This document shows, one piece after another, positions 1 through 64,000 of a stretch of 64,000 bases of DNA. A program made the position numbers and the translations under genes. Numbering within the stretch: position 1 is the first letter of the stretch; each line of letters starts with the position of its first letter. This DNA comes from Collinsella aerofaciens. Its GTDB lineage: Bacteria; Actinomycetota; Coriobacteriia; Coriobacteriales; Coriobacteriaceae. The notes under the pieces are model-generated. The model worked only from the letters and a program-made list of their open reading frames with translations. It had not been told where the DNA came from and ran no database searches. The stretch spans positions 434,001-498,000 of the forward strand of contig NZ_CP024160.1 in NCBI RefSeq assembly GCF_002736145.1, given 5' to 3'.

Positions 1-65
1 TTGTCCGCTTGGGGCAAGAGCAATAGGAGCGCTTGTCCCTGCTGATTAGGAAAGAAGTGATTGAC

Positions 66-905
66 ATGGCAGATTCCAAGGTGGAGTACCCCGCTCCCGA
101 TTGCCTGGCGCCCGCCGCGATCGAGGCCAAGACCGAGGCCGCCGGCGTGACCAAGGCCAACCTGCCGGTCGCAAAGGCCTTTGTTTTGGCAATGTTCGCC
201 GGCGCGTTCATTGCCTTCGGCGGTCTGTTCTTTACCGTGTTCTTGAGCGACAGCACGCTGGGCTGGGGCGCCCAGCGCGTCGTGGGCGGCCTGTGCTTTT
301 GCCTAGGCCTGGTGCTCGTGCTGGTGTGCGGCGCCGAGCTGTTTACCGGCAATTCTCTTATGGTCTGCGCGCTCAAGAGTAAAAAGATCACCCTGGCTCA
401 GATGCTCAAGGCCTGGGTCGTCGTATGGGTCGGTAACTTTGTCGGTGCCCTGTTCATCGTCTTTTTGGTGTACATGGCCGGCATCTATAAGCTCAACGGC
501 GAGGCGGTCGCCAATTCCATGGTGAGCGTCGCCGCCGGCAAGGTGACGGTCGACTGGGTGACGATCTTCTTCCGCGGCATCCTGTGCAACATCTTTGTGT
601 GCCTTGCCGTGTGGATCGGTACCGCCGGCAAGACCGTGGTCGATAAGGTCGTGGGCATTCTGCTGCCCATTGCCGCGTTTGTGGCCTGCGGTTTTGAGCA
701 CTGCGTTGCCAACATGTACTTTTTGCCCATGGGCGCCGTGATGCATGCATGCGGCTACGGTGCCAAGGTCGCCGGCGCCGATGCGCTCAACGCCGCGGGC
801 ATTGCGTTTAACCTGTCCGCCGCCACGCTGGGCAACATCGTGGGCGGCGCGGTTCTGGTCGCGCTCGGCTACTGGTTTATCTACGCCAAGAAGTCCGAGG
901 CGTAA
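66..905 (+). CDS. Formate/nitrite transporter family channel (FocA/NirC type)
   Basis: The product is a 279-residue integral membrane protein of the FNT family, which passes formate, nitrite or similar small anions across the cytoplasmic membrane as a pentamer. It shows about six hydrophobic segments, Gly/Ala-rich helices, and a family-like stretch near residues 87-100 (GAELFTGNS). The start at 66 is preferred over a TTG at 33 because a purine-rich AGGAAAG lies upstream and the family begins close to this residue. A terminator follows directly, so it is probably a single transcript. A molybdopterin oxidoreductase and selAB downstream fit formate as substrate, but this is inferred from context. 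Confidence 0.85.
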   Translation: MADSKVEYPAPDCLAPAAIEAKTEAAGVTKANLPVAKAFVLAMFAGAFIAFGGLFFTVFLSDSTLGWGAQRVVGGLCFCLGLVLVLVCGAELFTGNSLMVCALKSKKITLAQMLKAWVVVWVGNFVGALFIVFLVYMAGIYKLNGEAVANSMVSVAAGKVTVDWVTIFFRGILCNIFVCLAVWIGTAGKTVVDKVVGILLPIAAFVACGFEHCVANMYFLPMGAVMHACGYGAKVAGADALNAAGIAFNLSAATLGNIVGGAVLVALGYWFIYAKKSEA

Positions 906-927
906 GGTATCGTCTGTTTGACGTTGG

Positions 928-963
928 GCCTCCCGCGGGGCGTTGCCGTGCGGGAGGCTTTTT
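928..963 (+). terminator. Rho-independent terminator after the FNT gene
   Basis: A 9-bp perfect stem (GCCTCCCGC at 928-936 with GCGGGAGGC at 950-958) is followed by five T residues. Confidence 0.85.
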
Positions 964-1027
964 GGGTCTGGGGCCCGTTGCCGGGCTTTTGGCCTGTTGT
1001 GTTTGGCTGATGAAAGGGGTAATCGAG

Positions 1028-3145
1028 ATGGCATCTGCTGTGAAGCGTGACGGTCGCGCCGTGGTGACCACATGCGGGGGATGCTATGCCGATTGCGCCT
1101 TTGCGGCACGTGTTGAGGACGGTCGCGTGGTGGCCGAGTTGCCGGTGTCGGGGCACCCGTGCGCGGCGCGTGCCCTTTGCGCCCGCGGTCGGCATCGCCT
1201 GGCAATGCCGTTTGACGAGCACGATCGCATTGTGCACCCCATGCGCCGACGAGCTGATGGCTCGGGGTTCGATGTGATTTCGTGGGACGAGGCGTTCGCG
1301 CAGATTGCCAAGCGTCTTTTGGGGATTGTTGACGAGCGCGGACCTCGTGCGCTGGGCATTACGCTCGGCGTGCCCTCGTTCGACCGCTACTGGGGCTATC
1401 GTCTTATGCACGCGCTGGGTTCGCCCAACGTGTACGGTGCCGATGGCGCCTGCGAGGTAAGCCGTCTCACTGGTTGGGAGCATAGCTTGGGCTATAGCCC
1501 CGCCTCCGACCTTGCGCATACCGATTGCATCATGTACCTGGGGCGTTCCATTGTCGATTCGTCGACGATGGGGGCCGTTGATGCGCTCAACGATGCGCGC
1601 CGGCGCGGGGCGAAGATCATCGTGGTTGACCCCCGGCGCAGCGGTTCGGCTGCTATTGCCGACCGCTGGCTGCGCGTGCGCCCGGGCTGCGACTTGGCGT
1701 TACTGCTGGGTATTGTTCACGTGTTGATTGCCGAGGACCTGTACGACCGCAAGTTCGTTGCCCGCTATACCACAGGCTTTGACGAGCTGGCGCAGGCGGC
1801 TGCTGTTTGGACGCCTGAGTGGGCCGAGTCGATGTGCGACGTGCCGGCCGCAGAGATTGTCGCCACGGCGCGCGATCTCGCTGCCGCCGCGCCCGCTGCC
1901 GTGGTGGATGCGGGCTTTCATGGCGGTATCGGCATCGCGTATGCCAATAGCACCCAGACCGCGCGTGCTATCTGCTTGGTCGATGTGCTGCTGGGCTGCA
2001 TCGGACACGCGGGCGGTGCACTCAATCCGCCTACGCCGCTTGTGTTGGGCGACTTGGACCCTGCGCGTTTTGCGACGCCGTCAGTGCCGCGTGAGCCTAA
2101 GTTGGGGTCCGAACGCTATCCACTCGTCGACCCCGAGCGCGGTCTGTGCACGACCATCGGCCAGTCGATTCTTGCCGGCGATTTGCGTGGGCTCATCGTC
2201 TATGCCAGTAACCCCGGTGCGGGCTATGGCAACGCGCAGGCTTGGTTGGGTATTTTGCAGCAGCTCGACTTGCTCGTGACGATTGATATTCGCTGGTCCG
2301 AGACGGCGCGTGCTTCTGACTTCGTGCTGCCCGATGTGACGTATCTGGAGGCTGACCGCGGCGTGGGTACGGTCGTGGACGTCAACGATTCGCGGGTGTT
2401 CTACCGCAATGCCGTGCTGCCTGTGCAGCATGACGACACGCGACCGGGGCGGGAGATCTTTGCCGGGTTGGCTGCAGCCTGCGGCGTTGGTGAGTACTTC
2501 GACTTTACGTCCGACGATCTGGCCGCTGCACAGGTGGCACCGTTTGGGATCAATCTGGACGAGCTCAAGGAGCGCGGCTGGGCCGACACGGGTGTTGCGT
2601 TGCCGTCGCGTACGGGCGAGCCGGTGATCCCCTTGAACGGCGGCAGGATCGCGCTGGCAAGCGACGTATGGGAACGTGCCGGTCTGGGTCGCGTGCCCAA
2701 CTGGATCGCGCCCATGGTTGAGCCAAGCCCGGGAACGTTTCGCCTCATTAGCGGCAACCGCCCCTTTGAGTCGCATACCTCGCGAAGGCTTGCGGCGGCC
2801 GGTGCCGCCGAGGTGGGGTCGGACTTGGACGCCGTGCAGATGAACTCCGTCGTCGCCGCTCGCATGGGTATCGCCGATGGCGAGGTCGTCGAGCTTGTAA
2901 GCGACATGGGCCGCGACCGCGTGCGCGTGGAGACGACGCCCTATCTGCATCCGGCGTGCATCTTCACCTCGCCCGCCCCCGGTGGGCGTTCGTTTGGCGT
3001 CGATGCCGGTGGCGCTCAAGCCTTGGGCGTGGGACCGCTCGACCATACGCCGTTGCGTTGGGACCCGTTGACGGGTGCCGCGCTCACCCAGGAAAACGCC
3101 GTTCGCGTGGAAAAGATTGTCGCGCGCGGGGATAATGACGAGTAA
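1028..3145 (+). CDS. Molybdopterin-dependent oxidoreductase, DMSO-reductase superfamily
   Basis: The product is a 705-residue catalytic subunit that would bind bis-MGD and one [4Fe-4S] cluster. The N-terminal cluster motif is CGGCYADC, with a further Cys about 25 residues on. The likely Mo ligand is a cysteine in GACEVSR (about residue 139), where selenocysteine sits in FdhF-type formate dehydrogenases. The molybdopterin-dinucleotide-binding domain occupies the C-terminal 120 residues. The start at 1028 has GAAAGGGG upstream. No Tat signal or partner subunit is seen, so it is probably cytoplasmic. The neighbourhood (FNT channel, selAB, mobA) suggests formate chemistry, but thiosulfate/polysulfide-reductase-like proteins share this Cys form, so the substrate is not settled. 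Confidence 0.8.
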   Translation: MASAVKRDGRAVVTTCGGCYADCAFAARVEDGRVVAELPVSGHPCAARALCARGRHRLAMPFDEHDRIVHPMRRRADGSGFDVISWDEAFAQIAKRLLGIVDERGPRALGITLGVPSFDRYWGYRLMHALGSPNVYGADGACEVSRLTGWEHSLGYSPASDLAHTDCIMYLGRSIVDSSTMGAVDALNDARRRGAKIIVVDPRRSGSAAIADRWLRVRPGCDLALLLGIVHVLIAEDLYDRKFVARYTTGFDELAQAAAVWTPEWAESMCDVPAAEIVATARDLAAAAPAAVVDAGFHGGIGIAYANSTQTARAICLVDVLLGCIGHAGGALNPPTPLVLGDLDPARFATPSVPREPKLGSERYPLVDPERGLCTTIGQSILAGDLRGLIVYASNPGAGYGNAQAWLGILQQLDLLVTIDIRWSETARASDFVLPDVTYLEADRGVGTVVDVNDSRVFYRNAVLPVQHDDTRPGREIFAGLAAACGVGEYFDFTSDDLAAAQVAPFGINLDELKERGWADTGVALPSRTGEPVIPLNGGRIALASDVWERAGLGRVPNWIAPMVEPSPGTFRLISGNRPFESHTSRRLAAAGAAEVGSDLDAVQMNSVVAARMGIADGEVVELVSDMGRDRVRVETTPYLHPACIFTSPAPGGRSFGVDAGGAQALGVGPLDHTPLRWDPLTGAALTQENAVRVEKIVARGDNDE

Positions 3146-3197
3146 TTGTCTCAGCTGATGTATTCGACTGATCCACGTTTCTTTTGAAAGGCCGCAC

Positions 3198-4655
3198 ATG
3201 AGCGATAGCCAGAACATATCCGATGAGGTGCGCGCCCGCCTGCGCGCCATTCCCTCCGTCAACGAGTTGCTTGCCGAGTGGCCGGTGGTGAAGGCGGCAG
3301 GGGAGACCTGCGACGCGGTGGTACATGCCGCCGTGACGGCTGAGCTCGACGAGGAGCGCGCCGCGATTCGTGCCGGCGCCGATCCGCGCTCCAAGCGCGA
3401 GCTGGCATCGGCCATCGAGTGGCGTGCGCATCGCTCCGCACTGCCGAGCCTGCGCCCTGCCGTCAACGCCACGGGTGTGGTCATCCATACCAACTTGGGC
3501 CGCGCCCCGCTCGCGGAGTCGGCGGCAAAGGCCGTGGCCGAGGTCGCGCGCGGCTACAGCACGCTCGAGTACAGTGTGGACACCTGTTCGCGCGGGTCGC
3601 GCAAGGAGCACGCCGCGCAGCTCATCCGCTCACTCACCGGTGCCGAGGACGCGCTCGTGGTCAACAACAACGCCGCCGCGGTGCTGCTGGTGCTGGCGAC
3701 CCATGCCGCAGGCAAGGAGGTCATCGTCAGCCGCGGCGAGCTTGTCGAGATCGGCGGCAGCTTCCGCATCCCCGATGTCATGGCGGCTTCGGGCGCCAAG
3801 CTCGTCGAGGTCGGCGCCACCAACCGCACGCACCTGGGCGACTACGAGCGCGCCATCACGCCCGATACGGCGATGATCCTTAAGGTCCATCCTTCCAACT
3901 ATCGCATCGAGGGTTTTCACGAGGAAGTGAGCTCAAGGGAGCTCGCCGCGCTGGCCCATAAGCACGGCCTGCTGTTCTACGAGGACCAGGGCTCGGGCGC
4001 GCTGTTGCCCGACGACATCTTGGTGCGCGGCGGCGAAGAAACCACGCCGGCTTCGGTTTCGGCAGGGCTCGATTTGGTGTCGTGCTCGGGTGATAAGCTG
4101 CTCGGTGCCGCACAGGCGGGTATTATCATGGGCCGTCGTGATCTGATCCAGGCCTGTGGGTCGCATCCGCTTATGCGCGCCCTGCGTCCGGGCAAGTTGG
4201 CGCTCACGGCGCTCGAGGCCACACTGCGCATCTACATGGACGGTGCCGACGTGGCCCATCGTGATATTCCGGTGCTCAGCATGCTTACGCTACCGCAGGC
4301 CCATTTGGAGCGACGTGCCCGCAAGCTGCGCGATCGTATGGTCGCCGGGCTCGATAAGGCCGGTTGCCCGTGCGCCGTTCAGGTGGAGATCGTTGAGGAA
4401 TCGTCGACCTCCGGTGGCGGTTCGTTGCCTACCGTGGAGCTGCCCACGATGTGCGTTGCCGTGCGTCTTGTTGACGCGCGCCTGACGGTCGACGCGCTCA
4501 AGCGCTCGCTTGTCCAGGACTTCGACACGCCGGTCGTCACGCGAACCTCGCACGATCGCATTTTGTTTGATGTGCGTACGCTTGTGGGCGACCGCGATAT
4601 CGAGACGGCGGCATCGACGCTCGTGGCGTGCGTTGGGAAGGCGATTGCTCGATGA
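3198..4655 (+). CDS. selA: L-seryl-tRNA(Sec) selenium transferase
   Basis: This PLP enzyme converts Ser-tRNA(Sec) to Sec-tRNA(Sec) using selenophosphate, in the cytosol. At 485 residues it is the usual bacterial length. The N-terminal region (IPSVNELL) and the PLP-lysine motif SGDKLLG (Lys near residue 300) are clear. GAAAGG precedes the ATG. Its last bases overlap the selB start (ATGA), so the two are translationally coupled. selD is not in this window. Confidence 0.95.
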   Translation: MSDSQNISDEVRARLRAIPSVNELLAEWPVVKAAGETCDAVVHAAVTAELDEERAAIRAGADPRSKRELASAIEWRAHRSALPSLRPAVNATGVVIHTNLGRAPLAESAAKAVAEVARGYSTLEYSVDTCSRGSRKEHAAQLIRSLTGAEDALVVNNNAAAVLLVLATHAAGKEVIVSRGELVEIGGSFRIPDVMAASGAKLVEVGATNRTHLGDYERAITPDTAMILKVHPSNYRIEGFHEEVSSRELAALAHKHGLLFYEDQGSGALLPDDILVRGGEETTPASVSAGLDLVSCSGDKLLGAAQAGIIMGRRDLIQACGSHPLMRALRPGKLALTALEATLRIYMDGADVAHRDIPVLSMLTLPQAHLERRARKLRDRMVAGLDKAGCPCAVQVEIVEESSTSGGGSLPTVELPTMCVAVRLVDARLTVDALKRSLVQDFDTPVVTRTSHDRILFDVRTLVGDRDIETAASTLVACVGKAIAR

Positions 4656-6619
4656 GTGAGGTTCAAACGCTGGTGGAGTGCCCCGTTATCGTTGGCACGG
4701 CGGGCCACGTTGACCACGGTAAGTCCGCACTGATCGAGGCACTGACCGGCAAGAATCCCGACCGTCTGGAGGTCGAGCGCCGTCGCGGTATGACCGTGGA
4801 GCTTGGCTTTGGCGAGCTGGCGCTGCCGAGTGGCAAGATCGTTGGCCTGGTCGACGTGCCGGGCCATGCGCATTACTTGCGCGCCATGGTGCAGGGTGCC
4901 ACGGGCATCGACGTTGCCGTGTTGGTGGTATCGGCCGTCGAGGGCGTGATGCCGCAAACCCGCGAGCACGTGCATGTGCTGGAGCTGCTGGGCGTCACAC
5001 ACATGGTGGTCGCGCTGACGATGTGCGACCTGGCCGATAGCGAGATGACCGAGCTTGCTGAGCTCGATGTCGATGACTTTTTGTCGGGTACCGTGTTTGC
5101 GGGCGCGCCGATCGTGCCCGTGTCGTCCAAGACAGGCGAGGGGATCGATGGCCTACTGGCTGCGCTTGACGAGCAGGTTGCCACTTGCTGGGATGCTTGC
5201 CGTGCCCGTGCCGAGCTCACCGATGCCGCACCGCGTCTGCCTATCGACCGCTGCTTTACGATCAAGGGCGTCGGCACCGTTGTGACGGGAACGCTGCACG
5301 ATGCGCCGGTTGCGGTGGGCGACGAGCTGATGGCCTTGCCGTCGCGTACGGTCTGTCGCGTGCGTGGGATTCAGGTGCATGGCGATACGCCGCGCGCGCT
5401 GCCTGGTCAGCGTGTGGCGCTCAACCTGGTTGGTGACGGTGTCGCGGCGCTTGACCGTGGCGAGATGCTGGGCGTGGCGGGCCGCTTTGGCCAGACGATG
5501 CGCTTTATGATGACGTTTACGTATTTGGGCCGCGAGGGAGCCAAGCCGCGTGTGCTCGAGTCGGGTGCGCGTGTGCACGTGATGGCGGGTACGGCCGAGG
5601 TCGTCGGTCGCATCATGTTCATGGAGGGCGAGGCCCCCATGCCGGTGGGCGAGACCCGTATCGTTCAGGTGCGCTTGGAGGAGCCGCTGCCTCTGCGTGC
5701 TGGAGACCATGCCGTGGTGCTGTCGTATTCGCCCGTTATGCTTATTGGCGGCGGGCGCGTGCTGCTTTCGCGCTGCCGTCGCTCGCGCGAACTTACTGAG
5801 GGGGAGCGCGTGCTGTACGCGGCGCTTGAGGCCGGAGATATTACGGGCGCGGTGGATGCGTGGCTGGCGCTGCAGGCGTTGCCGGTCGCGGCTTTCGATG
5901 TTGCCGCGGCACTGGATCTTGTTGCCGGCGATATCGACGCTGCGTTGCATGTACTGGCGGACCAGGGCACGGTGCGTGTGCTTACCGCGGGCGACGTGGC
6001 GCTATACGCGAGCGCTGCCGGGCTCGACGCCGCAATGGACTTGCTCGCCTCAAACTTGTCTGCCATGCACGCGGCAGCTCCCAAGGAGACGGGCTTTACG
6101 CCCGGCGCGGTCGCCCATGCCGCCTGGCCTACCGCTGACGATACAGTTGCCGCTGCCCTGATTTCCGAGGGCTGCTCGCGCGGCGTGTGTGCCTCCGAGG
6201 GCGCCGAGGTGTTCGACCCGCACTCCGCTGCCGCCGCGGCGCGTGTGGTGCGAGAGGCCTGTGAACGTATCGTTGCCTTGCTGGACGAAGCCGGCCTCGA
6301 TGCACCGACATTGCCCGAGGTGGGCGAGCAGTTGCAGCTCGATCGCGACACCATGACGCGTGCCCTGCGCGAGCTTTCGCTCAATCGCTCGATCGTTAAG
6401 GTTGAGCGCGACGTTGCCTTGTCCGCCGCCGCCGAGGCCCGCGCGCGTGAGCTTGTCGCCGCTGCCATTGCCGACGCCGGCGGCGCTGCAACCACGAGTG
6501 TATTGCGCGAGGCCCTGGGTGTGTCGCGCAAGCGTGCTATCAGCATCTTGGAGCACCTGGATGCCGTGCGCTTTACGGTGCTCGACAAAGACGCCGGCGG
6601 CCTGCGCTCCCTGCGCTAG
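4652..6619 (+). CDS. selB: Selenocysteine-specific translation elongation factor
   Basis: This 655-residue EF-Tu-like GTPase delivers Sec-tRNA(Sec) to UGA codons that carry a SECIS hairpin. The G1 loop GHVDHGKS, the DVPGH motif (G3) and following EF-Tu-like domains are visible. The C-terminal third has the winged-helix character expected for SECIS binding (for example the last 60 residues, ending in a helix-turn-helix-like VLREALGVSRKRAISILEHL). The start at 4652 overlaps the selA stop. Next comes selC after 36 bp, an unusually tight grouping of selA, selB and selC. Confidence 0.95.
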   Translation: MSEVQTLVECPVIVGTAGHVDHGKSALIEALTGKNPDRLEVERRRGMTVELGFGELALPSGKIVGLVDVPGHAHYLRAMVQGATGIDVAVLVVSAVEGVMPQTREHVHVLELLGVTHMVVALTMCDLADSEMTELAELDVDDFLSGTVFAGAPIVPVSSKTGEGIDGLLAALDEQVATCWDACRARAELTDAAPRLPIDRCFTIKGVGTVVTGTLHDAPVAVGDELMALPSRTVCRVRGIQVHGDTPRALPGQRVALNLVGDGVAALDRGEMLGVAGRFGQTMRFMMTFTYLGREGAKPRVLESGARVHVMAGTAEVVGRIMFMEGEAPMPVGETRIVQVRLEEPLPLRAGDHAVVLSYSPVMLIGGGRVLLSRCRRSRELTEGERVLYAALEAGDITGAVDAWLALQALPVAAFDVAAALDLVAGDIDAALHVLADQGTVRVLTAGDVALYASAAGLDAAMDLLASNLSAMHAAAPKETGFTPGAVAHAAWPTADDTVAAALISEGCSRGVCASEGAEVFDPHSAAAAARVVREACERIVALLDEAGLDAPTLPEVGEQLQLDRDTMTRALRELSLNRSIVKVERDVALSAAAEARARELVAAAIADAGGAATTSVLREALGVSRKRAISILEHLDAVRFTVLDKDAGGLRSLR

Positions 6620-6655
6620 ATTGGCTGCTCGGTTTGGTAAAATACCGCCGCACTT

Positions 6656-6752
6656 GGGAACGGATGGGCTCCGGTGGGCTCCGCGGTCCTCAAAACCGTT
6701 GCGAGGCGTGCAAAACGTCTTGGATGTGTTCGATTCACATACGTTCCCGCCA
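6656..6752 (+). tRNA. selC: tRNA-Sec, anticodon TCA
   Basis: The acceptor stem GGGAACG pairs with CGTTCCC, followed by discriminator G and encoded CCA. The other arms fit tRNA-Sec: a 6-bp D stem GGGCTC/GGGCTC with a CGGT loop (some G-T pairs), a 5-bp anticodon stem GCGGT/ACCGT, a long variable arm AGGCGT/ACGTCT, and a T arm ATGTG/CACAT with a TTCGATT loop. At 97 nt it is longer than ordinary tRNAs. Oddities are C instead of U at position 33 (loop CCTCAAA) and a probable G-A mismatch as the eighth acceptor pair. Confidence 0.95.
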
Positions 6753-6907
6753 TACGCTACCAGCGCTTTTGTGCTCGCGGTCTTGCTGCGTGCCGCAAAG
6801 GCGCTGTTTTGTTTTTGCATGGGTTTGCAGTGCCGCCCGTTTTATCGGCGACGGTATTTGACTTCGCGTGCCGGGTTTTGAGCATGCCGATGGAGGTGTT
6901 TTGCCGT

Positions 6908-7540
6908 ATGACTACCGTAAGACGTGCCGATCTTTCTTGTGTCGTCCAGGCGGGCGGGATGTCCTCGCGCATGGGCTGCGATAAGGCTCGCATGGCGTTT
7001 TGCGGCGAGCCACTCATCGAGCGCGTGCTGGGTCGGTTGGCGCCAGTTGCCGGTGAGTTGGTCGTGACGACGTCGCGTCCCAGCGAGCTTGCCTACCTTG
7101 AGGAGCGCACGTTTGGCGGTCTGGTGCCGCGTGTGGTGGCGGACCTTGAAGGGTCGGCGGGCGCCATGCGCGGCATCGCGAGCTCGCTGACTGCGGCTCG
7201 GCTGCCTCTCGTGGCGATCGTTGCCTGCGATATGCCGTTTGTCTCGCCGGAACTCATCGGCGCGCTTGCCGATCGTGTTGAGGCCGAGGCACTCGACGTG
7301 TGCGTGCCGCGCGAGGAGCGGGGGATTGAGCCGCTGTGCGCCGTGTGGCGCCGCCAGGCTTGCGCGCCGGTTGCCCGTGAGTTGCTCGACCAGGACCGCC
7401 AACGCATCCGCTGTTTGATCGACCGGGTCCATGCCGGCTATCTGGATGAGCCTCAGATTGTCGCGGTCGCAGGCTCGACGCTCTGCTTCGAGAACGTCAA
7501 TACGCCCGAGGAGTTTGCGGCGGCCGAGTTACTCGCCTAG
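6908..7540 (+). CDS. mobA: Molybdenum cofactor guanylyltransferase
   Basis: The enzyme attaches GMP to Mo-molybdopterin to make the guanine dinucleotide cofactor that DMSO-reductase-family enzymes use, such as the one at 1028. The 210-residue protein opens with a variant of the LAGGxSxRMGxDK nucleotide-binding motif (QAGGMSSRMGCDK, near residue 11) and has ACDMPF (near residue 105). The ATG at 6908 has GGAGGT about 10 nt upstream. The same reading frame is open back through selC, but that part cannot be protein. Confidence 0.9.
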   Translation: MTTVRRADLSCVVQAGGMSSRMGCDKARMAFCGEPLIERVLGRLAPVAGELVVTTSRPSELAYLEERTFGGLVPRVVADLEGSAGAMRGIASSLTAARLPLVAIVACDMPFVSPELIGALADRVEAEALDVCVPREERGIEPLCAVWRRQACAPVARELLDQDRQRIRCLIDRVHAGYLDEPQIVAVAGSTLCFENVNTPEEFAAAELLA

Positions 7541-7555
7541 ACGATTGGAGTTGCC

Positions 7556-7951
7556 ATGTCTCAAGATATTTGTCCCGACACGGGAGAACCTTGCACTTGC
7601 GACGGGTCCGAACCCTGTACCTGCGGTTGCGGTGGCTGTGGACATACTGCGGAAGAGGAAGCGGCCGCCGCGGCGTATCGCGAGGCACACCGCGGCGGCC
7701 CGTCCGGTGATGCCCTCGACCACGAACGCAAGATCATCGTATCGTTCGACAGCACCTTCGATGTGATGGAATGCGAGCAGCTGTGCCTGGATGACGGTGT
7801 GCCCGGGCGCATCATGCCGCTGCCCGGCTCCATCACCGCCGGCTGCGGGCTGTGCTGGGCCATGCCGTTCTCGGGCGATGCCCTCGCCGCCTTCCGCGCC
7901 GCCACCGAGGGCCGCGTAACCCCCGCCGACTACCATCAGCTCGTCCTCTAG
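7556..7951 (+). CDS. DUF3343 (putative Se/S carrier-like) protein
   Basis: The 131-residue protein has a cysteine-rich N-terminal tail (eight Cys within residues 5-31, CTCDGSEPCTCGCGGCG) followed by a domain of about 75 residues starting at KIIVSFDSTFDVMECEQLC. The domain has a conserved GCGLCW motif. The match to DUF3343, a small family discussed as a selenium/sulfur carrier, is from memory of the family pattern. The position 15 bp after mobA and close to selAB supports a link to selenium or molybdoenzyme maturation. The Cys tail could bind metal. The molecular role is unproven. Confidence 0.75.
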   Translation: MSQDICPDTGEPCTCDGSEPCTCGCGGCGHTAEEEAAAAAYREAHRGGPSGDALDHERKIIVSFDSTFDVMECEQLCLDDGVPGRIMPLPGSITAGCGLCWAMPFSGDALAAFRAATEGRVTPADYHQLVL

Positions 7952-7961
7952 CCGTCAACAC

Positions 7962-7995
7962 CACCACAAAGGTGCCTGTCCCCAATGTGGTGGTT
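7962..7995. repeat. Small palindrome with GTGCCTGTCCCC loop
   Basis: An 8-bp perfect inverted repeat (CCACCACA / TGTGGTGG) encloses the loop AAAGGTGCCTGTCCCCAA. There is no T tract. The remaining intergenic bases up to 8208 show nothing else that I can identify. Confidence 0.45.
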
Positions 7996-8208
7996 TGGAG
8001 CACGTGGACGAAACAGGTTTGAAACACGGGTTTTGCACGTCAGGCACTCAAAAACGCCTCTACCTGCATCGTAATCAAAACGAAACATCTGCTCGTCTGC
8101 TTATGCGAAACTTTCCCGCAACAGTGCGATATTATCCATACACGATAAAGTTCGCGGCGCACAGGGTGCCGCGACCGACACTTTTCGTTTCCCATCATTG
8201 GAGGAAGC

Positions 8209-9564
8209 ATGAGCTACACGCAGAAAGTTCTCGACGAGCTCAAGGCCCGCTATCCCGAGCAGCCTGAGTTCATCCAGGCCGCGACCGAGATCCTCGGTAC
8301 CATCCAGCCGGCGCTCGACGCCCACCCCGAGTACGAGGAGGCCGCCCTGCTTGAGCGCCTCGTCGAGCCCGAGCGCATCGTTATGTTCCGTGTCCCCTGG
8401 GTCGACGACCAGGGCAAGGTCCAGGTCAACCGCGGCTACCGCGTCGAGTTCAACTCTGCCATTGGACCCTACAAGGGCGGCCTGCGCTTTAACCCGACGG
8501 TCACCCTGGGCATGCTCAAGTTCCTGGGCCTGGAGCAGATCCTCAAGAACAGCCTGACCACCCTTCCCATGGGCGGCGGCAAGGGCGGTTCCGACTTTGA
8601 CCCCAAGGGCAAGTCCAACAACGAGATCATGCACTTCTGCCAGTCCTTCATGACCGAGCTCTATCGCCACATTGGCCCCAACACCGACGTTCCCGCCGGC
8701 GACCTGGGCGTTGGCGGCCGCGAGGTTGCCTACCTGTTCGGTCAGTACAAGCGCCTGACCAACGAGTGGACCGGCGTCCTCACCGGCAAGGGCCTCTCCT
8801 TTGGCGGCTCGCTCGCCCGTACCGAGGCCACCGGCTACGGTCTGGTCTACTTTGTGGACGAGTACCTCAAGAGCCGCGGCGACTCCTTCGAGGGCAAGAA
8901 CGTCGTCGTTCACGGCTCCGGTAACGTCGCCATCTATGCGGTCCAGAAGGTCGCCCAGCTCGGCGGCAAGGTGCTGGCCTGCTCCGACACCCACGGCTGG
9001 GTCGAGGACCCCGACGGCATCGACTACACCGTGCTCGAGCATGTCTATAACAAGAAGCGCTCTGGCCACGACAAGGGCGTCACGCTCGCTATGTACGTCG
9101 ACGAGAAACCCAATGCCACGTGGCACGAGGGCGACGGCCGTGGCGTGTGGCAGCTTCCCTGCGACATCGCGCTGCCCTGCGCTCGCGAGAACACGCTGCT
9201 GCTCGAGGACGCCCAGGCGCTCGTCGCCAACGGCTGCAAGGTGGTCGGCGAGGGCGCGAACATGCCCACGACCATCGAGGCCACGACTTACTTCCAGGAG
9301 AACGGCGTTGCCTTTATGCCCGGTAAGGCTGCCAACGCCGGCGGCGTGCTCGTGTCCGGCCTGGAGATGAGCCAGAACGCTGAGCACCTGTCCTGGACCT
9401 TCGAGGAGGTCGACGGCAAGCTCGAGCAGCTCATGCGCGGCATGTTCCACAACGTGGACGACACCGCCAAGGAGTATGGCCAGGAGGGCAACTTTGTCAT
9501 GGGCGCCAACATCGCCGGCTTCCTGAAGGTCGCCGACGCCATGCTCGCCCAGGGCGTCTGCTAA
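8209..9564 (+). CDS. gdhA: NADP-type glutamate dehydrogenase (hexameric)
   Basis: This enzyme reversibly aminates 2-oxoglutarate to glutamate in the cytosol and is a main ammonia-assimilation step. The length, 451 residues, is typical of the 50-kDa hexameric class. Visible features are the substrate-lysine region PMGGGKGGSDFDPKGKS (about residues 120-136), PAGDLGVGGREV, and the Rossmann motif GSGNVA (about 240). GGAGGAAGC precedes the ATG. A strong terminator follows at 9601, so it is monocistronic. Very high C/G use at third positions suggests high expression. Confidence 0.97.
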   Translation: MSYTQKVLDELKARYPEQPEFIQAATEILGTIQPALDAHPEYEEAALLERLVEPERIVMFRVPWVDDQGKVQVNRGYRVEFNSAIGPYKGGLRFNPTVTLGMLKFLGLEQILKNSLTTLPMGGGKGGSDFDPKGKSNNEIMHFCQSFMTELYRHIGPNTDVPAGDLGVGGREVAYLFGQYKRLTNEWTGVLTGKGLSFGGSLARTEATGYGLVYFVDEYLKSRGDSFEGKNVVVHGSGNVAIYAVQKVAQLGGKVLACSDTHGWVEDPDGIDYTVLEHVYNKKRSGHDKGVTLAMYVDEKPNATWHEGDGRGVWQLPCDIALPCARENTLLLEDAQALVANGCKVVGEGANMPTTIEATTYFQENGVAFMPGKAANAGGVLVSGLEMSQNAEHLSWTFEEVDGKLEQLMRGMFHNVDDTAKEYGQEGNFVMGANIAGFLKVADAMLAQGVC

Positions 9565-9600
9565 ATCTTCGCTCGATATAGCATTGCAGAAATTGCAGGA

Positions 9601-9633
9601 GGCTCCCAGTCATCTTGGCTGGGAGCCTTTTTT
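9601..9633 (+). terminator. Rho-independent terminator of gdhA
   Basis: A 9-bp perfect stem GGCTCCCAG/CTGGGAGCC is followed by six T residues. Confidence 0.9.
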
Positions 9634-9728
9634 GATCCGCATGCGACGGAGGAAAATGGTTCATTTTGTCCCGACATGAGCTGTGCCCCCTCGTTTGGTA
9701 CACTTAAAAGTACTGGACAAGTGAAGAG

Positions 9729-10643
9729 ATGGGGGAGAACGTGCTCAAGTTCGGTACCTACGTCCGTGTTGGAAACGCGGCCGAAGCCTATGAGCTCTTG
9801 CAGAAGAACCGCAACAACAAGATTGTGGGCGGCGGCATCTGGATGCGCCTGGGTTCGCGTCGCGTGGCGACGGCGATTGACCTTTCGGCCTGCGGACTCG
9901 ATCAGATCGAGGAGACCGAGACCGAGTTTCGCATCGGTGCCATGTGCACCCTGCGCCAGCTCGAGCGCCATGCCGAGCTCAACGCGCTTGTCAACAATGT
10001 CTTCGAGTTCGCCGTTCACGATATCGTGGGCGTGCAGCTGCGCAATACCGCCACGGTGGGCGGCAGCATCTACGGCCGCTTTGGCTTCTCGGACGTGCTC
10101 TCGGCATTCCTGGCGCTCGATTCGTATGTTGAGCTGACGGGTGCCGGCCGTGTGCCGCTCGCCGAGTTCGTGGACATGGGCTATGTGCGCGACGTGATCG
10201 AGCACGTCGTGGTCGTCAAGCACGATTACCGCGCGAGCTACGAGACCGTGCGCAAGGCCGCGACCGACTTCCCCTCGCTCAACGTCACCGCCGCCTGGTG
10301 GGACAACACCTGGCACGTCACCGTGGGCGCCCGCCCGCTGCGCGCGACCCTGCTGCAGGGCGAGGCGTGTGGTCTCACCAACGAGCAGCCTTCTGAGGAC
10401 GAGCTGCGCGCCCTGGCCGCATCAGTGCGCGCGCTGAGCTACGGCACCAACCTGTGGGGCTCGGCCGACTACCGCCGCCGCATCTCGGCCCCGCTCGCTG
10501 TCCAGGCCGTGCGCCGTGCCGCCGGCATCGAACTTTCGGCCGCGCTTGCCCGCGAGCTCGAGACCGTGCAAGTGCCCAAGTTTGCCACGGACGAGTATTC
10601 CTGCCGCCGCGTGCCCGGCGTCGATTCTAGCGAGGTGCGCTAA
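9729..10643 (+). CDS. Molybdenum hydroxylase FAD-binding subunit (XdhB/CoxM type)
   Basis: The product is a 304-residue FAD-binding subunit of the xanthine dehydrogenase family that carries electrons from the Fe-S clusters to the acceptor. The FAD motif regions are NKIVGGGIWM (near residue 30) and the TVGGSIYGR stretch (near 110), followed by a C-terminal CO-dehydrogenase-flavoprotein-like domain. A GTG at 9741, three bases after GGGGGAG, is an alternative start but too close to it. The stop overlaps the next ATG by one base (TAATG), showing translational coupling to the catalytic subunit. Confidence 0.85.
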   Translation: MGENVLKFGTYVRVGNAAEAYELLQKNRNNKIVGGGIWMRLGSRRVATAIDLSACGLDQIEETETEFRIGAMCTLRQLERHAELNALVNNVFEFAVHDIVGVQLRNTATVGGSIYGRFGFSDVLSAFLALDSYVELTGAGRVPLAEFVDMGYVRDVIEHVVVVKHDYRASYETVRKAATDFPSLNVTAAWWDNTWHVTVGARPLRATLLQGEACGLTNEQPSEDELRALAASVRALSYGTNLWGSADYRRRISAPLAVQAVRRAAGIELSAALARELETVQVPKFATDEYSCRRVPGVDSSEVR

Positions 10644-13474
10644 TGGCTGCCAAACTCATCGATCTTTCCTTTACGCTCAACGGCCGCAAGGTCAAGGTTC
10701 AGATTGCCCCCGATACCATGCTCTTTGCACTGCTGCGCGAGCAGGGTTGCGCGTCGGTGCGCTGCGCCTGCGAGACCACCAACTGCGGCCTGTGCACGGT
10801 GTGGCTCGATGGCGACCCGGTGCTGAGCTGCTCGGTTCCCGCCGCACGCGTCGAGGGCCGCTCCGTCACCACGCTCGAGGGCCTCAAGGCCGAGTCCGAG
10901 GCGCTTGCCCGCGCTATGGCTGCCGAAGGCGCCGAGCAGTGCGGTTTTTGCGCCCCCGGCCTTATCATGAACGTGCTGGCGCTTGCCCGCGCCGCCAAGG
11001 AGGATCCGAGCCTCGTCGCCACGCGCGAGGAGCTCTCGCGCCAGCTCGCCGGCAACCTCTGCCGCTGCAGCGGCTACGAGAGCCAGCTGCGCGCCATTGT
11101 GCGCTTCCTCAACGAGTCCGGCGTGCAGGTGGGCTTCGAGATGCCCGAGCTGCCGGTCAATAACACCAGCTCTGACGGCGTCACCTACAAGCAGATCACC
11201 CACAAGCAGCCCAAGAAGGACTCGAAGGCGCTGCTCGAGGGTCGTCCCGTCTACACGGGCGACATGGTGCCCGCCGGTGCGCTCATCGTTAAGCTCAAGC
11301 GCAGCCCGTATGCGCGCGCTAAGATTCGCTCCATCGATACGTCGCGCGCCCTGAAGGTGCCCGGCGTCGTGGGCGTCTACACCTACGAGGACGTGCCCAA
11401 GCGCCGCTTTACCATCGCCGGTCAGAGCTATCCGCAGCCGAGTCCCTACGACCGCCTGATCCTCGAGAACCTCGTGCGCTATCAAAACGAGGAGGTGGCG
11501 ATCGTTGCCGCCGAAACCGAGGAGGCCGCCGACAAGGCGCTCAAGCTCATCAAGGTCGACTATGAGGTGCTCGAGCCGCTGCTCGACTTTACCCAGGCAC
11601 TCGATAACGACATCGTGGTCCACCCCGAGGGCGACGTGACCTTTATGTTCCCGCAGGGCGGCGATGTCTCGCGCAACCTGGTGTGCAGCGGTACCAGCGA
11701 CTTTGGCGACTTGGACGAGGCCTTCGCCCAGAGCGACATCGTCTTCACCCGCACCTACACCAGCCAGGCCACGCAGACCGCGCCCATGGAGACCTTCCGC
11801 GCCTTCGCGACGACCGACGCCTTCGGTCGCATCTCAGTGACCACCTCCACGCAGGTGCCCTTCCACGTGCGTCGCATGGTTGCGCAGTCGCTCGACATTC
11901 CGCAGTCGCAGGTGCAGGTCATCAAGCCGCGCATCGGCGGCGGCTTTGGCTCCAAGCAGACGGGCTGCTGCGAGATCTTCGTGGCGTTCGTGACCCAGCA
12001 GACTGGCCGTCCGAGCTATTGCTGCTACACCCGCGAGGAGACCATCACCGCGGGCAACTCGCGCCACCAGATGCAAATGACCGTTAAGCTGGGCGCCATG
12101 AACGACGGCACCATCACGGCCATCGACCTGCATACGCTGTCCAACGCCGGCGCATACGGCGAGCACGCCACCACGACGATCGGCCTTTCGGGCCACAAGA
12201 GCCTGCCCATCTACAACCATGTGAAGGCGAGCCGTTTTAGCTGGGACGCCGTCTACACCAACACCAACCGCGGCGGCGCGTATCGCGGCTACGGTGCCAC
12301 CCAGGGCCAGTTTGCCGTGGAGAGCGCCGTCAACGAGCTCGCCGACATGCTGCACATAGACCCCGCCGACCTGCGCCTTAAGAACATCGTGCGCGAGGGC
12401 GAGATCATGCCGCAGTACTACAACGAGAAGCTCAACGCCTGCGCGCTCGACCGCTGCCTGCTGCGCGCGATGGACATGATCGGTTGGCGCGACAAGCCGC
12501 TGGCCGTGGACCTGGGCGACCGCGTGCGCGCCCTGGGTTGCGCACTCACCATGCAGGGCTCTGGCATTTCCAACGTGGATATCGCCGGCATCGACATGCG
12601 TCTGGAAGAGGACGGCTTCATTACCATCGGCACCGGCGCCACCGATAACGGCATGGGCGTCGATACGATCCTGGCGCAGATTGCCGCCGAGGAGCTGGGC
12701 GTGGAGAGCTCGCTGATTGTGGTGCGCGGCGTGGACACCGATGTGTCGCCGTTCGACGCCGGCTCGTACGCGAGCTCGGGCACGTACGTGACGGGCTTGG
12801 CCGCCAAGAACGCCGCAAGCGAGCTGCGCGAGAAGATCTGCGCCAAGGCCGCCCAGATGTGGGATGTGGACGCCGCCGATGTGGTCTTCGACGGCCAGTA
12901 CGTGCGCCTGTCCGACGAGCGTGCCGCGTGCGAGCAGAATCGCTACCTCACACTGCGCGACTTTGCCAACCTATGCGTCAAGAACATCGCGGGCGGCGAC
13001 GCGCTCACCTCGCATGCCTCTGCCTGCCTGCCCGTTTCGCCTCCGCCGTTTATGGCCGGCATTGCCGAGGTCGAGGTCGACAAGGCCACCGGCAAGGTGA
13101 CCGTGGTGGACTACGCGGCGGCTGTGGACTGCGGCACCGTGATCAACGAGGCACTCGCGCGCGTCCAGGCCGAGGGCGGCATTGCCCAGGGTATCGGCCA
13201 CGCGCTCTACGAGATCGTCGAGCACGATGACCGCGGCCGTCTGCGCACCGGCAACTTTATGAGCTACAAGCTGCCCACGCGCTTGGATATCGGCAGCATT
13301 CGCGTGGCCTTTGAGCCGAGCTACGAGCCGACGGGCCCGTTTGGCGCCAAGTCGATCGGCGAGGTCGTCATCAACACGCCGCTCGCCGCCGTGGCCTCGG
13401 CCGTGGCGCACGCCACCGGACATCAGGTACGCTCGCTTCCGATCACGCCCGAGAAAGCGCTGCTGGGGGAGTAG
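10643..13474 (+). CDS. Molybdenum hydroxylase, fused [2Fe-2S] and molybdopterin-binding subunit
   Basis: The 943-residue protein fuses the small iron-sulfur subunit to the large Mo subunit. Residues 1-165 hold two [2Fe-2S] modules: CACETTNCGLC (plant-ferredoxin fold) and CGFC...CRC (helical fold). A hammerhead domain starts near 195. The Mo domain contains GGGFGSKQTG (about 432), RGYGATQGQ (about 550) and GAKSIGE (about 895), whose Glu is the catalytic base in this family. The family hydroxylates purines or other heterocycles and aldehydes; the substrate cannot be read here. Selenium-dependent members exist, but the window lacks the yqeB/yqeC markers I would expect for one. Confidence 0.85.
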   Translation: MAAKLIDLSFTLNGRKVKVQIAPDTMLFALLREQGCASVRCACETTNCGLCTVWLDGDPVLSCSVPAARVEGRSVTTLEGLKAESEALARAMAAEGAEQCGFCAPGLIMNVLALARAAKEDPSLVATREELSRQLAGNLCRCSGYESQLRAIVRFLNESGVQVGFEMPELPVNNTSSDGVTYKQITHKQPKKDSKALLEGRPVYTGDMVPAGALIVKLKRSPYARAKIRSIDTSRALKVPGVVGVYTYEDVPKRRFTIAGQSYPQPSPYDRLILENLVRYQNEEVAIVAAETEEAADKALKLIKVDYEVLEPLLDFTQALDNDIVVHPEGDVTFMFPQGGDVSRNLVCSGTSDFGDLDEAFAQSDIVFTRTYTSQATQTAPMETFRAFATTDAFGRISVTTSTQVPFHVRRMVAQSLDIPQSQVQVIKPRIGGGFGSKQTGCCEIFVAFVTQQTGRPSYCCYTREETITAGNSRHQMQMTVKLGAMNDGTITAIDLHTLSNAGAYGEHATTTIGLSGHKSLPIYNHVKASRFSWDAVYTNTNRGGAYRGYGATQGQFAVESAVNELADMLHIDPADLRLKNIVREGEIMPQYYNEKLNACALDRCLLRAMDMIGWRDKPLAVDLGDRVRALGCALTMQGSGISNVDIAGIDMRLEEDGFITIGTGATDNGMGVDTILAQIAAEELGVESSLIVVRGVDTDVSPFDAGSYASSGTYVTGLAAKNAASELREKICAKAAQMWDVDAADVVFDGQYVRLSDERAACEQNRYLTLRDFANLCVKNIAGGDALTSHASACLPVSPPPFMAGIAEVEVDKATGKVTVVDYAAAVDCGTVINEALARVQAEGGIAQGIGHALYEIVEHDDRGRLRTGNFMSYKLPTRLDIGSIRVAFEPSYEPTGPFGAKSIGEVVINTPLAAVASAVAHATGHQVRSLPITPEKALLGE

Positions 13475-13498
13475 CGGGTTAGCGAACAAGTCGTAGTT

Positions 13499-13528
13499 GG
13501 CGGGACGGGACAACTCGTCCCGCCTTTT
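13499..13528 (+). terminator. Rho-independent terminator of the Mo-hydroxylase operon
   Basis: The 9-bp stem GGCGGGACG/CGTCCCGCC is followed by TTTT. Confidence 0.8.
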
Positions 13529-13614
13529 GCACTCGTGGTGAGGTCGTGAGCCTGTAAAACGTGTGCGTGCGCTTGCCGCTCGTATCTGCTATCATTCCTA
13601 GTCTGTGCGCTCAT

Positions 13615-13698
13615 GCGGGCGTGGCGGAATTGGTAGACGCGCCAGATTTAGGTTCTGGTGGGATTCCCGTGAAGGTTCGAGTCCTTTCGCCCGCACCA
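13615..13698 (+). tRNA. tRNA-Leu, anticodon TAG
   Basis: The acceptor stem GCGGGCG pairs with CGCCCGC, followed by A and an encoded CCA. The anticodon arm is CCAGA-TTTAGGT-TCTGG. The variable arm is class-II (long), as expected for Leu, and the T loop is TTCGAGT. It reads CUA and probably other CUN codons. Confidence 0.97.
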
Positions 13699-13789
13699 AC
13701 GCATCCGCGTCGGCTTATGCCCTCGCGACACATTGTTGCATAAAGGTACCAGCACCTCAGATAAGCTGGGCAGTATGAGGAGGAACGTG

Positions 13790-15088
13790 TTGTACATCAC
13801 CGCTTCTGACGTCAAGGACGCCAAGCTCACCGCTACGGTCACCATCCCGGCCGCCGACGTCGACGCCGCGATCAAGAAGGCCTACAAGGACACCGCCAAG
13901 AAGTACCGCTTCCCGGGCTTCCGTGCCGGTAAGGCTCCCCGTCCGGTCATCGACTCCGCTCTTGGCGCCGAGGCTACCCTCGCTCAGGCCACCAACGACC
14001 TGATCGCCGCCAACGAGCCCGCCGTCCTCAACGAGCTGGACATCGTCCCCACCAAGAACGGTGACTACAAGGACCTCGACCTCGCCAAGGATCACGAGGA
14101 CTACACCTACACCGTCGAGTTCTCCCTGCGTCCTGCTGCTGAGCTCTCCTCCTTCGACGCTGTCGAGATCGAGATGCCCCCTGCGGAGGTCACCGAGTCC
14201 GAGATCAACAACCAGGTCGAGATGCTCCTCAACTACCGTGCCACCTTCGAGGACGTCGAGGGTCGCGCCGTCGAGGCTGACGACTATGTGACCGTCGACC
14301 TCAAGGCCGTCGAGAACGCCGACAACTTCGCCGCCGAGGGCCGCATGCTCATCGCCGGCAGCGACAGTAACCCCAAGGAGTTCAACGAGGCCCTGATCGG
14401 CGCCAACGTTGACGATGTCAAGTCCGTCACCTGGACCGACGAGGCCGAGGAGGGCGAGGAGGCCGAGACCCACACCGTCGAGGTCACCGTCAAGGGCATC
14501 AAGGTCCGCAACACCCCCGAGCTCACCGACGAGCTCGTTAAGTCCGACTTTGGCTTCGACAGCATCGACGCCATGCGCGACGCCATCAAGATCGAGATCG
14601 AGCAGGACAAGGCTTCCCGCCTCCCGGCCGAGAAGGAGAACCGTTGCGTCTCCGCTCTCGCCGAGCGTCTGCAGCTCGAGGAGATGGACGCTGACTACGA
14701 GCAGTCCGTCTTTGAGGAGCTTGGCCAGAACTTCCTGTCCAACCTCGCTGCCCGCGGCATGACCCTGGACACCTGGCTGCCCGCTTCCGGCCTGACCATG
14801 GAGCAGTTCATCGGCGACCTGCACAAGCAGGCCAACGACGTTGCCCGTGAGTCCCTGGCGCTCGACGCTCTTGCCCGTGAGCTCAAGATCGAGGTTACCG
14901 AGGACGACATCAACGCCGAGTTCGAGAAGGCCGGCGTCAAGGACGTCGAGGCTTCCAAGGCCGAGTTCATCGCCGACGGCCGCATGCCTGCCGTCCGCGA
15001 GTCCATCCGTCGCTCCAAGGCCGTCGACCACCTGGTCGAGAACGCCAAGGTGACCGAGGTCGACGAGACCGCCAAGGACGCCGAGTAA
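13790..15088 (+). CDS. tig: Trigger factor, ribosome-associated chaperone and prolyl isomerase
   Basis: Trigger factor binds the ribosome exit tunnel and folds nascent chains. The ribosome-binding signature FRAGKAPRPVI is near residue 44, followed by an FKBP-like PPIase region around 150-240 and a helical C-terminal arm. The start is uncertain. AGGAGG at 13778-13783 points to a TTG at 13790 (6-nt spacing) or a GTG at 13787; an ATG at 13775 lies before the Shine-Dalgarno sequence and is unlikely. With the TTG start the protein has 432 residues. clpP and clpX follow, the common tig-clpP-clpX order. Confidence 0.93.
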   Translation: MYITASDVKDAKLTATVTIPAADVDAAIKKAYKDTAKKYRFPGFRAGKAPRPVIDSALGAEATLAQATNDLIAANEPAVLNELDIVPTKNGDYKDLDLAKDHEDYTYTVEFSLRPAAELSSFDAVEIEMPPAEVTESEINNQVEMLLNYRATFEDVEGRAVEADDYVTVDLKAVENADNFAAEGRMLIAGSDSNPKEFNEALIGANVDDVKSVTWTDEAEEGEEAETHTVEVTVKGIKVRNTPELTDELVKSDFGFDSIDAMRDAIKIEIEQDKASRLPAEKENRCVSALAERLQLEEMDADYEQSVFEELGQNFLSNLAARGMTLDTWLPASGLTMEQFIGDLHKQANDVARESLALDALARELKIEVTEDDINAEFEKAGVKDVEASKAEFIADGRMPAVRESIRRSKAVDHLVENAKVTEVDETAKDAE

Positions 15089-15164
15089 TTCTCGCCACCT
15101 TGCCCGCGAGCGCATGCGTGTGCCCGTGATGGGGTAAAGTTATACACCGGTTATCCGGTTGCTT

Positions 15165-15205
15165 CGTACGGTGCCAGCCAATGCATAGCATGCGGGCACC
15201 GTACG
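15165..15205. terminator. Palindrome between tig and clpP, possible terminator
   Basis: An 11-bp perfect stem (CGTACGGTGCC at 15165-15175, GGCACCGTACG at 15195-15205) is followed by only TTTAT. It may be a weak terminator or attenuator between tig and clpP. Confidence 0.55.
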
Positions 15206-15251
15206 TTTATCTAGAACCAATTTGGTCCGCAAGAGAGAAATGGAGATGCGT

Positions 15252-15872
15252 ATGATCGCTAAGTTCGATTCCGCCCTCGTGCCATACGTTATCGAGCAGA
15301 CGCCGCGCGGTGAGCGCAGCTACGATATCTATTCGCGCCTGCTCAACGACCGCATCATCTTTTTGGGCGAGGAGATCAACTCCGTCAGCGCCAACCTGGT
15401 CGTTGCCCAGCTGCTGCATCTTGAGAGCCAGGATGCCGAGAAGGATATCTCGCTCTACATCAATTCGCCCGGCGGCGAGGTTTACTCCGGCCTGGCGATT
15501 CTTGACACCATGAACTTTATCAAGCCGCAGGTTTCCACCATCTGCGTCGGTATGGCCGCGTCCATGGCCGCCGTGCTGCTTTCGGCCGGCGCCAAGGGCA
15601 AGCGCTTCTGCTTGCCGCACTCCAAGGTCATGATTCACCAGCCCAGCGGCGGTGCCCAGGGCCAGCAGACCGAGATCGAGATCGTGGCCGAGGAGATCAA
15701 GAAGACCCGCCGCGAGCTCAACCAGATCCTGTCCGACGCCTCGGGCCAGCCGATCGAGAAGGTCCAGGCCGATACCGAGCGCGACAACTACCTCACGGCT
15801 GCCGAGGCCCTCGACTACGGCCTGATCGACCGTATCGTTACCTCGCGCGACCTCGCCGCGAAGGACGCCTAG
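15252..15872 (+). CDS. clpP: ATP-dependent Clp protease proteolytic subunit
   Basis: This serine peptidase forms the tetradecameric barrel that degrades proteins unfolded by ClpX or other Clp ATPases. The catalytic triad is visible: Ser in GMAASMAA (residue 104), His in MIHQP (129) and Asp in ADTERD (174). Three in-frame ATGs occur at 15240, 15246 and 15252. GGAG at 15242-15245 is best placed for the last, giving 206 residues. It stops one base before the clpX start, so both are one operon. Confidence 0.95.
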
Positions 15873-15873
15873 G

Positions 15874-17280
15874 ATGGCAGGAAACATGCAGGACAACTTT
15901 GACGAGAACGGCAACCCCATCCGCTGCTCCTTCTGCGGAAAAGAGCAGGGCCAGGTCCGTCGCCTCGTAAAGGGCCCGACCAACATCTTTATCTGCGACG
16001 AGTGTGTCGCCGCCTGTTCCGAGATCCTTGAGGAGTCGCTGGCTTCGGACTTTATGGACGCTGCCCGCAACGGCAAGCTGCCGGGCTTCCTCAACGACCA
16101 CGGCCAGGCTGCATCCCAGCCCGCCGTGGACCCTGAGGCCGAGGGCTTTGAGCTCGAGGACGACCGCCAGGTCATCACGCACGTGCCGACGCCGCATGAG
16201 ATCTATGACGAGCTTTCGGCCTATGTTATGGGCCAGGAGGACGCCAAGCGCGCCATGTCTGTGGCCGTGTACAACCACTATCGCCGCGTGATCGAGGGCG
16301 GCGCCGCGGTGTCTGCCTTTGATGACGACATGGGCTCGCAGTTCGATGACGATATGGACGAGGTAGAGCTCGCCAAGTCCAACATCCTGCTGCTCGGTCC
16401 CACCGGTACCGGTAAGACTCTGTTGGCCCAGACGCTCGCCCGCATCCTCGAGGTGCCGTTTGCCATCGCCGATGCCACCGCGCTTACCGAGGCCGGCTAC
16501 GTGGGCGAGGACGTGGAGAACATCCTGCTCAAGCTCATCAATGCTGCCGATGGCGACATTGAGCGCGCGCAGGTGGGCATTATCTACGTGGACGAGATCG
16601 ACAAGATCGCCCGCAAGGCAGAGAACCTCTCCATCACCCGTGATGTCTCGGGCGAGGGCGTTCAGCAGGCGCTGCTTAAGATTCTTGAGGGCACGGTGGC
16701 CAGCGTTCCGCCCACCGGCGGCCGCAAGCATCCTCAGCAGGAGCTGCTGCAGATCGACACGACCAACATCCTGTTCATCTGCGGCGGTGCCTTTGTGGGT
16801 CTGGACAAGATCATCGCCGACCGCGTGGGCAACAAGGGCGTGGGCTTTAACTCCGAGATCGCCGGCCCCACCTCGGTCGACGAGAACGACCTGCTGCGTC
16901 AGGTGCTCCCGCAGGACCTCAACGCCTTTGGCATGATCCCCGAGTTCGTGGGCCGTACGCCCGTCGTCACCCAGACGCAGGCGCTTGACGAGGACGACCT
17001 GGTGTCGATCCTGACCGAGCCCAAGAACGCCGTGGTGCGTCAGTACCGCAAGATGTTCCAGCTCGAGGACGTTGAGCTTGAGTTTGAGGACGCCGCCCTG
17101 CACGAGATTGCCCGCATGGCGCTCGCTCGCAAGACCGGCGCCCGCGGCCTGCGCTCCATCTGCGAGGACGTGCTGCAACAGACGATGTTCGACCTTCCCA
17201 GCGAGGAAGGCGTCACCAAGGTCATCGTGACCGAAGCCTCTGTAAAGGGCGAAGAACAACCCCAGCGCATCTACGGGTAA
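15874..17280 (+). CDS. clpX: ATP-dependent Clp protease ATP-binding subunit
   Basis: This AAA+ unfoldase feeds tagged substrates to ClpP. It has 468 residues, slightly longer than the usual 420 or so. The four zinc-finger cysteines are C18, C21, C41 and C44. Walker A is GPTGTGKT, the Walker B region is IIYVDEIDK, and the IGF-type ClpP-docking stretch is replaced by a KGVGFNSE variant (about 325-332). A spacer rich in Asp/Glu between the zinc finger and the ATPase domain explains much of the extra length. Confidence 0.96.
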
Positions 17281-17301
17281 ACCAGCCTAAAACGTGTTTG
17301 C

Positions 17302-17337
17302 AAATAGCCTCCGACCACCCGCGGTCGGAGGCTATTT
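17302..17337 (+). terminator. Rho-independent terminator of clpPX
   Basis: A 15-bp perfect inverted repeat (AAATAGCCTCCGACC and its complement) surrounds a 6-nt loop and ends in a T-rich tail. It can work on both strands. Confidence 0.85.
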
Positions 17338-17431
17338 TATATATACGCAATAACCCCAACTACCTGTGCTATTCTGTGTGTTTGTTTAAGCCTCGGTAAA
17401 GTCAATTCAGACTGAAGTAATCGATACCTAA

Positions 17432-17547
17432 GGGGAGGAATGTAGGCCCGATTTTCGTAGATTCCGCACGAGCCGAAGACCACTTAATGTGGTCTTCGAG
17501 CGAGCCCAGGACCTGACCGAGCGAAAATCGGGCCTACATTCCTCCCC
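17432..17547 (-). repeat. 116-bp nested palindrome upstream of valS (family V, copy 1)
   Basis: Perfect 26-bp outer arms (17432-17457 and 17522-17547) enclose a perfect 10-bp inner hairpin (17474-17498, loop TTAAT). Read on the minus strand, the interior shares blocks with the copy at 20276-20391: CAGGTCCTG, the CACATTAAGTG hairpin tip, and CGTGCGGAA. The outer arms are unrelated between the copies. There is no T tract suited to termination. Confidence 0.8.
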
Positions 17548-17567
17548 GATGGGCAAGGGAGAGATAT

Positions 17568-20264
<2,697 letters not shown>

Positions 20265-20275
20265 GGTTTACTCGG

Positions 20276-20391
20276 GGGCGCGTCCCGACGCTTTGCTCTC
20301 CGCTGCGGACAGTCCTGCGCAAGACGGACAGCACATTTAGTGCTGTCCTTTGCGTGCGGAACTTGCGGCGAGCAAAGCATCGGGCCGCTCC
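20276..20391 (+). repeat. 116-bp nested palindrome downstream of valS (family V, copy 2)
   Basis: Imperfect outer arms (20276-20303 and 20365-20391, sharing GCTTTGCTC and flanking pairs) surround a perfect 9-bp inner hairpin (20326-20348, loop ATTTA). It has the same length and the same core blocks as the element at 17432-17547 but in the opposite orientation, with different arm sequences. The core runs CAGTCCTG, then a CACATTTAGTG tip, then GTGCGGAA. Confidence 0.75.
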
Positions 20392-20543
20392 TAGTTCGTT
20401 TACGTGGTTGTTTGCATCTGGCGTGTTAGGGCCACTGGGTTGTGGCCTTGATCTCGCTGCAAGCGGGTAAAGGCTGATATTTTGAATGGGAGGGGCTCGT
20501 TGTTGCGTACGGGCCTCTTTTTATGTTGAGGGGACTTTGGTTT

Positions 20544-21887
20544 ATGCCTAAGCGTTCTGGGTCGTATTCTGTGCCGTTCTCGTTTGAGTTGCTTTCGTTT
20601 GGTGAGGCTGTGGGGCTTGCTGCTGATACGGGGCGGATTTCTGGGGATGCTGGTCCTTTGCTTGAGACGGTTGTCGATATGCTCGATGAGTTGGGGCGTC
20701 CGGACGAATATTTTGATTGCATTCAGGTTGCCGGTACCAATGGCAAGACTTCGACTACGCGTTTTTCGGCTGCCATTCTTCGTGGTGAGGGGCTCAAGAC
20801 CGCGCTGTATACGTCGCCGCAGCTGGTGCGCTATCCCGAGCGCATGGAGGTTGACGGGCGCGTTGTGAGTGACGAGGCCTTTGCCCGTGGCGTTTCCGCC
20901 GCTGTTGAGGCGGGGCATCGAGTGAATGCCCGTCGTGTGGCAGCGGGGGAGCGTGCCTATACCATCACACCGTTTGACCTGCTGACGGCCGCTGCGCTTG
21001 TGGTGTTTGCCGAGGCCGCGGTTGATGTTGCCGTGCTCGAGGTTGGCATGGGCGGGCGTTGGGACGCCACGAGCGCCACCGATCCTGTCGCCGTGGCCAT
21101 TACGGGCATCGGGCTTGACCACACGCGCATTCTGGGCGACACGCTCGAGGCCATTGCGGGGGAGAAGGCTGCGGTCATTAAGCCCGGACGCCTGGTTGTA
21201 CTGGGCGAGGGCACGCACGAGGCGAGCGTTCAGCGCGTGATGGATGCGCGTTGTCGCGAGTGCGGCATCGTGCCGCTGGTGGTGAACCATGCCACGACCA
21301 AGGTGCCGGCACATGTGGGCGACACGGTGGAGTTCAGCTGCACTACGCCGCGTGCGATCTATACGTCGAGTATGGTTAAGCCTGCGTATCAGCCGCAGAA
21401 TGCTGCGTGCGCGATTATGCTGTGCGAGGGGTATCTGGGCCGCGAGCTCGATCATGACAAGCTCGATGCGTCGCTTATGGGCTGCCCTACGCCGGGTCGC
21501 TTTGATGTGCTGGGAACTGATCCGCTCAAGCTGATCGACGCCTGCCATAACCCTCAGAGCTGCGAGAACTTTGTGAGCGCGCTGAACGAGATTGATCCGT
21601 GCGTAGAGAATCGCCCCACGCTGCTGTGTGCCGCGCTGGCCGATAAGGACGTGGCGGGTATCGTCGACGTATTGATCCCTGCCTTTCCGCGCGTAGTCGT
21701 GACCCAGACCGATTCCGATCGCGCCCTGCCGGCAGAGGAGCTCGCCGCCTTGGTGGACGCTGACAAGCTGGCGGGCGTGTACCCCAGCGTGTCCGAGGCC
21801 CTCGCGGCCCTCGATGCCGCCGGCGAGCCTTTCGTAGCCGCCGGCACCATTACCTTAGCCGGCGAAGTAGCCGGCCTGCTGCGCTAA
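20544..21887 (+). CDS. folC: Folylpolyglutamate synthase / dihydrofolate synthase
   Basis: This Mur-ligase-family ATPase adds glutamate to (dihydro)folate. The P-loop is GTNGKTSTT (near residue 66), followed by SPQLVRYPERM (folate-binding region) and VGMGGRWDATS. A HNPQS-type motif (CHNPQSCENF) lies in the C-terminal domain. AGGGG about 10 nt upstream supports the start at 20544; an ATG at 20523 would add seven residues. The N-terminal coding bases use more G/T at third positions than neighbouring genes. The protein has 447 residues. Confidence 0.9.
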   Translation: MPKRSGSYSVPFSFELLSFGEAVGLAADTGRISGDAGPLLETVVDMLDELGRPDEYFDCIQVAGTNGKTSTTRFSAAILRGEGLKTALYTSPQLVRYPERMEVDGRVVSDEAFARGVSAAVEAGHRVNARRVAAGERAYTITPFDLLTAAALVVFAEAAVDVAVLEVGMGGRWDATSATDPVAVAITGIGLDHTRILGDTLEAIAGEKAAVIKPGRLVVLGEGTHEASVQRVMDARCRECGIVPLVVNHATTKVPAHVGDTVEFSCTTPRAIYTSSMVKPAYQPQNAACAIMLCEGYLGRELDHDKLDASLMGCPTPGRFDVLGTDPLKLIDACHNPQSCENFVSALNEIDPCVENRPTLLCAALADKDVAGIVDVLIPAFPRVVVTQTDSDRALPAEELAALVDADKLAGVYPSVSEALAALDAAGEPFVAAGTITLAGEVAGLLR

Positions 21888-21902
21888 CCCATCCCCTCAT
21901 CA

Positions 21903-21967
21903 GTTGCGGTGAAATACGGACTGTTTTACAAGTCAGAAGCCTCAAACAGTCCGTATATCACCGCAAC
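21903..21967. repeat. Palindrome with TTGCGGTGAAATA ends (copy 1)
   Basis: The 24-bp arms (21903-21926 and 21944-21967) have one mismatch around a 17-nt loop. The outer 13 bp match those of the palindrome at 30422-30484; the inner arm sequence differs. Lying just after folC, it could end transcription, but no T tract follows. Confidence 0.75.
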
Positions 21968-21973
21968 TCAAAA

Positions 21974-22047
21974 GCAGTCAATTTGGGACGGGGCTTTGAT
22001 TAGCCTACAAGTGGATAGCCAAAATAGCCCCATCCCAAATTAGCTGC
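21974..22047. repeat. Inverted pair of the GCAGCYAATTTGGG motif
   Basis: Arms of 22 bp (21974-21995, 22026-22047; three mismatches) face each other across 30 bp. Single copies of the same motif recur at 28724 (+), 30196 (-) and 30521 (-). Confidence 0.7.
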
Positions 22048-22187
22048 CCTTGGGTGCCCGTTTACGTAATCTTTTATGCCGCTTAACCTGTAGCATATTG
22101 CAAACCTCCATCTGAGAAGGATACGCTCAACTTAACTTGCCAATCGGACCAGTGCTGTTTGGTCCGTTGAGCGTGTCGGGAGGAAAC

Positions 22188-25100
22188 ATGAACAGAAGGC
22201 ATGTCAACGCGGCCATTACCGCGGGTTTGGCTCTGACGATGACGGTCGGCTCGGTGCCGCCGCAGGCGTTCGCCGAAATGATGCAGGGTGATACTACCCA
22301 AGTCGTTGCCGAGCAAAGCGATGCGACGGGTGCGGCTGCCACGTCTGCGGACACCGGTCAGGCAACCTCGCAAGACCAGAGTGAAGACAAGATCGCCTCT
22401 TTTGCCAGCCTGAACGAGCTACATGTTGCCGAGGGATCCGACGCCACGCTGCCCCAAACTGTAACGGCAACCTACGAGAGCGGTACCACCAAGCAGGAAA
22501 ACGTCATCTGGAAGCTGAACGGCGCCGATGCTCCGGCAACCTTGGCGCAGCTGCCTGCCGGCTCGTATGAGTTTGAGGGTACCGTCGACGACATCACGCA
22601 GACGGTCAAGCAGCGCGTGGTTGTCGAAGCTGCTACGGCGGACCCGGCAGTGGTAGATCCGGCGGCAGTAAACGCCCCTGATGTCACAGAGACGAGCAAC
22701 GAAAGTGGCATTACGGTCGAGTCGATCGACGCCAACCCGATTCTGGAAAAATATGTCGGTGCCGATTACTACGGCCAGATCCAATCTTCGAGCGTTAAGG
22801 TAAAGCTGTCGGATGGCACCGAGACCTCGGCGTATGTTAATTGGGACGAAAAGTCGCAGACGGCATTTGATACAGCGACAGAAGAATCCGAAGTCCCCAT
22901 CACCGGACAGATTACCGGCGTAAGCGTGAATAGCAATTGGATCACGCTCGCGGAGCCGTACGAAGTGAGCGGCGTGCTTAAGGTATACGTTCCTCGCTCA
23001 ACCAGCAATGGCTCATGGATATGGACCGCGGCAGGTATTGCTCCCGCGGTTCCGTCTAGCATGTCGGTCGATTATTCAAATGGACAATCTTATACGTGCC
23101 CGGTTGAGTGGAATGAAATCTCGGCAGACCAGTACCAAAAAGAAGGAACCTTTGTTGTCGAGGGACATTTGAAGAACTATCCTTCCATGCTTGCGCACTG
23201 CACGGTCACAGTCCGCGCGGTTAAGAGTGTCCAGACCGAGTTGACGTGTACGACCCTAACCGGCGAGGCCCCGTCTCTGCCGTATTCTGCAGCGGTAACC
23301 TTCGATAACGGAGCCACCGAGCAGATTCCGGTGTCTTGGGATTCTTTCGACGCGTCGCTTTACTCTAAGGTGGGCTCGTTTACGGTTAAAGGTAAACTAA
23401 ACGGTTTTGATTACCGTGAGGTTACCTGCACCGTTACCGTCAAAGATCCTAAGGACGTACTCGATCTTAATTCTTTGAGGTTCGAGCGTGTGGTCGGCGA
23501 CATTTCTCCTCTTAGCACGTATGTCTATTTCCCGGTTACGCAGTCAAATAACACTACATACACCCAAGGTTATCAGGTTACCTGGGACAACGCCGACGTG
23601 TCTCAATTCCAAAAGGCAGGCACCTATACGGTCACGGGCACGCTTGTGACATATAACGAATCTTCAGCCGCTAATGGCCTAAAGGTAACTGCTCAGGTCG
23701 AGGTCAAAGAAGTTGCCTCTATCGACGCTCTTGCTCCCGTTAATACGCCCGTCGGCGTACGTCCTACAACGGGCGGCGGTCTTCCCTACAGCGTTGAGGT
23801 TGCATTCGCCGACGGTACAAAGAAGCAGTGCAACATTGCGTGGGACCCTATTTTGGACACGCAGGTGGCAAGTGAGGGGTCGTTTAAGCTTTCCGGTTCG
23901 CTGTCGTATTGGACCAATACCTCATCTTCATCGTCTACTCAGGTGGAGCTGGGTGACAGCAATCGAGTCACGGCGACCATCTCCGTCCGCGCCCTGCAGA
24001 TGCCTTCCTCGACATCGACAAGCACGCTTATCGGTTGCCAGCCCAATATGCCGGGTTCAATCGAGGCCACGATGTGGAATGGCTCGCGAGGCAATTTCCC
24101 CGTTCAGTGGTCGACTATTAGTCAGGACGCCCTAAAGAACCTTGGCCAGATTACGGTTAGCGGATACTTTACCGGCTCTAACATTCCGGCTACGGCGACG
24201 GTCAATGTGTGCGATCTTGAAGACAGCTACATTGGCAAGATTCCTTATGTTCCCGGCGCAGGTCTCTTGGCTCCGGGTTATGCGACCACGTTGTATTTAT
24301 CGGACGGCAGCTCCTTCTATCCCAGGTACTCTTCGGGGAATTCTTATAATTGGGATGAATTTCCCCAAGAGCTGTTGGACGGCAAGCCGGGCGAGTACGA
24401 AATTACCGGCACCATTGCCGGCTCGCTGGCAAAGATTAGCGCCGTCGCAGTGTGCGACGAGGTCAAGGGCGTCAATAACTATAACGATAGCGGCGTGACG
24501 CTTGGACAGTCGTACGAGGACTGGCGTGTTATCTACCCCGGTGAGGAAGTCAATCTGGACTATTTCACCGTTTCTGGCGCGCTGCAGAACGGAACGACCT
24601 TTAACGACTTGCACGTTAACTGGGACGCCTACGATAGGTGTCCCCAGAAAGACTGCACGGTTACCGGAACGGTCGCGGGAACGAATATTCCCGTGAAGGT
24701 GCACGTCATCGTGACTAAAAACTGGGAGGCTCAGCCTCAGGCCATTACGGTGCTTAAAGGCAGCGACGGTACCGCCATGCTTCCCAGCTATGTCGATCTC
24801 GTCAGTCCCGATGCGGCAGAACATCCGGACTATTCGAACAAATACGCCGAGGCCAAGTGGAACACGAAGGGCTTCGATTGGACCCAGGGCGGCGTGGTCC
24901 GCGGCACTGCAACAATGAGCTATAGCACGGGATACGGCATGCAGGCGGTCGACGTTCCGATTACTGCCACCGTTAAGATCGCGAGTAAGGCGACCTCGGT
25001 TCAGGGCGGAACCATATGGACCGTCCCCGGCACCAAGCCGATGCTGCCGGAATACCTTGAGGTTCGATACGATAACAATGTATCCTCTGAGCCCCAGCGC

Positions 25101-28100
25101 GAAAAGGTCACATGGGATCGTGTCGCCGAAGACGCGTATGCCAAGGACGGTTCGTTTAAGGTGAAGGGCAAGCTCCAAGGTGGTGCCGAGGCAACGATCA
25201 CTGTCGACGTTTGTTCTGTCACCTCTATTGCCGTTCCTGAACGAATTAACACGGTCAGCGGCGTTTTTCCTGAGCTGCCATGGAACGTCACGGTTGCCGC
25301 GAGCGACGGTAAAACTCACAATGCCCAGGTACAGTGGGATGACATTCGCCCCTCGGTTTATACCGGAGAGCCGGGTCAGGTCACGACAGTGTCTGGCGCG
25401 CTGTTTGCAAGCGGCCTTACTGGATACGTCGACGGCACCAACACCGGCCTCACTGTTCAGACCAAGATCGTTATCCAAGGCGTTGAGAAGGCAATCGACA
25501 ACGGCGAGACCGCGGTGACTACCAAGGCCGGCACTGCGCCTGCTATGCCGTCCAAGATGGCGGTCGAGATGAGCGACGGCTCCGTTTCGACGGCGGCTAT
25601 TGATTGGGATCCAATCGCGCCCGAGAAGTACGAGCAGCCCGGCACATTCTATGCGACGGGTCATGTGATTGGCTTTGATGCCGCTGCCGTTATGGCGCTG
25701 CTGGACGACGACGGACAAAAGGTCGGCGTGGATGAGAACGGCAACGTGACCGCCAAGGTGACGGTTGCCGACAAGAAGGCAAAGAAGGTTGCGCTGCAGC
25801 CCGAGGCCGTCGTGGTCAACACTACGGTCGGTTCGATGCTGGAGCTGCCAGATGCCGTGTCCGTATATTTCTCGGATGGCTCAGCGCGGGATACTCGGGG
25901 CGGTTTAGGCGGCATCGAAATCGAAAAGTGGACTGACACCGACGGCCTCGATCTTTCCAAGCCGCTCGCCAAGAAGGGCACATACAAACTCGTCGGTAAG
26001 CTTAAGGATGTCGACAACGTTAACGCCATCGTGTACGTCAACGTCTCCGAGGCGCCGCGAACCATCACCAAGCTCGAGGCCAAGTCGTTTAGCGTTGCCA
26101 AGGGCACGTCCAAACAGGACCTGTATGCCCAGATGCCTAAGCAGGTCGTGGCGACTTACTCCGACGGTTCGACCGATCTGCTCGACATTGACGTGTGGAA
26201 TCTTTCCAACGTCACGGATAAGCTGCTCAACGGAACCGGCACCGTGGAGATCACGGGCACGGTTAAGCTCAACGGCGCCAAGGTGACCTGCAACGTGACC
26301 GTGGTGGATCAGGATGCCCAGACGCCCGACTACGTCGAGCCGATCGATGCTATTGAGATTGCTGACAATGCCAAGGTCAGCGACCTTATGGATAAGCTGC
26401 CGTCCAAGGTGACGGTGGTCATGAAGGACGGCAAGACCAAGAACGAGACGCCCGTTAAGTGGTCTCAGGTCGACAGCCTGGGCCGTGCCGGCACCGAGTT
26501 TGAGGTCACGGGTCTGACGGACAACGGCATGACCGTAAAGGTTCAGGTCAAGGTGACGGCGCATATCGTGAGCTTTGATACCGTTGACGAGATTGAGGTC
26601 GAGCGCGATACCAAGGCGGATGAGGCTAAGGCCAAGCTGCCCACCACGGTCACGGCGATTTACTCTGACGGTACCGATTCCGAAGCCGACGTAACGTGGG
26701 ATACCAAGGGCCTCTCCGACAAGGACTTTGCCAAGGAAGGTAAAGTTACGGTTAAGGGCACTGTTGCCGGCACGGATCAGAAGGCGGAGTGCACCATCAA
26801 GGTCGTCAAGCCATTGCGCGAGATTCCTGATCACCTGGCCGGCACGGTTGACGCTGTGACGCTCGACGACGGGGCGAAGCCCGATGCCGTTGTGGCCGCA
26901 CTGTCCAAGACCGTGAAGGTTGCCATGAAGGACGGCTCCGAGGTCGATTCGAAGATCGACTGGATTGCTCCTAAGGAGGCTCTCACCATTAAGAATGACG
27001 GCGCGAGCGTTGTCATTACGGGTAAAACCGCGGTTGGCAGCTTTGAGGTCAAGGCTACGGTCAACCTGGTGCCGGTCGTCGAGAGCATCGCTGGCGTCAA
27101 GCTTTCGGTTGCCCGCAACACGGCTGCTGCTGACATCGTGCTGCCTGCCCAGGTGACCCTCAACATGTCCGACGGCTCGACGAAGACTGCCGCCGTTACG
27201 TGGGATAAGACTCCGCTTACGGCAGATGCCTTGGGCAAGCTGGGCGATGTTGCACTTGAGGGCAAAGTAGAGGGCACTTCGGTTAAGGCCAAGTGCACGG
27301 TCACGGTCGTGAAGAGCAATGCCGAGATTCCGGCCTCTGTTGAGCCTCTCGCGGGAGTTAACGTTCCCGAGGGCTCGTCGGCCGATGCAGTGCGCGAGGC
27401 ACTCAAGGGCGTCAAGGCGACAGTGCTCATGAAGGACGGCAAGACGACGGCAGAGTCTGAGATCACATGGACTGAGGTTCCTGCCGCGGCCGACGCGTAC
27501 GGCAACAGCGTCGTCGCCAAGGGCGTGACGGTGAACGGTAACCTGCCGGTCGAGGTTATTGTTACCTCCATGACGACGATCAACAAGGTTGCCGAGGTGC
27601 CGCAGATCACGGTTGAGCGCGATGCCAAGGCCGATACCGTGACGGGGCAGCTGCCCAAGAAGGTTACCGTGACCTATTCCGATGGTCACACGGACGAGGC
27701 CGCGGTCACGTGGAATACGGATGGCCTGGACAAGCAGCTTGCCGCCGTTGGCGAGTACACGATCGAGGGCTCCGTTGAGGGCACGACGCTCAAAGCGACC
27801 TGCAAACTGGTCGTCGAGACGCCGGCAAGTGAGATTCCCGTGAGGCCTGCGACGTTCGCTCCCGTTGAGGTGTTTGAGGCAAGCTCTGCTGCCGATGTGC
27901 TGAAGGCGCTGCCCAAGAAGGTCTCCGTGATGATGAAGGACGGCAGCCAGGAAGACTACAACGTCGATTGGGAGAATGTTCCCGCGCTGGATTGGGGTGC
28001 CGATGATGTGACCGTGGACGGTAAGGTCCGCGGTACGGAACTGACGGTCAGCTGCAGGGTACGCGTTAAGCCGCGCCCGGCAGCCAGCGGGCTTGTTATC

Positions 28101-28640
28101 GTTGACCAAAACGGCAAGGCTACGACTGCCGAGACCGTGCTTAAGGTTGAGCGCGGCAAGGAGATTGACCTTGCTGCCGCGGCGAGCAATGCGGCCGATG
28201 GCGCGCTGCTGCGTGGTACCGTGACGTGGACCTCGTCCGACCCGACGATCGCTACGGTCGAGAACGGTAAGGTCAAGGCCCTCAAGAACGGAACCGTCGT
28301 CATTACCGCGACGATGCCCGTTGATGGTGACGCCGCAGCGATTGCGACGCTTGCCGAGGATGGCGCTGCGGAGACGCCGGCGCCTCAGCAGCTCACGGCT
28401 TCGGTGACTGTCGAGGTTGTTGAGCCTGTTGTTGTACAGGAGCCGACAGGCGGCAAGGATAACGGTGCCAAGCCCGATGCCAAGGATCCTTCGGGCAAGA
28501 AGAATGGCAAGAAGGCCGCTAAGGGAAGCCTGGCCGAGACGGGCGACAACACTGCCGTGACCGTCGCGGCGCTTGGCGGAACCGGCCTGCTGGCGCTGAT
28601 TGCCGCAGCGATTGAAAAGCTGCGTCATCGTACGGAGTAG
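22188..28640 (+). CDS. Giant LPxTG-type surface protein with about 22 Ig-like (Big_4) domains
   Basis: The 2150-residue protein starts after a clear GGGAGG Shine-Dalgarno sequence. A signal peptide covers roughly residues 1-31 (MNRRHV... ending PQAFAE). About 22 consecutive domains follow, each with a SDG/KDG turn, a VTWD-type Trp motif and a G-x-Y/F-x-V-x-G strand, matching Big_4. A Big_2-like domain (WTSSDPTIATVENGKV) precedes a Lys-rich linker and the sortase signal LAETGDN, a hydrophobic helix and a basic tail. From about residue 1400 onward domains alternate strictly between SDG and MKDG types, a two-domain repeat unit. It is likely a stalk or adhesin; no enzymatic domain is visible. Confidence 0.9.
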   Translation: MNRRHVNAAITAGLALTMTVGSVPPQAFAEMMQGDTTQVVAEQSDATGAAATSADTGQATSQDQSEDKIASFASLNELHVAEGSDATLPQTVTATYESGTTKQENVIWKLNGADAPATLAQLPAGSYEFEGTVDDITQTVKQRVVVEAATADPAVVDPAAVNAPDVTETSNESGITVESIDANPILEKYVGADYYGQIQSSSVKVKLSDGTETSAYVNWDEKSQTAFDTATEESEVPITGQITGVSVNSNWITLAEPYEVSGVLKVYVPRSTSNGSWIWTAAGIAPAVPSSMSVDYSNGQSYTCPVEWNEISADQYQKEGTFVVEGHLKNYPSMLAHCTVTVRAVKSVQTELTCTTLTGEAPSLPYSAAVTFDNGATEQIPVSWDSFDASLYSKVGSFTVKGKLNGFDYREVTCTVTVKDPKDVLDLNSLRFERVVGDISPLSTYVYFPVTQSNNTTYTQGYQVTWDNADVSQFQKAGTYTVTGTLVTYNESSAANGLKVTAQVEVKEVASIDALAPVNTPVGVRPTTGGGLPYSVEVAFADGTKKQCNIAWDPILDTQVASEGSFKLSGSLSYWTNTSSSSSTQVELGDSNRVTATISVRALQMPSSTSTSTLIGCQPNMPGSIEATMWNGSRGNFPVQWSTISQDALKNLGQITVSGYFTGSNIPATATVNVCDLEDSYIGKIPYVPGAGLLAPGYATTLYLSDGSSFYPRYSSGNSYNWDEFPQELLDGKPGEYEITGTIAGSLAKISAVAVCDEVKGVNNYNDSGVTLGQSYEDWRVIYPGEEVNLDYFTVSGALQNGTTFNDLHVNWDAYDRCPQKDCTVTGTVAGTNIPVKVHVIVTKNWEAQPQAITVLKGSDGTAMLPSYVDLVSPDAAEHPDYSNKYAEAKWNTKGFDWTQGGVVRGTATMSYSTGYGMQAVDVPITATVKIASKATSVQGGTIWTVPGTKPMLPEYLEVRYDNNVSSEPQREKVTWDRVAEDAYAKDGSFKVKGKLQGGAEATITVDVCSVTSIAVPERINTVSGVFPELPWNVTVAASDGKTHNAQVQWDDIRPSVYTGEPGQVTTVSGALFASGLTGYVDGTNTGLTVQTKIVIQGVEKAIDNGETAVTTKAGTAPAMPSKMAVEMSDGSVSTAAIDWDPIAPEKYEQPGTFYATGHVIGFDAAAVMALLDDDGQKVGVDENGNVTAKVTVADKKAKKVALQPEAVVVNTTVGSMLELPDAVSVYFSDGSARDTRGGLGGIEIEKWTDTDGLDLSKPLAKKGTYKLVGKLKDVDNVNAIVYVNVSEAPRTITKLEAKSFSVAKGTSKQDLYAQMPKQVVATYSDGSTDLLDIDVWNLSNVTDKLLNGTGTVEITGTVKLNGAKVTCNVTVVDQDAQTPDYVEPIDAIEIADNAKVSDLMDKLPSKVTVVMKDGKTKNETPVKWSQVDSLGRAGTEFEVTGLTDNGMTVKVQVKVTAHIVSFDTVDEIEVERDTKADEAKAKLPTTVTAIYSDGTDSEADVTWDTKGLSDKDFAKEGKVTVKGTVAGTDQKAECTIKVVKPLREIPDHLAGTVDAVTLDDGAKPDAVVAALSKTVKVAMKDGSEVDSKIDWIAPKEALTIKNDGASVVITGKTAVGSFEVKATVNLVPVVESIAGVKLSVARNTAAADIVLPAQVTLNMSDGSTKTAAVTWDKTPLTADALGKLGDVALEGKVEGTSVKAKCTVTVVKSNAEIPASVEPLAGVNVPEGSSADAVREALKGVKATVLMKDGKTTAESEITWTEVPAAADAYGNSVVAKGVTVNGNLPVEVIVTSMTTINKVAEVPQITVERDAKADTVTGQLPKKVTVTYSDGHTDEAAVTWNTDGLDKQLAAVGEYTIEGSVEGTTLKATCKLVVETPASEIPVRPATFAPVEVFEASSAADVLKALPKKVSVMMKDGSQEDYNVDWENVPALDWGADDVTVDGKVRGTELTVSCRVRVKPRPAASGLVIVDQNGKATTAETVLKVERGKEIDLAAAASNAADGALLRGTVTWTSSDPTIATVENGKVKALKNGTVVITATMPVDGDAAAIATLAEDGAAETPAPQQLTASVTVEVVEPVVVQEPTGGKDNGAKPDAKDPSGKKNGKKAAKGSLAETGDNTAVTVAALGGTGLLALIAAAIEKLRHRTE

Positions 28641-28670
28641 CGTCGAGGGCGTAGTTCATTAGGTCACAAG

Positions 28671-28712
28671 AAGGCCTCCCGGTTCTCGACGGGGAATCGG
28701 GAGGCCTTTCGT
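28671..28712 (+). terminator. Terminator of the giant surface protein gene
   Basis: The 11-bp perfect stem AAGGCCTCCCG/CGGGAGGCCTT is followed by a short T-rich stretch (TTTCGTTT). Confidence 0.75.
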
Positions 28713-28723
28713 TTGACTGTAGG

Positions 28724-28747
28724 GCAGCTAATTTGGGTCGGGCTTTG
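28724..28747 (+). repeat. GCAGCTAATTTGGG motif, single copy (+)
   Basis: A single copy of the motif that forms an inverted pair at 21974-22047. It faces the minus-strand copies at 30196 and 30521 across the peptidase gene. Confidence 0.6.
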
Positions 28748-28765
28748 TCTTGAGCGGACTGCTCG

Positions 28766-28923
28766 CCACGAAATGGGCCTATTTACTACGTTTGACCGGT
28801 AACCCTCGACCATACCGAGAATTGCGAAATCAAAACCGCAGGTAAAGGGCTTGCCATTTTTTAAAAAAGACCCGCATGGTCGACCCATGCGGGTTAAACG
28901 TAGTAGATAGGCCGTTTTTGTGG
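28766..28923. repeat. 158-bp nested palindrome (family E, copy 1)
   Basis: Imperfect outer arms of 28 bp lie at 28766-28793 and 28896-28923. Between them sit a core at 28809-28857 containing GCGAAATCAAAACCGCAGGT and a perfect 10-bp hairpin at 28870-28894 (ACCCGCATGG arm). The core matches the element at 30218-30377 at most of 49 positions, but the outer arms do not. Confidence 0.8.
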
Positions 28924-28938
28924 CGCGGTATTGGTGGG

Positions 28939-28969
28939 ATGCGGCAAAGGAGCTGTCCCTTTGCCGCAT
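28939..28969. repeat. 12-bp perfect hairpin next to the peptidase stop codon
   Basis: ATGCGGCAAAGG (28939-28950) pairs perfectly with 28958-28969 across a 7-nt loop. It lies immediately downstream of the minus-strand gene, where it may protect or terminate the mRNA. No T tract is present. Confidence 0.6.
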
Positions 28970-28972
28970 TGC

Positions 28973-30061
28973 CTAGTCTAGGTGGACTGGGTCGTGGGGG
29001 TAGGCGTTGAGAATCTCGACGTCGGACTCGGTCACCAGGGCCAGGTCTTCGATGCGGACGCCGGTGCGGCCGGGGAGGTAGATACCCGGCTCGATGGAGA
29101 ACGTCATGCCCGGGTCTACGACCTGCTCGTTGACGAGCGAGACGTCGCCCGGCTCGTGGTCCTGCAGGCCGATCGAGTGTCCCAGGCGGTGCGTAAAGTA
29201 CTGCCCATAGCCCGCTTCCTCAATCACGTCGCGCGCGGCACGGTCCAGGTCGCACATGCGCGCGCCCGGTGCGATGAGCGCCTCTGCGGCCTCGTTGGCG
29301 CGGCGCACGATGTCGTAGATGCGTGCCGTCTCCTCGTCCGGCTCGCCCCAAAAGAACGTGCGTGTCATGTCCGAGCAGTAGTTGCGGCGACGTCCACCAA
29401 TGTCGAACAGCACCACGTCGCCACGCTTGAGCACGGTGTCGTCGGGCTCGTGATGCGGGTCGCCGGCGTTGGCGCCAAAGCTTACGATGGGCGGAAAGCT
29501 AAAGCCCTCGCAGCCGTGCTTGCGATACAGACCGAGCATCTGGTCGGCAATTTCGCGCTCCGTTACGCCCTCGTGGACGAGCTTGATGGCGTCGGACATC
29601 ACGGCGTCGTTAGCGGCCGAGGACGCGCGCATTAGCTCCTGCTCGGCTTCGTCCTTGTGGGCGCGTGCGACGGTGACGGCAAAGTCGCCCAGGAAGAACT
29701 CGCTTGCGGCGTGACGATCCATAAGGGGCATCAAAAAGCCGGAGCGCATAACGGTGTCGATGCCGAGTGGTTTGGTCGGATCGACCTCGCGAGCGATGGC
29801 GTCGGCCACGACGTCGGTATCGGTGTGGTAGGCCACGCGGGCATTGTCGTACTCGGGCAGCTGATGCAGGGCGTTGACCAGGATCACGGGCTCGCTACCG
29901 CGTGCGAGCAGCACGCCGCAAAAACGCTCGAACATATCGGCATAAAAGCCGGTCAGGTAATAAATCGACCACGGGTCGTTTACGAGCAGCTGCGCGCCGG
30001 GGTGCTGAGCCTCGAGCGCATCGAGCACGCGCGCCACGCGCTGGTCATCGACATGTGCCAT
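28973..30061 (-). CDS. M24-family aminopeptidase P (Xaa-Pro peptidase)
   Basis: The 362-residue protein has a creatinase-like N-terminal domain (about 1-130) and a pita-bread peptidase domain. Metal ligands appear in order: Asp in VVLFDIGGRRRNYCSDMTRTF (two Asp), His in HRLGHSIGLQDHE, Glu in FSIEPGIYLPG, and Glu near VRIEDL. It would cleave an N-terminal residue preceding proline in the cytosol. Start at 30061 is backed by GAAAGG upstream; an upstream ATG at 30100 lacks such a site. The gene lies alone, surrounded on both sides by palindromic repeats. Confidence 0.9.
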   Translation of the reverse strand: MAHVDDQRVARVLDALEAQHPGAQLLVNDPWSIYYLTGFYADMFERFCGVLLARGSEPVILVNALHQLPEYDNARVAYHTDTDVVADAIAREVDPTKPLGIDTVMRSGFLMPLMDRHAASEFFLGDFAVTVARAHKDEAEQELMRASSAANDAVMSDAIKLVHEGVTEREIADQMLGLYRKHGCEGFSFPPIVSFGANAGDPHHEPDDTVLKRGDVVLFDIGGRRRNYCSDMTRTFFWGEPDEETARIYDIVRRANEAAEALIAPGARMCDLDRAARDVIEEAGYGQYFTHRLGHSIGLQDHEPGDVSLVNEQVVDPGMTFSIEPGIYLPGRTGVRIEDLALVTESDVEILNAYPHDPVHLD

Positions 30062-30195
30062 GAAACATCCTTTCGCTAGGGTGCCACCATGGTATCCCAT
30101 GCCCGGCAGATAGGGACGTTCCTTTTATGCCGGTACTTCGGGACACTCCTTCGCATGGCCAGCCTGGCGAACTTTCGGGTAAAAGTAGTCATAAG

Positions 30196-30216
30196 GGGCC
30201 CGTCCCAAATTGGCTG
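30196..30216 (-). repeat. AATTTGGG motif, single copy (-)
   Basis: The minus strand reads CCAGCCAATTTGGGACGGGC, a further copy of the motif seen at 21974 and 28724. It abuts the family E element that starts at 30218. Confidence 0.6.
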
Positions 30217-30217
30217 G

Positions 30218-30377
30218 TTTCAAAAGTGTGGCGGATTACGGGGCTGGACCTGTATTACTTGACCATGGGAAAAATCGCGAAATTAAAACCGCAGGTAGAC
30301 GGCTTGTCAAAAATCGAAAATTGCCGGTATGGATGGGGGTCTCCGAATCAGCCCCGTAATCCGGTATAGTTTTGAAA
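30218..30377. repeat. 160-bp nested palindrome (family E, copy 2)
   Basis: Outer arms of 29 bp (30218-30246 and 30349-30377) pair, with eight perfect bases at the tips (TTTCAAAA) and 14 at the inside (GGATTACGGGGCTG reading). The core at 30261-30309 contains GCGAAATTAAAACCGCAGGT and corresponds to 28809-28857. Arm sequences are unrelated to those of copy 1. Confidence 0.8.
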
Positions 30378-30421
30378 TGGCACTAAAGTAGGCACAGGCT
30401 AAATACCGATTCCAAGGATAG

Positions 30422-30484
30422 TTACGGTGCAATAGTTCCTGGATGCCGGGGTTTTGGCGGAAATCAGGAACTATTTCACCGCAA
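30422..30484. repeat. Palindrome with TTGCGGTGAAATA ends (copy 2)
   Basis: Arms of 20 bp (30422-30441, 30465-30484) carry two mismatches. The minus-strand arm begins TTGCGGTGAAATA exactly like the palindrome at 21903, then diverges. Confidence 0.7.
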
Positions 30485-30520
30485 TTGAGGAGGGGCGAGG
30501 TGGATGGCGGGGTAGCTAAA

Positions 30521-30544
30521 AGAGCCCCGCCCCAAATTGGCTGC
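30521..30544 (-). repeat. GCAGCCAATTTGGG motif, single copy (-)
   Basis: Minus strand reads GCAGCCAATTTGGGGCGGGG. It directly abuts the stop codon of the DUF1667 gene and faces the copy at 28724. Confidence 0.6.
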
Positions 30545-30943
30545 TTAGGCTGGGTCGATGTCCATGCTGGCGATTAGGTTGATGTTGGTGTCTAGGAGGT
30601 TCTCCAGCACGATGTCGCCCATGCGGATGGGGGCGTTGACGACTAGGCCACGGATGAGGTTCATGGCTTGGGCGTGGAGTGCCAGCGGGATGGAATCGGC
30701 GGTGCGCACGGGCAGCAGAGCCTCATCGCCGCCGGATACGGCCACGGTGGTGGTGAGCACGCGCATGGGGCAGGTGAGCTCCTGATGTGCGAACTTATCA
30801 CCGCGCGGGCAGTTGTTGCCGGTTACGGAGCACACTTCCACCACGGCGCCATTGGCGTCGCGCTCCACCTCTACGGTCAGAAGGCACTCGGATGGGCAGG
30901 TGGTGCAGTTGAACTGCAACGTTACAATCGCGTTTGTGCTCAT
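30545..30943 (-). CDS. DUF1667 domain protein of the glycerol-3-phosphate dehydrogenase operon
   Basis: The 132-residue protein has four cysteines in a CTTCPSEC...C...C pattern (residues about 11-42 from the start MSTNAIV), likely binding an Fe-S cluster or zinc. DUF1667 proteins commonly sit after a GlpA-like and a FAD/NAD oxidoreductase gene, which is exactly the order here. AGGAGG lies 9 nt before the ATG, only 4 bp after the preceding gene. A role as electron-transfer partner is inferred from context. Confidence 0.8.
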   Translation of the reverse strand: MSTNAIVTLQFNCTTCPSECLLTVEVERDANGAVVEVCSVTGNNCPRGDKFAHQELTCPMRVLTTTVAVSGGDEALLPVRTADSIPLALHAQAMNLIRGLVVNAPIRMGDIVLENLLDTNINLIASMDIDPA

Positions 30944-30947
30944 GGCC

Positions 30948-32294
30948 TTACGCCTCCTCAACGGGTTCGACGGACAGGACAATCTCGCTGACATCCAGGT
31001 CGAGTGCGCGTTGAATTACCTTTGCCGGCAGCGGGAAGCTTTCCATAACGCTTGGCTTAAACGCGCGGACCTTGCCAGCTAACAGTTCCTCGCCGTCGGC
31101 CAAGATCCTCACGCGGGCGGCGTCGACGGGTCGGCGCACACGGAAGTTGAGTTTGGTGAGCGCCACAGCCGTAATGCGTCCCGGCAGTGCGTACCCCGCA
31201 ATGCCGGTAGGGGAGACGGTGAGCTCGCAGTCCGGAACGACGCCCGCGCCGGTTCCCAGTGCGTACGCCGCTGCAGCTGCGCCAGCCCTCTCGGACTCAG
31301 TCGTCACATTGTCTGCCAGGTCGTGCACGTGCAGCACGTTGCCGCAGGCAAAGATGCCTGGTACGCCCGTCTGCAGGCTCTGGTCCACCACGGCGCCGCG
31401 CGTGCGCGGGTCAAGCTCTACACCCGCGGCAACCGAAAGCTCGTTCTCGGGAATCAGGCCCACCGAAAGCAGCAACGTGTCGCACGGAACAATGCGCTCG
31501 GTACCCGGAATGGGCGCCAGGTGCTCGTCGACCTGGCTTACCTCGACGGCCTCCACGCGGTCGTGCCCGATCACGCGTGTGACGGTGGTGGACAGGTGCA
31601 GCGGAATTCCAAAGTCGTCCAGGCAGTTCTTCACATTGCGGCGCAGGCCGTTGGCGTACGGCATGAGCTCGTACACGCCCTCGACCGAAATCCCCTCGAG
31701 CGTGCAGCGACGTGCCATGATCAGCCCGATATCGCCCGAACCCAAAATGACGGCGCGCGAGCCGGGTTTGAGGTTTTCGATATTGATGTATCGCTGCGCC
31801 AGGCCGGCCGTAAACACGCCGGCGGGACGAGTGCCGGGGATCTTGATCTCGCTGCGGGTGCGCTCACGGCAGCCCATGGCAAGGACGACCGCGCGCCCGG
31901 TGAGCCGCAGCATGCCGGCAGGGCTCATGAGCGTGACGGTATGGACCGCGGTGTCTTCCGTAGACTCGCCCGAATCGATCCCAAGCACCATGCTGTTCAG
32001 GAACAGTGCAATGTCGGTTGCGTGCACCTGGTCGATAAAGCGCTGCGCGTACTCGGGACCGGTGAGCTCCTGTTTAAAGTGCGACAGGCCAAAACCGGGA
32101 TGGATGCACTGGCGCAGGATGCCGCCCAGATGCTGCTCGCGCTCCACGATGGCCACGCGTGCGCCGGCCTTGTGCGCGGCAAGCGCGGCCGCCATGCCGG
32201 CAGGTCCGCCGCCGATAGCGACCACGTCGAAGGCCTGCGTTGCCACGGCCTCAACGATGCCGGTATTAATCGCGCTCGATTCGAATTTCGCCAT
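30948..32294 (-). CDS. FAD-dependent pyridine-nucleotide-disulfide-type oxidoreductase
   Basis: The product has 448 residues. The FAD-binding Rossmann motif is AIGGGPAGMAAALAA (near residue 27), the second nucleotide motif is ILGSGDIGLIMARR (near 185), and a C-terminal FAD motif GIFACGNV lies near 313. Cys-rich redox centre CxxxC is not evident, but Cys occurs in RQCIHPGFG. It sits between a GlpA-like gene (1 bp upstream) and a DUF1667 gene, the three probably forming an anaerobic glycerol-3-phosphate dehydrogenase-like complex that passes electrons between FAD and NAD(P) or quinone. Confidence 0.82.
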   Translation of the reverse strand: MAKFESSAINTGIVEAVATQAFDVVAIGGGPAGMAAALAAHKAGARVAIVEREQHLGGILRQCIHPGFGLSHFKQELTGPEYAQRFIDQVHATDIALFLNSMVLGIDSGESTEDTAVHTVTLMSPAGMLRLTGRAVVLAMGCRERTRSEIKIPGTRPAGVFTAGLAQRYINIENLKPGSRAVILGSGDIGLIMARRCTLEGISVEGVYELMPYANGLRRNVKNCLDDFGIPLHLSTTVTRVIGHDRVEAVEVSQVDEHLAPIPGTERIVPCDTLLLSVGLIPENELSVAAGVELDPRTRGAVVDQSLQTGVPGIFACGNVLHVHDLADNVTTESERAGAAAAAYALGTGAGVVPDCELTVSPTGIAGYALPGRITAVALTKLNFRVRRPVDAARVRILADGEELLAGKVRAFKPSVMESFPLPAKVIQRALDLDVSEIVLSVEPVEEA

Positions 32295-32295
32295 C

Positions 32296-33750
32296 CTAAC
32301 GCACCCCCTTCAGCGGTCCCTCAACCAGCCAAGAACCGGCATCCTCCAACAGTACCTCGCTGGGGTCGCAGCCCAGCTCTCGGGCAAGAATCGCCACCAC
32401 ACGGCTTTGACAGAAACCACTCTGGCACCGACCCATGCCGGCACGACAGCGTCGCTTGACGCCCTCGACCGAAACCGCGCCCGGCTGGCGTCGGATCGCG
32501 GCCACGATCTCGGCTTCGGGCACCGTCTCGCAGCGGCAGACAATCTGACCCCACGTGGGGTCAGACTCGATTAGCTCTTCCTTGCGCGTTAGCGGCGCAC
32601 GGTCAAAGTCGTCCGGCGCGCGGCGAATTGGGTTCCAGTCGGCCCGCTCGTGCAGCTTCACGCCCGCCTCACGCATCACAAGCTCCATGCGCTCGGCAAT
32701 GGCCGGCGCGCTTGCCACACCCGGCGACTGAATGCCCGCCGCCTGGAAAAGCCCCGGCACCACGGCTGACTGCCCAATAAAGAAGTCGTTCGTACCCTGA
32801 ATGACCGGACGCCCGCCGGCAAATGCGCGCACCACGCGGCGCGTATCCAGATCGGACACCAGCTTGCGCGCGCCGCTCAGCAGCGCGTTCACATCGCTCG
32901 CATAGGTCTGCGTGTCGCCCGGCTCGCGCACGGCGGCCGTCGCGGTGATCACGGTGTTGCCGTGCACGGTGCCCGTCACGATAACGCCCTTCGACACCGG
33001 CGTCGGCACGGGGTAGAGCGGCATGAGCGTGCGCGGCTCCTTGTCCAGCACCACGATGTTGCCCTGACGCCAGACCATCTGGAACTCCTCGGCGCCCGCC
33101 ATATGTGAGATGTCGGCGGCGCCGTTGCCCGCGGCGTTGATCAGATAGCGGCAGCGCACGTCTCCGGCGGGCGTCGCCAGCGTAAAGCGCGCGTCGTCGC
33201 CCGAGCCCGCAACTTCAATCGCTTCCACCGGCGCGGACCGCATAAACGTCACCCCGTTGGCCACGGCGTTCTCCAGCGCGGCGATGGCAACCTCAAACGG
33301 GTCGACAAAGCCCGTCGAGGGGCACCACAACGCGCACGTAGCGTCGGCACTGGCGCGCGGCTCTAATTCGTGGATGCGGTCGGGTCCGATGATCGACAGC
33401 CTGGGCACGCCGTTGGCAAGGCCGTTGCGCCGCAGCTGCTCCAGATGCGCGCGGTCCTCGTCGTTAAACCCCAGCACCATCGAACCGGTGCGGCAGAACA
33501 GAAATCCCAGCTCCTGCGCCCACGTACCGTATAACTCGCAGCCACGGGCGTTGACGTGCGCCTTAACCGTGCCCGGCACCGGATCGTAGCCAGCGTGCAC
33601 TAGGCCGCCGTTGGCCTTCGACGCGCCCAGCGCAATATCGTTAGCCGCCTCGACCACGCAAATGGACAGGTCATAGCGCGCGAGCTGCCGCGCGATGGCG
33701 CATCCGGTAATGCCCGCGCCGACAATCGCGATATCAAACGTTTCTGTCAT
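32296..33750 (-). CDS. FAD-dependent glycerol-3-phosphate dehydrogenase-like protein (GlpA type)
   Basis: The 484-residue protein has a DAO domain with dinucleotide motif IVGAGITGCAIARQLA at residues 9-24, and a C-terminal BFD-like [2Fe-2S] domain: CRCE, then a CRAGMGRCQSGFC stretch (about residues 408-445). This combination is typical of anaerobic GlpA, which oxidises glycerol 3-phosphate to dihydroxyacetone phosphate. GGAGG lies just before the ATG. It is the first gene of a three-gene operon; the upstream region carries the 40-bp-register palindrome array at 33921-34295. Confidence 0.82.
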   Translation of the reverse strand: MTETFDIAIVGAGITGCAIARQLARYDLSICVVEAANDIALGASKANGGLVHAGYDPVPGTVKAHVNARGCELYGTWAQELGFLFCRTGSMVLGFNDEDRAHLEQLRRNGLANGVPRLSIIGPDRIHELEPRASADATCALWCPSTGFVDPFEVAIAALENAVANGVTFMRSAPVEAIEVAGSGDDARFTLATPAGDVRCRYLINAAGNGAADISHMAGAEEFQMVWRQGNIVVLDKEPRTLMPLYPVPTPVSKGVIVTGTVHGNTVITATAAVREPGDTQTYASDVNALLSGARKLVSDLDTRRVVRAFAGGRPVIQGTNDFFIGQSAVVPGLFQAAGIQSPGVASAPAIAERMELVMREAGVKLHERADWNPIRRAPDDFDRAPLTRKEELIESDPTWGQIVCRCETVPEAEIVAAIRRQPGAVSVEGVKRRCRAGMGRCQSGFCQSRVVAILARELGCDPSEVLLEDAGSWLVEGPLKGVR

Positions 33751-33920
33751 TGTGCCTCCAAGACAAGTTGACAGGATGTCAATAAGACTATCCTACGGTC
33801 TACACACCCCCAGAGCGGCGGCAATGCGGCGAACAGCCCCGCAACACCCGCCAACGGCAGGCGAGGGGAGACACTGCAACGTCGACGTCTTTGTCTGCTG
33901 ATCCGGGTGCCGGAGGTTTG

Positions 33921-34295
33921 TCTCGATCTGTAACGGTAAGAAGGTTTTTGAGGTCTAAGATGTTACAGATTTAGATGAACCTATCAGTCGGTTTCGAATG
34001 TCTAAATCTGTAACAGTTAGACCTGTTTTTGCCGAGTAACTGTTACAGATTGAGACATTTGGCCTGGACGGTTTTCTTTGTCTCGATCTGTAACAGTTAG
34101 CTGATGATTTGGGTTCTAGATGTTACAGATCGAGACAAACCTTCAGGCGGATTTTGAATGTCTCGATCTGTAACAGTAAGAGGGGTTTTGGGGCCCAAGA
34201 TGTTACAGATCGAGATTGAAGTCGGGGAGGGACCCCTGTGTCTCGATCTGTAACATCTAGACCCGGATTTCGCCTCCACCTGTTACAGATTGAGA
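33921..34295. repeat. Array of ten 15-bp motifs in alternating orientation, exact 40-bp register
   Basis: The motif TCTCGATCTGTAACA (variants at positions 4, 5 and 15) starts on the plus strand at 33921, 34001, 34081, 34161 and 34241. Its complement starts at 33961, 34041, 34121, 34201 and 34281. Every motif is 15 bp and every spacer is exactly 25 bp, giving five potential hairpins with an 80-bp period. Spacers are only weakly alike. The array lies in the 645-bp gap between two divergent genes. It does not fit CRISPR, because motif direction alternates. Confidence 0.92.
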
Positions 34296-34395
34296 TGTTT
34301 GTGTCCGCACCAGCCCCGCCCTTAGCCGTGGTCCCATATAAACAAACCCCGTGGTAAACTTAACCGGACTGTAAATAATCCGAAAGGTATCCGTA

Positions 34396-34827
34396 ATGTC
34401 CAAGTACATCTCCGAGCTCATGTCGCCGCAGCTTATGGGCGTCGTCTATGCCTTCGTTGGCTTTATCATCGCCCTGTATGTGCTGTCGGTCGTCTATGTG
34501 TTCATCGACGCTCGCCGCCGCGGCGCCAGCGCCTACGTGGCATGGGGCATCATCGCCCTCATCCCGTTTGTAGGCCTCATTGCCTACCTGGTACTGCGCC
34601 CGCACTCCTACGCGTCCGACCGCGAGGAGCAGGAGCTGGACATGGCCCTGCGCGAGCGCCAGCTTGCCCAGTACGGCACCTGCCCGCAGTGCGGCGCGCC
34701 CATCGAGAAGGACTTCGTCGTCTGCCCGGTGTGCGATACCCAGGTTCGCAACGTATGCCCCAGCTGCCATCGCCCGCTCGATGCGCACTGGAAGGTCTGC
34801 CCCTACTGCCGAACTCGCATCCAGTAA
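34396..34827 (+). CDS. Membrane protein with PLDc_N-like helices and zinc ribbons
   Basis: The 143-residue protein has two hydrophobic segments (about residues 13-37 and 48-66) with an FIDARRRG link, resembling the phospholipase-D N-terminal membrane region. It is followed by an acidic linker and two double-zinc-ribbon motifs: CPQCG...CPVC and CPSCH...CPYC (about 96-138). It is likely membrane-bound with cytosolic ribbons. The function is unknown. It lies next to the palindrome array, divergent from the GlpA-like operon. Confidence 0.75.
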   Translation: MSKYISELMSPQLMGVVYAFVGFIIALYVLSVVYVFIDARRRGASAYVAWGIIALIPFVGLIAYLVLRPHSYASDREEQELDMALRERQLAQYGTCPQCGAPIEKDFVVCPVCDTQVRNVCPSCHRPLDAHWKVCPYCRTRIQ

Positions 34828-34926
34828 CGCATCCATCGCCGGGCCGGCCGCAAGCCACGGGCACGCCGCAAGCCGCACGCGCGCCCCGCAGCTCCGCCCC
34901 CACACGATGAAGCATGCGTAGAAAAT

Positions 34927-34957
34927 CGCCCGCCGTGCCATTAAGGTGCGGCGGGCG
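34927..34957 (+). terminator. GC-rich hairpin between the zinc-ribbon gene and thrS
   Basis: A 9-bp perfect stem CGCCCGCCG/CGGCGGGCG is followed by CTTGT with no real T tract, so its terminator role is tentative. Confidence 0.5.
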
Positions 34958-35056
34958 CTTGTATACCAAGGCAACCTGCCTATAATGATGCAAGTCAAAA
35001 ACGCCGAGCGCATCGCACACACTTGCATCAGGCATCCGAGAGGAGAAAACATACCC

Positions 35057-36820
35057 ATGAAGGCACTCTACAATGACGGTTCGGTGGCCGAGCTCCCGCA
35101 GGACGAGGTCACGCACGTCATCCGCCACTCTGCCGCGCACATCATGGCGCAGGCCATCAAGCGCCTCTATCCCGAGGCCGACTTTGCCTACGGTCCCGCG
35201 ACCGACAACGGTTTTTACTACGACGTCGACCTGCCCGAGGGCGTCAAGATCAGCGAGGACGACTTCCCCGCGATCGAGGCCGAGATGAAGAAGATCGTCA
35301 AGGAGAACCTCAAGTTCTCCGTGTACGAGAAGCCCCGCGCCGAGGCCATCGCCCTTATGGAGGAGCGCGGCGAGAAGTACAAGGTCGAGCACATCGGCGA
35401 CCTGGACGACGACGCCCGCATCACCTTCTACCAGCAGGGCGACTACATCGATATGTGCGTCGGTCCCCACATCTGCTACACCAAGGCCCTCAAGGCCTTT
35501 AAGCTCACCGGCGTCTCGGGCGCCTACTGGAAGGGCGACAAGGACAACAAGATGCTCACCCGCATCAACGGCGTCGCCTTTGCCACCAAGGAAGAGCTCG
35601 ACGAGCATATGCACATGCTGGAGGAGGCCAAGAAGCGCGATCACCGCAAGATCGGCCGCGAGATGGACCTCTTTATGATGCGCGACGAGGCCCCCGGCTT
35701 CCCGTTCTTCCTGCCCAACGGCATGATCCTTAAGAACACGCTGCTGGACTACTGGCGCGAGATCCACCACAAGGCCGGCTACGTGGAGATCTCCACGCCG
35801 CTCATCATGAACAAGCAGCTGTGGAAGACCTCGGGCCACTGGGACCACTACAAGGACAACATGTACTCCACCGTCATCGACGACGAAGAGTACTGCATTA
35901 AGCCCATGAACTGCCCGGGCGGCGTGCTGGTGTACGCCTCCAAGCCGCACTCCTATCGCGAGCTGCCCATTCGCGCCGGCGAGATTGGCCTGGTGCACCG
36001 CCACGAGCTGCGCGGCGCCCTGCACGGCCTGTTCCGCGTGCGCTGCTTTAACCAGGACGACGCCCACCTGTTTGTGCGCCCCGACCAGCTGACCGACGAG
36101 ATCGTGGGTGTGGTCAACCTCATCGACTCTGTGTACCAGAAGTTTGGCTTTAAGTACCACGTTGAGCTTTCCACCCGCCCCGAGGACTCCATGGGTTCGG
36201 ACGAGGACTGGGCTCGCGCCGAGGAGGGCCTGCGCACCGCTCTGGAGCAGCTGCATATGGACTACGAGGTCAACGAGGGCGACGGCGCCTTCTACGGCCC
36301 CAAGATCGACTTCCACCTGGAGGACTCGCTCGGCCGTACCTGGCAGTGCGGTACCGTCCAGCTCGACTTCCAGATGCCGCTCAACTTTGACCTGGAGTAC
36401 GTGGACGCCGACGGCACCAAGAAGCGCCCCATCATGCTGCATCGCGTGTGCTTTGGCTCGATCGAGCGCTTCATTGGCATTCTGATTGAGCACTTTGCGG
36501 GCAAGTTCCCCACCTGGCTTGCTCCCGTGCAGGTCAAGGCACTTCCCGTCTCTGAGAAGAGCCGCGACTACGCCCACGAGGTGTGCGCCAAGCTGGAGGA
36601 GGCCGGCATTCGTGTGGTCTGCGACGACCGCGACGAAAAGATCGGCTACAAGATCCGCGAGGCCCGCAGCATCGACCGCGTGCCCTACATGCTCATCCTG
36701 GGCGAGAAGGAGGTCGAGGCCGGCAACATCTCCGTCCGTGATCGCTCCAACGAGACCGTTCAGATGAGCGTCGACGAGTTTGTTGCCAAGGTGACTGAGG
36801 AGATCAAGACCCGCGCCTAA
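35057..36820 (+). CDS. thrS: Threonyl-tRNA synthetase lacking the TGS domain
   Basis: This class II synthetase charges tRNA-Thr. The start at 35057 follows GAGAGGAG. The 587-residue protein begins with only a vestige of the usual N-terminal region (MKALYNDGSVAELP) and goes straight into the editing domain, whose HxxxH is HSAAH near residue 26. Catalytic motifs are visible: motif 2 around RHELRGALHGLFRVR and the GSIERFIGILIEH motif 3 region. An anticodon-binding domain forms the C-terminus. Typical full-length ThrRS has about 640 residues. Confidence 0.95.
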   Translation: MKALYNDGSVAELPQDEVTHVIRHSAAHIMAQAIKRLYPEADFAYGPATDNGFYYDVDLPEGVKISEDDFPAIEAEMKKIVKENLKFSVYEKPRAEAIALMEERGEKYKVEHIGDLDDDARITFYQQGDYIDMCVGPHICYTKALKAFKLTGVSGAYWKGDKDNKMLTRINGVAFATKEELDEHMHMLEEAKKRDHRKIGREMDLFMMRDEAPGFPFFLPNGMILKNTLLDYWREIHHKAGYVEISTPLIMNKQLWKTSGHWDHYKDNMYSTVIDDEEYCIKPMNCPGGVLVYASKPHSYRELPIRAGEIGLVHRHELRGALHGLFRVRCFNQDDAHLFVRPDQLTDEIVGVVNLIDSVYQKFGFKYHVELSTRPEDSMGSDEDWARAEEGLRTALEQLHMDYEVNEGDGAFYGPKIDFHLEDSLGRTWQCGTVQLDFQMPLNFDLEYVDADGTKKRPIMLHRVCFGSIERFIGILIEHFAGKFPTWLAPVQVKALPVSEKSRDYAHEVCAKLEEAGIRVVCDDRDEKIGYKIREARSIDRVPYMLILGEKEVEAGNISVRDRSNETVQMSVDEFVAKVTEEIKTRA

Positions 36821-36842
36821 GGCAACTGACACAACAATTTAC

Positions 36843-36878
36843 AAAGGCGACCGTCCACATAGGGCGGTCGCCTTTTTT
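36843..36878 (+). terminator. Rho-independent terminator of thrS
   Basis: The 14-bp stem (36843-36856 with 36862-36875, one wobble pair) runs into T residues. Confidence 0.9.
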
Positions 36879-36892
36879 CATGCCCAAATAAG

Positions 36893-36921
36893 AAAAGCCG
36901 CAGGTTGAGCGGCTTTTTTTT
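36893..36921 (+). terminator. Second terminator downstream of thrS
   Basis: AAAAGCCGC pairs perfectly with GCGGCTTTT, followed by more T residues. It makes a tandem with the preceding terminator and insulates the exopolysaccharide operon. Confidence 0.85.
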
Positions 36922-36926
36922 GTTGC

Positions 36927-37063
36927 ACAAAAAGGTACAGGTTTTTGTATCTTTCGACAGACGACATTATACGAGCAATTAATCAGCGTTTGCCCAGATT
37001 ACGCAAAATGTACTGCTAGTAGGTACATCTCCATATCCCTCTATAAAAACCTGTACTTTTGCG
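36927..37063. repeat. Nested inverted repeat in the leader of the exopolysaccharide operon
   Basis: GTACAGGTTTTT (36935-36946) has its perfect complement at 37045-37056, and flanking bases also pair partly. An inner hairpin ATGTAC/GTACAT lies near 37009-37027. The region is AT-rich and directly precedes the LoaP-like gene. It could be a leader RNA or another variable-arm palindrome. Confidence 0.6.
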
Positions 37064-37147
37064 ACTGCGCCTAGCTGCGAGCGAGAAGCCTGTTCTAAAC
37101 GCCCCTGCATTTGCGTGCATCGCAAAGCCAAAAGAGGGGGCGAGAAC

Positions 37148-37738
37148 ATGGAACAGACGGCACGACGCCAAGAGCAGCTGCCGGGCGCATTTAACGGCGC
37201 CACTACCAACAGCCAGCACGGCCGCGTCCGCTGGTATCTGGTCCACACCCCCAATGGAAAAGAGCGCGAGACCTGCGAAAAGGTCCGACGCATTATCCCG
37301 CGCAACCTGATGCAGGACGCTTTTGTGATGCAAAAGGAGTTCTGGTTTAAGCGGGACGGCGCCTGGTCGCTCCAAACCAAACCCATGTACAAGGAATATT
37401 TCTTCGTCGCCACGCACGATGCTGCCGCGCTCGATAGGGCTTTGGCCCAGTTGAGCTTTGGCTGTCGCATCGCTGGCAGTAGGGAGCGGGCGTACATGCC
37501 TATGCCGGACGATGCGCGGGATTGGTACCGCAGCGTTCTGGACGACGACGGCGTGGTGCGCAACAGCGTTGCGCGCATAGAAGACGGCGTGCTGCACATA
37601 GAGCAGGGCCCACTTGTGGGGCAAGAGGCCCGTGTAAAGAAGATCGACCGTCATAAGCGCTGGTGCCTGGTGGATGTGGGCGAAGGCGACTCCGCATTTA
37701 GGGAGCTGCTTCCGCTGGACGTTCCCAGCAAAACGTAG
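37148..37738 (+). CDS. NusG-paralogue antiterminator (LoaP-like)
   Basis: The 196-residue protein has an NGN domain starting WYLVHTPNGKERETCEKVRR (near residue 28) and a C-terminal KOW-like motif (QGPLVGQEARVKKIDRHKR, about 150-168). LoaP-type NusG paralogues bind RNA polymerase and RNA hairpins to prevent termination across long polysaccharide or natural-product operons. The position as first gene of a 12-kb polysaccharide cluster fits this well. GAGGGGGCGAG lies upstream of the ATG; a long AT-rich leader with inverted repeats precedes it. Confidence 0.82.
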   Translation: MEQTARRQEQLPGAFNGATTNSQHGRVRWYLVHTPNGKERETCEKVRRIIPRNLMQDAFVMQKEFWFKRDGAWSLQTKPMYKEYFFVATHDAAALDRALAQLSFGCRIAGSRERAYMPMPDDARDWYRSVLDDDGVVRNSVARIEDGVLHIEQGPLVGQEARVKKIDRHKRWCLVDVGEGDSAFRELLPLDVPSKT

Positions 37739-37816
37739 GGGAGCCGTTGCACCGGCAATTCTTTCGCATTTTTGAATTTATCGATTGGGGGATCCCTGGG
37801 GGACAGGGACGTAAGT

Positions 37817-38623
37817 TTGACTTTGGCTGCTAATGAAGTAACAGAGAGCAATGCGCCCGTGGGGGCGACGCTCATTGCTCAGGCAATGGACCGGCGCGAG
37901 GGCGCGGCGGGTGCTGGTGCCGGTTCCGCTGCAAACACGGGTGCGGTGAGCCTCCCGGGCTCGCCCGAGTTCGCTGCTGAGTCCCGCGCGCTCGACTCGC
38001 GCTCCTTCGGGTATCGCTTCGTGAAGCGTGCCTTCGACATCGCCTTCAGCGCGTGCGTCTGTGCCGTGGCGTTCATCCCTGGCGTGGTGCTCTGCGCGTT
38101 CATCGCGGCTGACACCAAGGGCGCTCCCATCTATTCGCACGAGCGCGCGGGGCGCTTCGGCCGCCCCATCCACGTGCTCAAGTTCCGCTCCATGGTCGCC
38201 GACGCCAACGACGTGGAGAAGTATCTCACCCCCGAGCAGATCGAGGAGTGGCACCGCGAGCGCAAGGTCACGAACGACCCGCGCATTACCAAGTTGGGTC
38301 GCGTCCTGCGCAAGACCTCCCTCGACGAGATACCTCAGTTTATCAACGTGCTCGCGGGCCAGCTCTCCGTGATCGGGCCCCGGGCCATCACCTACGAAGA
38401 ACTGGGGAACTTCACGCACGAGCAGCAGGTGCAGGTGCTTGCCGTCCCCCAGGGCATCACCGGCGCTTGGCAGTCAGGGCCTCGCAACCTCGCGACATTC
38501 GAGAACGGCCTGCGCCAGGAGTTCGAGCTCACTTATGCGCGAGGCGCGTGCCTCAAGTCCGACTGGCGGGTCTTCTTCAAGACCTTCTCGGTGATGTTCG
38601 GCAAGAACAAGACAGGGAGGTAG
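37817..38623 (+). CDS. Undecaprenyl-phosphate sugar phosphotransferase (priming transferase)
   Basis: This membrane enzyme starts repeat-unit synthesis by placing a sugar phosphate on undecaprenyl phosphate. A hydrophobic helix of about 23 residues (FDIAFSACVCAVAFIPGVVLCAF) precedes the family blocks APIYSHERAGRFGRPIHVLKFRSM, VTNDPRITKLGRVLRKTSLDEIPQ and LSVIGPR. The start is uncertain: the TTG at 37817 has AGGGA 7 nt upstream, while a TTG at 37772 is in frame without a good site. The GTs that follow build on this lipid carrier. Confidence 0.88.
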   Translation: MTLAANEVTESNAPVGATLIAQAMDRREGAAGAGAGSAANTGAVSLPGSPEFAAESRALDSRSFGYRFVKRAFDIAFSACVCAVAFIPGVVLCAFIAADTKGAPIYSHERAGRFGRPIHVLKFRSMVADANDVEKYLTPEQIEEWHRERKVTNDPRITKLGRVLRKTSLDEIPQFINVLAGQLSVIGPRAITYEELGNFTHEQQVQVLAVPQGITGAWQSGPRNLATFENGLRQEFELTYARGACLKSDWRVFFKTFSVMFGKNKTGR

Positions 38624-38625
38624 GC

Positions 38626-39474
38626 ATGGATTCCCAGACTTTCCCTCCCTACAGCGTGCTTATGAGCCTTTACGCCAAGGAGCGCGCCGAGTACTTACGC
38701 GAGGCGCTGAATTCGATGCTCGCCCAGACGGTGCCCCCGGCGGAAGTCGTCATCGTGAAGGACGGCCCGCTGACTGACGAGCTCGAGGACGTCCTCTCCG
38801 AGTACGACGCGGCCAACCCCGGCCTGTTCAGTTTCGTCTCCTACCCCGAGAACAGAGGCCTCGGCTACGCGCTTGCCCGGGGCATTGAGGCGTGCTCAAA
38901 CGAGATCGTAGCCCGCATGGACACCGATGACCACGCTCTGTCGGGGCGCATGGAGTGTCAGCTTGCCCTCATGGCCGAGCAAGGCCTCGACATGGTGGGT
39001 AGCAACGTAACGGAGTTCGTCGAGGCCTGGGACAGGCCCGTGGCGACGACGGACCTGCCCATAACCCACGACGAGATCGTCGCTTACTCCAAGCGCCGCA
39101 ATCCCTTCCGGCACCCGCCTATGACCTTCCGGCGCTCGAAGGTGCTCGCCGCTGGGAGTTACAACGACGACTTCCACTACTTCGAAGACTGGGACCTCTT
39201 CAACCGGATGCTCGCCTCGGGCTGCCGTGCGGCCAACGTGCGCGAGACCCTTGTGGCAATGCGCGTGAGTCCAGACTTCTACGCTCGCAGAGGAGGCCGC
39301 GCCTATCTGTCGCACGCGAGGCGCTTCAAGCGGGCGCAGCTGGCATGCGGGTACTTCAGCGCTGCCGACTACTTCATCTCGTTTGTTCCCCAGGCAGTTG
39401 TCTGCCTCATGCCCAACGCCCTTCGCGGGCTCGTGTACACAAGGATTCTCCGGAAAGGGGGAAATGCGGAGTGA
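38626..39474 (+). CDS. Family 2 glycosyltransferase
   Basis: The 282-residue protein has the GT-A start YSVLMSLYAKERAEYLREAL, and the metal-binding DxD variant is MDTDDHAL (near residue 100). A conserved EDWDLFNRML follows near 187. GGGAGGT precedes the ATG two bases after the preceding stop. It adds one sugar of the repeat unit; donor and linkage are unknown. The C-terminal part has a hydrophobic segment near 245-265 that may associate with the membrane. Confidence 0.87.
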   Translation: MDSQTFPPYSVLMSLYAKERAEYLREALNSMLAQTVPPAEVVIVKDGPLTDELEDVLSEYDAANPGLFSFVSYPENRGLGYALARGIEACSNEIVARMDTDDHALSGRMECQLALMAEQGLDMVGSNVTEFVEAWDRPVATTDLPITHDEIVAYSKRRNPFRHPPMTFRRSKVLAAGSYNDDFHYFEDWDLFNRMLASGCRAANVRETLVAMRVSPDFYARRGGRAYLSHARRFKRAQLACGYFSAADYFISFVPQAVVCLMPNALRGLVYTRILRKGGNAE

Positions 39475-39797
39475 CCGCGACCGCAGCAATCATTACCCTC
39501 TGCAACTCGCCGAATTATGGCTCTTGTCTGCAGAGCTATGCGACGCAGCGCGTTTTCGAGTCGCTGGGAGTCGCAGCCACGGTGGTCGACTACTACCGGC
39601 ACGACGCTATCTCGGAGAAGGAGACCGAGCGCGCCCTCAATGGACAGCTTTCCAAGAAGATCCCTATCTTGGGGCTGCCGGGTGCCAAGTCGCTCGCTTG
39701 CGATTCCATCTCGTGCATGCTCGCGCGCCGTCGCGCCTTGCTTCGGGCACCGAGACTTGGTAATTCTCTCCTATCAACGGGACTGCATCATGACTAA
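39471..39797 (+). pseudogene. N-terminal fragment of a polysaccharide pyruvyl transferase
   Basis: A GTG at 39471, overlapping the preceding stop, opens a 108-residue frame. It begins AAIITLCNSPNYGSCLQSYATQ and VVDYYRHD, similar to the start of the full-length pyruvyl transferase at 45668 (STIIDSHNYGTVLQAVATR, VDYCRPQ). The family normally needs about 350-390 residues, so everything after the first quarter is missing, and the next glycosyltransferase starts inside its last codons. It is a likely deletion scar within the operon. Confidence 0.65.
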
Positions 39798-40911
39798 TAT
39801 CCTTGTATACGCTGAGGCGTGGGGTGTCGGTGGGATAGAAACATACCTTCTGGGGCTCTTTCGTGAGCTAGCCCCAAAGGGTTTCTCGTTCACGTTGATC
39901 ACTACCTGGGATTGGAATTGCTCTTACGACGATGTGCTGGCCTCGCTCGGTGTTGAGCGTCGTGCGGTTTTCAATGGCTACAAGCCCGGACAGGTGAGAC
40001 GCCTCAAGGACGGGCTTAGTGCGTTCAAGAGACTTCTCGATGAAAACAGCTTCGATGCTGTGCATATCAATACGATGAATGGAATGGGGTTCGCCTATGC
40101 CCAGGTTGCTGCGAGTCGTGGAGTGCCGGTGTGCATCGTGCACTCGCACAACTCTGATGTTGGCGCGGGCGGCAGGATAGTTAAAAGGTTCGTGCACTCA
40201 GTCGCTCGCTCAGTGCTATCGGGCGCTGAGACTTCGAGGCTCGCATGTTCCGAGGAAGCGGGGCGGTATCTCTTCGGGAGGAAGCCGTTTACGGTCGTGC
40301 GTAATGGCTTTGACACGGTTCGCTTCGCGTTCGATTCTGCCGTTCGTGGTGCTTGCCGCAGCGAGCTGGGGGTGCCCGCCGATGCACTGCTGTTGGGTAA
40401 CCCTTCGCGTCTCGCGCCCGCCAAGAATCCCCTCTTCCAATTGGATGTGTTTTCCGAGGTGCTGAGGGCTGAGCCTTCTGCCTACTACCTCATGCAAGGG
40501 GACGGCGAGATGAGGGAACAGGTACGAGAACACGCAGATTCGCTTGGTGTGGCTGCGCACGTTATCTGGTTCGAGCCGAGAGCGGACGTGGCGCCACTCT
40601 ACAACGCGATGGACGTGTTGCTGTTTCCTTCGCTGCACGAGGGGCAGCCTCTCGTCCCGGTCGAGGCACAGGCTTCGGGTCTTCCGGTCCTCATGTCTGT
40701 GAACGTATCTGACGAGACAGCCGTTACTGATTTGACTCGGTCCGAGGGGCTTGACCGTCCGGCTTCTCTTTGGGGGGAAGAGATCCTGGCTATGGCTCGG
40801 GAGCCACGCAATCGCGCTATCTATGCGGATCAGATTCGCAAGGCGGGCTACGACGTTGCAGATACTTCTGAAATCATGGCCAATATTTATCAAACACAAG
40901 GGGTGAGATAA
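39790..40911 (+). CDS. Family 4 glycosyltransferase
   Basis: The 373-residue GT-B enzyme begins ILVYAEAWGVGGIETYLLGL. It has VHSHNS (near residue 116), a second-domain start LGNPSRLAPAKN (about 200) and the nucleotide-sugar signature PSLHEGQPLVPVEAQASGLPVL (about 284-305, with the EGxPLxxxEA form). The start lies inside the preceding truncated frame. It is closely similar in layout to the next gene, suggesting the two arose by duplication or act on consecutive sugars. Confidence 0.88.
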   Translation: MTNILVYAEAWGVGGIETYLLGLFRELAPKGFSFTLITTWDWNCSYDDVLASLGVERRAVFNGYKPGQVRRLKDGLSAFKRLLDENSFDAVHINTMNGMGFAYAQVAASRGVPVCIVHSHNSDVGAGGRIVKRFVHSVARSVLSGAETSRLACSEEAGRYLFGRKPFTVVRNGFDTVRFAFDSAVRGACRSELGVPADALLLGNPSRLAPAKNPLFQLDVFSEVLRAEPSAYYLMQGDGEMREQVREHADSLGVAAHVIWFEPRADVAPLYNAMDVLLFPSLHEGQPLVPVEAQASGLPVLMSVNVSDETAVTDLTRSEGLDRPASLWGEEILAMAREPRNRAIYADQIRKAGYDVADTSEIMANIYQTQGVR

Positions 40912-40912
40912 T

Positions 40913-42058
40913 ATGGCGGGTGAAACCCCCATCAAAGTGTTAAACATCGTCCCGTCGCTCGCTATGGATGCAGGCGTTACTTCGTTTGTTCGGAACATGT
41001 TCTTGTTTCGTGACAGTTCGCGCGTCTCGTACGACTACCTGCATCATGACGTTGTTAATGGCGAGCTGCGACATCCGCTCAACTACGATGACGAATTCAA
41101 AGGGCGCGGTGCCAAGGTCTTTACGGTCACGCATGCGGGAACTGATCTCTCGGCCTTCATTAGAGAGGTCAAAGGGTTCTTTCAAGAGCATGGTTCTGAA
41201 TACGACGTCGTGCACTGCCACATGCCCAACTCGGCATTCTGGACGCTTCGTTACGCGGCCGAAGCCGGGGTTGCCCATCGCGTGCTACACAGTCATCTCA
41301 ACAGCAGCTCGGATAGGTTCAGCCATCGTGTGCGCAACGCGCCGCTCATCTGGTTCGGGCGGCGCTGGGCGACCGACGGGGTCGCGTGCTCCGAAGACGC
41401 CGGCCGCTACCTCTTCAGGGGGAAGGACTTCCTGGTGATGAGGAACGGCATCGATATCGACCGCTTCGCCTTCAACCCTGAGGTCCGGACGGCCTGCAGG
41501 GTGGAACTCGGAATAGGTCCCGAGGAGCCCGTGGTGGGATGCGTGGGCCGGATTTCCTTGCAGAAGAACTTCTCCTTCGCGGTCAGGGCTTTCGGTGAGT
41601 ATGTGGCTGCTCACGGCCCTGCCAGGCTTGTAATCATCGGGGAGAGCAACAGCGCCGATGAACGCCGGGAACTCCAGGAGCTCGTCCACGAAATGGGTCT
41701 GGAAAACTCCGTGATGCTGCTTGGCTTGAGGAGCGACGCCTATCGTCTCTACTCGCTCTTCGATGTCTTCTTTATGCCGTCGCTTTATGAGGGCCTTCCC
41801 GTCTCGGCCGTGGAGGCACAGGCGGCGGGACTGCCGTGTGTTTACTCGACTGGTGTGCCCGCCGAGACGGACATCGCCGGGACTGGTTCGTTCACGGCGC
41901 TCGACGCGCCGCTGGCCAACTGGGCGAGGGCGCTCAATGTGGCGATCGAGGGCGGCAGGCACCTGGAGGCCCCTAACAAACTAGAGGCTGCGGGCTACTC
42001 AGCCGAGGCAAACGCCGCGCGGCTTATGGAGTACTACGAAAGGCTGTTGAGCCGATGA
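40913..42058 (+). CDS. Family 4 glycosyltransferase
   Basis: The 381-residue GT-B enzyme begins KVLNIVPSLAMDAGVTSFVRNM, typical of GT4 Glc/GlcNAc-type transferases in Gram-positive capsule loci. Visible blocks are VVHCHMPNSAF, LHSHLNSSS, VGCVGRISLQKNFSFAV and PSLYEGLPVSAVEAQAAGLP. Its last four bases overlap the start of the DUF1919 gene (ATGA), so the cluster is translationally coupled here. Confidence 0.88.
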   Translation: MAGETPIKVLNIVPSLAMDAGVTSFVRNMFLFRDSSRVSYDYLHHDVVNGELRHPLNYDDEFKGRGAKVFTVTHAGTDLSAFIREVKGFFQEHGSEYDVVHCHMPNSAFWTLRYAAEAGVAHRVLHSHLNSSSDRFSHRVRNAPLIWFGRRWATDGVACSEDAGRYLFRGKDFLVMRNGIDIDRFAFNPEVRTACRVELGIGPEEPVVGCVGRISLQKNFSFAVRAFGEYVAAHGPARLVIIGESNSADERRELQELVHEMGLENSVMLLGLRSDAYRLYSLFDVFFMPSLYEGLPVSAVEAQAAGLPCVYSTGVPAETDIAGTGSFTALDAPLANWARALNVAIEGGRHLEAPNKLEAAGYSAEANAARLMEYYERLLSR

Positions 42059-42639
42059 GCTACGTAAGCAGGATCTCAAGAAAGATTGGTGATATGGCGA
42101 ATCCATTGCTCGCCAAGGGCAGAAGGAAGAAGCTCACCCGCACTGACTTCAGCATCTTCTCGAACAACTGTTGGGCCGGCTCGGTGTATCGGCGTTACGG
42201 ACTTCCCTATAGCAGTCCAACCGCCGGCCTCTACTTCTTCGCGAGCGACTACGTGAAGTTCGCCTCGAGGCTCAGGCACTACACTGCGACGCCGTTAGAG
42301 TTCATCGACGCACGAGACTCCCGTTATGCCGATCAGCTTCGCGAGAAGGGCGAGCTCGACAAGCCCGTCGCTCGTCTCGATGATATCGAGGTCGTGTTCC
42401 TGCACTATCCCTCCCCGGAGGAAGCCGCAGAGAAGTGGGCCCGCCGCTGCGAGCGGATCAACTGGGGCGACGTCTTCATCAAGTTCAGCCAGATGAACTG
42501 CTGCACAGAGGAGGACCTCAGGGCCTTCGATGCCATTCCCTTCGGCAACAAGGTCTGCTTCACGGCGTCGCCGAGGCCCGAGCTCGCGTGCGCCGTGCAC
42601 TTCCCCGGCTATAGCGAGCGGGGGGGGGGTCCTCAATGA
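42055..42639 (+). CDS. DUF1919 exopolysaccharide protein, cut short at a G10 tract
   Basis: The protein starts MSYVSRISRK and has the DUF1919-like blocks FSIFSNNCWAGSVYRRYGLPYSSPTAGLYF and VVFLHY, plus INWGDVFIKFSQMN. As sequenced it ends at 194 residues in SERGGGPQ, just after ten consecutive G residues. In the neighbouring frame the coding sequence continues to 42715 (NDTDYYSRYIDLEEWL...), which looks like the real C-terminus. Losing one G gives 219 residues. DUF1919 is regular in capsule loci; its reaction is unknown. Either a phase-variable gene in the OFF state or a sequencing error. Confidence 0.8.
   Translation: MSYVSRISRKIGDMANPLLAKGRRKKLTRTDFSIFSNNCWAGSVYRRYGLPYSSPTAGLYFFASDYVKFASRLRHYTATPLEFIDARDSRYADQLREKGELDKPVARLDDIEVVFLHYPSPEEAAEKWARRCERINWGDVFIKFSQMNCCTEEDLRAFDAIPFGNKVCFTASPRPELACAVHFPGYSERGGGPQ
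42620..42629 (+). repeat. Poly-G tract (G10) inside the DUF1919 gene
   Basis: Ten G residues follow GCGAGC and separate the two reading frames of the DUF1919 gene. Such tracts slip during replication, so length 9 restores the frame. Confidence 0.9.
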
Positions 42640-42793
42640 TACGGACTATTACTCGCGGTACATCGACTTGGAAGAATGGCTCTGCAGGCCCCCGGAGATC
42701 TACGGACTCGGTTAGCTGGCCCTATTCGCACGGGCTTTGCTGCCCTCCCTGCCTCGACCTCTATTCGATTGACTTTGAGCGGGGCGAGTTTCG

Positions 42794-43333
42794 ATGAGGG
42801 TAAAACGCATCGCCTGCTCGATTATCAGGAGGATTCTTTTGTTCAGGTACGGGAAGAGGCTCGAACTCGGCCGGCGTCCATCCCCTAGGCTTCTCTGGGG
42901 CCTTCGATTGGGGAAAGGCTGCCATGTGAAGATTGGTGACGATGTTGTCATTAAGCCCGGTGCACGCATATGCGTTGTTGAGGGTGGTGCCCTTAGCATC
43001 GGGAACAATCTGTTCATGAATAGCGGATCCAGCATAACCGTGCTTGGAGAAACGGCCATCGGAGACCGTGTCCTGTTTGGCCCGAACGCCATGGTGTTCG
43101 ACCATGACCATGATTATTCATCTGCAAAACCTGCCGTGACTTACAAATTCGGACATGTTTCTATCGGTGACGACGTCTGGCTTTGTGCAGGGTCGATTGT
43201 CACTCGCGACACCTCTGTTGGAGACCGATCGATTGTGGCTGCCAATGCGGTCGTATGCTCGAACTTGCCCCAGAACTCAGTTGCTGCGGGCGTTCCCGCA
43301 GTTGCCAAGAAGCAAATTTTGGAGTGGAGCTAG
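42794..43333 (+). CDS. Hexapeptide-repeat O-acyltransferase
   Basis: The 179-residue left-handed beta-helix protein has I/V-G-N/D hexapeptides throughout residues 45-165 (for example IGDDVVIKPGARI, IGDRVLFGPNAMVFDHDHDY, IGDDVWLCAGSIV). His residues in FDHDHDY are likely catalytic. Such enzymes transfer acetyl from acetyl-CoA to a sugar hydroxyl. The start at 42794 follows GGGGCGAG. The preceding gap of about 80 bp contains only the tail of the alternate DUF1919 frame. Confidence 0.85.
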   Translation: MRVKRIACSIIRRILLFRYGKRLELGRRPSPRLLWGLRLGKGCHVKIGDDVVIKPGARICVVEGGALSIGNNLFMNSGSSITVLGETAIGDRVLFGPNAMVFDHDHDYSSAKPAVTYKFGHVSIGDDVWLCAGSIVTRDTSVGDRSIVAANAVVCSNLPQNSVAAGVPAVAKKQILEWS

Positions 43334-43446
43334 TGGATCAGATAATTTATCCGAATGAGGACCTGGTTTACAGACGCAATGTTACTGACGTGCATGGTCT
43401 TGTGAGGAGCGTGGGATTCAATCGATCGGTGGTGAGCAATGGATAG
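43333..43446 (+). other. Possible 37-codon remnant between acyltransferase and glycosyltransferase
   Basis: A GTG overlapping the acyltransferase stop opens a frame reading DQIIYPNEDLVYRRNVTDVH and ends within the next gene. I do not recognise it. It may be a remnant of a longer gene or simply untranslated linker. Confidence 0.25.
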
Positions 43447-44398
43447 CCCACTCATTAGTGTCATCGTTCCCGTCTATAACGTTGAAGACTATCTCTTGGA
43501 ATGCGTAGAGAGCCTCATCGGCCAGACGTACGCAAACCTTGAGATTTTGCTCATCGATGATGGGTCAACAGACTCTTCGCCTGAGATCTGCGAAATGCTC
43601 CAATCGCGCGACGGCAGAGTCCGCGCCTTGCATAAGGAGAACGGCGGTCTCTCGGATGCTAGGAACTATGGAGTGGAACGAGCCATCGGGGAGTATGTGT
43701 CCTTTATAGACGGTGATGACTATCTCGATGGCAACGCTTTCGAAACTGTCGCGAAAGAGCTCGCCGGCGGTGCCGACCTCGTTGCTTTCGGTATCGTGCT
43801 CGACTTTGAAGACGGCAGCCATGTGGACAAGGCTGCGCACGAGAGGCGTGTCTACTCGGGCACGGAGGGCATCGTAGCCCTGAATACGTTCAATGGGTTT
43901 GACGTGAGCGCTTGCAATAAGGTCTACCGCCGTACCCTTTTCGACAACGTGAGGTTTCCGAAAGGGAAGCTATGCGAGGATTTTTATGTTATGCCTAGGA
44001 TTTTCGATCTCGCTAATCGGATTGTCCTTCTTCCGAATCCGTTCTATCACTATAGGCAGCGGAGCGGAAGCATCACCAAAGGTACGTCTTTCAACATGGA
44101 CTTTATTAATGCGGCTGAGGACCAGCTTGCTTTTTTGGAGCGCAATCACCCTGAAATATCTTGTGTTGGCGAAAGCGCCCTCGGCTTCGCTTATCTAACT
44201 TATCTGAACTTCTGCATTGACAGATGTACGCTCGACGACGCCGTCCTGATACGCAATAAAATGAGGGACCGGTGCCCTGCGGTGCTAAGATGCCCCGGCC
44301 TGCCACGCTGGAAACGGCTCCAATATCTCTTTGCGTGTATTTCACCAAGAGTGTACGGCCGGCTGTACGCTCTTGGCGTCGAAAGACGGAGGGACTAG
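43439..44398 (+). CDS. Family 2 glycosyltransferase
   Basis: The 319-residue protein has a textbook GT2 start ISVIVPVYNVEDYLLECVESL, DDGSTDSS (near residue 41) and the DxD equivalent FIDGDDYLD (near 90). KLCEDFYVMPRIF near 180 is the usual acceptor-side block. GAGCAATGG context is weak; the preceding region has no independent promoter that I can see. Codon usage becomes more AT-rich from here to about 48 kb, as often in exchanged capsule genes. Confidence 0.9.
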   Translation: MDSPLISVIVPVYNVEDYLLECVESLIGQTYANLEILLIDDGSTDSSPEICEMLQSRDGRVRALHKENGGLSDARNYGVERAIGEYVSFIDGDDYLDGNAFETVAKELAGGADLVAFGIVLDFEDGSHVDKAAHERRVYSGTEGIVALNTFNGFDVSACNKVYRRTLFDNVRFPKGKLCEDFYVMPRIFDLANRIVLLPNPFYHYRQRSGSITKGTSFNMDFINAAEDQLAFLERNHPEISCVGESALGFAYLTYLNFCIDRCTLDDAVLIRNKMRDRCPAVLRCPGLPRWKRLQYLFACISPRVYGRLYALGVERRRD

Positions 44399-44399
44399 G

Positions 44400-45638
44400 A
44401 TGAGGTTAATCGATAGGAAGCTGAGCCTGAATCCGCTGCTCTCCATTGCGGTCTTTCATGCCTGCGTAGTGCGTGTCGTGTACATTCCCGGCTACAACAC
44501 TATCGCTTCGGTTTTGTGCGCGATTATTCTCTGCGTCATGCTCCTGAGAGTCAAAAAAAATTTTTCTGAGCCTTATTTGAAGGTCAACCTTCTTTTGTTC
44601 GCCATGTCCGCCGTAATGGTCGTCTCCTCGCTTTTGAACTCATACAACATGAATGGAACGTTGCTGTTTATCGCAAGGCTGAACCTACTGACTTGGTTCT
44701 TAGAGATCCAATGTTCTGAGGGTAGAATTCGCAGCACTGCCACGGTATTCTTCCTTTGCTGTGTGGTCTATCTTCTGATTACGTATTACTACATTGTTTC
44801 GGACCCTCTTATGGCTTGGCGGAATGAGCTCAACTATTTGGTCGGAACCAAGTTCTCGGTGTCCTATCTCGCCTTGTTCGGGCTCATCATGTACGTTATT
44901 GCCGCCGGGAGGTCAATAAAAACCATTCCACGAGCCGTGCTATTCGCCGCGCTTTGCGTCCTTGCGCTTCTTCTTGCCCTCAGGATTGACTGTAATACCG
45001 GAGCGATCGGCATCGTGCTCTTCATGCTCGCGATAGCGTTTAAACCTGTACTGGAGCACCCTTTGCATAAGCCCATAACATATCTTGTCACGTCCATATT
45101 CGTTACCTTTATCCTGTTTGCTTTTGGCGAGATCGTTCTGCACGTTGGTTTTGTTTCGGATGTCATCACAAACGTCTTCGGAAGGAGCTCTGACCTCTCT
45201 GGGCGAACCTACGTCTACGAGCACGTATTCCCGTTCCTGGTGAATAGTCCTCTTTTTGGCTACGGGTACAATAGCGTTTACGCTCTCTTCGAGGGCGTTA
45301 TGATGTTCAGCGCTACTGGGAATGCCCTCGACGCCCAAAACGCCATTTTGGAATACTGCCTCTATTTCGGCCTCGTGGGCGTTGCCTTACTCTATTGCTA
45401 TATCTGCTTCGTCCTTTCTAGGGGAGCCCGTCACATTGCAGAGGGGGATGACTGGGGGCGATACGTGTCCCTGGTTGGCCTATATGTCCTAACAGTCCTC
45501 GGGATGGCGGAGATAACAATCAATGTTCAATTCTTCGCATATATTGCGCTGTATGCTGCCCTTTCTGCCGAGGAAGCCCTAGCTCGCGATTTTGGTTACC
45601 CGGCTCCGGTCGGCCGAATTGCGACCATATTCAACTGA
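44400..45638 (+). CDS. O-antigen/polysaccharide polymerase (Wzy-like)
   Basis: The 412-residue protein has about ten to twelve hydrophobic helices and a large loop near residues 255-305 containing SDLSGRTYVYEHVFPFLVNSPLFGYGYNS. The GR...G-x-G-Y-N type motif is seen in Wzy/O-antigen-ligase-fold proteins. It would join lipid-linked repeat units on the outer face of the membrane. GAGGGACTAGG precedes the ATG. Sequence conservation in this family is very low, so the call rests on topology, the loop motif and the context between glycosyltransferases and a flippase. Confidence 0.82.
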   Translation: MRLIDRKLSLNPLLSIAVFHACVVRVVYIPGYNTIASVLCAIILCVMLLRVKKNFSEPYLKVNLLLFAMSAVMVVSSLLNSYNMNGTLLFIARLNLLTWFLEIQCSEGRIRSTATVFFLCCVVYLLITYYYIVSDPLMAWRNELNYLVGTKFSVSYLALFGLIMYVIAAGRSIKTIPRAVLFAALCVLALLLALRIDCNTGAIGIVLFMLAIAFKPVLEHPLHKPITYLVTSIFVTFILFAFGEIVLHVGFVSDVITNVFGRSSDLSGRTYVYEHVFPFLVNSPLFGYGYNSVYALFEGVMMFSATGNALDAQNAILEYCLYFGLVGVALLYCYICFVLSRGARHIAEGDDWGRYVSLVGLYVLTVLGMAEITINVQFFAYIALYAALSAEEALARDFGYPAPVGRIATIFN

Positions 45639-45667
45639 TAATGGCCTATGACATGGAGGATCTAGCG

Positions 45668-46798
45668 ATGGCCGATTCAAACAACCGCACAATATACGTT
45701 TCGACAATCATTGACTCGCACAATTACGGAACGGTCCTGCAGGCCGTTGCCACCCGGGACATATTGGGGCGTTATGGCCGTCCCGTCTTCGTTGACTACT
45801 GTCGCCCCCAGTGGACGCGATCCGGTTGGGCGCATCAGAAGATGTCCGGCGGCCGCGTCAACGGCTTTCTCAAGCTTGCTGCTGGCCTGGGCGCCAGGTT
45901 GCGATCAGAGCGGGTTTTTCGCCCCTTTATAGAGGGCCAGCTTTCACTTTGCGATGCAGGCCCTTTTCTGACGGGCGTTGGGCTTGATGCCCTTGACCGC
46001 GACGCCCTTTTCTGTGTGGGCAGCGACCAGACTTGGAACATCGAATGCAATGACGGTATTGATCCCGTGTACTTTCTCGAGCGGATTCCCGACGACAGGC
46101 GTAAGGTCGCATTTGCTGCGAGCTTTGGGCGGCCTAAGCTCGATGACGAGGAGGCGAATCTGACCAGACCTCTCCTGAGTGGCTTTGACGCGATCTCCGT
46201 CCGAGAACGCTCTAGTATTGACATCCTCGACAAGATGGGCATTCCCGGATCCGTCGCCCTGAAGGACCCGGTCCTGCTCTGCGATGAGAATCTATGGTAT
46301 CGCCTCAGCGATTGCTCCCGGCTTCCTTTTGATTCTGGCTACGTCCTTCTGTACATGCTTAATCCGAATCCGGATATGATCTCCTATACCGTCAGGGTTA
46401 GCAAGGAGCTTGGCGTGCGCGCCTGCGTTGTTACCTTCAATCCGCTTCGGCTCCCTCCCCATGGTCTCCGCGCAGCCTGTCTTCCCACGCCGGGGGAATG
46501 GTTAAATCTGTTCCGCAATGCTGGCCTTGTCGTCACCGACTCGTTCCACGGAACGTGCTTCTCCCTCCTCTTCAACCGCCCCATGGTCGTCTTTGACCCG
46601 GCTAAATACTCAGTAAGGCTCCATGACGTCCTGAGCGACTTCGACCTTTTGGACAGACGCGTTCTGAACTCTCAGGACGCCTTTAATCGGTGCGTTCACC
46701 GCAATCCGATTGAATGGCGTGTCGTGAATGAGGGGCTCAAGCTTGAGCGAACGAAGGCGAGGGAATTCCTCGATAGCGCCTTTTCGCCTGCGTCATGA
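45668..46798 (+). CDS. Polysaccharide pyruvyl transferase family protein
   Basis: The 376-residue GT-B-like protein starts with TIIDSHNYGTVLQAVATRD. It has CVGSDQTWN (near residue 116), KVAFAASFG, ISVRERSS and the C-terminal VVTDSFHGTCFSLLFNRPMVVF motif (near 295), all typical of the CsaB/pyruvyl transferase family, which adds ketal pyruvate to sugars or acts in related steps. GGAGGA 8 nt upstream supports 45668 over an ATG at 45641. A truncated homologue lies at 39471. Confidence 0.88.
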   Translation: MADSNNRTIYVSTIIDSHNYGTVLQAVATRDILGRYGRPVFVDYCRPQWTRSGWAHQKMSGGRVNGFLKLAAGLGARLRSERVFRPFIEGQLSLCDAGPFLTGVGLDALDRDALFCVGSDQTWNIECNDGIDPVYFLERIPDDRRKVAFAASFGRPKLDDEEANLTRPLLSGFDAISVRERSSIDILDKMGIPGSVALKDPVLLCDENLWYRLSDCSRLPFDSGYVLLYMLNPNPDMISYTVRVSKELGVRACVVTFNPLRLPPHGLRAACLPTPGEWLNLFRNAGLVVTDSFHGTCFSLLFNRPMVVFDPAKYSVRLHDVLSDFDLLDRRVLNSQDAFNRCVHRNPIEWRVVNEGLKLERTKAREFLDSAFSPAS

Positions 46799-46847
46799 GC
46801 ATGGGATCCGAATTTGCCTGTTTTAATTATTTGTGGAGGCCCAGTTA

Positions 46848-48266
46848 ATGGTTCAAGAATCAAGCCGTGCCAAATACCTAATTAAGAACACCGCAATCTT
46901 CGCCATCGGCAACATTGCGACCAAGCTGATCACGTTCTTCTTGGTGCCGCTATATACGAACGCCCTTGCCACCGATCAGTATGGAACTGCAGACCTTGTT
47001 ACCACCCTTTGCGCGGTGCTCGCCCCTGTGCTTATTCTCAACATCGGCGAGGGCGTGATGAGGTTCTCACTTGACGACGGGGCGGATTATAACAAGATTA
47101 TGAGCGTCGGCCTCGCTCTGTTGGCGCTGTCTTTCGCTATTGGCCTTGTAATCATTCCCATCGCGGGCCTTTTCGGCGCTGTAGCCGGCTACACGATTTA
47201 TATCTATTTCTATACAGTCACGCTTGCCGGGAGCCAGCTCTTCCTGTGCTATTTACGCGGTAAGGAACTGCTCGTCAGATATGCCGTCGGCAATATCCTC
47301 CAAACAATCGCCGTCGCCGTGCTCAATATCTTGTTCCTTCTCGTTCTCGACCTCGGCTTGCCTGGATACTTCATGGCCTACATATTGTCTTCAGCTGTGG
47401 CTATGGTCTACGCGTTTCTTGCTGGCAACGTTGTCGACGTCTTCAGAAACTTTAAGATCGATTTTGATTTGGCGAAAGAGATGTCGCGGTATTCGGCAGT
47501 GCTCATTCCCAATACGTTCATGTGGTGGATTATCAACTCTTCTGATAGGGTGCTCGTGACTGCTCTGCTTGGAACGGCTGCAAATGGAATATACGCCGTA
47601 TCCTATAAAATTCCCTCGGTTGTCTCCGTCGTTGCGGGGATATTCAATCAAGCATGGAGCTATACGGCCATACATGAGGACGGAAGCGAAGACCGTGACG
47701 AATACTGTGACAGGGTCTACGGAGGTTTGGTAGGCGTCTCTGTCGTTACGGGAGTGGCGCTTCTCCTGTTTATGAAGCCGATAATGGGCATTTATGTCGA
47801 GGCTAGTTATTATGAAGCCTGGCGTTACACCCCCTTTCTTATCATAGGCAACGTATTTATGACCACCGGAACCTTTTTGGGCTCTTGGTATACGGTGAAC
47901 AAGGACAGCAAGGGCTATCTGTTCTCTGCGACATTCGGTGCGATTGTAAATGTCTTACTGAACCTTGCCCTCATACCTTTTCTCGGCATCACCGGTTCTG
48001 CCTTGGCGACTTGCTTCAGCTACATCACGGTCTACGCTTACAGGGTTTTCGATACGAAACGGTACGTCAACATTAACACTATGAAGGCCAGTTATGCCGC
48101 CGCCTACGTCGTGCTCTTCCTTGCTGGTGGCACCCTCTTTATGGACGGCGCGGCTGGCGAGCTTCTAATGCTAGCTGAGCTGCTTGCCGTGATTGCCATT
48201 TTCAGGAGAGAGATGGGAACGCTCTTTTGCGGCCTGCTCCGAATTGTTAAAGAAAGGTTGGGTTAA
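46848..48266 (+). CDS. Polysaccharide flippase (Wzx/MATE-like)
   Basis: The 472-residue protein has about 12 to 14 membrane helices. It starts YLIKNTAIFAIGNIATKLITFFLVPLYTNAL, the standard polysaccharide-biosynthesis-protein block, and has SSDRVLVTALLGTAANGIYAVSYKIP near residue 230. It would flip lipid-linked repeat units across the membrane before Wzy acts. GGAGG eight nt before the ATG at 46848 decides the start over a GTG at 46833. Confidence 0.92.
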   Translation: MVQESSRAKYLIKNTAIFAIGNIATKLITFFLVPLYTNALATDQYGTADLVTTLCAVLAPVLILNIGEGVMRFSLDDGADYNKIMSVGLALLALSFAIGLVIIPIAGLFGAVAGYTIYIYFYTVTLAGSQLFLCYLRGKELLVRYAVGNILQTIAVAVLNILFLLVLDLGLPGYFMAYILSSAVAMVYAFLAGNVVDVFRNFKIDFDLAKEMSRYSAVLIPNTFMWWIINSSDRVLVTALLGTAANGIYAVSYKIPSVVSVVAGIFNQAWSYTAIHEDGSEDRDEYCDRVYGGLVGVSVVTGVALLLFMKPIMGIYVEASYYEAWRYTPFLIIGNVFMTTGTFLGSWYTVNKDSKGYLFSATFGAIVNVLLNLALIPFLGITGSALATCFSYITVYAYRVFDTKRYVNINTMKASYAAAYVVLFLAGGTLFMDGAAGELLMLAELLAVIAIFRREMGTLFCGLLRIVKERLG

Positions 48267-48269
48267 GCG

Positions 48270-49334
48270 ATGCAGCACCACCCTGATTCACCTAAGCCCT
48301 GCTTGCCTGTCCGCGTCTTGGCGCTCCGCGACAAGGACTATGAATCGTTGTCGCGCTCTGCCTCGGGAGGCGCGTTTGCTGTATTGGCGCGCGCCATGCT
48401 TGCAAGGGGAGGCGCCGTCTTCGGCGCCGAGCTGTGTGAAGACAATATTGTGAGAATCACCTGCGTGGAGGACGTCTCTGAGTTGTGGCGCCTTCAGGGC
48501 TCTAAATACGTGCAGTGCTCGCCAAACGGAAGTTTCGACCATTGCCGGGAGCTTCTTGAGTCGGGCCGTGACGTTCTATTTAGCGGCACCCCCTGTCTGG
48601 TCTACGCCCTCAAGAGCTATCTGGCGCGCAAGGGACTCAGAGCCTGCAGCGGTAAGCTGGTCACTGTTGATTTGGTCTGCCATGGCGTCACAAGCCCCGA
48701 GCTATTCAGGCTTTACGTTGCTTGGCTTGAGAGCAAGCTCAAGGCCGTTCCGGGAAGCCTTCGATACACTTTTCGCTCCAAGAATAGACCTTGGGGTCTC
48801 TACTACTACTACTACTACACCTCCGCCATTGACCTCAAGCGCAAGGAGGCTATTGGGCCATACAGCGATGACCCGTATTACCGCGCTTTCTTGAGTGGAA
48901 AGTACTATCGCAAGTCCTGTTATTCATGCCGTTTTGCGCAGCCCGAGCGCGTAGGCGATATAACCATTGGAGACTATTGGGGCATCGAGAAAGCACACCC
49001 CGATTTCTATGATGCGAGGGGAGTCTCACTGGCGATGCTAAACACACCTGTGGGACTGCGCTATTTTGAGGAAGAATGCGCCGATGGTTGCACATGGGTG
49101 GAATCGGACCTTGAAAGGGCGTCCGCCGAAAACGTCAACCTGTTGCATCCCTCGCGTCGGGCTCCGGAGGATGAGGCTGCTGCTGCTGAGCTTTACAGGG
49201 CCGTCGCATCTGGAGACTCCGACCTCATCTTTGGCAAATTCCTCCGTCAACGCGGCATCAAAGGCCTTTTAAAGGACTGTCTGCCGCATGATTGGATTGA
49301 ATGCGTCAGAACCCTAAAGAATCGCTTTAAGTGA
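48270..49334 (+). CDS. F420 hydrogenase/dehydrogenase beta-subunit family protein
   Basis: The 354-residue protein has the SASGGAFAVLARAML block (near residue 30), LFSGTPCLVYALKSYL (about 107), VDLVCHGVTSP, and a cysteine region KSCYSCRFAQPERVGDITIGDYWG (about 212-235) that resembles the Fe-S domain of FrhB-like proteins. Such proteins often accompany pyruvyl transferases and flippases in capsule loci; a redox or sugar-modifying role is supposed but unproven. A (TAC)6 tract encodes six Tyr near residue 175. It is the last gene of the cluster. Confidence 0.85.
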   Translation: MQHHPDSPKPCLPVRVLALRDKDYESLSRSASGGAFAVLARAMLARGGAVFGAELCEDNIVRITCVEDVSELWRLQGSKYVQCSPNGSFDHCRELLESGRDVLFSGTPCLVYALKSYLARKGLRACSGKLVTVDLVCHGVTSPELFRLYVAWLESKLKAVPGSLRYTFRSKNRPWGLYYYYYYTSAIDLKRKEAIGPYSDDPYYRAFLSGKYYRKSCYSCRFAQPERVGDITIGDYWGIEKAHPDFYDARGVSLAMLNTPVGLRYFEEECADGCTWVESDLERASAENVNLLHPSRRAPEDEAAAAELYRAVASGDSDLIFGKFLRQRGIKGLLKDCLPHDWIECVRTLKNRFK

Positions 49335-49435
49335 TTGATTGCCACCAAGGTGAAGATGCCAGAGATTCTTTCATGGTTGATTTCCGATTTCAGCCGAACA
49401 CATTGAGCGGATAGGCCGTTCCCGCGGTCGGCCGA

Positions 49436-49474
49436 ACGCCCCCGAGGCCCCTCCCGGGCCCCGGGGGCGGCATT
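49436..49474 (+). terminator. GC-rich terminator closing the exopolysaccharide operon
   Basis: CGCCCCCG (49436-49443) pairs with CGGGGGCG (49461-49468), with more pairing inside, followed by GCATTTTCC. Confidence 0.65.
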
Positions 49475-49650
49475 TTCCAGTTGAAGGAACGGTGGAGATG
49501 TGTTTCGATGAGTCCGGTGGCCATGCCCCACCCTCCGCCCGGCACCTCTTCCCAGACTCAGCTGGACGGTCGGTCCGCCTATTCCGTTTTTTCCTTCAGG
49601 CGGGGACGGCGGGAAATCGCCCCTCCCTGCGCGCGTTCGCCCTATCGGCC

Positions 49651-49740
49651 CCGGCGTCAGGTTGTCAGGTCAGACTACGGGCCCGGGCGGCGATACTGTT
49701 CGCTGCCCGGGCCCCGTTGCGTTTTGGGGCTCTGACGCCG
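49651..49740. repeat. Nested palindrome downstream of the integrase fragment
   Basis: Outer arms CGGCGTCAG and CTGACGCCG flank an inner, perfect 10-bp stem GGGCCCGGGC/GCCCGGGCCC (49679-49688, 49705-49714). No coding content is seen in 49481-49740. It may be a terminator or an element linked to the adjacent integrase remnant. Confidence 0.5.
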
Positions 49741-49758
49741 TGCCTTCGCCTACTCAGG

Positions 49759-49989
49759 CTACGGCTGCGCGGCGACTACAGCCTTCGCCAGCGCCTCGGC
49801 GGCCTTGCGCTTGGAGTCCATGTTCACGTGGGTGTAGATGTCCATGATGGTGGCGCATGTGGCGTGCCCGGCGAGAACCTGCATGACCTTGGAATGCACG
49901 TCTGCCCTCGCGAGTGCGGTAAGATAGGAATGGCGAAGCTCGTGGAAGCAGAAGCCCTCGGCGCATTCAAGCGGTCGAGCATTCGCAAG
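49759..49989 (-). pseudogene. C-terminal fragment of a tyrosine recombinase/integrase
   Basis: On the minus strand a 76-residue frame reads CAEGFCFHELRHSYLTALAR, then QVLAGHATCATIMDIYTHVN and ends AKAVVAAQP. It contains the HxLRH box (second catalytic Arg), the LAGHA His box and the Tyr nucleophile (IYTHVN) of phage-type integrases. The first Arg and the arm-binding and core-binding domains are absent: an in-frame TGA sits at 49990-49992 and no integrase-like sequence lies upstream. It marks an old mobile-element boundary between the polysaccharide locus and the accessory region. Confidence 0.8.
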
Positions 49990-50154
49990 TCAATTCCTCC
50001 TTTCACCGACTGGCAAAACGATTTACACCTAATTGTGGACATTGCCCACACGGTTTTCATTTCTCCTGCATTGATCTCGCTAAAATAATAACTGCTGCTA
50101 CCAGGGCATTTTCTGGTGCACATTCTATTGGCTCCTGCGAAGATCGGAGCGGGT

Positions 50155-51264
50155 ATGTTTGCCGCCGAGTCCCACACCAGCCGTCATCACATCGCGATCG
50201 CTGCCATGGCCTGCCTGTGCGTTTTGCTGGGCGGGCCTTCTTATGCCGCGGGCGCGGAGAGCCTGTTCATCGCGGGCGCGACGTACTTCGAGCCGGGCGT
50301 GTCGGGCCCCGGTTGGGCCTGGACCGATGCCGGCCATCTGGAGCTTGACGGCTACGCGGGCGACGCCATCGGCGCCGACGGCGACCTGGTCGTGACGCTT
50401 GTGGGGCGCAACTCGGTGGCGGAGTCTCATACGCCCGACACGGACATCACGCAGTGCGGCATGGAGGTGTGGGGCAACCTGACGCTTCGCGGCACCGGGT
50501 CCCTGGCGGCTTCGGGCTCGCAGTGCGCGATCCACGTCTCGCGGGCGCTCGCGGTTGACGGCTGCGCCGTCGATGCCCGGGCGGACGGGGCCGATGTCAC
50601 GGACGAGGCCGTGGCCGGCGTGATCGCCGGCGGCATGGCCGTGCGCGGCGGCGGGCGCGTTGTCGCCGTCGGTGCCGCGCCCGCCGCCGGCGTGCGCGCC
50701 TACGGCGTGTTCTTGCTCGACGCGGGCGCCGGCGACGGCCCGGTCGGGTGCAGGCTTTCTGCCGACGCCTCGTGGCTCGATGCGACTGGTACCGACGGCG
50801 GTGTTGCATGCGCGGGCGGGTCGCTCGTGTCCGCGCGGTTCGTGGCGCCCGTGGGCGGGGCCTTCGGTGCCGGCGGCGTGGTGGATGCTTCCGCGGCCGT
50901 GGCTCCGCATGTGGTGATCGAGCCCGAGGGCACCGCGGCGCCGGCGGGGGAGACCGACGGGCGCGAGGTGCCCGGTGGCGCGGGCGATCCGGTCGGCGGC
51001 GCCGGCCCCACCGTTGAGCAGCCCGGTGCCGGGCCCGCGACGGGCCCCGTCCCGAAGCCCGCGACCACAACGCCCAAGACGACCACGACAAGCAAGACGA
51101 CCGTGACCAAGGCCACGGCGCCCACGCCATCCAAGGCCAAGACTGCTAGCGCCGCCACCGCCACGCTCCCCAAGACCGCCGACAGCAACTGGCCCGCCGC
51201 CTCATTAGCGCTATTCCTGCTGGGAACAGCGATTCTAGGTAGGCCAAAGCGCAAGGGCGATTGA
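50155..51264 (+). CDS. Secreted LPxTA-anchored surface protein with a predicted beta-helix-like domain
   Basis: The 369-residue protein has a signal peptide (about residues 10-36, ending SYAAGA). Then comes a Gly/Asp/Val-rich domain with short strands (LELDGYAGDAIGADGDLVVTL, WGNLTLRGTGSLAASG) resembling the carbohydrate-binding-type beta-helix modules common in Coriobacteriia surface proteins. After it come a Pro/Gly and Thr/Lys-rich spacer (KTTTTSKTTVTK) and LPKTADSN, then a membrane helix and a basic tail. GGAGCGGG upstream supports 50155 over a GTG at 50116. The C-terminal part has a truncated second copy at 52408-52933. Confidence 0.72.
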   Translation: MFAAESHTSRHHIAIAAMACLCVLLGGPSYAAGAESLFIAGATYFEPGVSGPGWAWTDAGHLELDGYAGDAIGADGDLVVTLVGRNSVAESHTPDTDITQCGMEVWGNLTLRGTGSLAASGSQCAIHVSRALAVDGCAVDARADGADVTDEAVAGVIAGGMAVRGGGRVVAVGAAPAAGVRAYGVFLLDAGAGDGPVGCRLSADASWLDATGTDGGVACAGGSLVSARFVAPVGGAFGAGGVVDASAAVAPHVVIEPEGTAAPAGETDGREVPGGAGDPVGGAGPTVEQPGAGPATGPVPKPATTTPKTTTTSKTTVTKATAPTPSKAKTASAATATLPKTADSNWPAASLALFLLGTAILGRPKRKGD

Positions 51265-51499
51265 CCGAGCTGCCATGCACTTTCTAGGTAGGGGCAATTG
51301 CGACGTGTATGCCGCAAAGTAGGGGCGCACGCGGCGCACAAGAAAGGCGAGAAAGCCCCGGCAAGCTTGACGGACGGCCGAGCATGTGGTACTTTCACGG
51401 CTACACTGATACGGCTTGGGTACTCTACGGAGCCCAAGACTGAGGAAGGTCGTTCGCCACGAGGCGGGCGGCCTTCTCTCATTTCAGAGAGGAGCCGGC

Positions 51500-52180
51500 A
51501 TGGCCCGCAAGCCGTTCAAGACCCTCGAAGAGCAGGTGGCCATCCTCGAGTCCAGGGGGCTCTCCATGCCGGAGTACGCCGCCTACGCCCTCCTCGGCGA
51601 GGACTACTATTGCGTTGTCAACGGGTACAAGGAGCCGTTCCTCGACAAGGAGGCCAGCGCCGAGGCGGGTCACGACGTCTACGCCGAGGGAACGGGATTC
51701 GGAGACCTCTACGGCCTTTTCCTCTTCGACCGCGACCTGCGCAACCTTACCTTCAAGTACCTCCTCAAGGCGGAGGCCCGCGTGCGCTCGGTCGCCGCCT
51801 ACACCTTTTCGGAGGCCTATCGGGAGCTCGATGCCTACCTGAAAATCGCCAACTACACCGATGCCAAGGACTACATGGTGGGGCCGAGCCATTACGACGA
51901 GGACCTGGCCGGGCTCATCGCCCTTCGCACCCTCGTGGACTTCCGCAACATCTGCGCCCGCGACGAGCGGCTTTGGTGCGCCAGGGTCGGGCCCGTGAGG
52001 GACGAGGACTTCTCGACAATGGTGGCCAAGCTGGCTCTCATCCTCGACTCCGAGACGATCAGCTCCTTCAAGTCCGAGCTCGCGTCCCTTGTCGGGGGCT
52101 ACGCCGCCGAAAGCCAAAGGCTGGGCGAGGTGCTCTACAACTCTGACCTCGGTGTTCCTAGACCGGAAGACGACAAGTGA
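51500..52180 (+). CDS. Abi_2 (AbiD/AbiF-type) abortive infection family protein
   Basis: The 226-residue protein begins KPFKTLEEQVAILESRGLSM, then YYCVVNGYKEPFLD, LYGLFLFDRDLRNLTFKYLLKAEARVRSVAAY and LVDFRNICARDERLWCARV, in the order seen in the Abi_2 family (HEPN-type RNase fold). Family members abort phage infection. In the usual RNxxAH motif the His is Arg here (RNICAR). GAGAGGAG lies before the ATG. The coding sequence sits between the two copies of the LPxTA module. Length is short for the family (often 280-320), so the C-terminus may be lost. Confidence 0.8.
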   Translation: MARKPFKTLEEQVAILESRGLSMPEYAAYALLGEDYYCVVNGYKEPFLDKEASAEAGHDVYAEGTGFGDLYGLFLFDRDLRNLTFKYLLKAEARVRSVAAYTFSEAYRELDAYLKIANYTDAKDYMVGPSHYDEDLAGLIALRTLVDFRNICARDERLWCARVGPVRDEDFSTMVAKLALILDSETISSFKSELASLVGGYAAESQRLGEVLYNSDLGVPRPEDDK

Positions 52181-52189
52181 ATCGCAATT

Positions 52190-52400
52190 TGCTTCCTGGT
52201 CAAAAGGTCGCGCGTCTTTTTCGCGTCGGGTATGCGGGCCAGAGGGCCGCTGCCGCCTTTGAGCACGAACCGCTCCCCGACGCCGGCGAACACGCGGCAG
52301 AGGAACCGGTCGCGCAGCATCTAACGATAGGCGTTACCGGCCACCCGACCCGACTCCCGTATCGCCTTCTTGGCGGCGCGATCGAAGCGCGTCGGCCCGG
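52190..52400 (-). pseudogene. Remnant of an AbiEii/AbiGii nucleotidyltransferase toxin
   Basis: The minus strand reads FDRAAKKAIRESGRVAGNAYR, a TAG, then MLRDRFLCRVFAGVGERFVL followed by KGGSGPLARIPDAKKTRDL. This is the N-terminal block of AbiEii-type toxins (LRDRFLxRVF...FVLKGG...R.TRDLD). The TAG sits where the family would have CAG (Gln), a likely nonsense mutation, and homology stops at KTRDL. The antitoxin gene (abiEi) is not present. It overlaps the 5' part of the second LPxTA copy. Confidence 0.7.
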
Positions 52401-52407
52401 CCGGGCG

Positions 52408-52933
52408 CGGGCTGTCCGTCGACGCCTCGCGGCTCGATGCGGCCGGTGCCGATGGCGGCGTCGCATGCACGGGCGGGTCGCTTATGTCCGCGCGATTTGT
52501 GACGCCAGTGGGCGGGGCCTTCGGCGCCGGCGGGGTGGTGGATGCCCCAGGGGCCATGGCGCCGCATGTGGTGATCGAGTCCGAGGGCGCCGCGGCGCCG
52601 GCGGGGGAGGCCGACGGGCGCGAGGTGCCCGGTGGCGCGGGCGAGCCGGCCGGTGGCGCCGGCCCAACCGTTGAGCGGCCCGGCGCCGGGTCCGCGACGG
52701 ATCCCGTCCCTAGGCCCGCGACTGCGACGCCCAAGACGACCACGACAAGCAAGACGACAGTTACCAAGACCACGGCGTCCACGCCATCCAGGGCCAAGAC
52801 TGCTAGCGCCGCCGCCACGCTCCCCAAGACCGCCGACAGCAACTGGATCGCCGCCTCCTTAGCGTTATTCCTGCTGGGAACAGCGCTTCTAGGTGCCACG
52901 CGCTGCTGCTGGGACACCCGTCCAAGTTACTGA
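52408..52933 (+). pseudogene. Truncated second copy of the LPxTA surface protein C-terminus
   Basis: From SVDASRLDAAGADGGVACTG to the end this frame repeats the last 170 residues of the protein at 50155, including the Thr/Lys spacer and LPKTADSNW, with a divergent tail (ATRCCWDTRPSY). It lacks the signal peptide and N-terminal two thirds. The upstream sequence belongs to an AbiEii remnant on the other strand, so this copy cannot be secreted. It is a partial duplication or recombination scar. Confidence 0.75.
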
Positions 52934-53091
52934 CGAAGTGGGGCTTGCTTTGGCAGTGTTAGCAATAAGGGCGGCTCCGCTAGTCTCGGGAGACCGCGGC
53001 ATTCGGCTGGCTTGCTGAGTGCCGCGGGCAGTAGCGGACAGTAGCATCAAACCCTCAATTCAATCTCCCTCGTACGTAGGGAGGCCCCGCC

Positions 53092-53445
53092 ATGCTGTCC
53101 ACCGCCGAGCCCCTCACCAAGGCACTCGATACCCTCTTCAGGCGCAAGACGGTCAATGTGGCCGCGTTCGCCAACGGCGACGGACCCGTGAGCGAAATCT
53201 CGTTGGGCTACTTTTCCAGCGACCACGTCAAGAAGCACCCAGAGAAGTCGAATAACGGGTTTGCGGTCGAGCACGTCGTGCTTATGGCGAGGGCCCTTGC
53301 CGACGAGATCGCGGACTATCGCGCCGCCGCCGGCTGGCGCGGCCTGGACGAGGCGCCCTTCGAGGGCTACGCGTACGGCGTCGACGACTTCTACTCGGTC
53401 AGCTTCTTGCATCCGTGCCAGGACAAGGGGAGGGGCAGCCTGTAG
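53092..53445 (+). CDS. Hypothetical protein, 117 residues
   Basis: The start is backed by GGGAGG. It reads like a soluble alpha/beta protein (ALDTLFRRKTVNVAAFANGD, SNNGFAVEHVVLMARALADEI). I do not recognise a family. Its last 18 codons overlap the end of the convergent gene at 53391-53963, and GRGSL looks like read-through into unrelated sequence, so the true C-terminus may have been lost. Confidence 0.5.
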   Translation: MLSTAEPLTKALDTLFRRKTVNVAAFANGDGPVSEISLGYFSSDHVKKHPEKSNNGFAVEHVVLMARALADEIADYRAAAGWRGLDEAPFEGYAYGVDDFYSVSFLHPCQDKGRGSL

Positions 53446-53963
53446 AACGAGGTCGGCTCCATAGAGATCTCCTCGAGCCTTCCGTTGCCTCGCCGAACCC
53501 ATGGAATCCCATTCGCGTCGACGAAAGCCGTTTCGGGCGCCGTGCGCACTCCCATTCCGTGCCCTCCCGTTGGGAGCCATATGTACCATGCTCCAGGAGG
53601 AAGCGTGCCGACGCAGACGCGGTCGGGAAAAGCGGGACCGTTGTCCTCTCCTTTGAAAGAAGGGCCGGCTCCGCTAATCCCGACGCAGGTGACGATTGCG
53701 TCGTAGACGGGGGACTCGCTTTCGTTTCGAAGCACGACGAACTGCCAGAAGAATCGGTTGTCATCGGGCTGATCGATTCGGTTTCGACCTTCTTCGTACC
53801 ATGCCGATATGCGGGATGGCTGATGCCGCTTGATATCGTCCTCCCTGTTTCTTTTGGTCTGGTTGTTTTGACAGAATGCGGCAATCAAGGTCCCCAAGGT
53901 AGCGGCTCCGATGAATGCTTGGACAATCAGATTGGCGGTGTCTATATCGATGCCAAAAATCAT
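53391..53963 (-). CDS. Hypothetical membrane-anchored protein, 190 residues
   Basis: It starts MIFGIDIDTANLIVQAFIGA with one N-terminal membrane helix (about residues 11-30). A charged region follows (KRNREDDIKRHQPSRISAWYEEG), then a beta-rich domain with FWQFVVLRNESESPVYDAIV, which resembles small Ig-fold domains seen in single-helix proteins of accessory regions. I do not recognise a named family. No partner gene is directly adjacent on this strand. Confidence 0.55.
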   Translation of the reverse strand: MIFGIDIDTANLIVQAFIGAATLGTLIAAFCQNNQTKRNREDDIKRHQPSRISAWYEEGRNRIDQPDDNRFFWQFVVLRNESESPVYDAIVTCVGISGAGPSFKGEDNGPAFPDRVCVGTLPPGAWYIWLPTGGHGMGVRTAPETAFVDANGIPWVRRGNGRLEEISMEPTSFYRLPLPLSWHGCKKLTE

Positions 53964-54396
53964 TGGATGGTCACCGGCTTAGTATCGTGGGGCGAAAATT
54001 CTAACTCTGAATAATACGGCATGATTGATGGTTGGCGTTGACCGAATTCCCATTGACGGTAACAACCCACCGCACTCCTCGACCACCTCGATTGCCTTGC
54101 GATTCTGCTTCTCGAGCGCGGAGACGATAGCGAGGAAGCACCGCTCTTTCTGTCGGGGGCTATAATTAACCGTTCAAGCCAGATTCTGCCGTCTGTGGTA
54201 AAACAGCATGCTATTAAAGATTCTGGCCTTGATTAGAGTTTTTTATCCCAGTCATTGTCGCCGGATCTCCCTATGCGGCGGGGCTCGACTTCGAGGACGT
54301 CGTCGACTCGGCCCTCGAGCGTGCAAGACTTGCTGAGCTAGGTGGACTAGAGTAAGAAAAGAGAAATCAAAAGGCGAATTTACCGCGAGGAGCAAA
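53964..54396. other. Gene-poor stretch with decayed coding remnants
   Basis: No intact gene is seen. On the minus strand about 54020-54165 reads SPRQKERCFLAIVSALEKQ and KAIEVVEECGGLLPSMGI with strong G/C third positions, like a decayed gene. On the plus strand 54250-54354 reads IPVIVAGSPYAAGLDFEDVV and ends at TAA 54354, possibly the tail of a small lost protein. The last 40 bp are the leader of the next gene. Confidence 0.35.
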
Positions 54397-57300
54397 ATGT
54401 CCCATATAAATCAGATCCAAGAAGAGCTAAGGCAGATCGAAGGCGGGCGTTTTCAAACACTAGCAAATCAGTATCTATATAGGAGATATTCGCTTAACAA
54501 CATCATTGAATTGGGATCCCAATGCGGCACGGATAAAACTACGACCGGAGTGCCAGATATGTACTCCGTAGGAGAGAATGGACGCTACATCTTCGCGGCA
54601 TACACAACCTCTAAATCCGACATCCGCAATAAGCTGCTAAATGATGCTATAGACTGCCTCGACAGGAGCAAAACCGGCATCGATCCGCAACTCATAGATC
54701 GAATCATCCTGTGCCACACATACTTTCGCCTTTCACCTCTGGTACTCGAGGAAGTCCGCGCCATCGATCCACGGATAGAAATAATCGGGCCAGAGACAAT
54801 TGCGAGCGACCTTGATAGAAAATTCCCTGCGCTAGCGCATACGGTTTTGGGCATTCCGCTCGGAAAGGGGTCATTCATCGCCCCAGACCGCTTCATCGAG
54901 CGAAGCCTGAACGGCCGTTTCACAACCGACCTGTCGAAGCCCCTCATGCACAGGGATTCCGAGTTTTCAGGCATCATCGAATCGATAGAGCAAAGTAGGG
55001 CAGTAGTGATTCAGGGGCAGTCTGGATCGGGGAAAACCAAGATCGCCCTCGACGCATGCCTCTCATTCAGCAATCGGCATCACTGGGATCTTCTGATCTT
55101 GGACTCTAGGTATTCGTCGCATCTCGACGATGATATTGAGCTGATTTTGTCGGAGTCGGAAAACATTATCCTTCTGGTCGATGATGCAAACGGCAACCTG
55201 TCACTTGAGCACTTGCTGGGAATCTGCTTGGAAAACAAAAAGCTAAAGATTGTCCTCACCTGCAGGAAGATGCACCGAAGCGAGTTGACCGCGAAAATCG
55301 GCAGCTATCTAAATTTCAAAGAAATAGAGCTGGAGCCTCTAACCGCGGAAAACATTGAAGCGATACTCGAGACCGAATACAACATAAAAAACCTAGCACT
55401 GAGGGAGAGAGTATCGGCAATCGCAAACGGAAACCTGCGCTTGGCTATCATGGCAGCAAGCCCCATAGCAGACGGCAATTTCGAAGCCATCCAAGAGCCA
55501 TACGATCTTCTGAACATCTATATGAATTCCGCCTTAGCTGGGTACTCCAGCAGGGAGCAGCGTCTCGCAGAGGTCCTTGCAATCTACGATTGCTGCGATC
55601 TTATTGAAGGAGACCCTTGTTACGAGGAACTCTTGGGCCTGGAGTACGACGATGCCGAGATTCGGGATTTTGCATCCAGATTGAACGACCAGGAAATCGT
55701 CACGATCCTTACCTCCGCTGGTGGCGTGCTAGCCATAAGAATGGAAGAGCAGAATCTTCGTGACTTCTTGATATGCCGCCACTTCGCAAAAGAAGGGAAC
55801 GGCAGTTTTGCGGATTTCATTCTGCATACCGCAGAAATGCCGAACGCGCCGTATCTCAAAGCCGCCAAGTCAATGGCTGAAGTGTGCGGAAGTGCGAGCG
55901 TGTACGACTACCTTCGAAGGGAATGCGGGAAAGCTTGGGATGAAATTAAGAATCGGGATGCGCGAATTGCCGATCAGTTCATAATCACATTCAATCAACT
56001 CCTTCCCATACAGGCGCTCGCCTTTGCCTCAAACCGCATCGAAAGCGCTGCTTGCGCTGACGTATCGGAAGATATTCTCGGCATGAATTCGACATCCGGC
56101 GGATCTATGCCCCTGCATATTTCCGTATCCCTGATGAGCTCGAGCGAGTATTCGCAAACAGCCTTAGAGTTGTTCGTGACGTGTGTAGAAAGAGGCACCG
56201 AGCGAGCGGCCGAGTACAACTGGGCATGCGGACCAGACGGTGCTTTCGCTTATGATCTCGATCGTACGGGATTCGATTTGGAAAACAGCAAACTCGATGC
56301 CCTCGCTCAAAAATATCAACAATCGCATTCCCGTAATGTTGCAGCATGTCTGATCGTCTTGACGAGTTCATACCTCTCTTCAAGGGTCCAGCGCGTTTGG
56401 CAAAATGGCATAACGTACACATACAACACCCTGACCTTCAGTTTCACATCAGAGTTGGCCGAGCTCCACGCCCATTGCTTCCGGGCGCTCTCCGTTCTAG
56501 TCGAAACCGAATTCAGCAGGCAAGTTAAATCCACCTTTCGGCAGCACTTCTCGTTCTATGGCAAAGAACCTGAAGCGGAGCACGCAGAAAACATGCATTC
56601 GGTGCTCTCGAGGATCGAAGAGCTATTCCCCAAATATATAAGCGAAGACTCGACAACCGATCTTTCATGCGGCTTAAGCATCAACCAGATTTACGAAACA
56701 TGCGCGCAGAACTCCCCTCTGAGCCTCGATGGGTTCCGCCAGAGCACATTCGACGCGCTTGGCTTGGAGAACTCTTGGTCTCTCGAAGAGAAAGAACCTA
56801 GAATATCCGCGGAAGAGTTACCGCTAGAACGACTGACCGAAGCCCTGGGAAAGCTGGCCGAAGATTATGAGATTTCCGGTAAAGAGTGGGAGTCGGGCAG
56901 GGCTATCGGAAAAGTCCTTCTGGAAATTGCCAAAAGGACCCCAGATACCGCTTCAAGCATAATCGCACGCAATATCGCATCGTTGCCCTCGACGATCCCC
57001 GTTCCGTATGAAGCACTTGATTACCTTGCTGAAGCCATCGGCAGGAGGGTCCTTAGAAACGAGCTGGGCGCGGTGCTCGACGTGAGTGACCATCCGGCCC
57101 TGTTTGACTATCTTGATTTGCTAGCAATAAAGAGCGGGCCCGACAAGGAGGAGCTCGACGAGATCCTCGCAAGACTCGATGACGGCAGAACGCATCTCTG
57201 CTTGGAAGATTTGGAGATAGTCGAGCCAAAGCATCCTGGCTATATGCTCAAATATGCTTTTAGGTTTTCCGAACATACACACAATGATGAGGTTTGGCGG

Positions 57301-58053
57301 TTTTTCGGCAACTGCGGAGACGAAAAGCGCGTCTCCGCTCTAGATTCGTACTTCGGATCCAATCCCTCACCGGCTGTCAACCTGTATTTTCTCGCACTTG
57401 AAGGACGCCCTTCTTTCGACTATAACCTCGCTTTCCTACGCTGCCTTTTACGCCTTGACAGTTCAATGATTGACCGTTTTTTGGAATACGCTGCCAACCT
57501 CGACTACCGACAAAGGCACGATCTCCTGCGAAGAATCAGCTCGTTTTGGACCGTCCAGGACGATCACGCTTGGAATCTGCTGAAAGCAATGATCGATGAA
57601 GCGCTGAGCAAACCACTCGGCAGGTATGAAATAGCCTTTTTGTTTCCCGTTCATGATGCAAATGCGCTCTCGAGCGATATTTTTTGGGAGCGCCTGGAAT
57701 ATACCATCCGCGAAAGGATCGCCGACGCAAATAGTCTCGATAGAATAAGCTGGGCCTTGTCCGATTGCAATGACGAGGCGAGGGTTAGGGCTATCACCCT
57801 CATTCTGACGCTCGATAAAGACGGGATATCGATCAACCATTTGGATCTCCGTCGATCTTCAATGAGCGGGTCCCCTGAAAAAGGCTTTATTCCAGCAAAG
57901 CTCAAGGAGATTGAGGCGATTGACTCGATTGCTGCTCAGCTGCCCGCAGGTGTTGCATATTTAAAACACAGAGAATGGCTGTCAAAAGTGAAGTCATCAA
58001 TTGAAGGAGACATCGAAGACGAAAAGTGGGGGCTATTCCACGACAGGCAGTAA
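54397..58053 (+). CDS. Large P-loop NTPase with N-terminal nuclease-like domain (STAND/Avs-like defence candidate)
   Basis: The 1218-residue protein has three parts. Residues 15-75 (GGRFQTLANQYLYRRY, GTDKTTTGVPDMYS, YIFAAYTTSK) look like a PD-(D/E)xK-type fold with Asp at 54; the position where I expect the acidic catalytic residue (about 68) is Ala. Residues 195-420 form a NTPase with Walker A GQSGSGKT (207-214), Walker B ILLVDDAN (258-265) and a sensor-like IVLTCRK. The rest, about 430-1210, is helical with no clear repeat signature. Such layouts occur in STAND sensors that detect phage proteins. AT-richer than its neighbours. GCGAGGAGC precedes the ATG. Confidence 0.7.
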   Translation: MSHINQIQEELRQIEGGRFQTLANQYLYRRYSLNNIIELGSQCGTDKTTTGVPDMYSVGENGRYIFAAYTTSKSDIRNKLLNDAIDCLDRSKTGIDPQLIDRIILCHTYFRLSPLVLEEVRAIDPRIEIIGPETIASDLDRKFPALAHTVLGIPLGKGSFIAPDRFIERSLNGRFTTDLSKPLMHRDSEFSGIIESIEQSRAVVIQGQSGSGKTKIALDACLSFSNRHHWDLLILDSRYSSHLDDDIELILSESENIILLVDDANGNLSLEHLLGICLENKKLKIVLTCRKMHRSELTAKIGSYLNFKEIELEPLTAENIEAILETEYNIKNLALRERVSAIANGNLRLAIMAASPIADGNFEAIQEPYDLLNIYMNSALAGYSSREQRLAEVLAIYDCCDLIEGDPCYEELLGLEYDDAEIRDFASRLNDQEIVTILTSAGGVLAIRMEEQNLRDFLICRHFAKEGNGSFADFILHTAEMPNAPYLKAAKSMAEVCGSASVYDYLRRECGKAWDEIKNRDARIADQFIITFNQLLPIQALAFASNRIESAACADVSEDILGMNSTSGGSMPLHISVSLMSSSEYSQTALELFVTCVERGTERAAEYNWACGPDGAFAYDLDRTGFDLENSKLDALAQKYQQSHSRNVAACLIVLTSSYLSSRVQRVWQNGITYTYNTLTFSFTSELAELHAHCFRALSVLVETEFSRQVKSTFRQHFSFYGKEPEAEHAENMHSVLSRIEELFPKYISEDSTTDLSCGLSINQIYETCAQNSPLSLDGFRQSTFDALGLENSWSLEEKEPRISAEELPLERLTEALGKLAEDYEISGKEWESGRAIGKVLLEIAKRTPDTASSIIARNIASLPSTIPVPYEALDYLAEAIGRRVLRNELGAVLDVSDHPALFDYLDLLAIKSGPDKEELDEILARLDDGRTHLCLEDLEIVEPKHPGYMLKYAFRFSEHTHNDEVWRFFGNCGDEKRVSALDSYFGSNPSPAVNLYFLALEGRPSFDYNLAFLRCLLRLDSSMIDRFLEYAANLDYRQRHDLLRRISSFWTVQDDHAWNLLKAMIDEALSKPLGRYEIAFLFPVHDANALSSDIFWERLEYTIRERIADANSLDRISWALSDCNDEARVRAITLILTLDKDGISINHLDLRRSSMSGSPEKGFIPAKLKEIEAIDSIAAQLPAGVAYLKHREWLSKVKSSIEGDIEDEKWGLFHDRQ

Positions 58054-58326
58054 TCGACTTTGACACCTAGAATTAGGAAAAGTCTCAGGCGCTTCGGCCT
58101 AAACCATACCCCGTTTACCATTGGGATAGATATCGAAACTCAACCTGTCCGAGTTTCGCTTGTGTTTCGATTTTTGTCCCAGCGCTGTCCCACCAACGTT
58201 CCGCAGCATGTCGCAGTGAGCCGCCATGTTCGGATGACTGCGAACTAGGCAATATAGGTGAACTGGGTAGAAAGCGGCGGTACAAACGCATGCTAAAACT
58301 GGCAAATTATTATGAAAGGTAATCTT

Positions 58327-59031
58327 ATGGCAAACACGGAGGAATCAACTAAGGCCGTTCTAACGCGCTTGCAAGACGACGCAAGGCCAACTATTTGCAG
58401 CGACTCTCTCGAACTTATTTCGAATGTCGCAGAGGTTGGTCTGGACGAAATTCTCCAAAACGAGTTCTTGAAGGACATTCCCGTCATCTCAAGCGCAGTG
58501 AGCATCTATAAAATCGGAAACAATATCCACAATGCGCACCTACTGAAGAAGTATGCGTGTTTCCTCGATGAGTTCAACCGCGACTCTTTTGAAAATGGCT
58601 CGAGGAAAAAGTACAAGCAATACTTTGAAGAGTCAAATAGGAAGCGCGATATTGAGTACCTGCTTATCCTGCTCGAAAGATACATTGAGGAGGACAAAGC
58701 GCGGCGACTAGCAAAGATTTATGAGGCCTATCTAGATAAAGAAATTAGCTGGGGCGATCTTCGTTTGTTCGCAGAGACGCTGGACAGATTTCTACCTGGA
58801 GACTACGAGATGCTTCGAGAAAAGGAAACTTTTCAGACGCTCAGAGGCAAAGATACAGAAGTTCTGCTTCGATTAACCGGACTTGGATTGCTGATTGAGG
58901 ATATCCATCGGCAGCAGTGGGACGTAGTAGACGAGACGCTCACCTTCGACGATCCCGGCGATATCGAGAAAGAAGAAAGGGTTTATCGTAGGACCGAATT
59001 TGGAAACAGGATGGTATCTATACTTGGCTAG
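58327..59031 (+). CDS. Hypothetical helical protein with winged-helix-like C-terminus
   Basis: The 234-residue protein starts MANTEESTKAVLTRLQDD after AAAGG. The middle has a hydrophobic stretch (IPVISSAVSIYKIGNNI, about 60-76) and charged helices. The last 60 residues (LLRLTGLGLLIEDI ... YRRTEFGNRMVSIL) have the pattern of a winged helix ending in an xLTxxGxxL-type wing. I do not recognise a family. It follows the P-loop protein by 273 bp with its own start, so co-function is only a positional suggestion. Confidence 0.55.
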   Translation: MANTEESTKAVLTRLQDDARPTICSDSLELISNVAEVGLDEILQNEFLKDIPVISSAVSIYKIGNNIHNAHLLKKYACFLDEFNRDSFENGSRKKYKQYFEESNRKRDIEYLLILLERYIEEDKARRLAKIYEAYLDKEISWGDLRLFAETLDRFLPGDYEMLREKETFQTLRGKDTEVLLRLTGLGLLIEDIHRQQWDVVDETLTFDDPGDIEKEERVYRRTEFGNRMVSILG

Positions 59032-59307
59032 CTGCTGCAGGCAACAATTTGAGCGCGCTCTTGTCGTCTTGATAGAACTGCTCGCATGCCAGTGACAAAG
59101 CAATTAGCTTAATTGGTCGAATGGTTTATTAGCCCAATACGCGTGGCCTAAATCGGCTAATACACATGATGGCGAAATTCTAAGCCGCTTTTAAGCGAAC
59201 ATGACTTCCCTCATCTTCGGTTGATTATTTCGTCTTCGTTTTGTTAATTCGCATGGAAACAAGAGCTGCGGCTATCGTTGACAACGGGAGAGGCGGCGCG
59301 AATGGCG

Positions 59308-60093
59308 CTATTCGACGAGAGAGTAAATTGCCTTGCAGATTGTCACGCCGAAGTCGACCAGGAACCTTTTTTGTCCATCGGTTAGCCTTGCTCTCTCTTC
59401 CAGTGATTCCTTGCTCGAGTGCCTGAAACACTGGATCTTGTATCTGAAGCTCTTCACCGTATTGTCGTCGACGAGTCCAAGCGTCGCCTTCGAGTAGTCA
59501 GGTTGTATGAACTTCCCGTTCTCTTTCAGCAGGTTCTCGATCAGGTTCGCGATCTCCCTGAGCTTCTCGTTGTCCTCCATCTCCTCGAATCGCGAATTGC
59601 CTGCGGAGATGAGCTGGATCCTCTTGTTCAGATTATCGCCGATTGCCACCGAGGACGCCTTGCGCACGAAGGTCATGTCGGCAACCATCGCGCGGCGGGT
59701 CGCCCAGCGTACCGTGCCATCATCGTCGAGCCCAAGCGATATGGCTCTGTCCCTGATTGTCCCGTATGTAAAACTGGATGGTTCTTTCGGGGGCCTGCGC
59801 AGTACGTCGGGGAATGGATTGATGATATAGCCGTGTGCGTTCAGATAGTAGGCGACGACATAGAACCAGCACCTGTCCTCTTTCCTATTCGGCTCGTTTT
59901 CTGGTTGACACAGCTGCCGGAACTTCTCTATCGCTTCTATCTCGTCGTGGACTAGGAACTCGAATCCCTGTGTCTCATCCTTCCCGTAGAAGACGTTGTA
60001 AGTTCTGTTCACGCCTTCGATAAGTGAGAAAAAGTGATAGTAGCAGTCGTTCTCTGAAATGTTATCGAGATAGTACTCTCTCAGGTCGATCAT
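59308..60093 (-). CDS. Hypothetical protein, 261 residues
   Basis: It starts MIDLREYYLDNISENDCYYH and is rich in acidic and aromatic residues, with short helices and an NLIENLLKENGKFI stretch near 188-201. It is soluble by appearance, with no signal peptide or membrane helix. KIQCFRHSSKESLEERARL may be a helical pair, but I see no catalytic motif that I can name. It runs opposite to its neighbours. It sits in the middle of the defence genes and may be one of them. Confidence 0.55.
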   Translation of the reverse strand: MIDLREYYLDNISENDCYYHFFSLIEGVNRTYNVFYGKDETQGFEFLVHDEIEAIEKFRQLCQPENEPNRKEDRCWFYVVAYYLNAHGYIINPFPDVLRRPPKEPSSFTYGTIRDRAISLGLDDDGTVRWATRRAMVADMTFVRKASSVAIGDNLNKRIQLISAGNSRFEEMEDNEKLREIANLIENLLKENGKFIQPDYSKATLGLVDDNTVKSFRYKIQCFRHSSKESLEERARLTDGQKRFLVDFGVTICKAIYSLVE

Positions 60094-60538
60094 CTGATTT
60101 CAGGTCTCCGTTCGTCTTTGGTGAAGTGGCTGTGCCCGCATTTGGCCCTGGCTGTCATTAGGCTCTGACCTGTTACCGACTTGGGCTGGCGGGCAGCTGC
60201 AGGTCGTCTTCCCGAACGGCGCGCGGTGATGCGGTTTCGCCGCGATGTCTCTCTGTGCGGCGCATTTCCTCAAACACTGTAGAAATGTTTTTGCGAGCTG
60301 CCGCACTTAACTAAGCTCGCATAGACACCGTAGTACATGGTATCGAGGTTGTTGCACGCGTTTTCAGTTGAGGGCACTGTTGGCGACAGGGCTGCTCAAG
60401 CTCCATTTGATGTCTCTTCGAAAGAGCGGTATCGCTCACGGGCGGCCGGCACAGCCGCTCTGGCATTGGAGTGCTAATTCGCTCCGGAACCACGTTCCGA
60501 ACAAGGAGCCCAGCTAGGGCGTATGAGTACTGGAACCC
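60094..60538. other. Intergenic stretch, no gene seen
   Basis: I see no coding sequence or convincing repeat in this 445-bp stretch between a hypothetical gene and the wecB remnant. Base composition is mixed. It may be a junction between the defence genes and an older polysaccharide locus. Confidence 0.4.
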
Positions 60539-61329
60539 ATGGAGGCGGGCAACCGCTGCAAGGACGAGTGCCTGCCCGAGGAGACGAGCCGCCGCATCGT
60601 GGACGTCATCAGCGACGTGAACTCGCCTACAGCGATCACGCGCGGCGCTACCTGCTCGCGACGGGCTGCGTGACGGAGCGCACCTACGTGACGGGCTCGC
60701 CCATGGCGGAGGTGCTGCGCACGAACCTGGCGGCCATCGATGCGAGTGACGTGCTGGAGCGCGAGGGCCTGGAGCCGGGAGGCTACTTCCTGCTCTCCGC
60801 CCACCGCGAGGAAAACATTGACACTGAAGCGAACTTCACGTCCCTCTTCTGCGCGATAAACGCCCTCGCTGAGGAATACGGAAAGTCCATCCTCTACAGC
60901 TGCCACCCCCGCTCCCGCAAGCGCCTGGAGGCCTCGGGCTTCCAGGCGCATCCCCTGGTGCGCACCCACGAGCCCATGGGCTTCCACGACTACAACAAGC
61001 TGCAGTCCAGCGCTTACCGCGTCGTCTCTGACCCCGGTACCCTCCCCGAGGAGTCGAGCTTCTTCGCGAGCGTCGGCCGCCCGCTCCCGGCGGTCTGCAT
61101 CCGCACGAGCAGCGAGCGCCCCGAGGCGCTTGACAAGGGATGCTTCGTGCTCGCGGGCATCGACGAGCGGGGCCTGCTCAACGCCGTGCGCACGGCGGTT
61201 GCGCTCACGGAGGATGGCCTCCACGGAATCCCCGTGCCGGACTACCAGGACGACGTGGCCCCCAAGGTCGTCCGTATCATCCAGTCCTACACCGGCATCG
61301 TTGACCGCATGGTGTGGAGGAAATACTAA
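60539..61329 (+). pseudogene. wecB: UDP-N-acetylglucosamine 2-epimerase remnant
   Basis: The frame from 60539 reads MEAGNRCKDECLPEETSRRI, then VDVISDVN. The next residues continue only in another frame (LAYSDHARRYLLATGC), as if one C were lost near 60618. From there the WecB pattern runs to the end: TYVTGSPMAEVL, LLSAHREENID, CHPRSRKRLE, SDPGTLPEESSFF. The first ~95 residues, including the N-terminal substrate region, are missing. So it is truncated and frameshifted. Intact WecB makes UDP-ManNAc for polysaccharide synthesis, which ties this side of the island to a lost polysaccharide locus. Confidence 0.8.
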
Positions 61330-61508
61330 TGTCTCTTTTTACGACGGGTTCGCCGTTGGTCGCTGAATCGATGGGTATGCAGGCTCTATGGCAAGACTCA
61401 CATGTTATGGTCAAGTGACTCAAAGATATTATATCGTCTAGTTTGACCGTTGAAGAAAAGACTCACTGCACGGCCTGTGCCTTCATGCTTGCGTAGAGGA
61501 GGTGTCTG

Positions 61509-62588
61509 ATGTATCAGCTCATCGTAATCGGCAACGGGTTCGATCTTTCCTGCGACCTCAAATCGAGCTTCTCCGACTTTCACGACTACCGAGCGAAATC
61601 CGATTTGGTTGCCCATCCGGAGAACACCACTATCTGGGATCTCATTCTCAAGCAGGAGAAGGGGCATAATTGGCGCTGGTGCGACGTCGAACACCAGATT
61701 AGGCGGTGGCTGTACAAAAGCGGGCAGAAGGATCCCCAGATGCTCCGGCTCCCGGAATGTGTCCTCGATCCTTCGGTCAAGCCCTCGCAGACCGCGCGCA
61801 CCAATGCCGTCTATTCCTATGTGCTGAGCAATTGGCTGAGGGACCGAAAGCTGGACGGCAGCGTGCTCGCCGCGCTGTCCCTTGCCGACCTGAACCGCTA
61901 CGAGTCGTATTTCGCCACCTACCTCAACGACCTTGTGCAGCGGACGCCCGGCTACCTCGACTCCGCCGCGACCCGGATGGAGCGCATCTGCAGAGACCTG
62001 GTTGACGAAGATGGCGTGCCCCCCTCGACCTCCGTCCTCAGCTTCAACTACACCGAGCCCCTGTCGAGCAACGTTCGCCTTTCCGACGCCCTCGGCATCG
62101 ACTGCTTCTGCAACATACACGGTAGGGCGAGCGACTACGAGCACGGCATCGTCTTCGGCATAGACGCGAAGGGGATCAGGCCCACCAGCGTGGCCATACC
62201 GTTCACCAAGACCTACAGGCTGCTCGCGCAGGACCCCGTCGACTTCCAGAGGGTCGTTCGGCCGAAGTCGTCAAACGGCGCTTCGATGGGCTTCATCAAG
62301 TTCTTCGGCCACTCCCTTTCCGAGGCCGACTACTCCTACTTTCAGTCGATCTTCGATGCCGTGGACCTCTACGGTGGCGATACGAGGCTCGTCTTCTACT
62401 ATAGGCCTCATGGCAAGAAGGGTGAGACCGAGAAGGTTATGGTCGAAAAGGCTCGCAGGGAAGTTCATAAAAACGTGACGAAGCTCTTGGCTGCCTACGG
62501 CGAGTCTTTCGACAACAAAGACCACGGGAAGAACCTCATGCACAAGCTCCTCCTCGAGGGCCGCCTCATGGTTCGCAGACTTCCATAG
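61509..62588 (+). CDS. AbiH-family abortive infection protein
   Basis: The 359-residue protein starts with LIVIGNGFDLSCDLKSSFSDFHDY, the AbiH N-terminal signature, and has SFNYTEPLS (near residue 177), NIHGRASD (near 200), and FFGHSLSEADYSYFQSIFDAV (near 258). AbiH in Lactococcus confers phage resistance by an unresolved mechanism. GAGGAGGTGTCTG lies before the ATG. It is separated from the next two genes by about 100 bp. Functional status looks intact. Confidence 0.85.
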   Translation: MYQLIVIGNGFDLSCDLKSSFSDFHDYRAKSDLVAHPENTTIWDLILKQEKGHNWRWCDVEHQIRRWLYKSGQKDPQMLRLPECVLDPSVKPSQTARTNAVYSYVLSNWLRDRKLDGSVLAALSLADLNRYESYFATYLNDLVQRTPGYLDSAATRMERICRDLVDEDGVPPSTSVLSFNYTEPLSSNVRLSDALGIDCFCNIHGRASDYEHGIVFGIDAKGIRPTSVAIPFTKTYRLLAQDPVDFQRVVRPKSSNGASMGFIKFFGHSLSEADYSYFQSIFDAVDLYGGDTRLVFYYRPHGKKGETEKVMVEKARREVHKNVTKLLAAYGESFDNKDHGKNLMHKLLLEGRLMVRRLP

Positions 62589-62684
62589 GGCTTCGGCGAC
62601 GCATGGCTGGTCGTCGGCGCGTTTGCACCAACATTCCCGGCGTGATCTTGAGTCTAGATTCAACATGGCTAAGGAGGGGCTTGA

Positions 62685-63275
62685 TTGATCCTCAGTGGAG
62701 TCCAATGGGTGGTTGCAACTCTCATCGGACAAATGGATAACCGTGAATATGCATCAATTATATTGATGGGTCTTATAGCGATTTATCTTCTGACTAAGGG
62801 TAAGTTGTTAAGCGTTATTAAATCGTTTGCTGATGTTGTCAAGTGTGCGCTAAGCCCCAAAATTCTGATTCCTGCGCTCATTCTTGTAACGTACTCTGCG
62901 CTTTTGATATACGGAGCGTTTGAATTCGGGTTTTGGAATACGGGTATCTTGCTGGACACGATTCTTGAGGTTGTATTTGTTGGGTTTCCCTCTATGTTAA
63001 TTGCATCTAAGGCAACATCGGTCACTTCAATTAAAAACGAATTGATTGTGCCTGAGGTCCGCTTTGGTGCACTAGCGTCTTTCTATATCAATCTGGTCTG
63101 CTTCCCTATTCCGTTTGAAGTTGCTCTTCAAGTAGTCCTTTTGTTTCTGGGTATTGGCCATGCCCAATTTTCATCCAGACGTGATGTATCCAATCTATGC
63201 TTGTTTGAAAACATGAGGGTTGTTTTGTGCATCATTGTTTGTGTTGCAACAACGTTGCTGCTTTCAAATGCTTAG
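62685..63275 (+). CDS. Four-helix hypothetical membrane protein
   Basis: It starts with TTG, 7 nt after AAGGAGG. The 196-residue protein has about five hydrophobic segments (VATLIGQ, ASIILMGLIAIYLL, ILIPALILVTYSALLIYG, LASFYINLVCFPI, VLCIIVCVATTLLL) and a short cytosolic loop in the middle. AT-rich compared with the rest. It stops 6 bp before the next gene, with which it likely forms an operon. No family is recognised. Confidence 0.6.
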   Translation: MILSGVQWVVATLIGQMDNREYASIILMGLIAIYLLTKGKLLSVIKSFADVVKCALSPKILIPALILVTYSALLIYGAFEFGFWNTGILLDTILEVVFVGFPSMLIASKATSVTSIKNELIVPEVRFGALASFYINLVCFPIPFEVALQVVLLFLGIGHAQFSSRRDVSNLCLFENMRVVLCIIVCVATTLLLSNA

Positions 63276-63281
63276 TTTTCT

Positions 63282-64000
63282 ATGGACTGGGGCGTTGAAT
63301 TAAGCTCGCTATTTCTTTCAATCTGGTACCCAATATTCATCGCGCCCTATGTTCTCGCGCTTGCCTATTATGCTTCGCTTGAATCGATGTACATGCGTAT
63401 AAACGTTGTGGGAGAGAACCTGCCTACAAAGGAGTTTATTAATATTGCAATAGCGTTGTTTCCAAACTTTCGATACATCAGACATTTCAACGGATGGAAT
63501 GCTCATGAGTATCTTGAATGTTGTAAACCGCCTGAAAAAGCTTCCTGCTTGGCTGCTTTTAAGTATGAGGTCGACGCGGCCGCCGCCAACGCTGACGCTA
63601 AAGTTAAACGGTTTGAATCGGGTAAAGGGAGGAGCGGGTTCGATGAAGATGGGATATGGTTTGACTGGACATATCTGGAAGAGATGAAGTCCTTTCTTTG
63701 GACAATTGCAAGTTTGGAGAATCAGCGCTGGATGGAATCCGGTGCCTATTCGTCCTTGGACGAGGCGTTTAACCGGTTCCTGCCTAACGGTTGCAACGGA
63801 TCGTTGTTGCTTTCTCGCGGAAAGGATGCATACGTCTGTTGGGCAATCAATCCATCAGGTTTTGTGTTTGCTGTCGGTTCCAGAGATGGTGCTTTTCCTT
63901 CTATGAAATACGAGGGCGATCGCTGCCCAATTACTGACGGTGCGGATATGCTCTCTGAGTTTGTTGATGACAACGGGGATGCTGATTCGCAACTTAAAAA
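63282..64000 (+). CDS. Hypothetical protein with N-terminal membrane helix, 3' end beyond the window
   Basis: The frame starts at ATG 63282 (MDWGVELSSLFLSIWYPIFI) and is open to the last base, so the C-terminus is missing. One membrane helix covers about residues 8-30; a soluble, Asp/Glu-rich part follows (about 80-239, ending DDNGDADSQLK). Weak similarity to anything I know; no motif named. It is coupled to the membrane protein just upstream. AT-rich codon use suggests recent transfer. Confidence 0.6.
   Translation, partial: MDWGVELSSLFLSIWYPIFIAPYVLALAYYASLESMYMRINVVGENLPTKEFINIAIALFPNFRYIRHFNGWNAHEYLECCKPPEKASCLAAFKYEVDAAAANADAKVKRFESGKGRSGFDEDGIWFDWTYLEEMKSFLWTIASLENQRWMESGAYSSLDEAFNRFLPNGCNGSLLLSRGKDAYVCWAINPSGFVFAVGSRDGAFPSMKYEGDRCPITDGADMLSEFVDDNGDADSQLK

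Follow-up and report, generated by a model that had tools for sequence, protein, structure and literature searches.

In the window, i.e., the whole 64-kb stretch of DNA analysed, an array of 15-bp motifs (33921..34295) lies between a minus-strand gene (32296..33750) encoding a FAD-dependent oxidoreductase with a BFD-like [2Fe-2S] domain, and a plus-strand gene (34396..34827) encoding a double zinc-ribbon protein whose N-terminus carries a hydrophobic segment. The oxidoreductase is GlpA-like, i.e., of the GlpA/type 2 glycerol-3-phosphate oxidase type with scores under the NCBIfam cut-offs, and the gene context, as read from fetched stretches with a simple home-made gene caller, is that described in the original prediction made from the DNA letters. 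The ten motifs start at 33921, 33961 and so forth up to 34281, with a step of always 40 bp and an alternating orientation, exactly as claimed; when up to 2 mismatches are allowed, the motif TCTCRATCTGTAACA occurs at exactly 10 sites in the 64 kb, while shuffled sequences yield 0.07 sites on average and never more than 1. These motifs pair as five inverted units of 55 bp each (15-25-15, i.e., two 15-bp half-sites around a 25-bp inner spacer) at an exact pitch of 80 bp, namely (i) unit 1 (33921..33975), with half-sites TCTCGATCTGTAACG / TGTTACAGATTTAGA, (ii) unit 2 (34001..34055), with half-sites TCTAAATCTGTAACA / TGTTACAGATTGAGA, (iii) unit 3 (34081..34135) and (iv) unit 4 (34161..34215), both with two perfect half-sites, and (v) unit 5 (34241..34295), the anchor, which is mostly kept in relatives. 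The variable motif positions are 4, 5 and 15, again as initially stated. Elsewhere in the window, a very large, repetitive surface-type protein of 2167 aa is encoded at 22137-28640, where the opposite strand also has a long open frame.

The genome to which the window belongs (G000; 2.31 Mb, single contig) contains 35 inverted pairs by the exact pattern and 40 by a relaxed one, and the exact core ATCTGTAACA is present there in 80 copies, nearly all within about 18 arrays of 1-5 units. These arrays almost invariably consist of complete 55-bp units, and every one of them sits between predicted genes. Only two of these 80 cores are isolated and both are array remnants, the array having lost its remaining sites in the first case and having been split by an insertion sequence in the second. 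Such pairs are by no means specific to a single assembly, as 24 of 45 Collinsella species genomes carry them, at 20-55 pairs each, while 19 have none and two have one. In one of the latter two (G013), the pair lies on a contig-end stretch (C21; L206:1494-1753) that is 91-97% identical to C. aerofaciens DNA and is probably a contamination or an assembly join; in the other, the pair fails a stricter pattern. Of the 398 genomes examined across the class, 24 contain the pattern, all of them Collinsella, and none of the other genera yielded an array. Among the matches listed, nearly every named public contig bearing the pattern belongs to Collinsella aerofaciens or Collinsella sp., including NZ_OY725717.1 (899,693 bp, C. 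aerofaciens), which is filed as a plasmid, has 21 array places and may be a piece of chromosome. Given a 20-base pattern and 257 Gb of sequence, the single matches in Nitrosarchaeum and in a Bacteroides MAG are, by our estimate, at the level of chance. Horizontal spread was rejected: no phage match was obtained, the lone match on a viral contig is actually host DNA adjoining a prophage integrase, and the single pair of G013 sits on the C. aerofaciens-like contig end described above. Identity of the zinc-ribbon protein to that of the window is 97-100% in array-bearing genomes and at most 86% in array-free ones, so that the array family marks one species complex, i.e., it is restricted to the C. 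aerofaciens group. A search of open-access papers returned no published description of the arrays, of the motif or of Collinsella repeats.

At the window locus, all 23 array-bearing genomes read carry the array, most of them in 2-8 whole units, and the final half-site begins 106-117 bp upstream of the ATG of the zinc-ribbon gene. The spacers of the units are common to several species and keep their order, differences consisting in the loss or replacement of entire 80-bp units; spacer orientation at this locus is constant in the 23 genomes, and a shufflon-like inversion was accordingly rejected. The zinc-ribbon gene is conserved whether the array is present or absent, and in array-free Collinsella it comes after a peptidase gene or the FAD gene, the intervening DNA being free of arrays. 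Most array loci are common to G000 and to a near-complete relative (G014). Three G000 arrays (L022, L023 and L025) nonetheless have array-free counterparts in G014, each site bearing one copy of REP-b (CCACCACAAAGGGGACAGGCACCTTTGTGGTGG), a second dispersed palindromic repeat found alone at several G014 sites where G000 has an array, and conversely the G000 counterpart of one G014 array (L202) is array-free. Given that close relatives can lack the array at a given locus, none of the loci is indispensable taken singly. Array length changes by whole 80-bp units and loci come and go between species, no clean target-site duplication being seen at the array-free sites. About 70 bp beyond another G000 array (L014) lies a prophage (L148:1044-9626) with an integrase-like gene (L148:1162-2289), and at this prophage site G014 carries a 38-kb insertion (C1, 264.7-303 kb) and no array.

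The anatomy of the family was established on 961 half-sites from 172 distinct arrays. Of 471 inner steps, 463 measure exactly 40 bp. The spacing is not random in other genomes, and neither of the two outcomes named beforehand as refuting the original prediction, random spacing elsewhere or confinement to one assembly, was therefore observed. The linker step is 40 bp (186 cases) or 41 bp (117 cases) in 303 of 318, which corresponds to a unit pitch of 80/81 bp; a forward half-site comes first and a reverse half-site last in 153 of the 172 arrays. The half-site exceeds 15 bp, with positions -3 to 0 preferring W, W, Y/W and R, respectively, positions 1-15 corresponding to TCTCRATCTGTAACA, positions 18-20 favouring TAG and an A/T run occupying the centre of the spacer. 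This refines the original description of the spacers as mostly unalike: the units of the window array are 60-75% alike, and across the family the flank, the TAG and the central A/T run are constrained. When each unit was paired with its nearest non-identical neighbour differing at up to 6 of 25 spacer positions, mismatches between these orthologous units amounted to 2.4% at invariant motif positions, 21% at positions 4 and 5, 10% at other spacer positions and 18% in the -3 to 0 flank. Selecting pairs with similar spacers lowers the spacer figure, which makes the contrast between motif and spacer conservative on that side; the opposite bias arises from a detection that needed recognisable motifs, yet missing half-sites within arrays are rare. 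Conservation of both the motif and the spacing fits purifying selection, in line with one of the two options originally proposed, a motif under selection, and with the held spacing.

Purifying selection is not the sole way to keep a motif, and the arrays could instead be non-autonomous mobile elements of the REPIN/BIME type, deprived of host function, for which a transposase, RAYT-like or other, would act in trans as the copying enzyme; the motif would then be conserved because only intact copies get copied. The inverted-doublet layout, the intergenic dispersal and the rarity of singlets match REPINs, loci are gained and lost, and RAYT-like genes (PF01797) exist in Collinsella, two of them in G000. 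The arrays also adjoin REP-b, which occupies about 36 places in the G000 contig (C1; e.g., L022:4976 and 5205, L023:4930 and 5264, and window 7971), often directly beside arrays; of the 8 REP-b copies in the stretches of sequence analysed, 7 are no more than 71 bp away from an array, a ratio inflated by the choice of these stretches around arrays, and 7 of 36 copies near 18 array loci is, by our estimate, many more than uniform intergenic placement gives. Nevertheless, no 15-mer motif occurs within about 3 kb of the two PF01797 genes of G000, and array-negative Collinsella species have such genes too. One of the two (L183:2120-3167; G000:C1 about 759.6-760.7 kb) is bracketed by inverted GGGGACAG / GGGGACAGACT-type repeats, the latter being likely the cognate REP/TIR family of this gene and distinct from the 15-mer arrays. 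RAYT was thus discarded as the mobiliser of the arrays, as the genes exist but the motif is not linked to them. Moreover, long-resident orthologous units keep the motif far better than the spacers, and units within one array are not near-identical. The motif was likewise rejected as the terminal inverted repeat or MITE end of a resident insertion sequence: the element that interrupts the inner spacer of one unit in an array (L024:4700-6037), IS1249/IS256-like by eye, has its own ends (GCTTATAGGACAAAATGTGTGTCC) and a 9-bp target duplication (GCAGCTAGG), and the near absence of isolated cores, limited to two remnants of arrays, also argues against a transposon end or MITE. On balance, a purely mobile origin appears unlikely, albeit deserving real weight.

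Alternatively, the arrays may be operators of one regulon, i.e., sites at which a transcription factor would bind upstream of the genes it controls. The end of the window array is about 100 bp 5' of the zinc-ribbon gene, at a distance nearly fixed in 23 genomes, and several array neighbours are sugar-metabolism genes or LacI or DeoR regulators. On the other hand, close to one array in two sits at a convergent junction, where genes end. Arrays favour convergent and divergent junctions: those with arrays are convergent in 44 cases, divergent in 28 and tandem in 22, versus 35, 58 and 214, respectively, for array-free junctions of at least 80 bp, these counts including orthologs repeatedly and hence not being independent. 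The shortage of tandem junctions may in part reflect an intolerance of insertions inside operons, just as array placement could in part reflect their tolerance outside operons. Besides, array neighbours are diverse (tuf, glmS, gltB, dxs, glgP), the zinc-ribbon gene is kept without any array in other Collinsella, and isolated single sites are absent apart from the two remnants. One dedicated regulon is consequently considered improbable.

The original prediction also raised a five-hairpin RNA or single-stranded DNA structure. Such hairpins could act as terminators, 3'-end stabilisers or processed small RNAs. The array strand does fold far better than shuffles (z -13.5), but this is expected of any inverted repeat, the inverted layout alone giving such a predicted fold. 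Were the hairpin the active form, the two variable positions of the stem would be expected to covary, yet the 15-bp stem is devoid of covariation, with 95.7% of stem cells paired against 95.6% in shuffles, and stem position 5 has 9 non-pairs against 10 G-U pairs. Beside the stem, pairing is avoided: the ten adjacent spacer positions are paired at 44.2%, a value equalled or exceeded by all 500 shuffles (mean 51.6%), and self-pairing is depleted at position 16 (12 vs. 28 expected) and position 23 (17 vs. 34) of 93 non-redundant units as well as at position -3 of 86 linkers (20 vs. 39). Neither is there a T-tract downstream, several neighbour genes have terminator-like hairpins of their own, and an Rfam scan of the array gave no match above gathering score, the weak matches being far under the cut-offs and nearly all to eukaryotic microRNA models. 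The lack of covariation together with the avoided pairing favours recognition of duplex DNA by a protein over a hairpin, which is now very improbable; each half-site seems to be read singly in duplex DNA, with long perfect palindromes being avoided.

Comparison of G000 with G014 further revealed four differences in which arrays flank a block in one genome and a single array stands in the other, with the outer flanks kept, namely (i) a 27-kb block in G000 (L015/L016 vs. L207 in G014), (ii) a 1.1-kb block encoding a 356-aa protein without family match (L017 vs. L190), (iii) a 4.9-kb block in G014 comprising a LacI/glycosyl hydrolase 1/PTS operon (L195/L196 vs. L020), and (iv) a 7.2-kb block in G014 (L197/L198 vs. 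L020). Accessory blocks bounded by arrays thus span 1-27 kb, and in the same region of other strains, modules between arrays are present or absent and reshuffled. An AbiEi-like assignment for the 356-aa protein between two arrays was dropped, as it has no Pfam or NCBIfam match. Although these four blocks and the reshuffled modules could suggest site-specific or programmed recombination joints swapping gene cassettes between arrays, such joints are hardly credible, since the spacers at the window locus are never inverted, usual recombinase core sites are shorter than the 25-bp spacer, and ordinary homologous recombination between repeats gives like patterns and could explain array-bounded blocks with no recombinase implied.

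The reading favoured here, with a modest lean towards it, is that the arrays constitute a BIME-like intergenic family proper to the C. aerofaciens group, made of duplex recognition sites for a putative sequence-specific protein and having an architectural boundary role. Each half-site, of about 33 bp with its flanks (WWYR-TCTCRATCTGTAACA-NN-TAG-N6-WWW), would be the recognition site; two half-sites would face each other across the A-tract within the 55-bp unit, and units every 80/81 bp would place neighbouring protein pairs at a fixed 40-bp spacing. The protein would be oligomeric and its binding probably cooperative, its likely job, as judged from position, being to cover a boundary between transcription units. 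The multimeric DNA-binding protein originally proposed is thus what fits best, but not with all sites on the same DNA face: 40 bp represents 3.8 turns (at 10.5 bp/turn), successive sites would drift by about 70 degrees and the spacing does not imply a straight filament along one face. Overall, the original interpretation is partly supported. Since the array-bearing species form one clade, presence and absence cannot single out the binding protein. Going one step further, a clade-specific punctuation of the chromosome, in which a putative dedicated filament-forming protein coats the arrays at the borders of transcription units, insulates neighbours and lets gene blocks be exchanged as cassettes between arrays, is conceivable but doubtful. 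C. aerofaciens is an abundant bacterium of the human gut and, to our knowledge, no comparable boundary or nucleoid element is known in Actinomycetota; with 20-55 strictly spaced units per genome in one species group, apparently maintained by selection, the arrays offer a concrete handle on such elements, and those at the edges of accessory blocks provide a practical marker of operon gain and loss among strains.

Respective to known systems, CRISPR was readily rejected, as the repeats alternate in orientation, the spacers have a common pattern and the two neighbouring genes are not cas. Other palindromic repeats carry specific tags, such as the GTAG/CGTC of REPs or the GGGGWSAS consensus of TIRYT-associated TIRs (PMC3733652); the neighbouring repeat REP-b (GGGGACAGGCACC) fits the latter, whereas the array motif carries neither GTAG nor CGTC at an end. 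REPINs of Pseudomonas are inverted REP doublets acting as a unit, with a spacer less conserved than the ends and some tandem clusters (PMC3116915). The arrays similarly have an inverted doublet as unit, a spacer less conserved than the ends and tandem clustering. Singlets are almost absent; a hairpin is possible but its pairing shows no sign of selection. REPINs, however, are mostly single doublets, their ordered clusters being near-identical, while Collinsella arrays are mostly multi-unit with window units 60-75% alike, and lack a flanking RAYT. Among known systems, the arrays come closest to BIMEs, in particular to E. coli BIME-2, such that the original statement that the array fits no known class no longer holds as regards layout. 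BIMEs are built of REPs that alternate in orientation at regular spacing; IHF, gyrase and Pol I bind to BIMEs as well as to REPs, and RAYTs have been proposed to mobilise them (PMC2817692). Likewise, the arrays are intergenic, occur at many loci with regular spacing and alternating orientation, and consist of head-to-tail basic modules in variable number with an occasional IS insertion. Unlike a REP, itself an imperfect palindrome of 20-40 bp, the 15-bp half-site has no stem of its own and only the pair is palindromic; unlike in BIMEs, the inner spacing hardly differs from the linker spacing, both being kept within about 1 bp, pairing past the motif is avoided and the palindrome is not kept by compensatory change (95.7% vs. 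95.6%); and, where a REP would flank its RAYT, the array motif flanks neither RAYT-like gene of G000. By analogy, the arrays would work like BIMEs, whose layout they share but whose defining REP features they lack.
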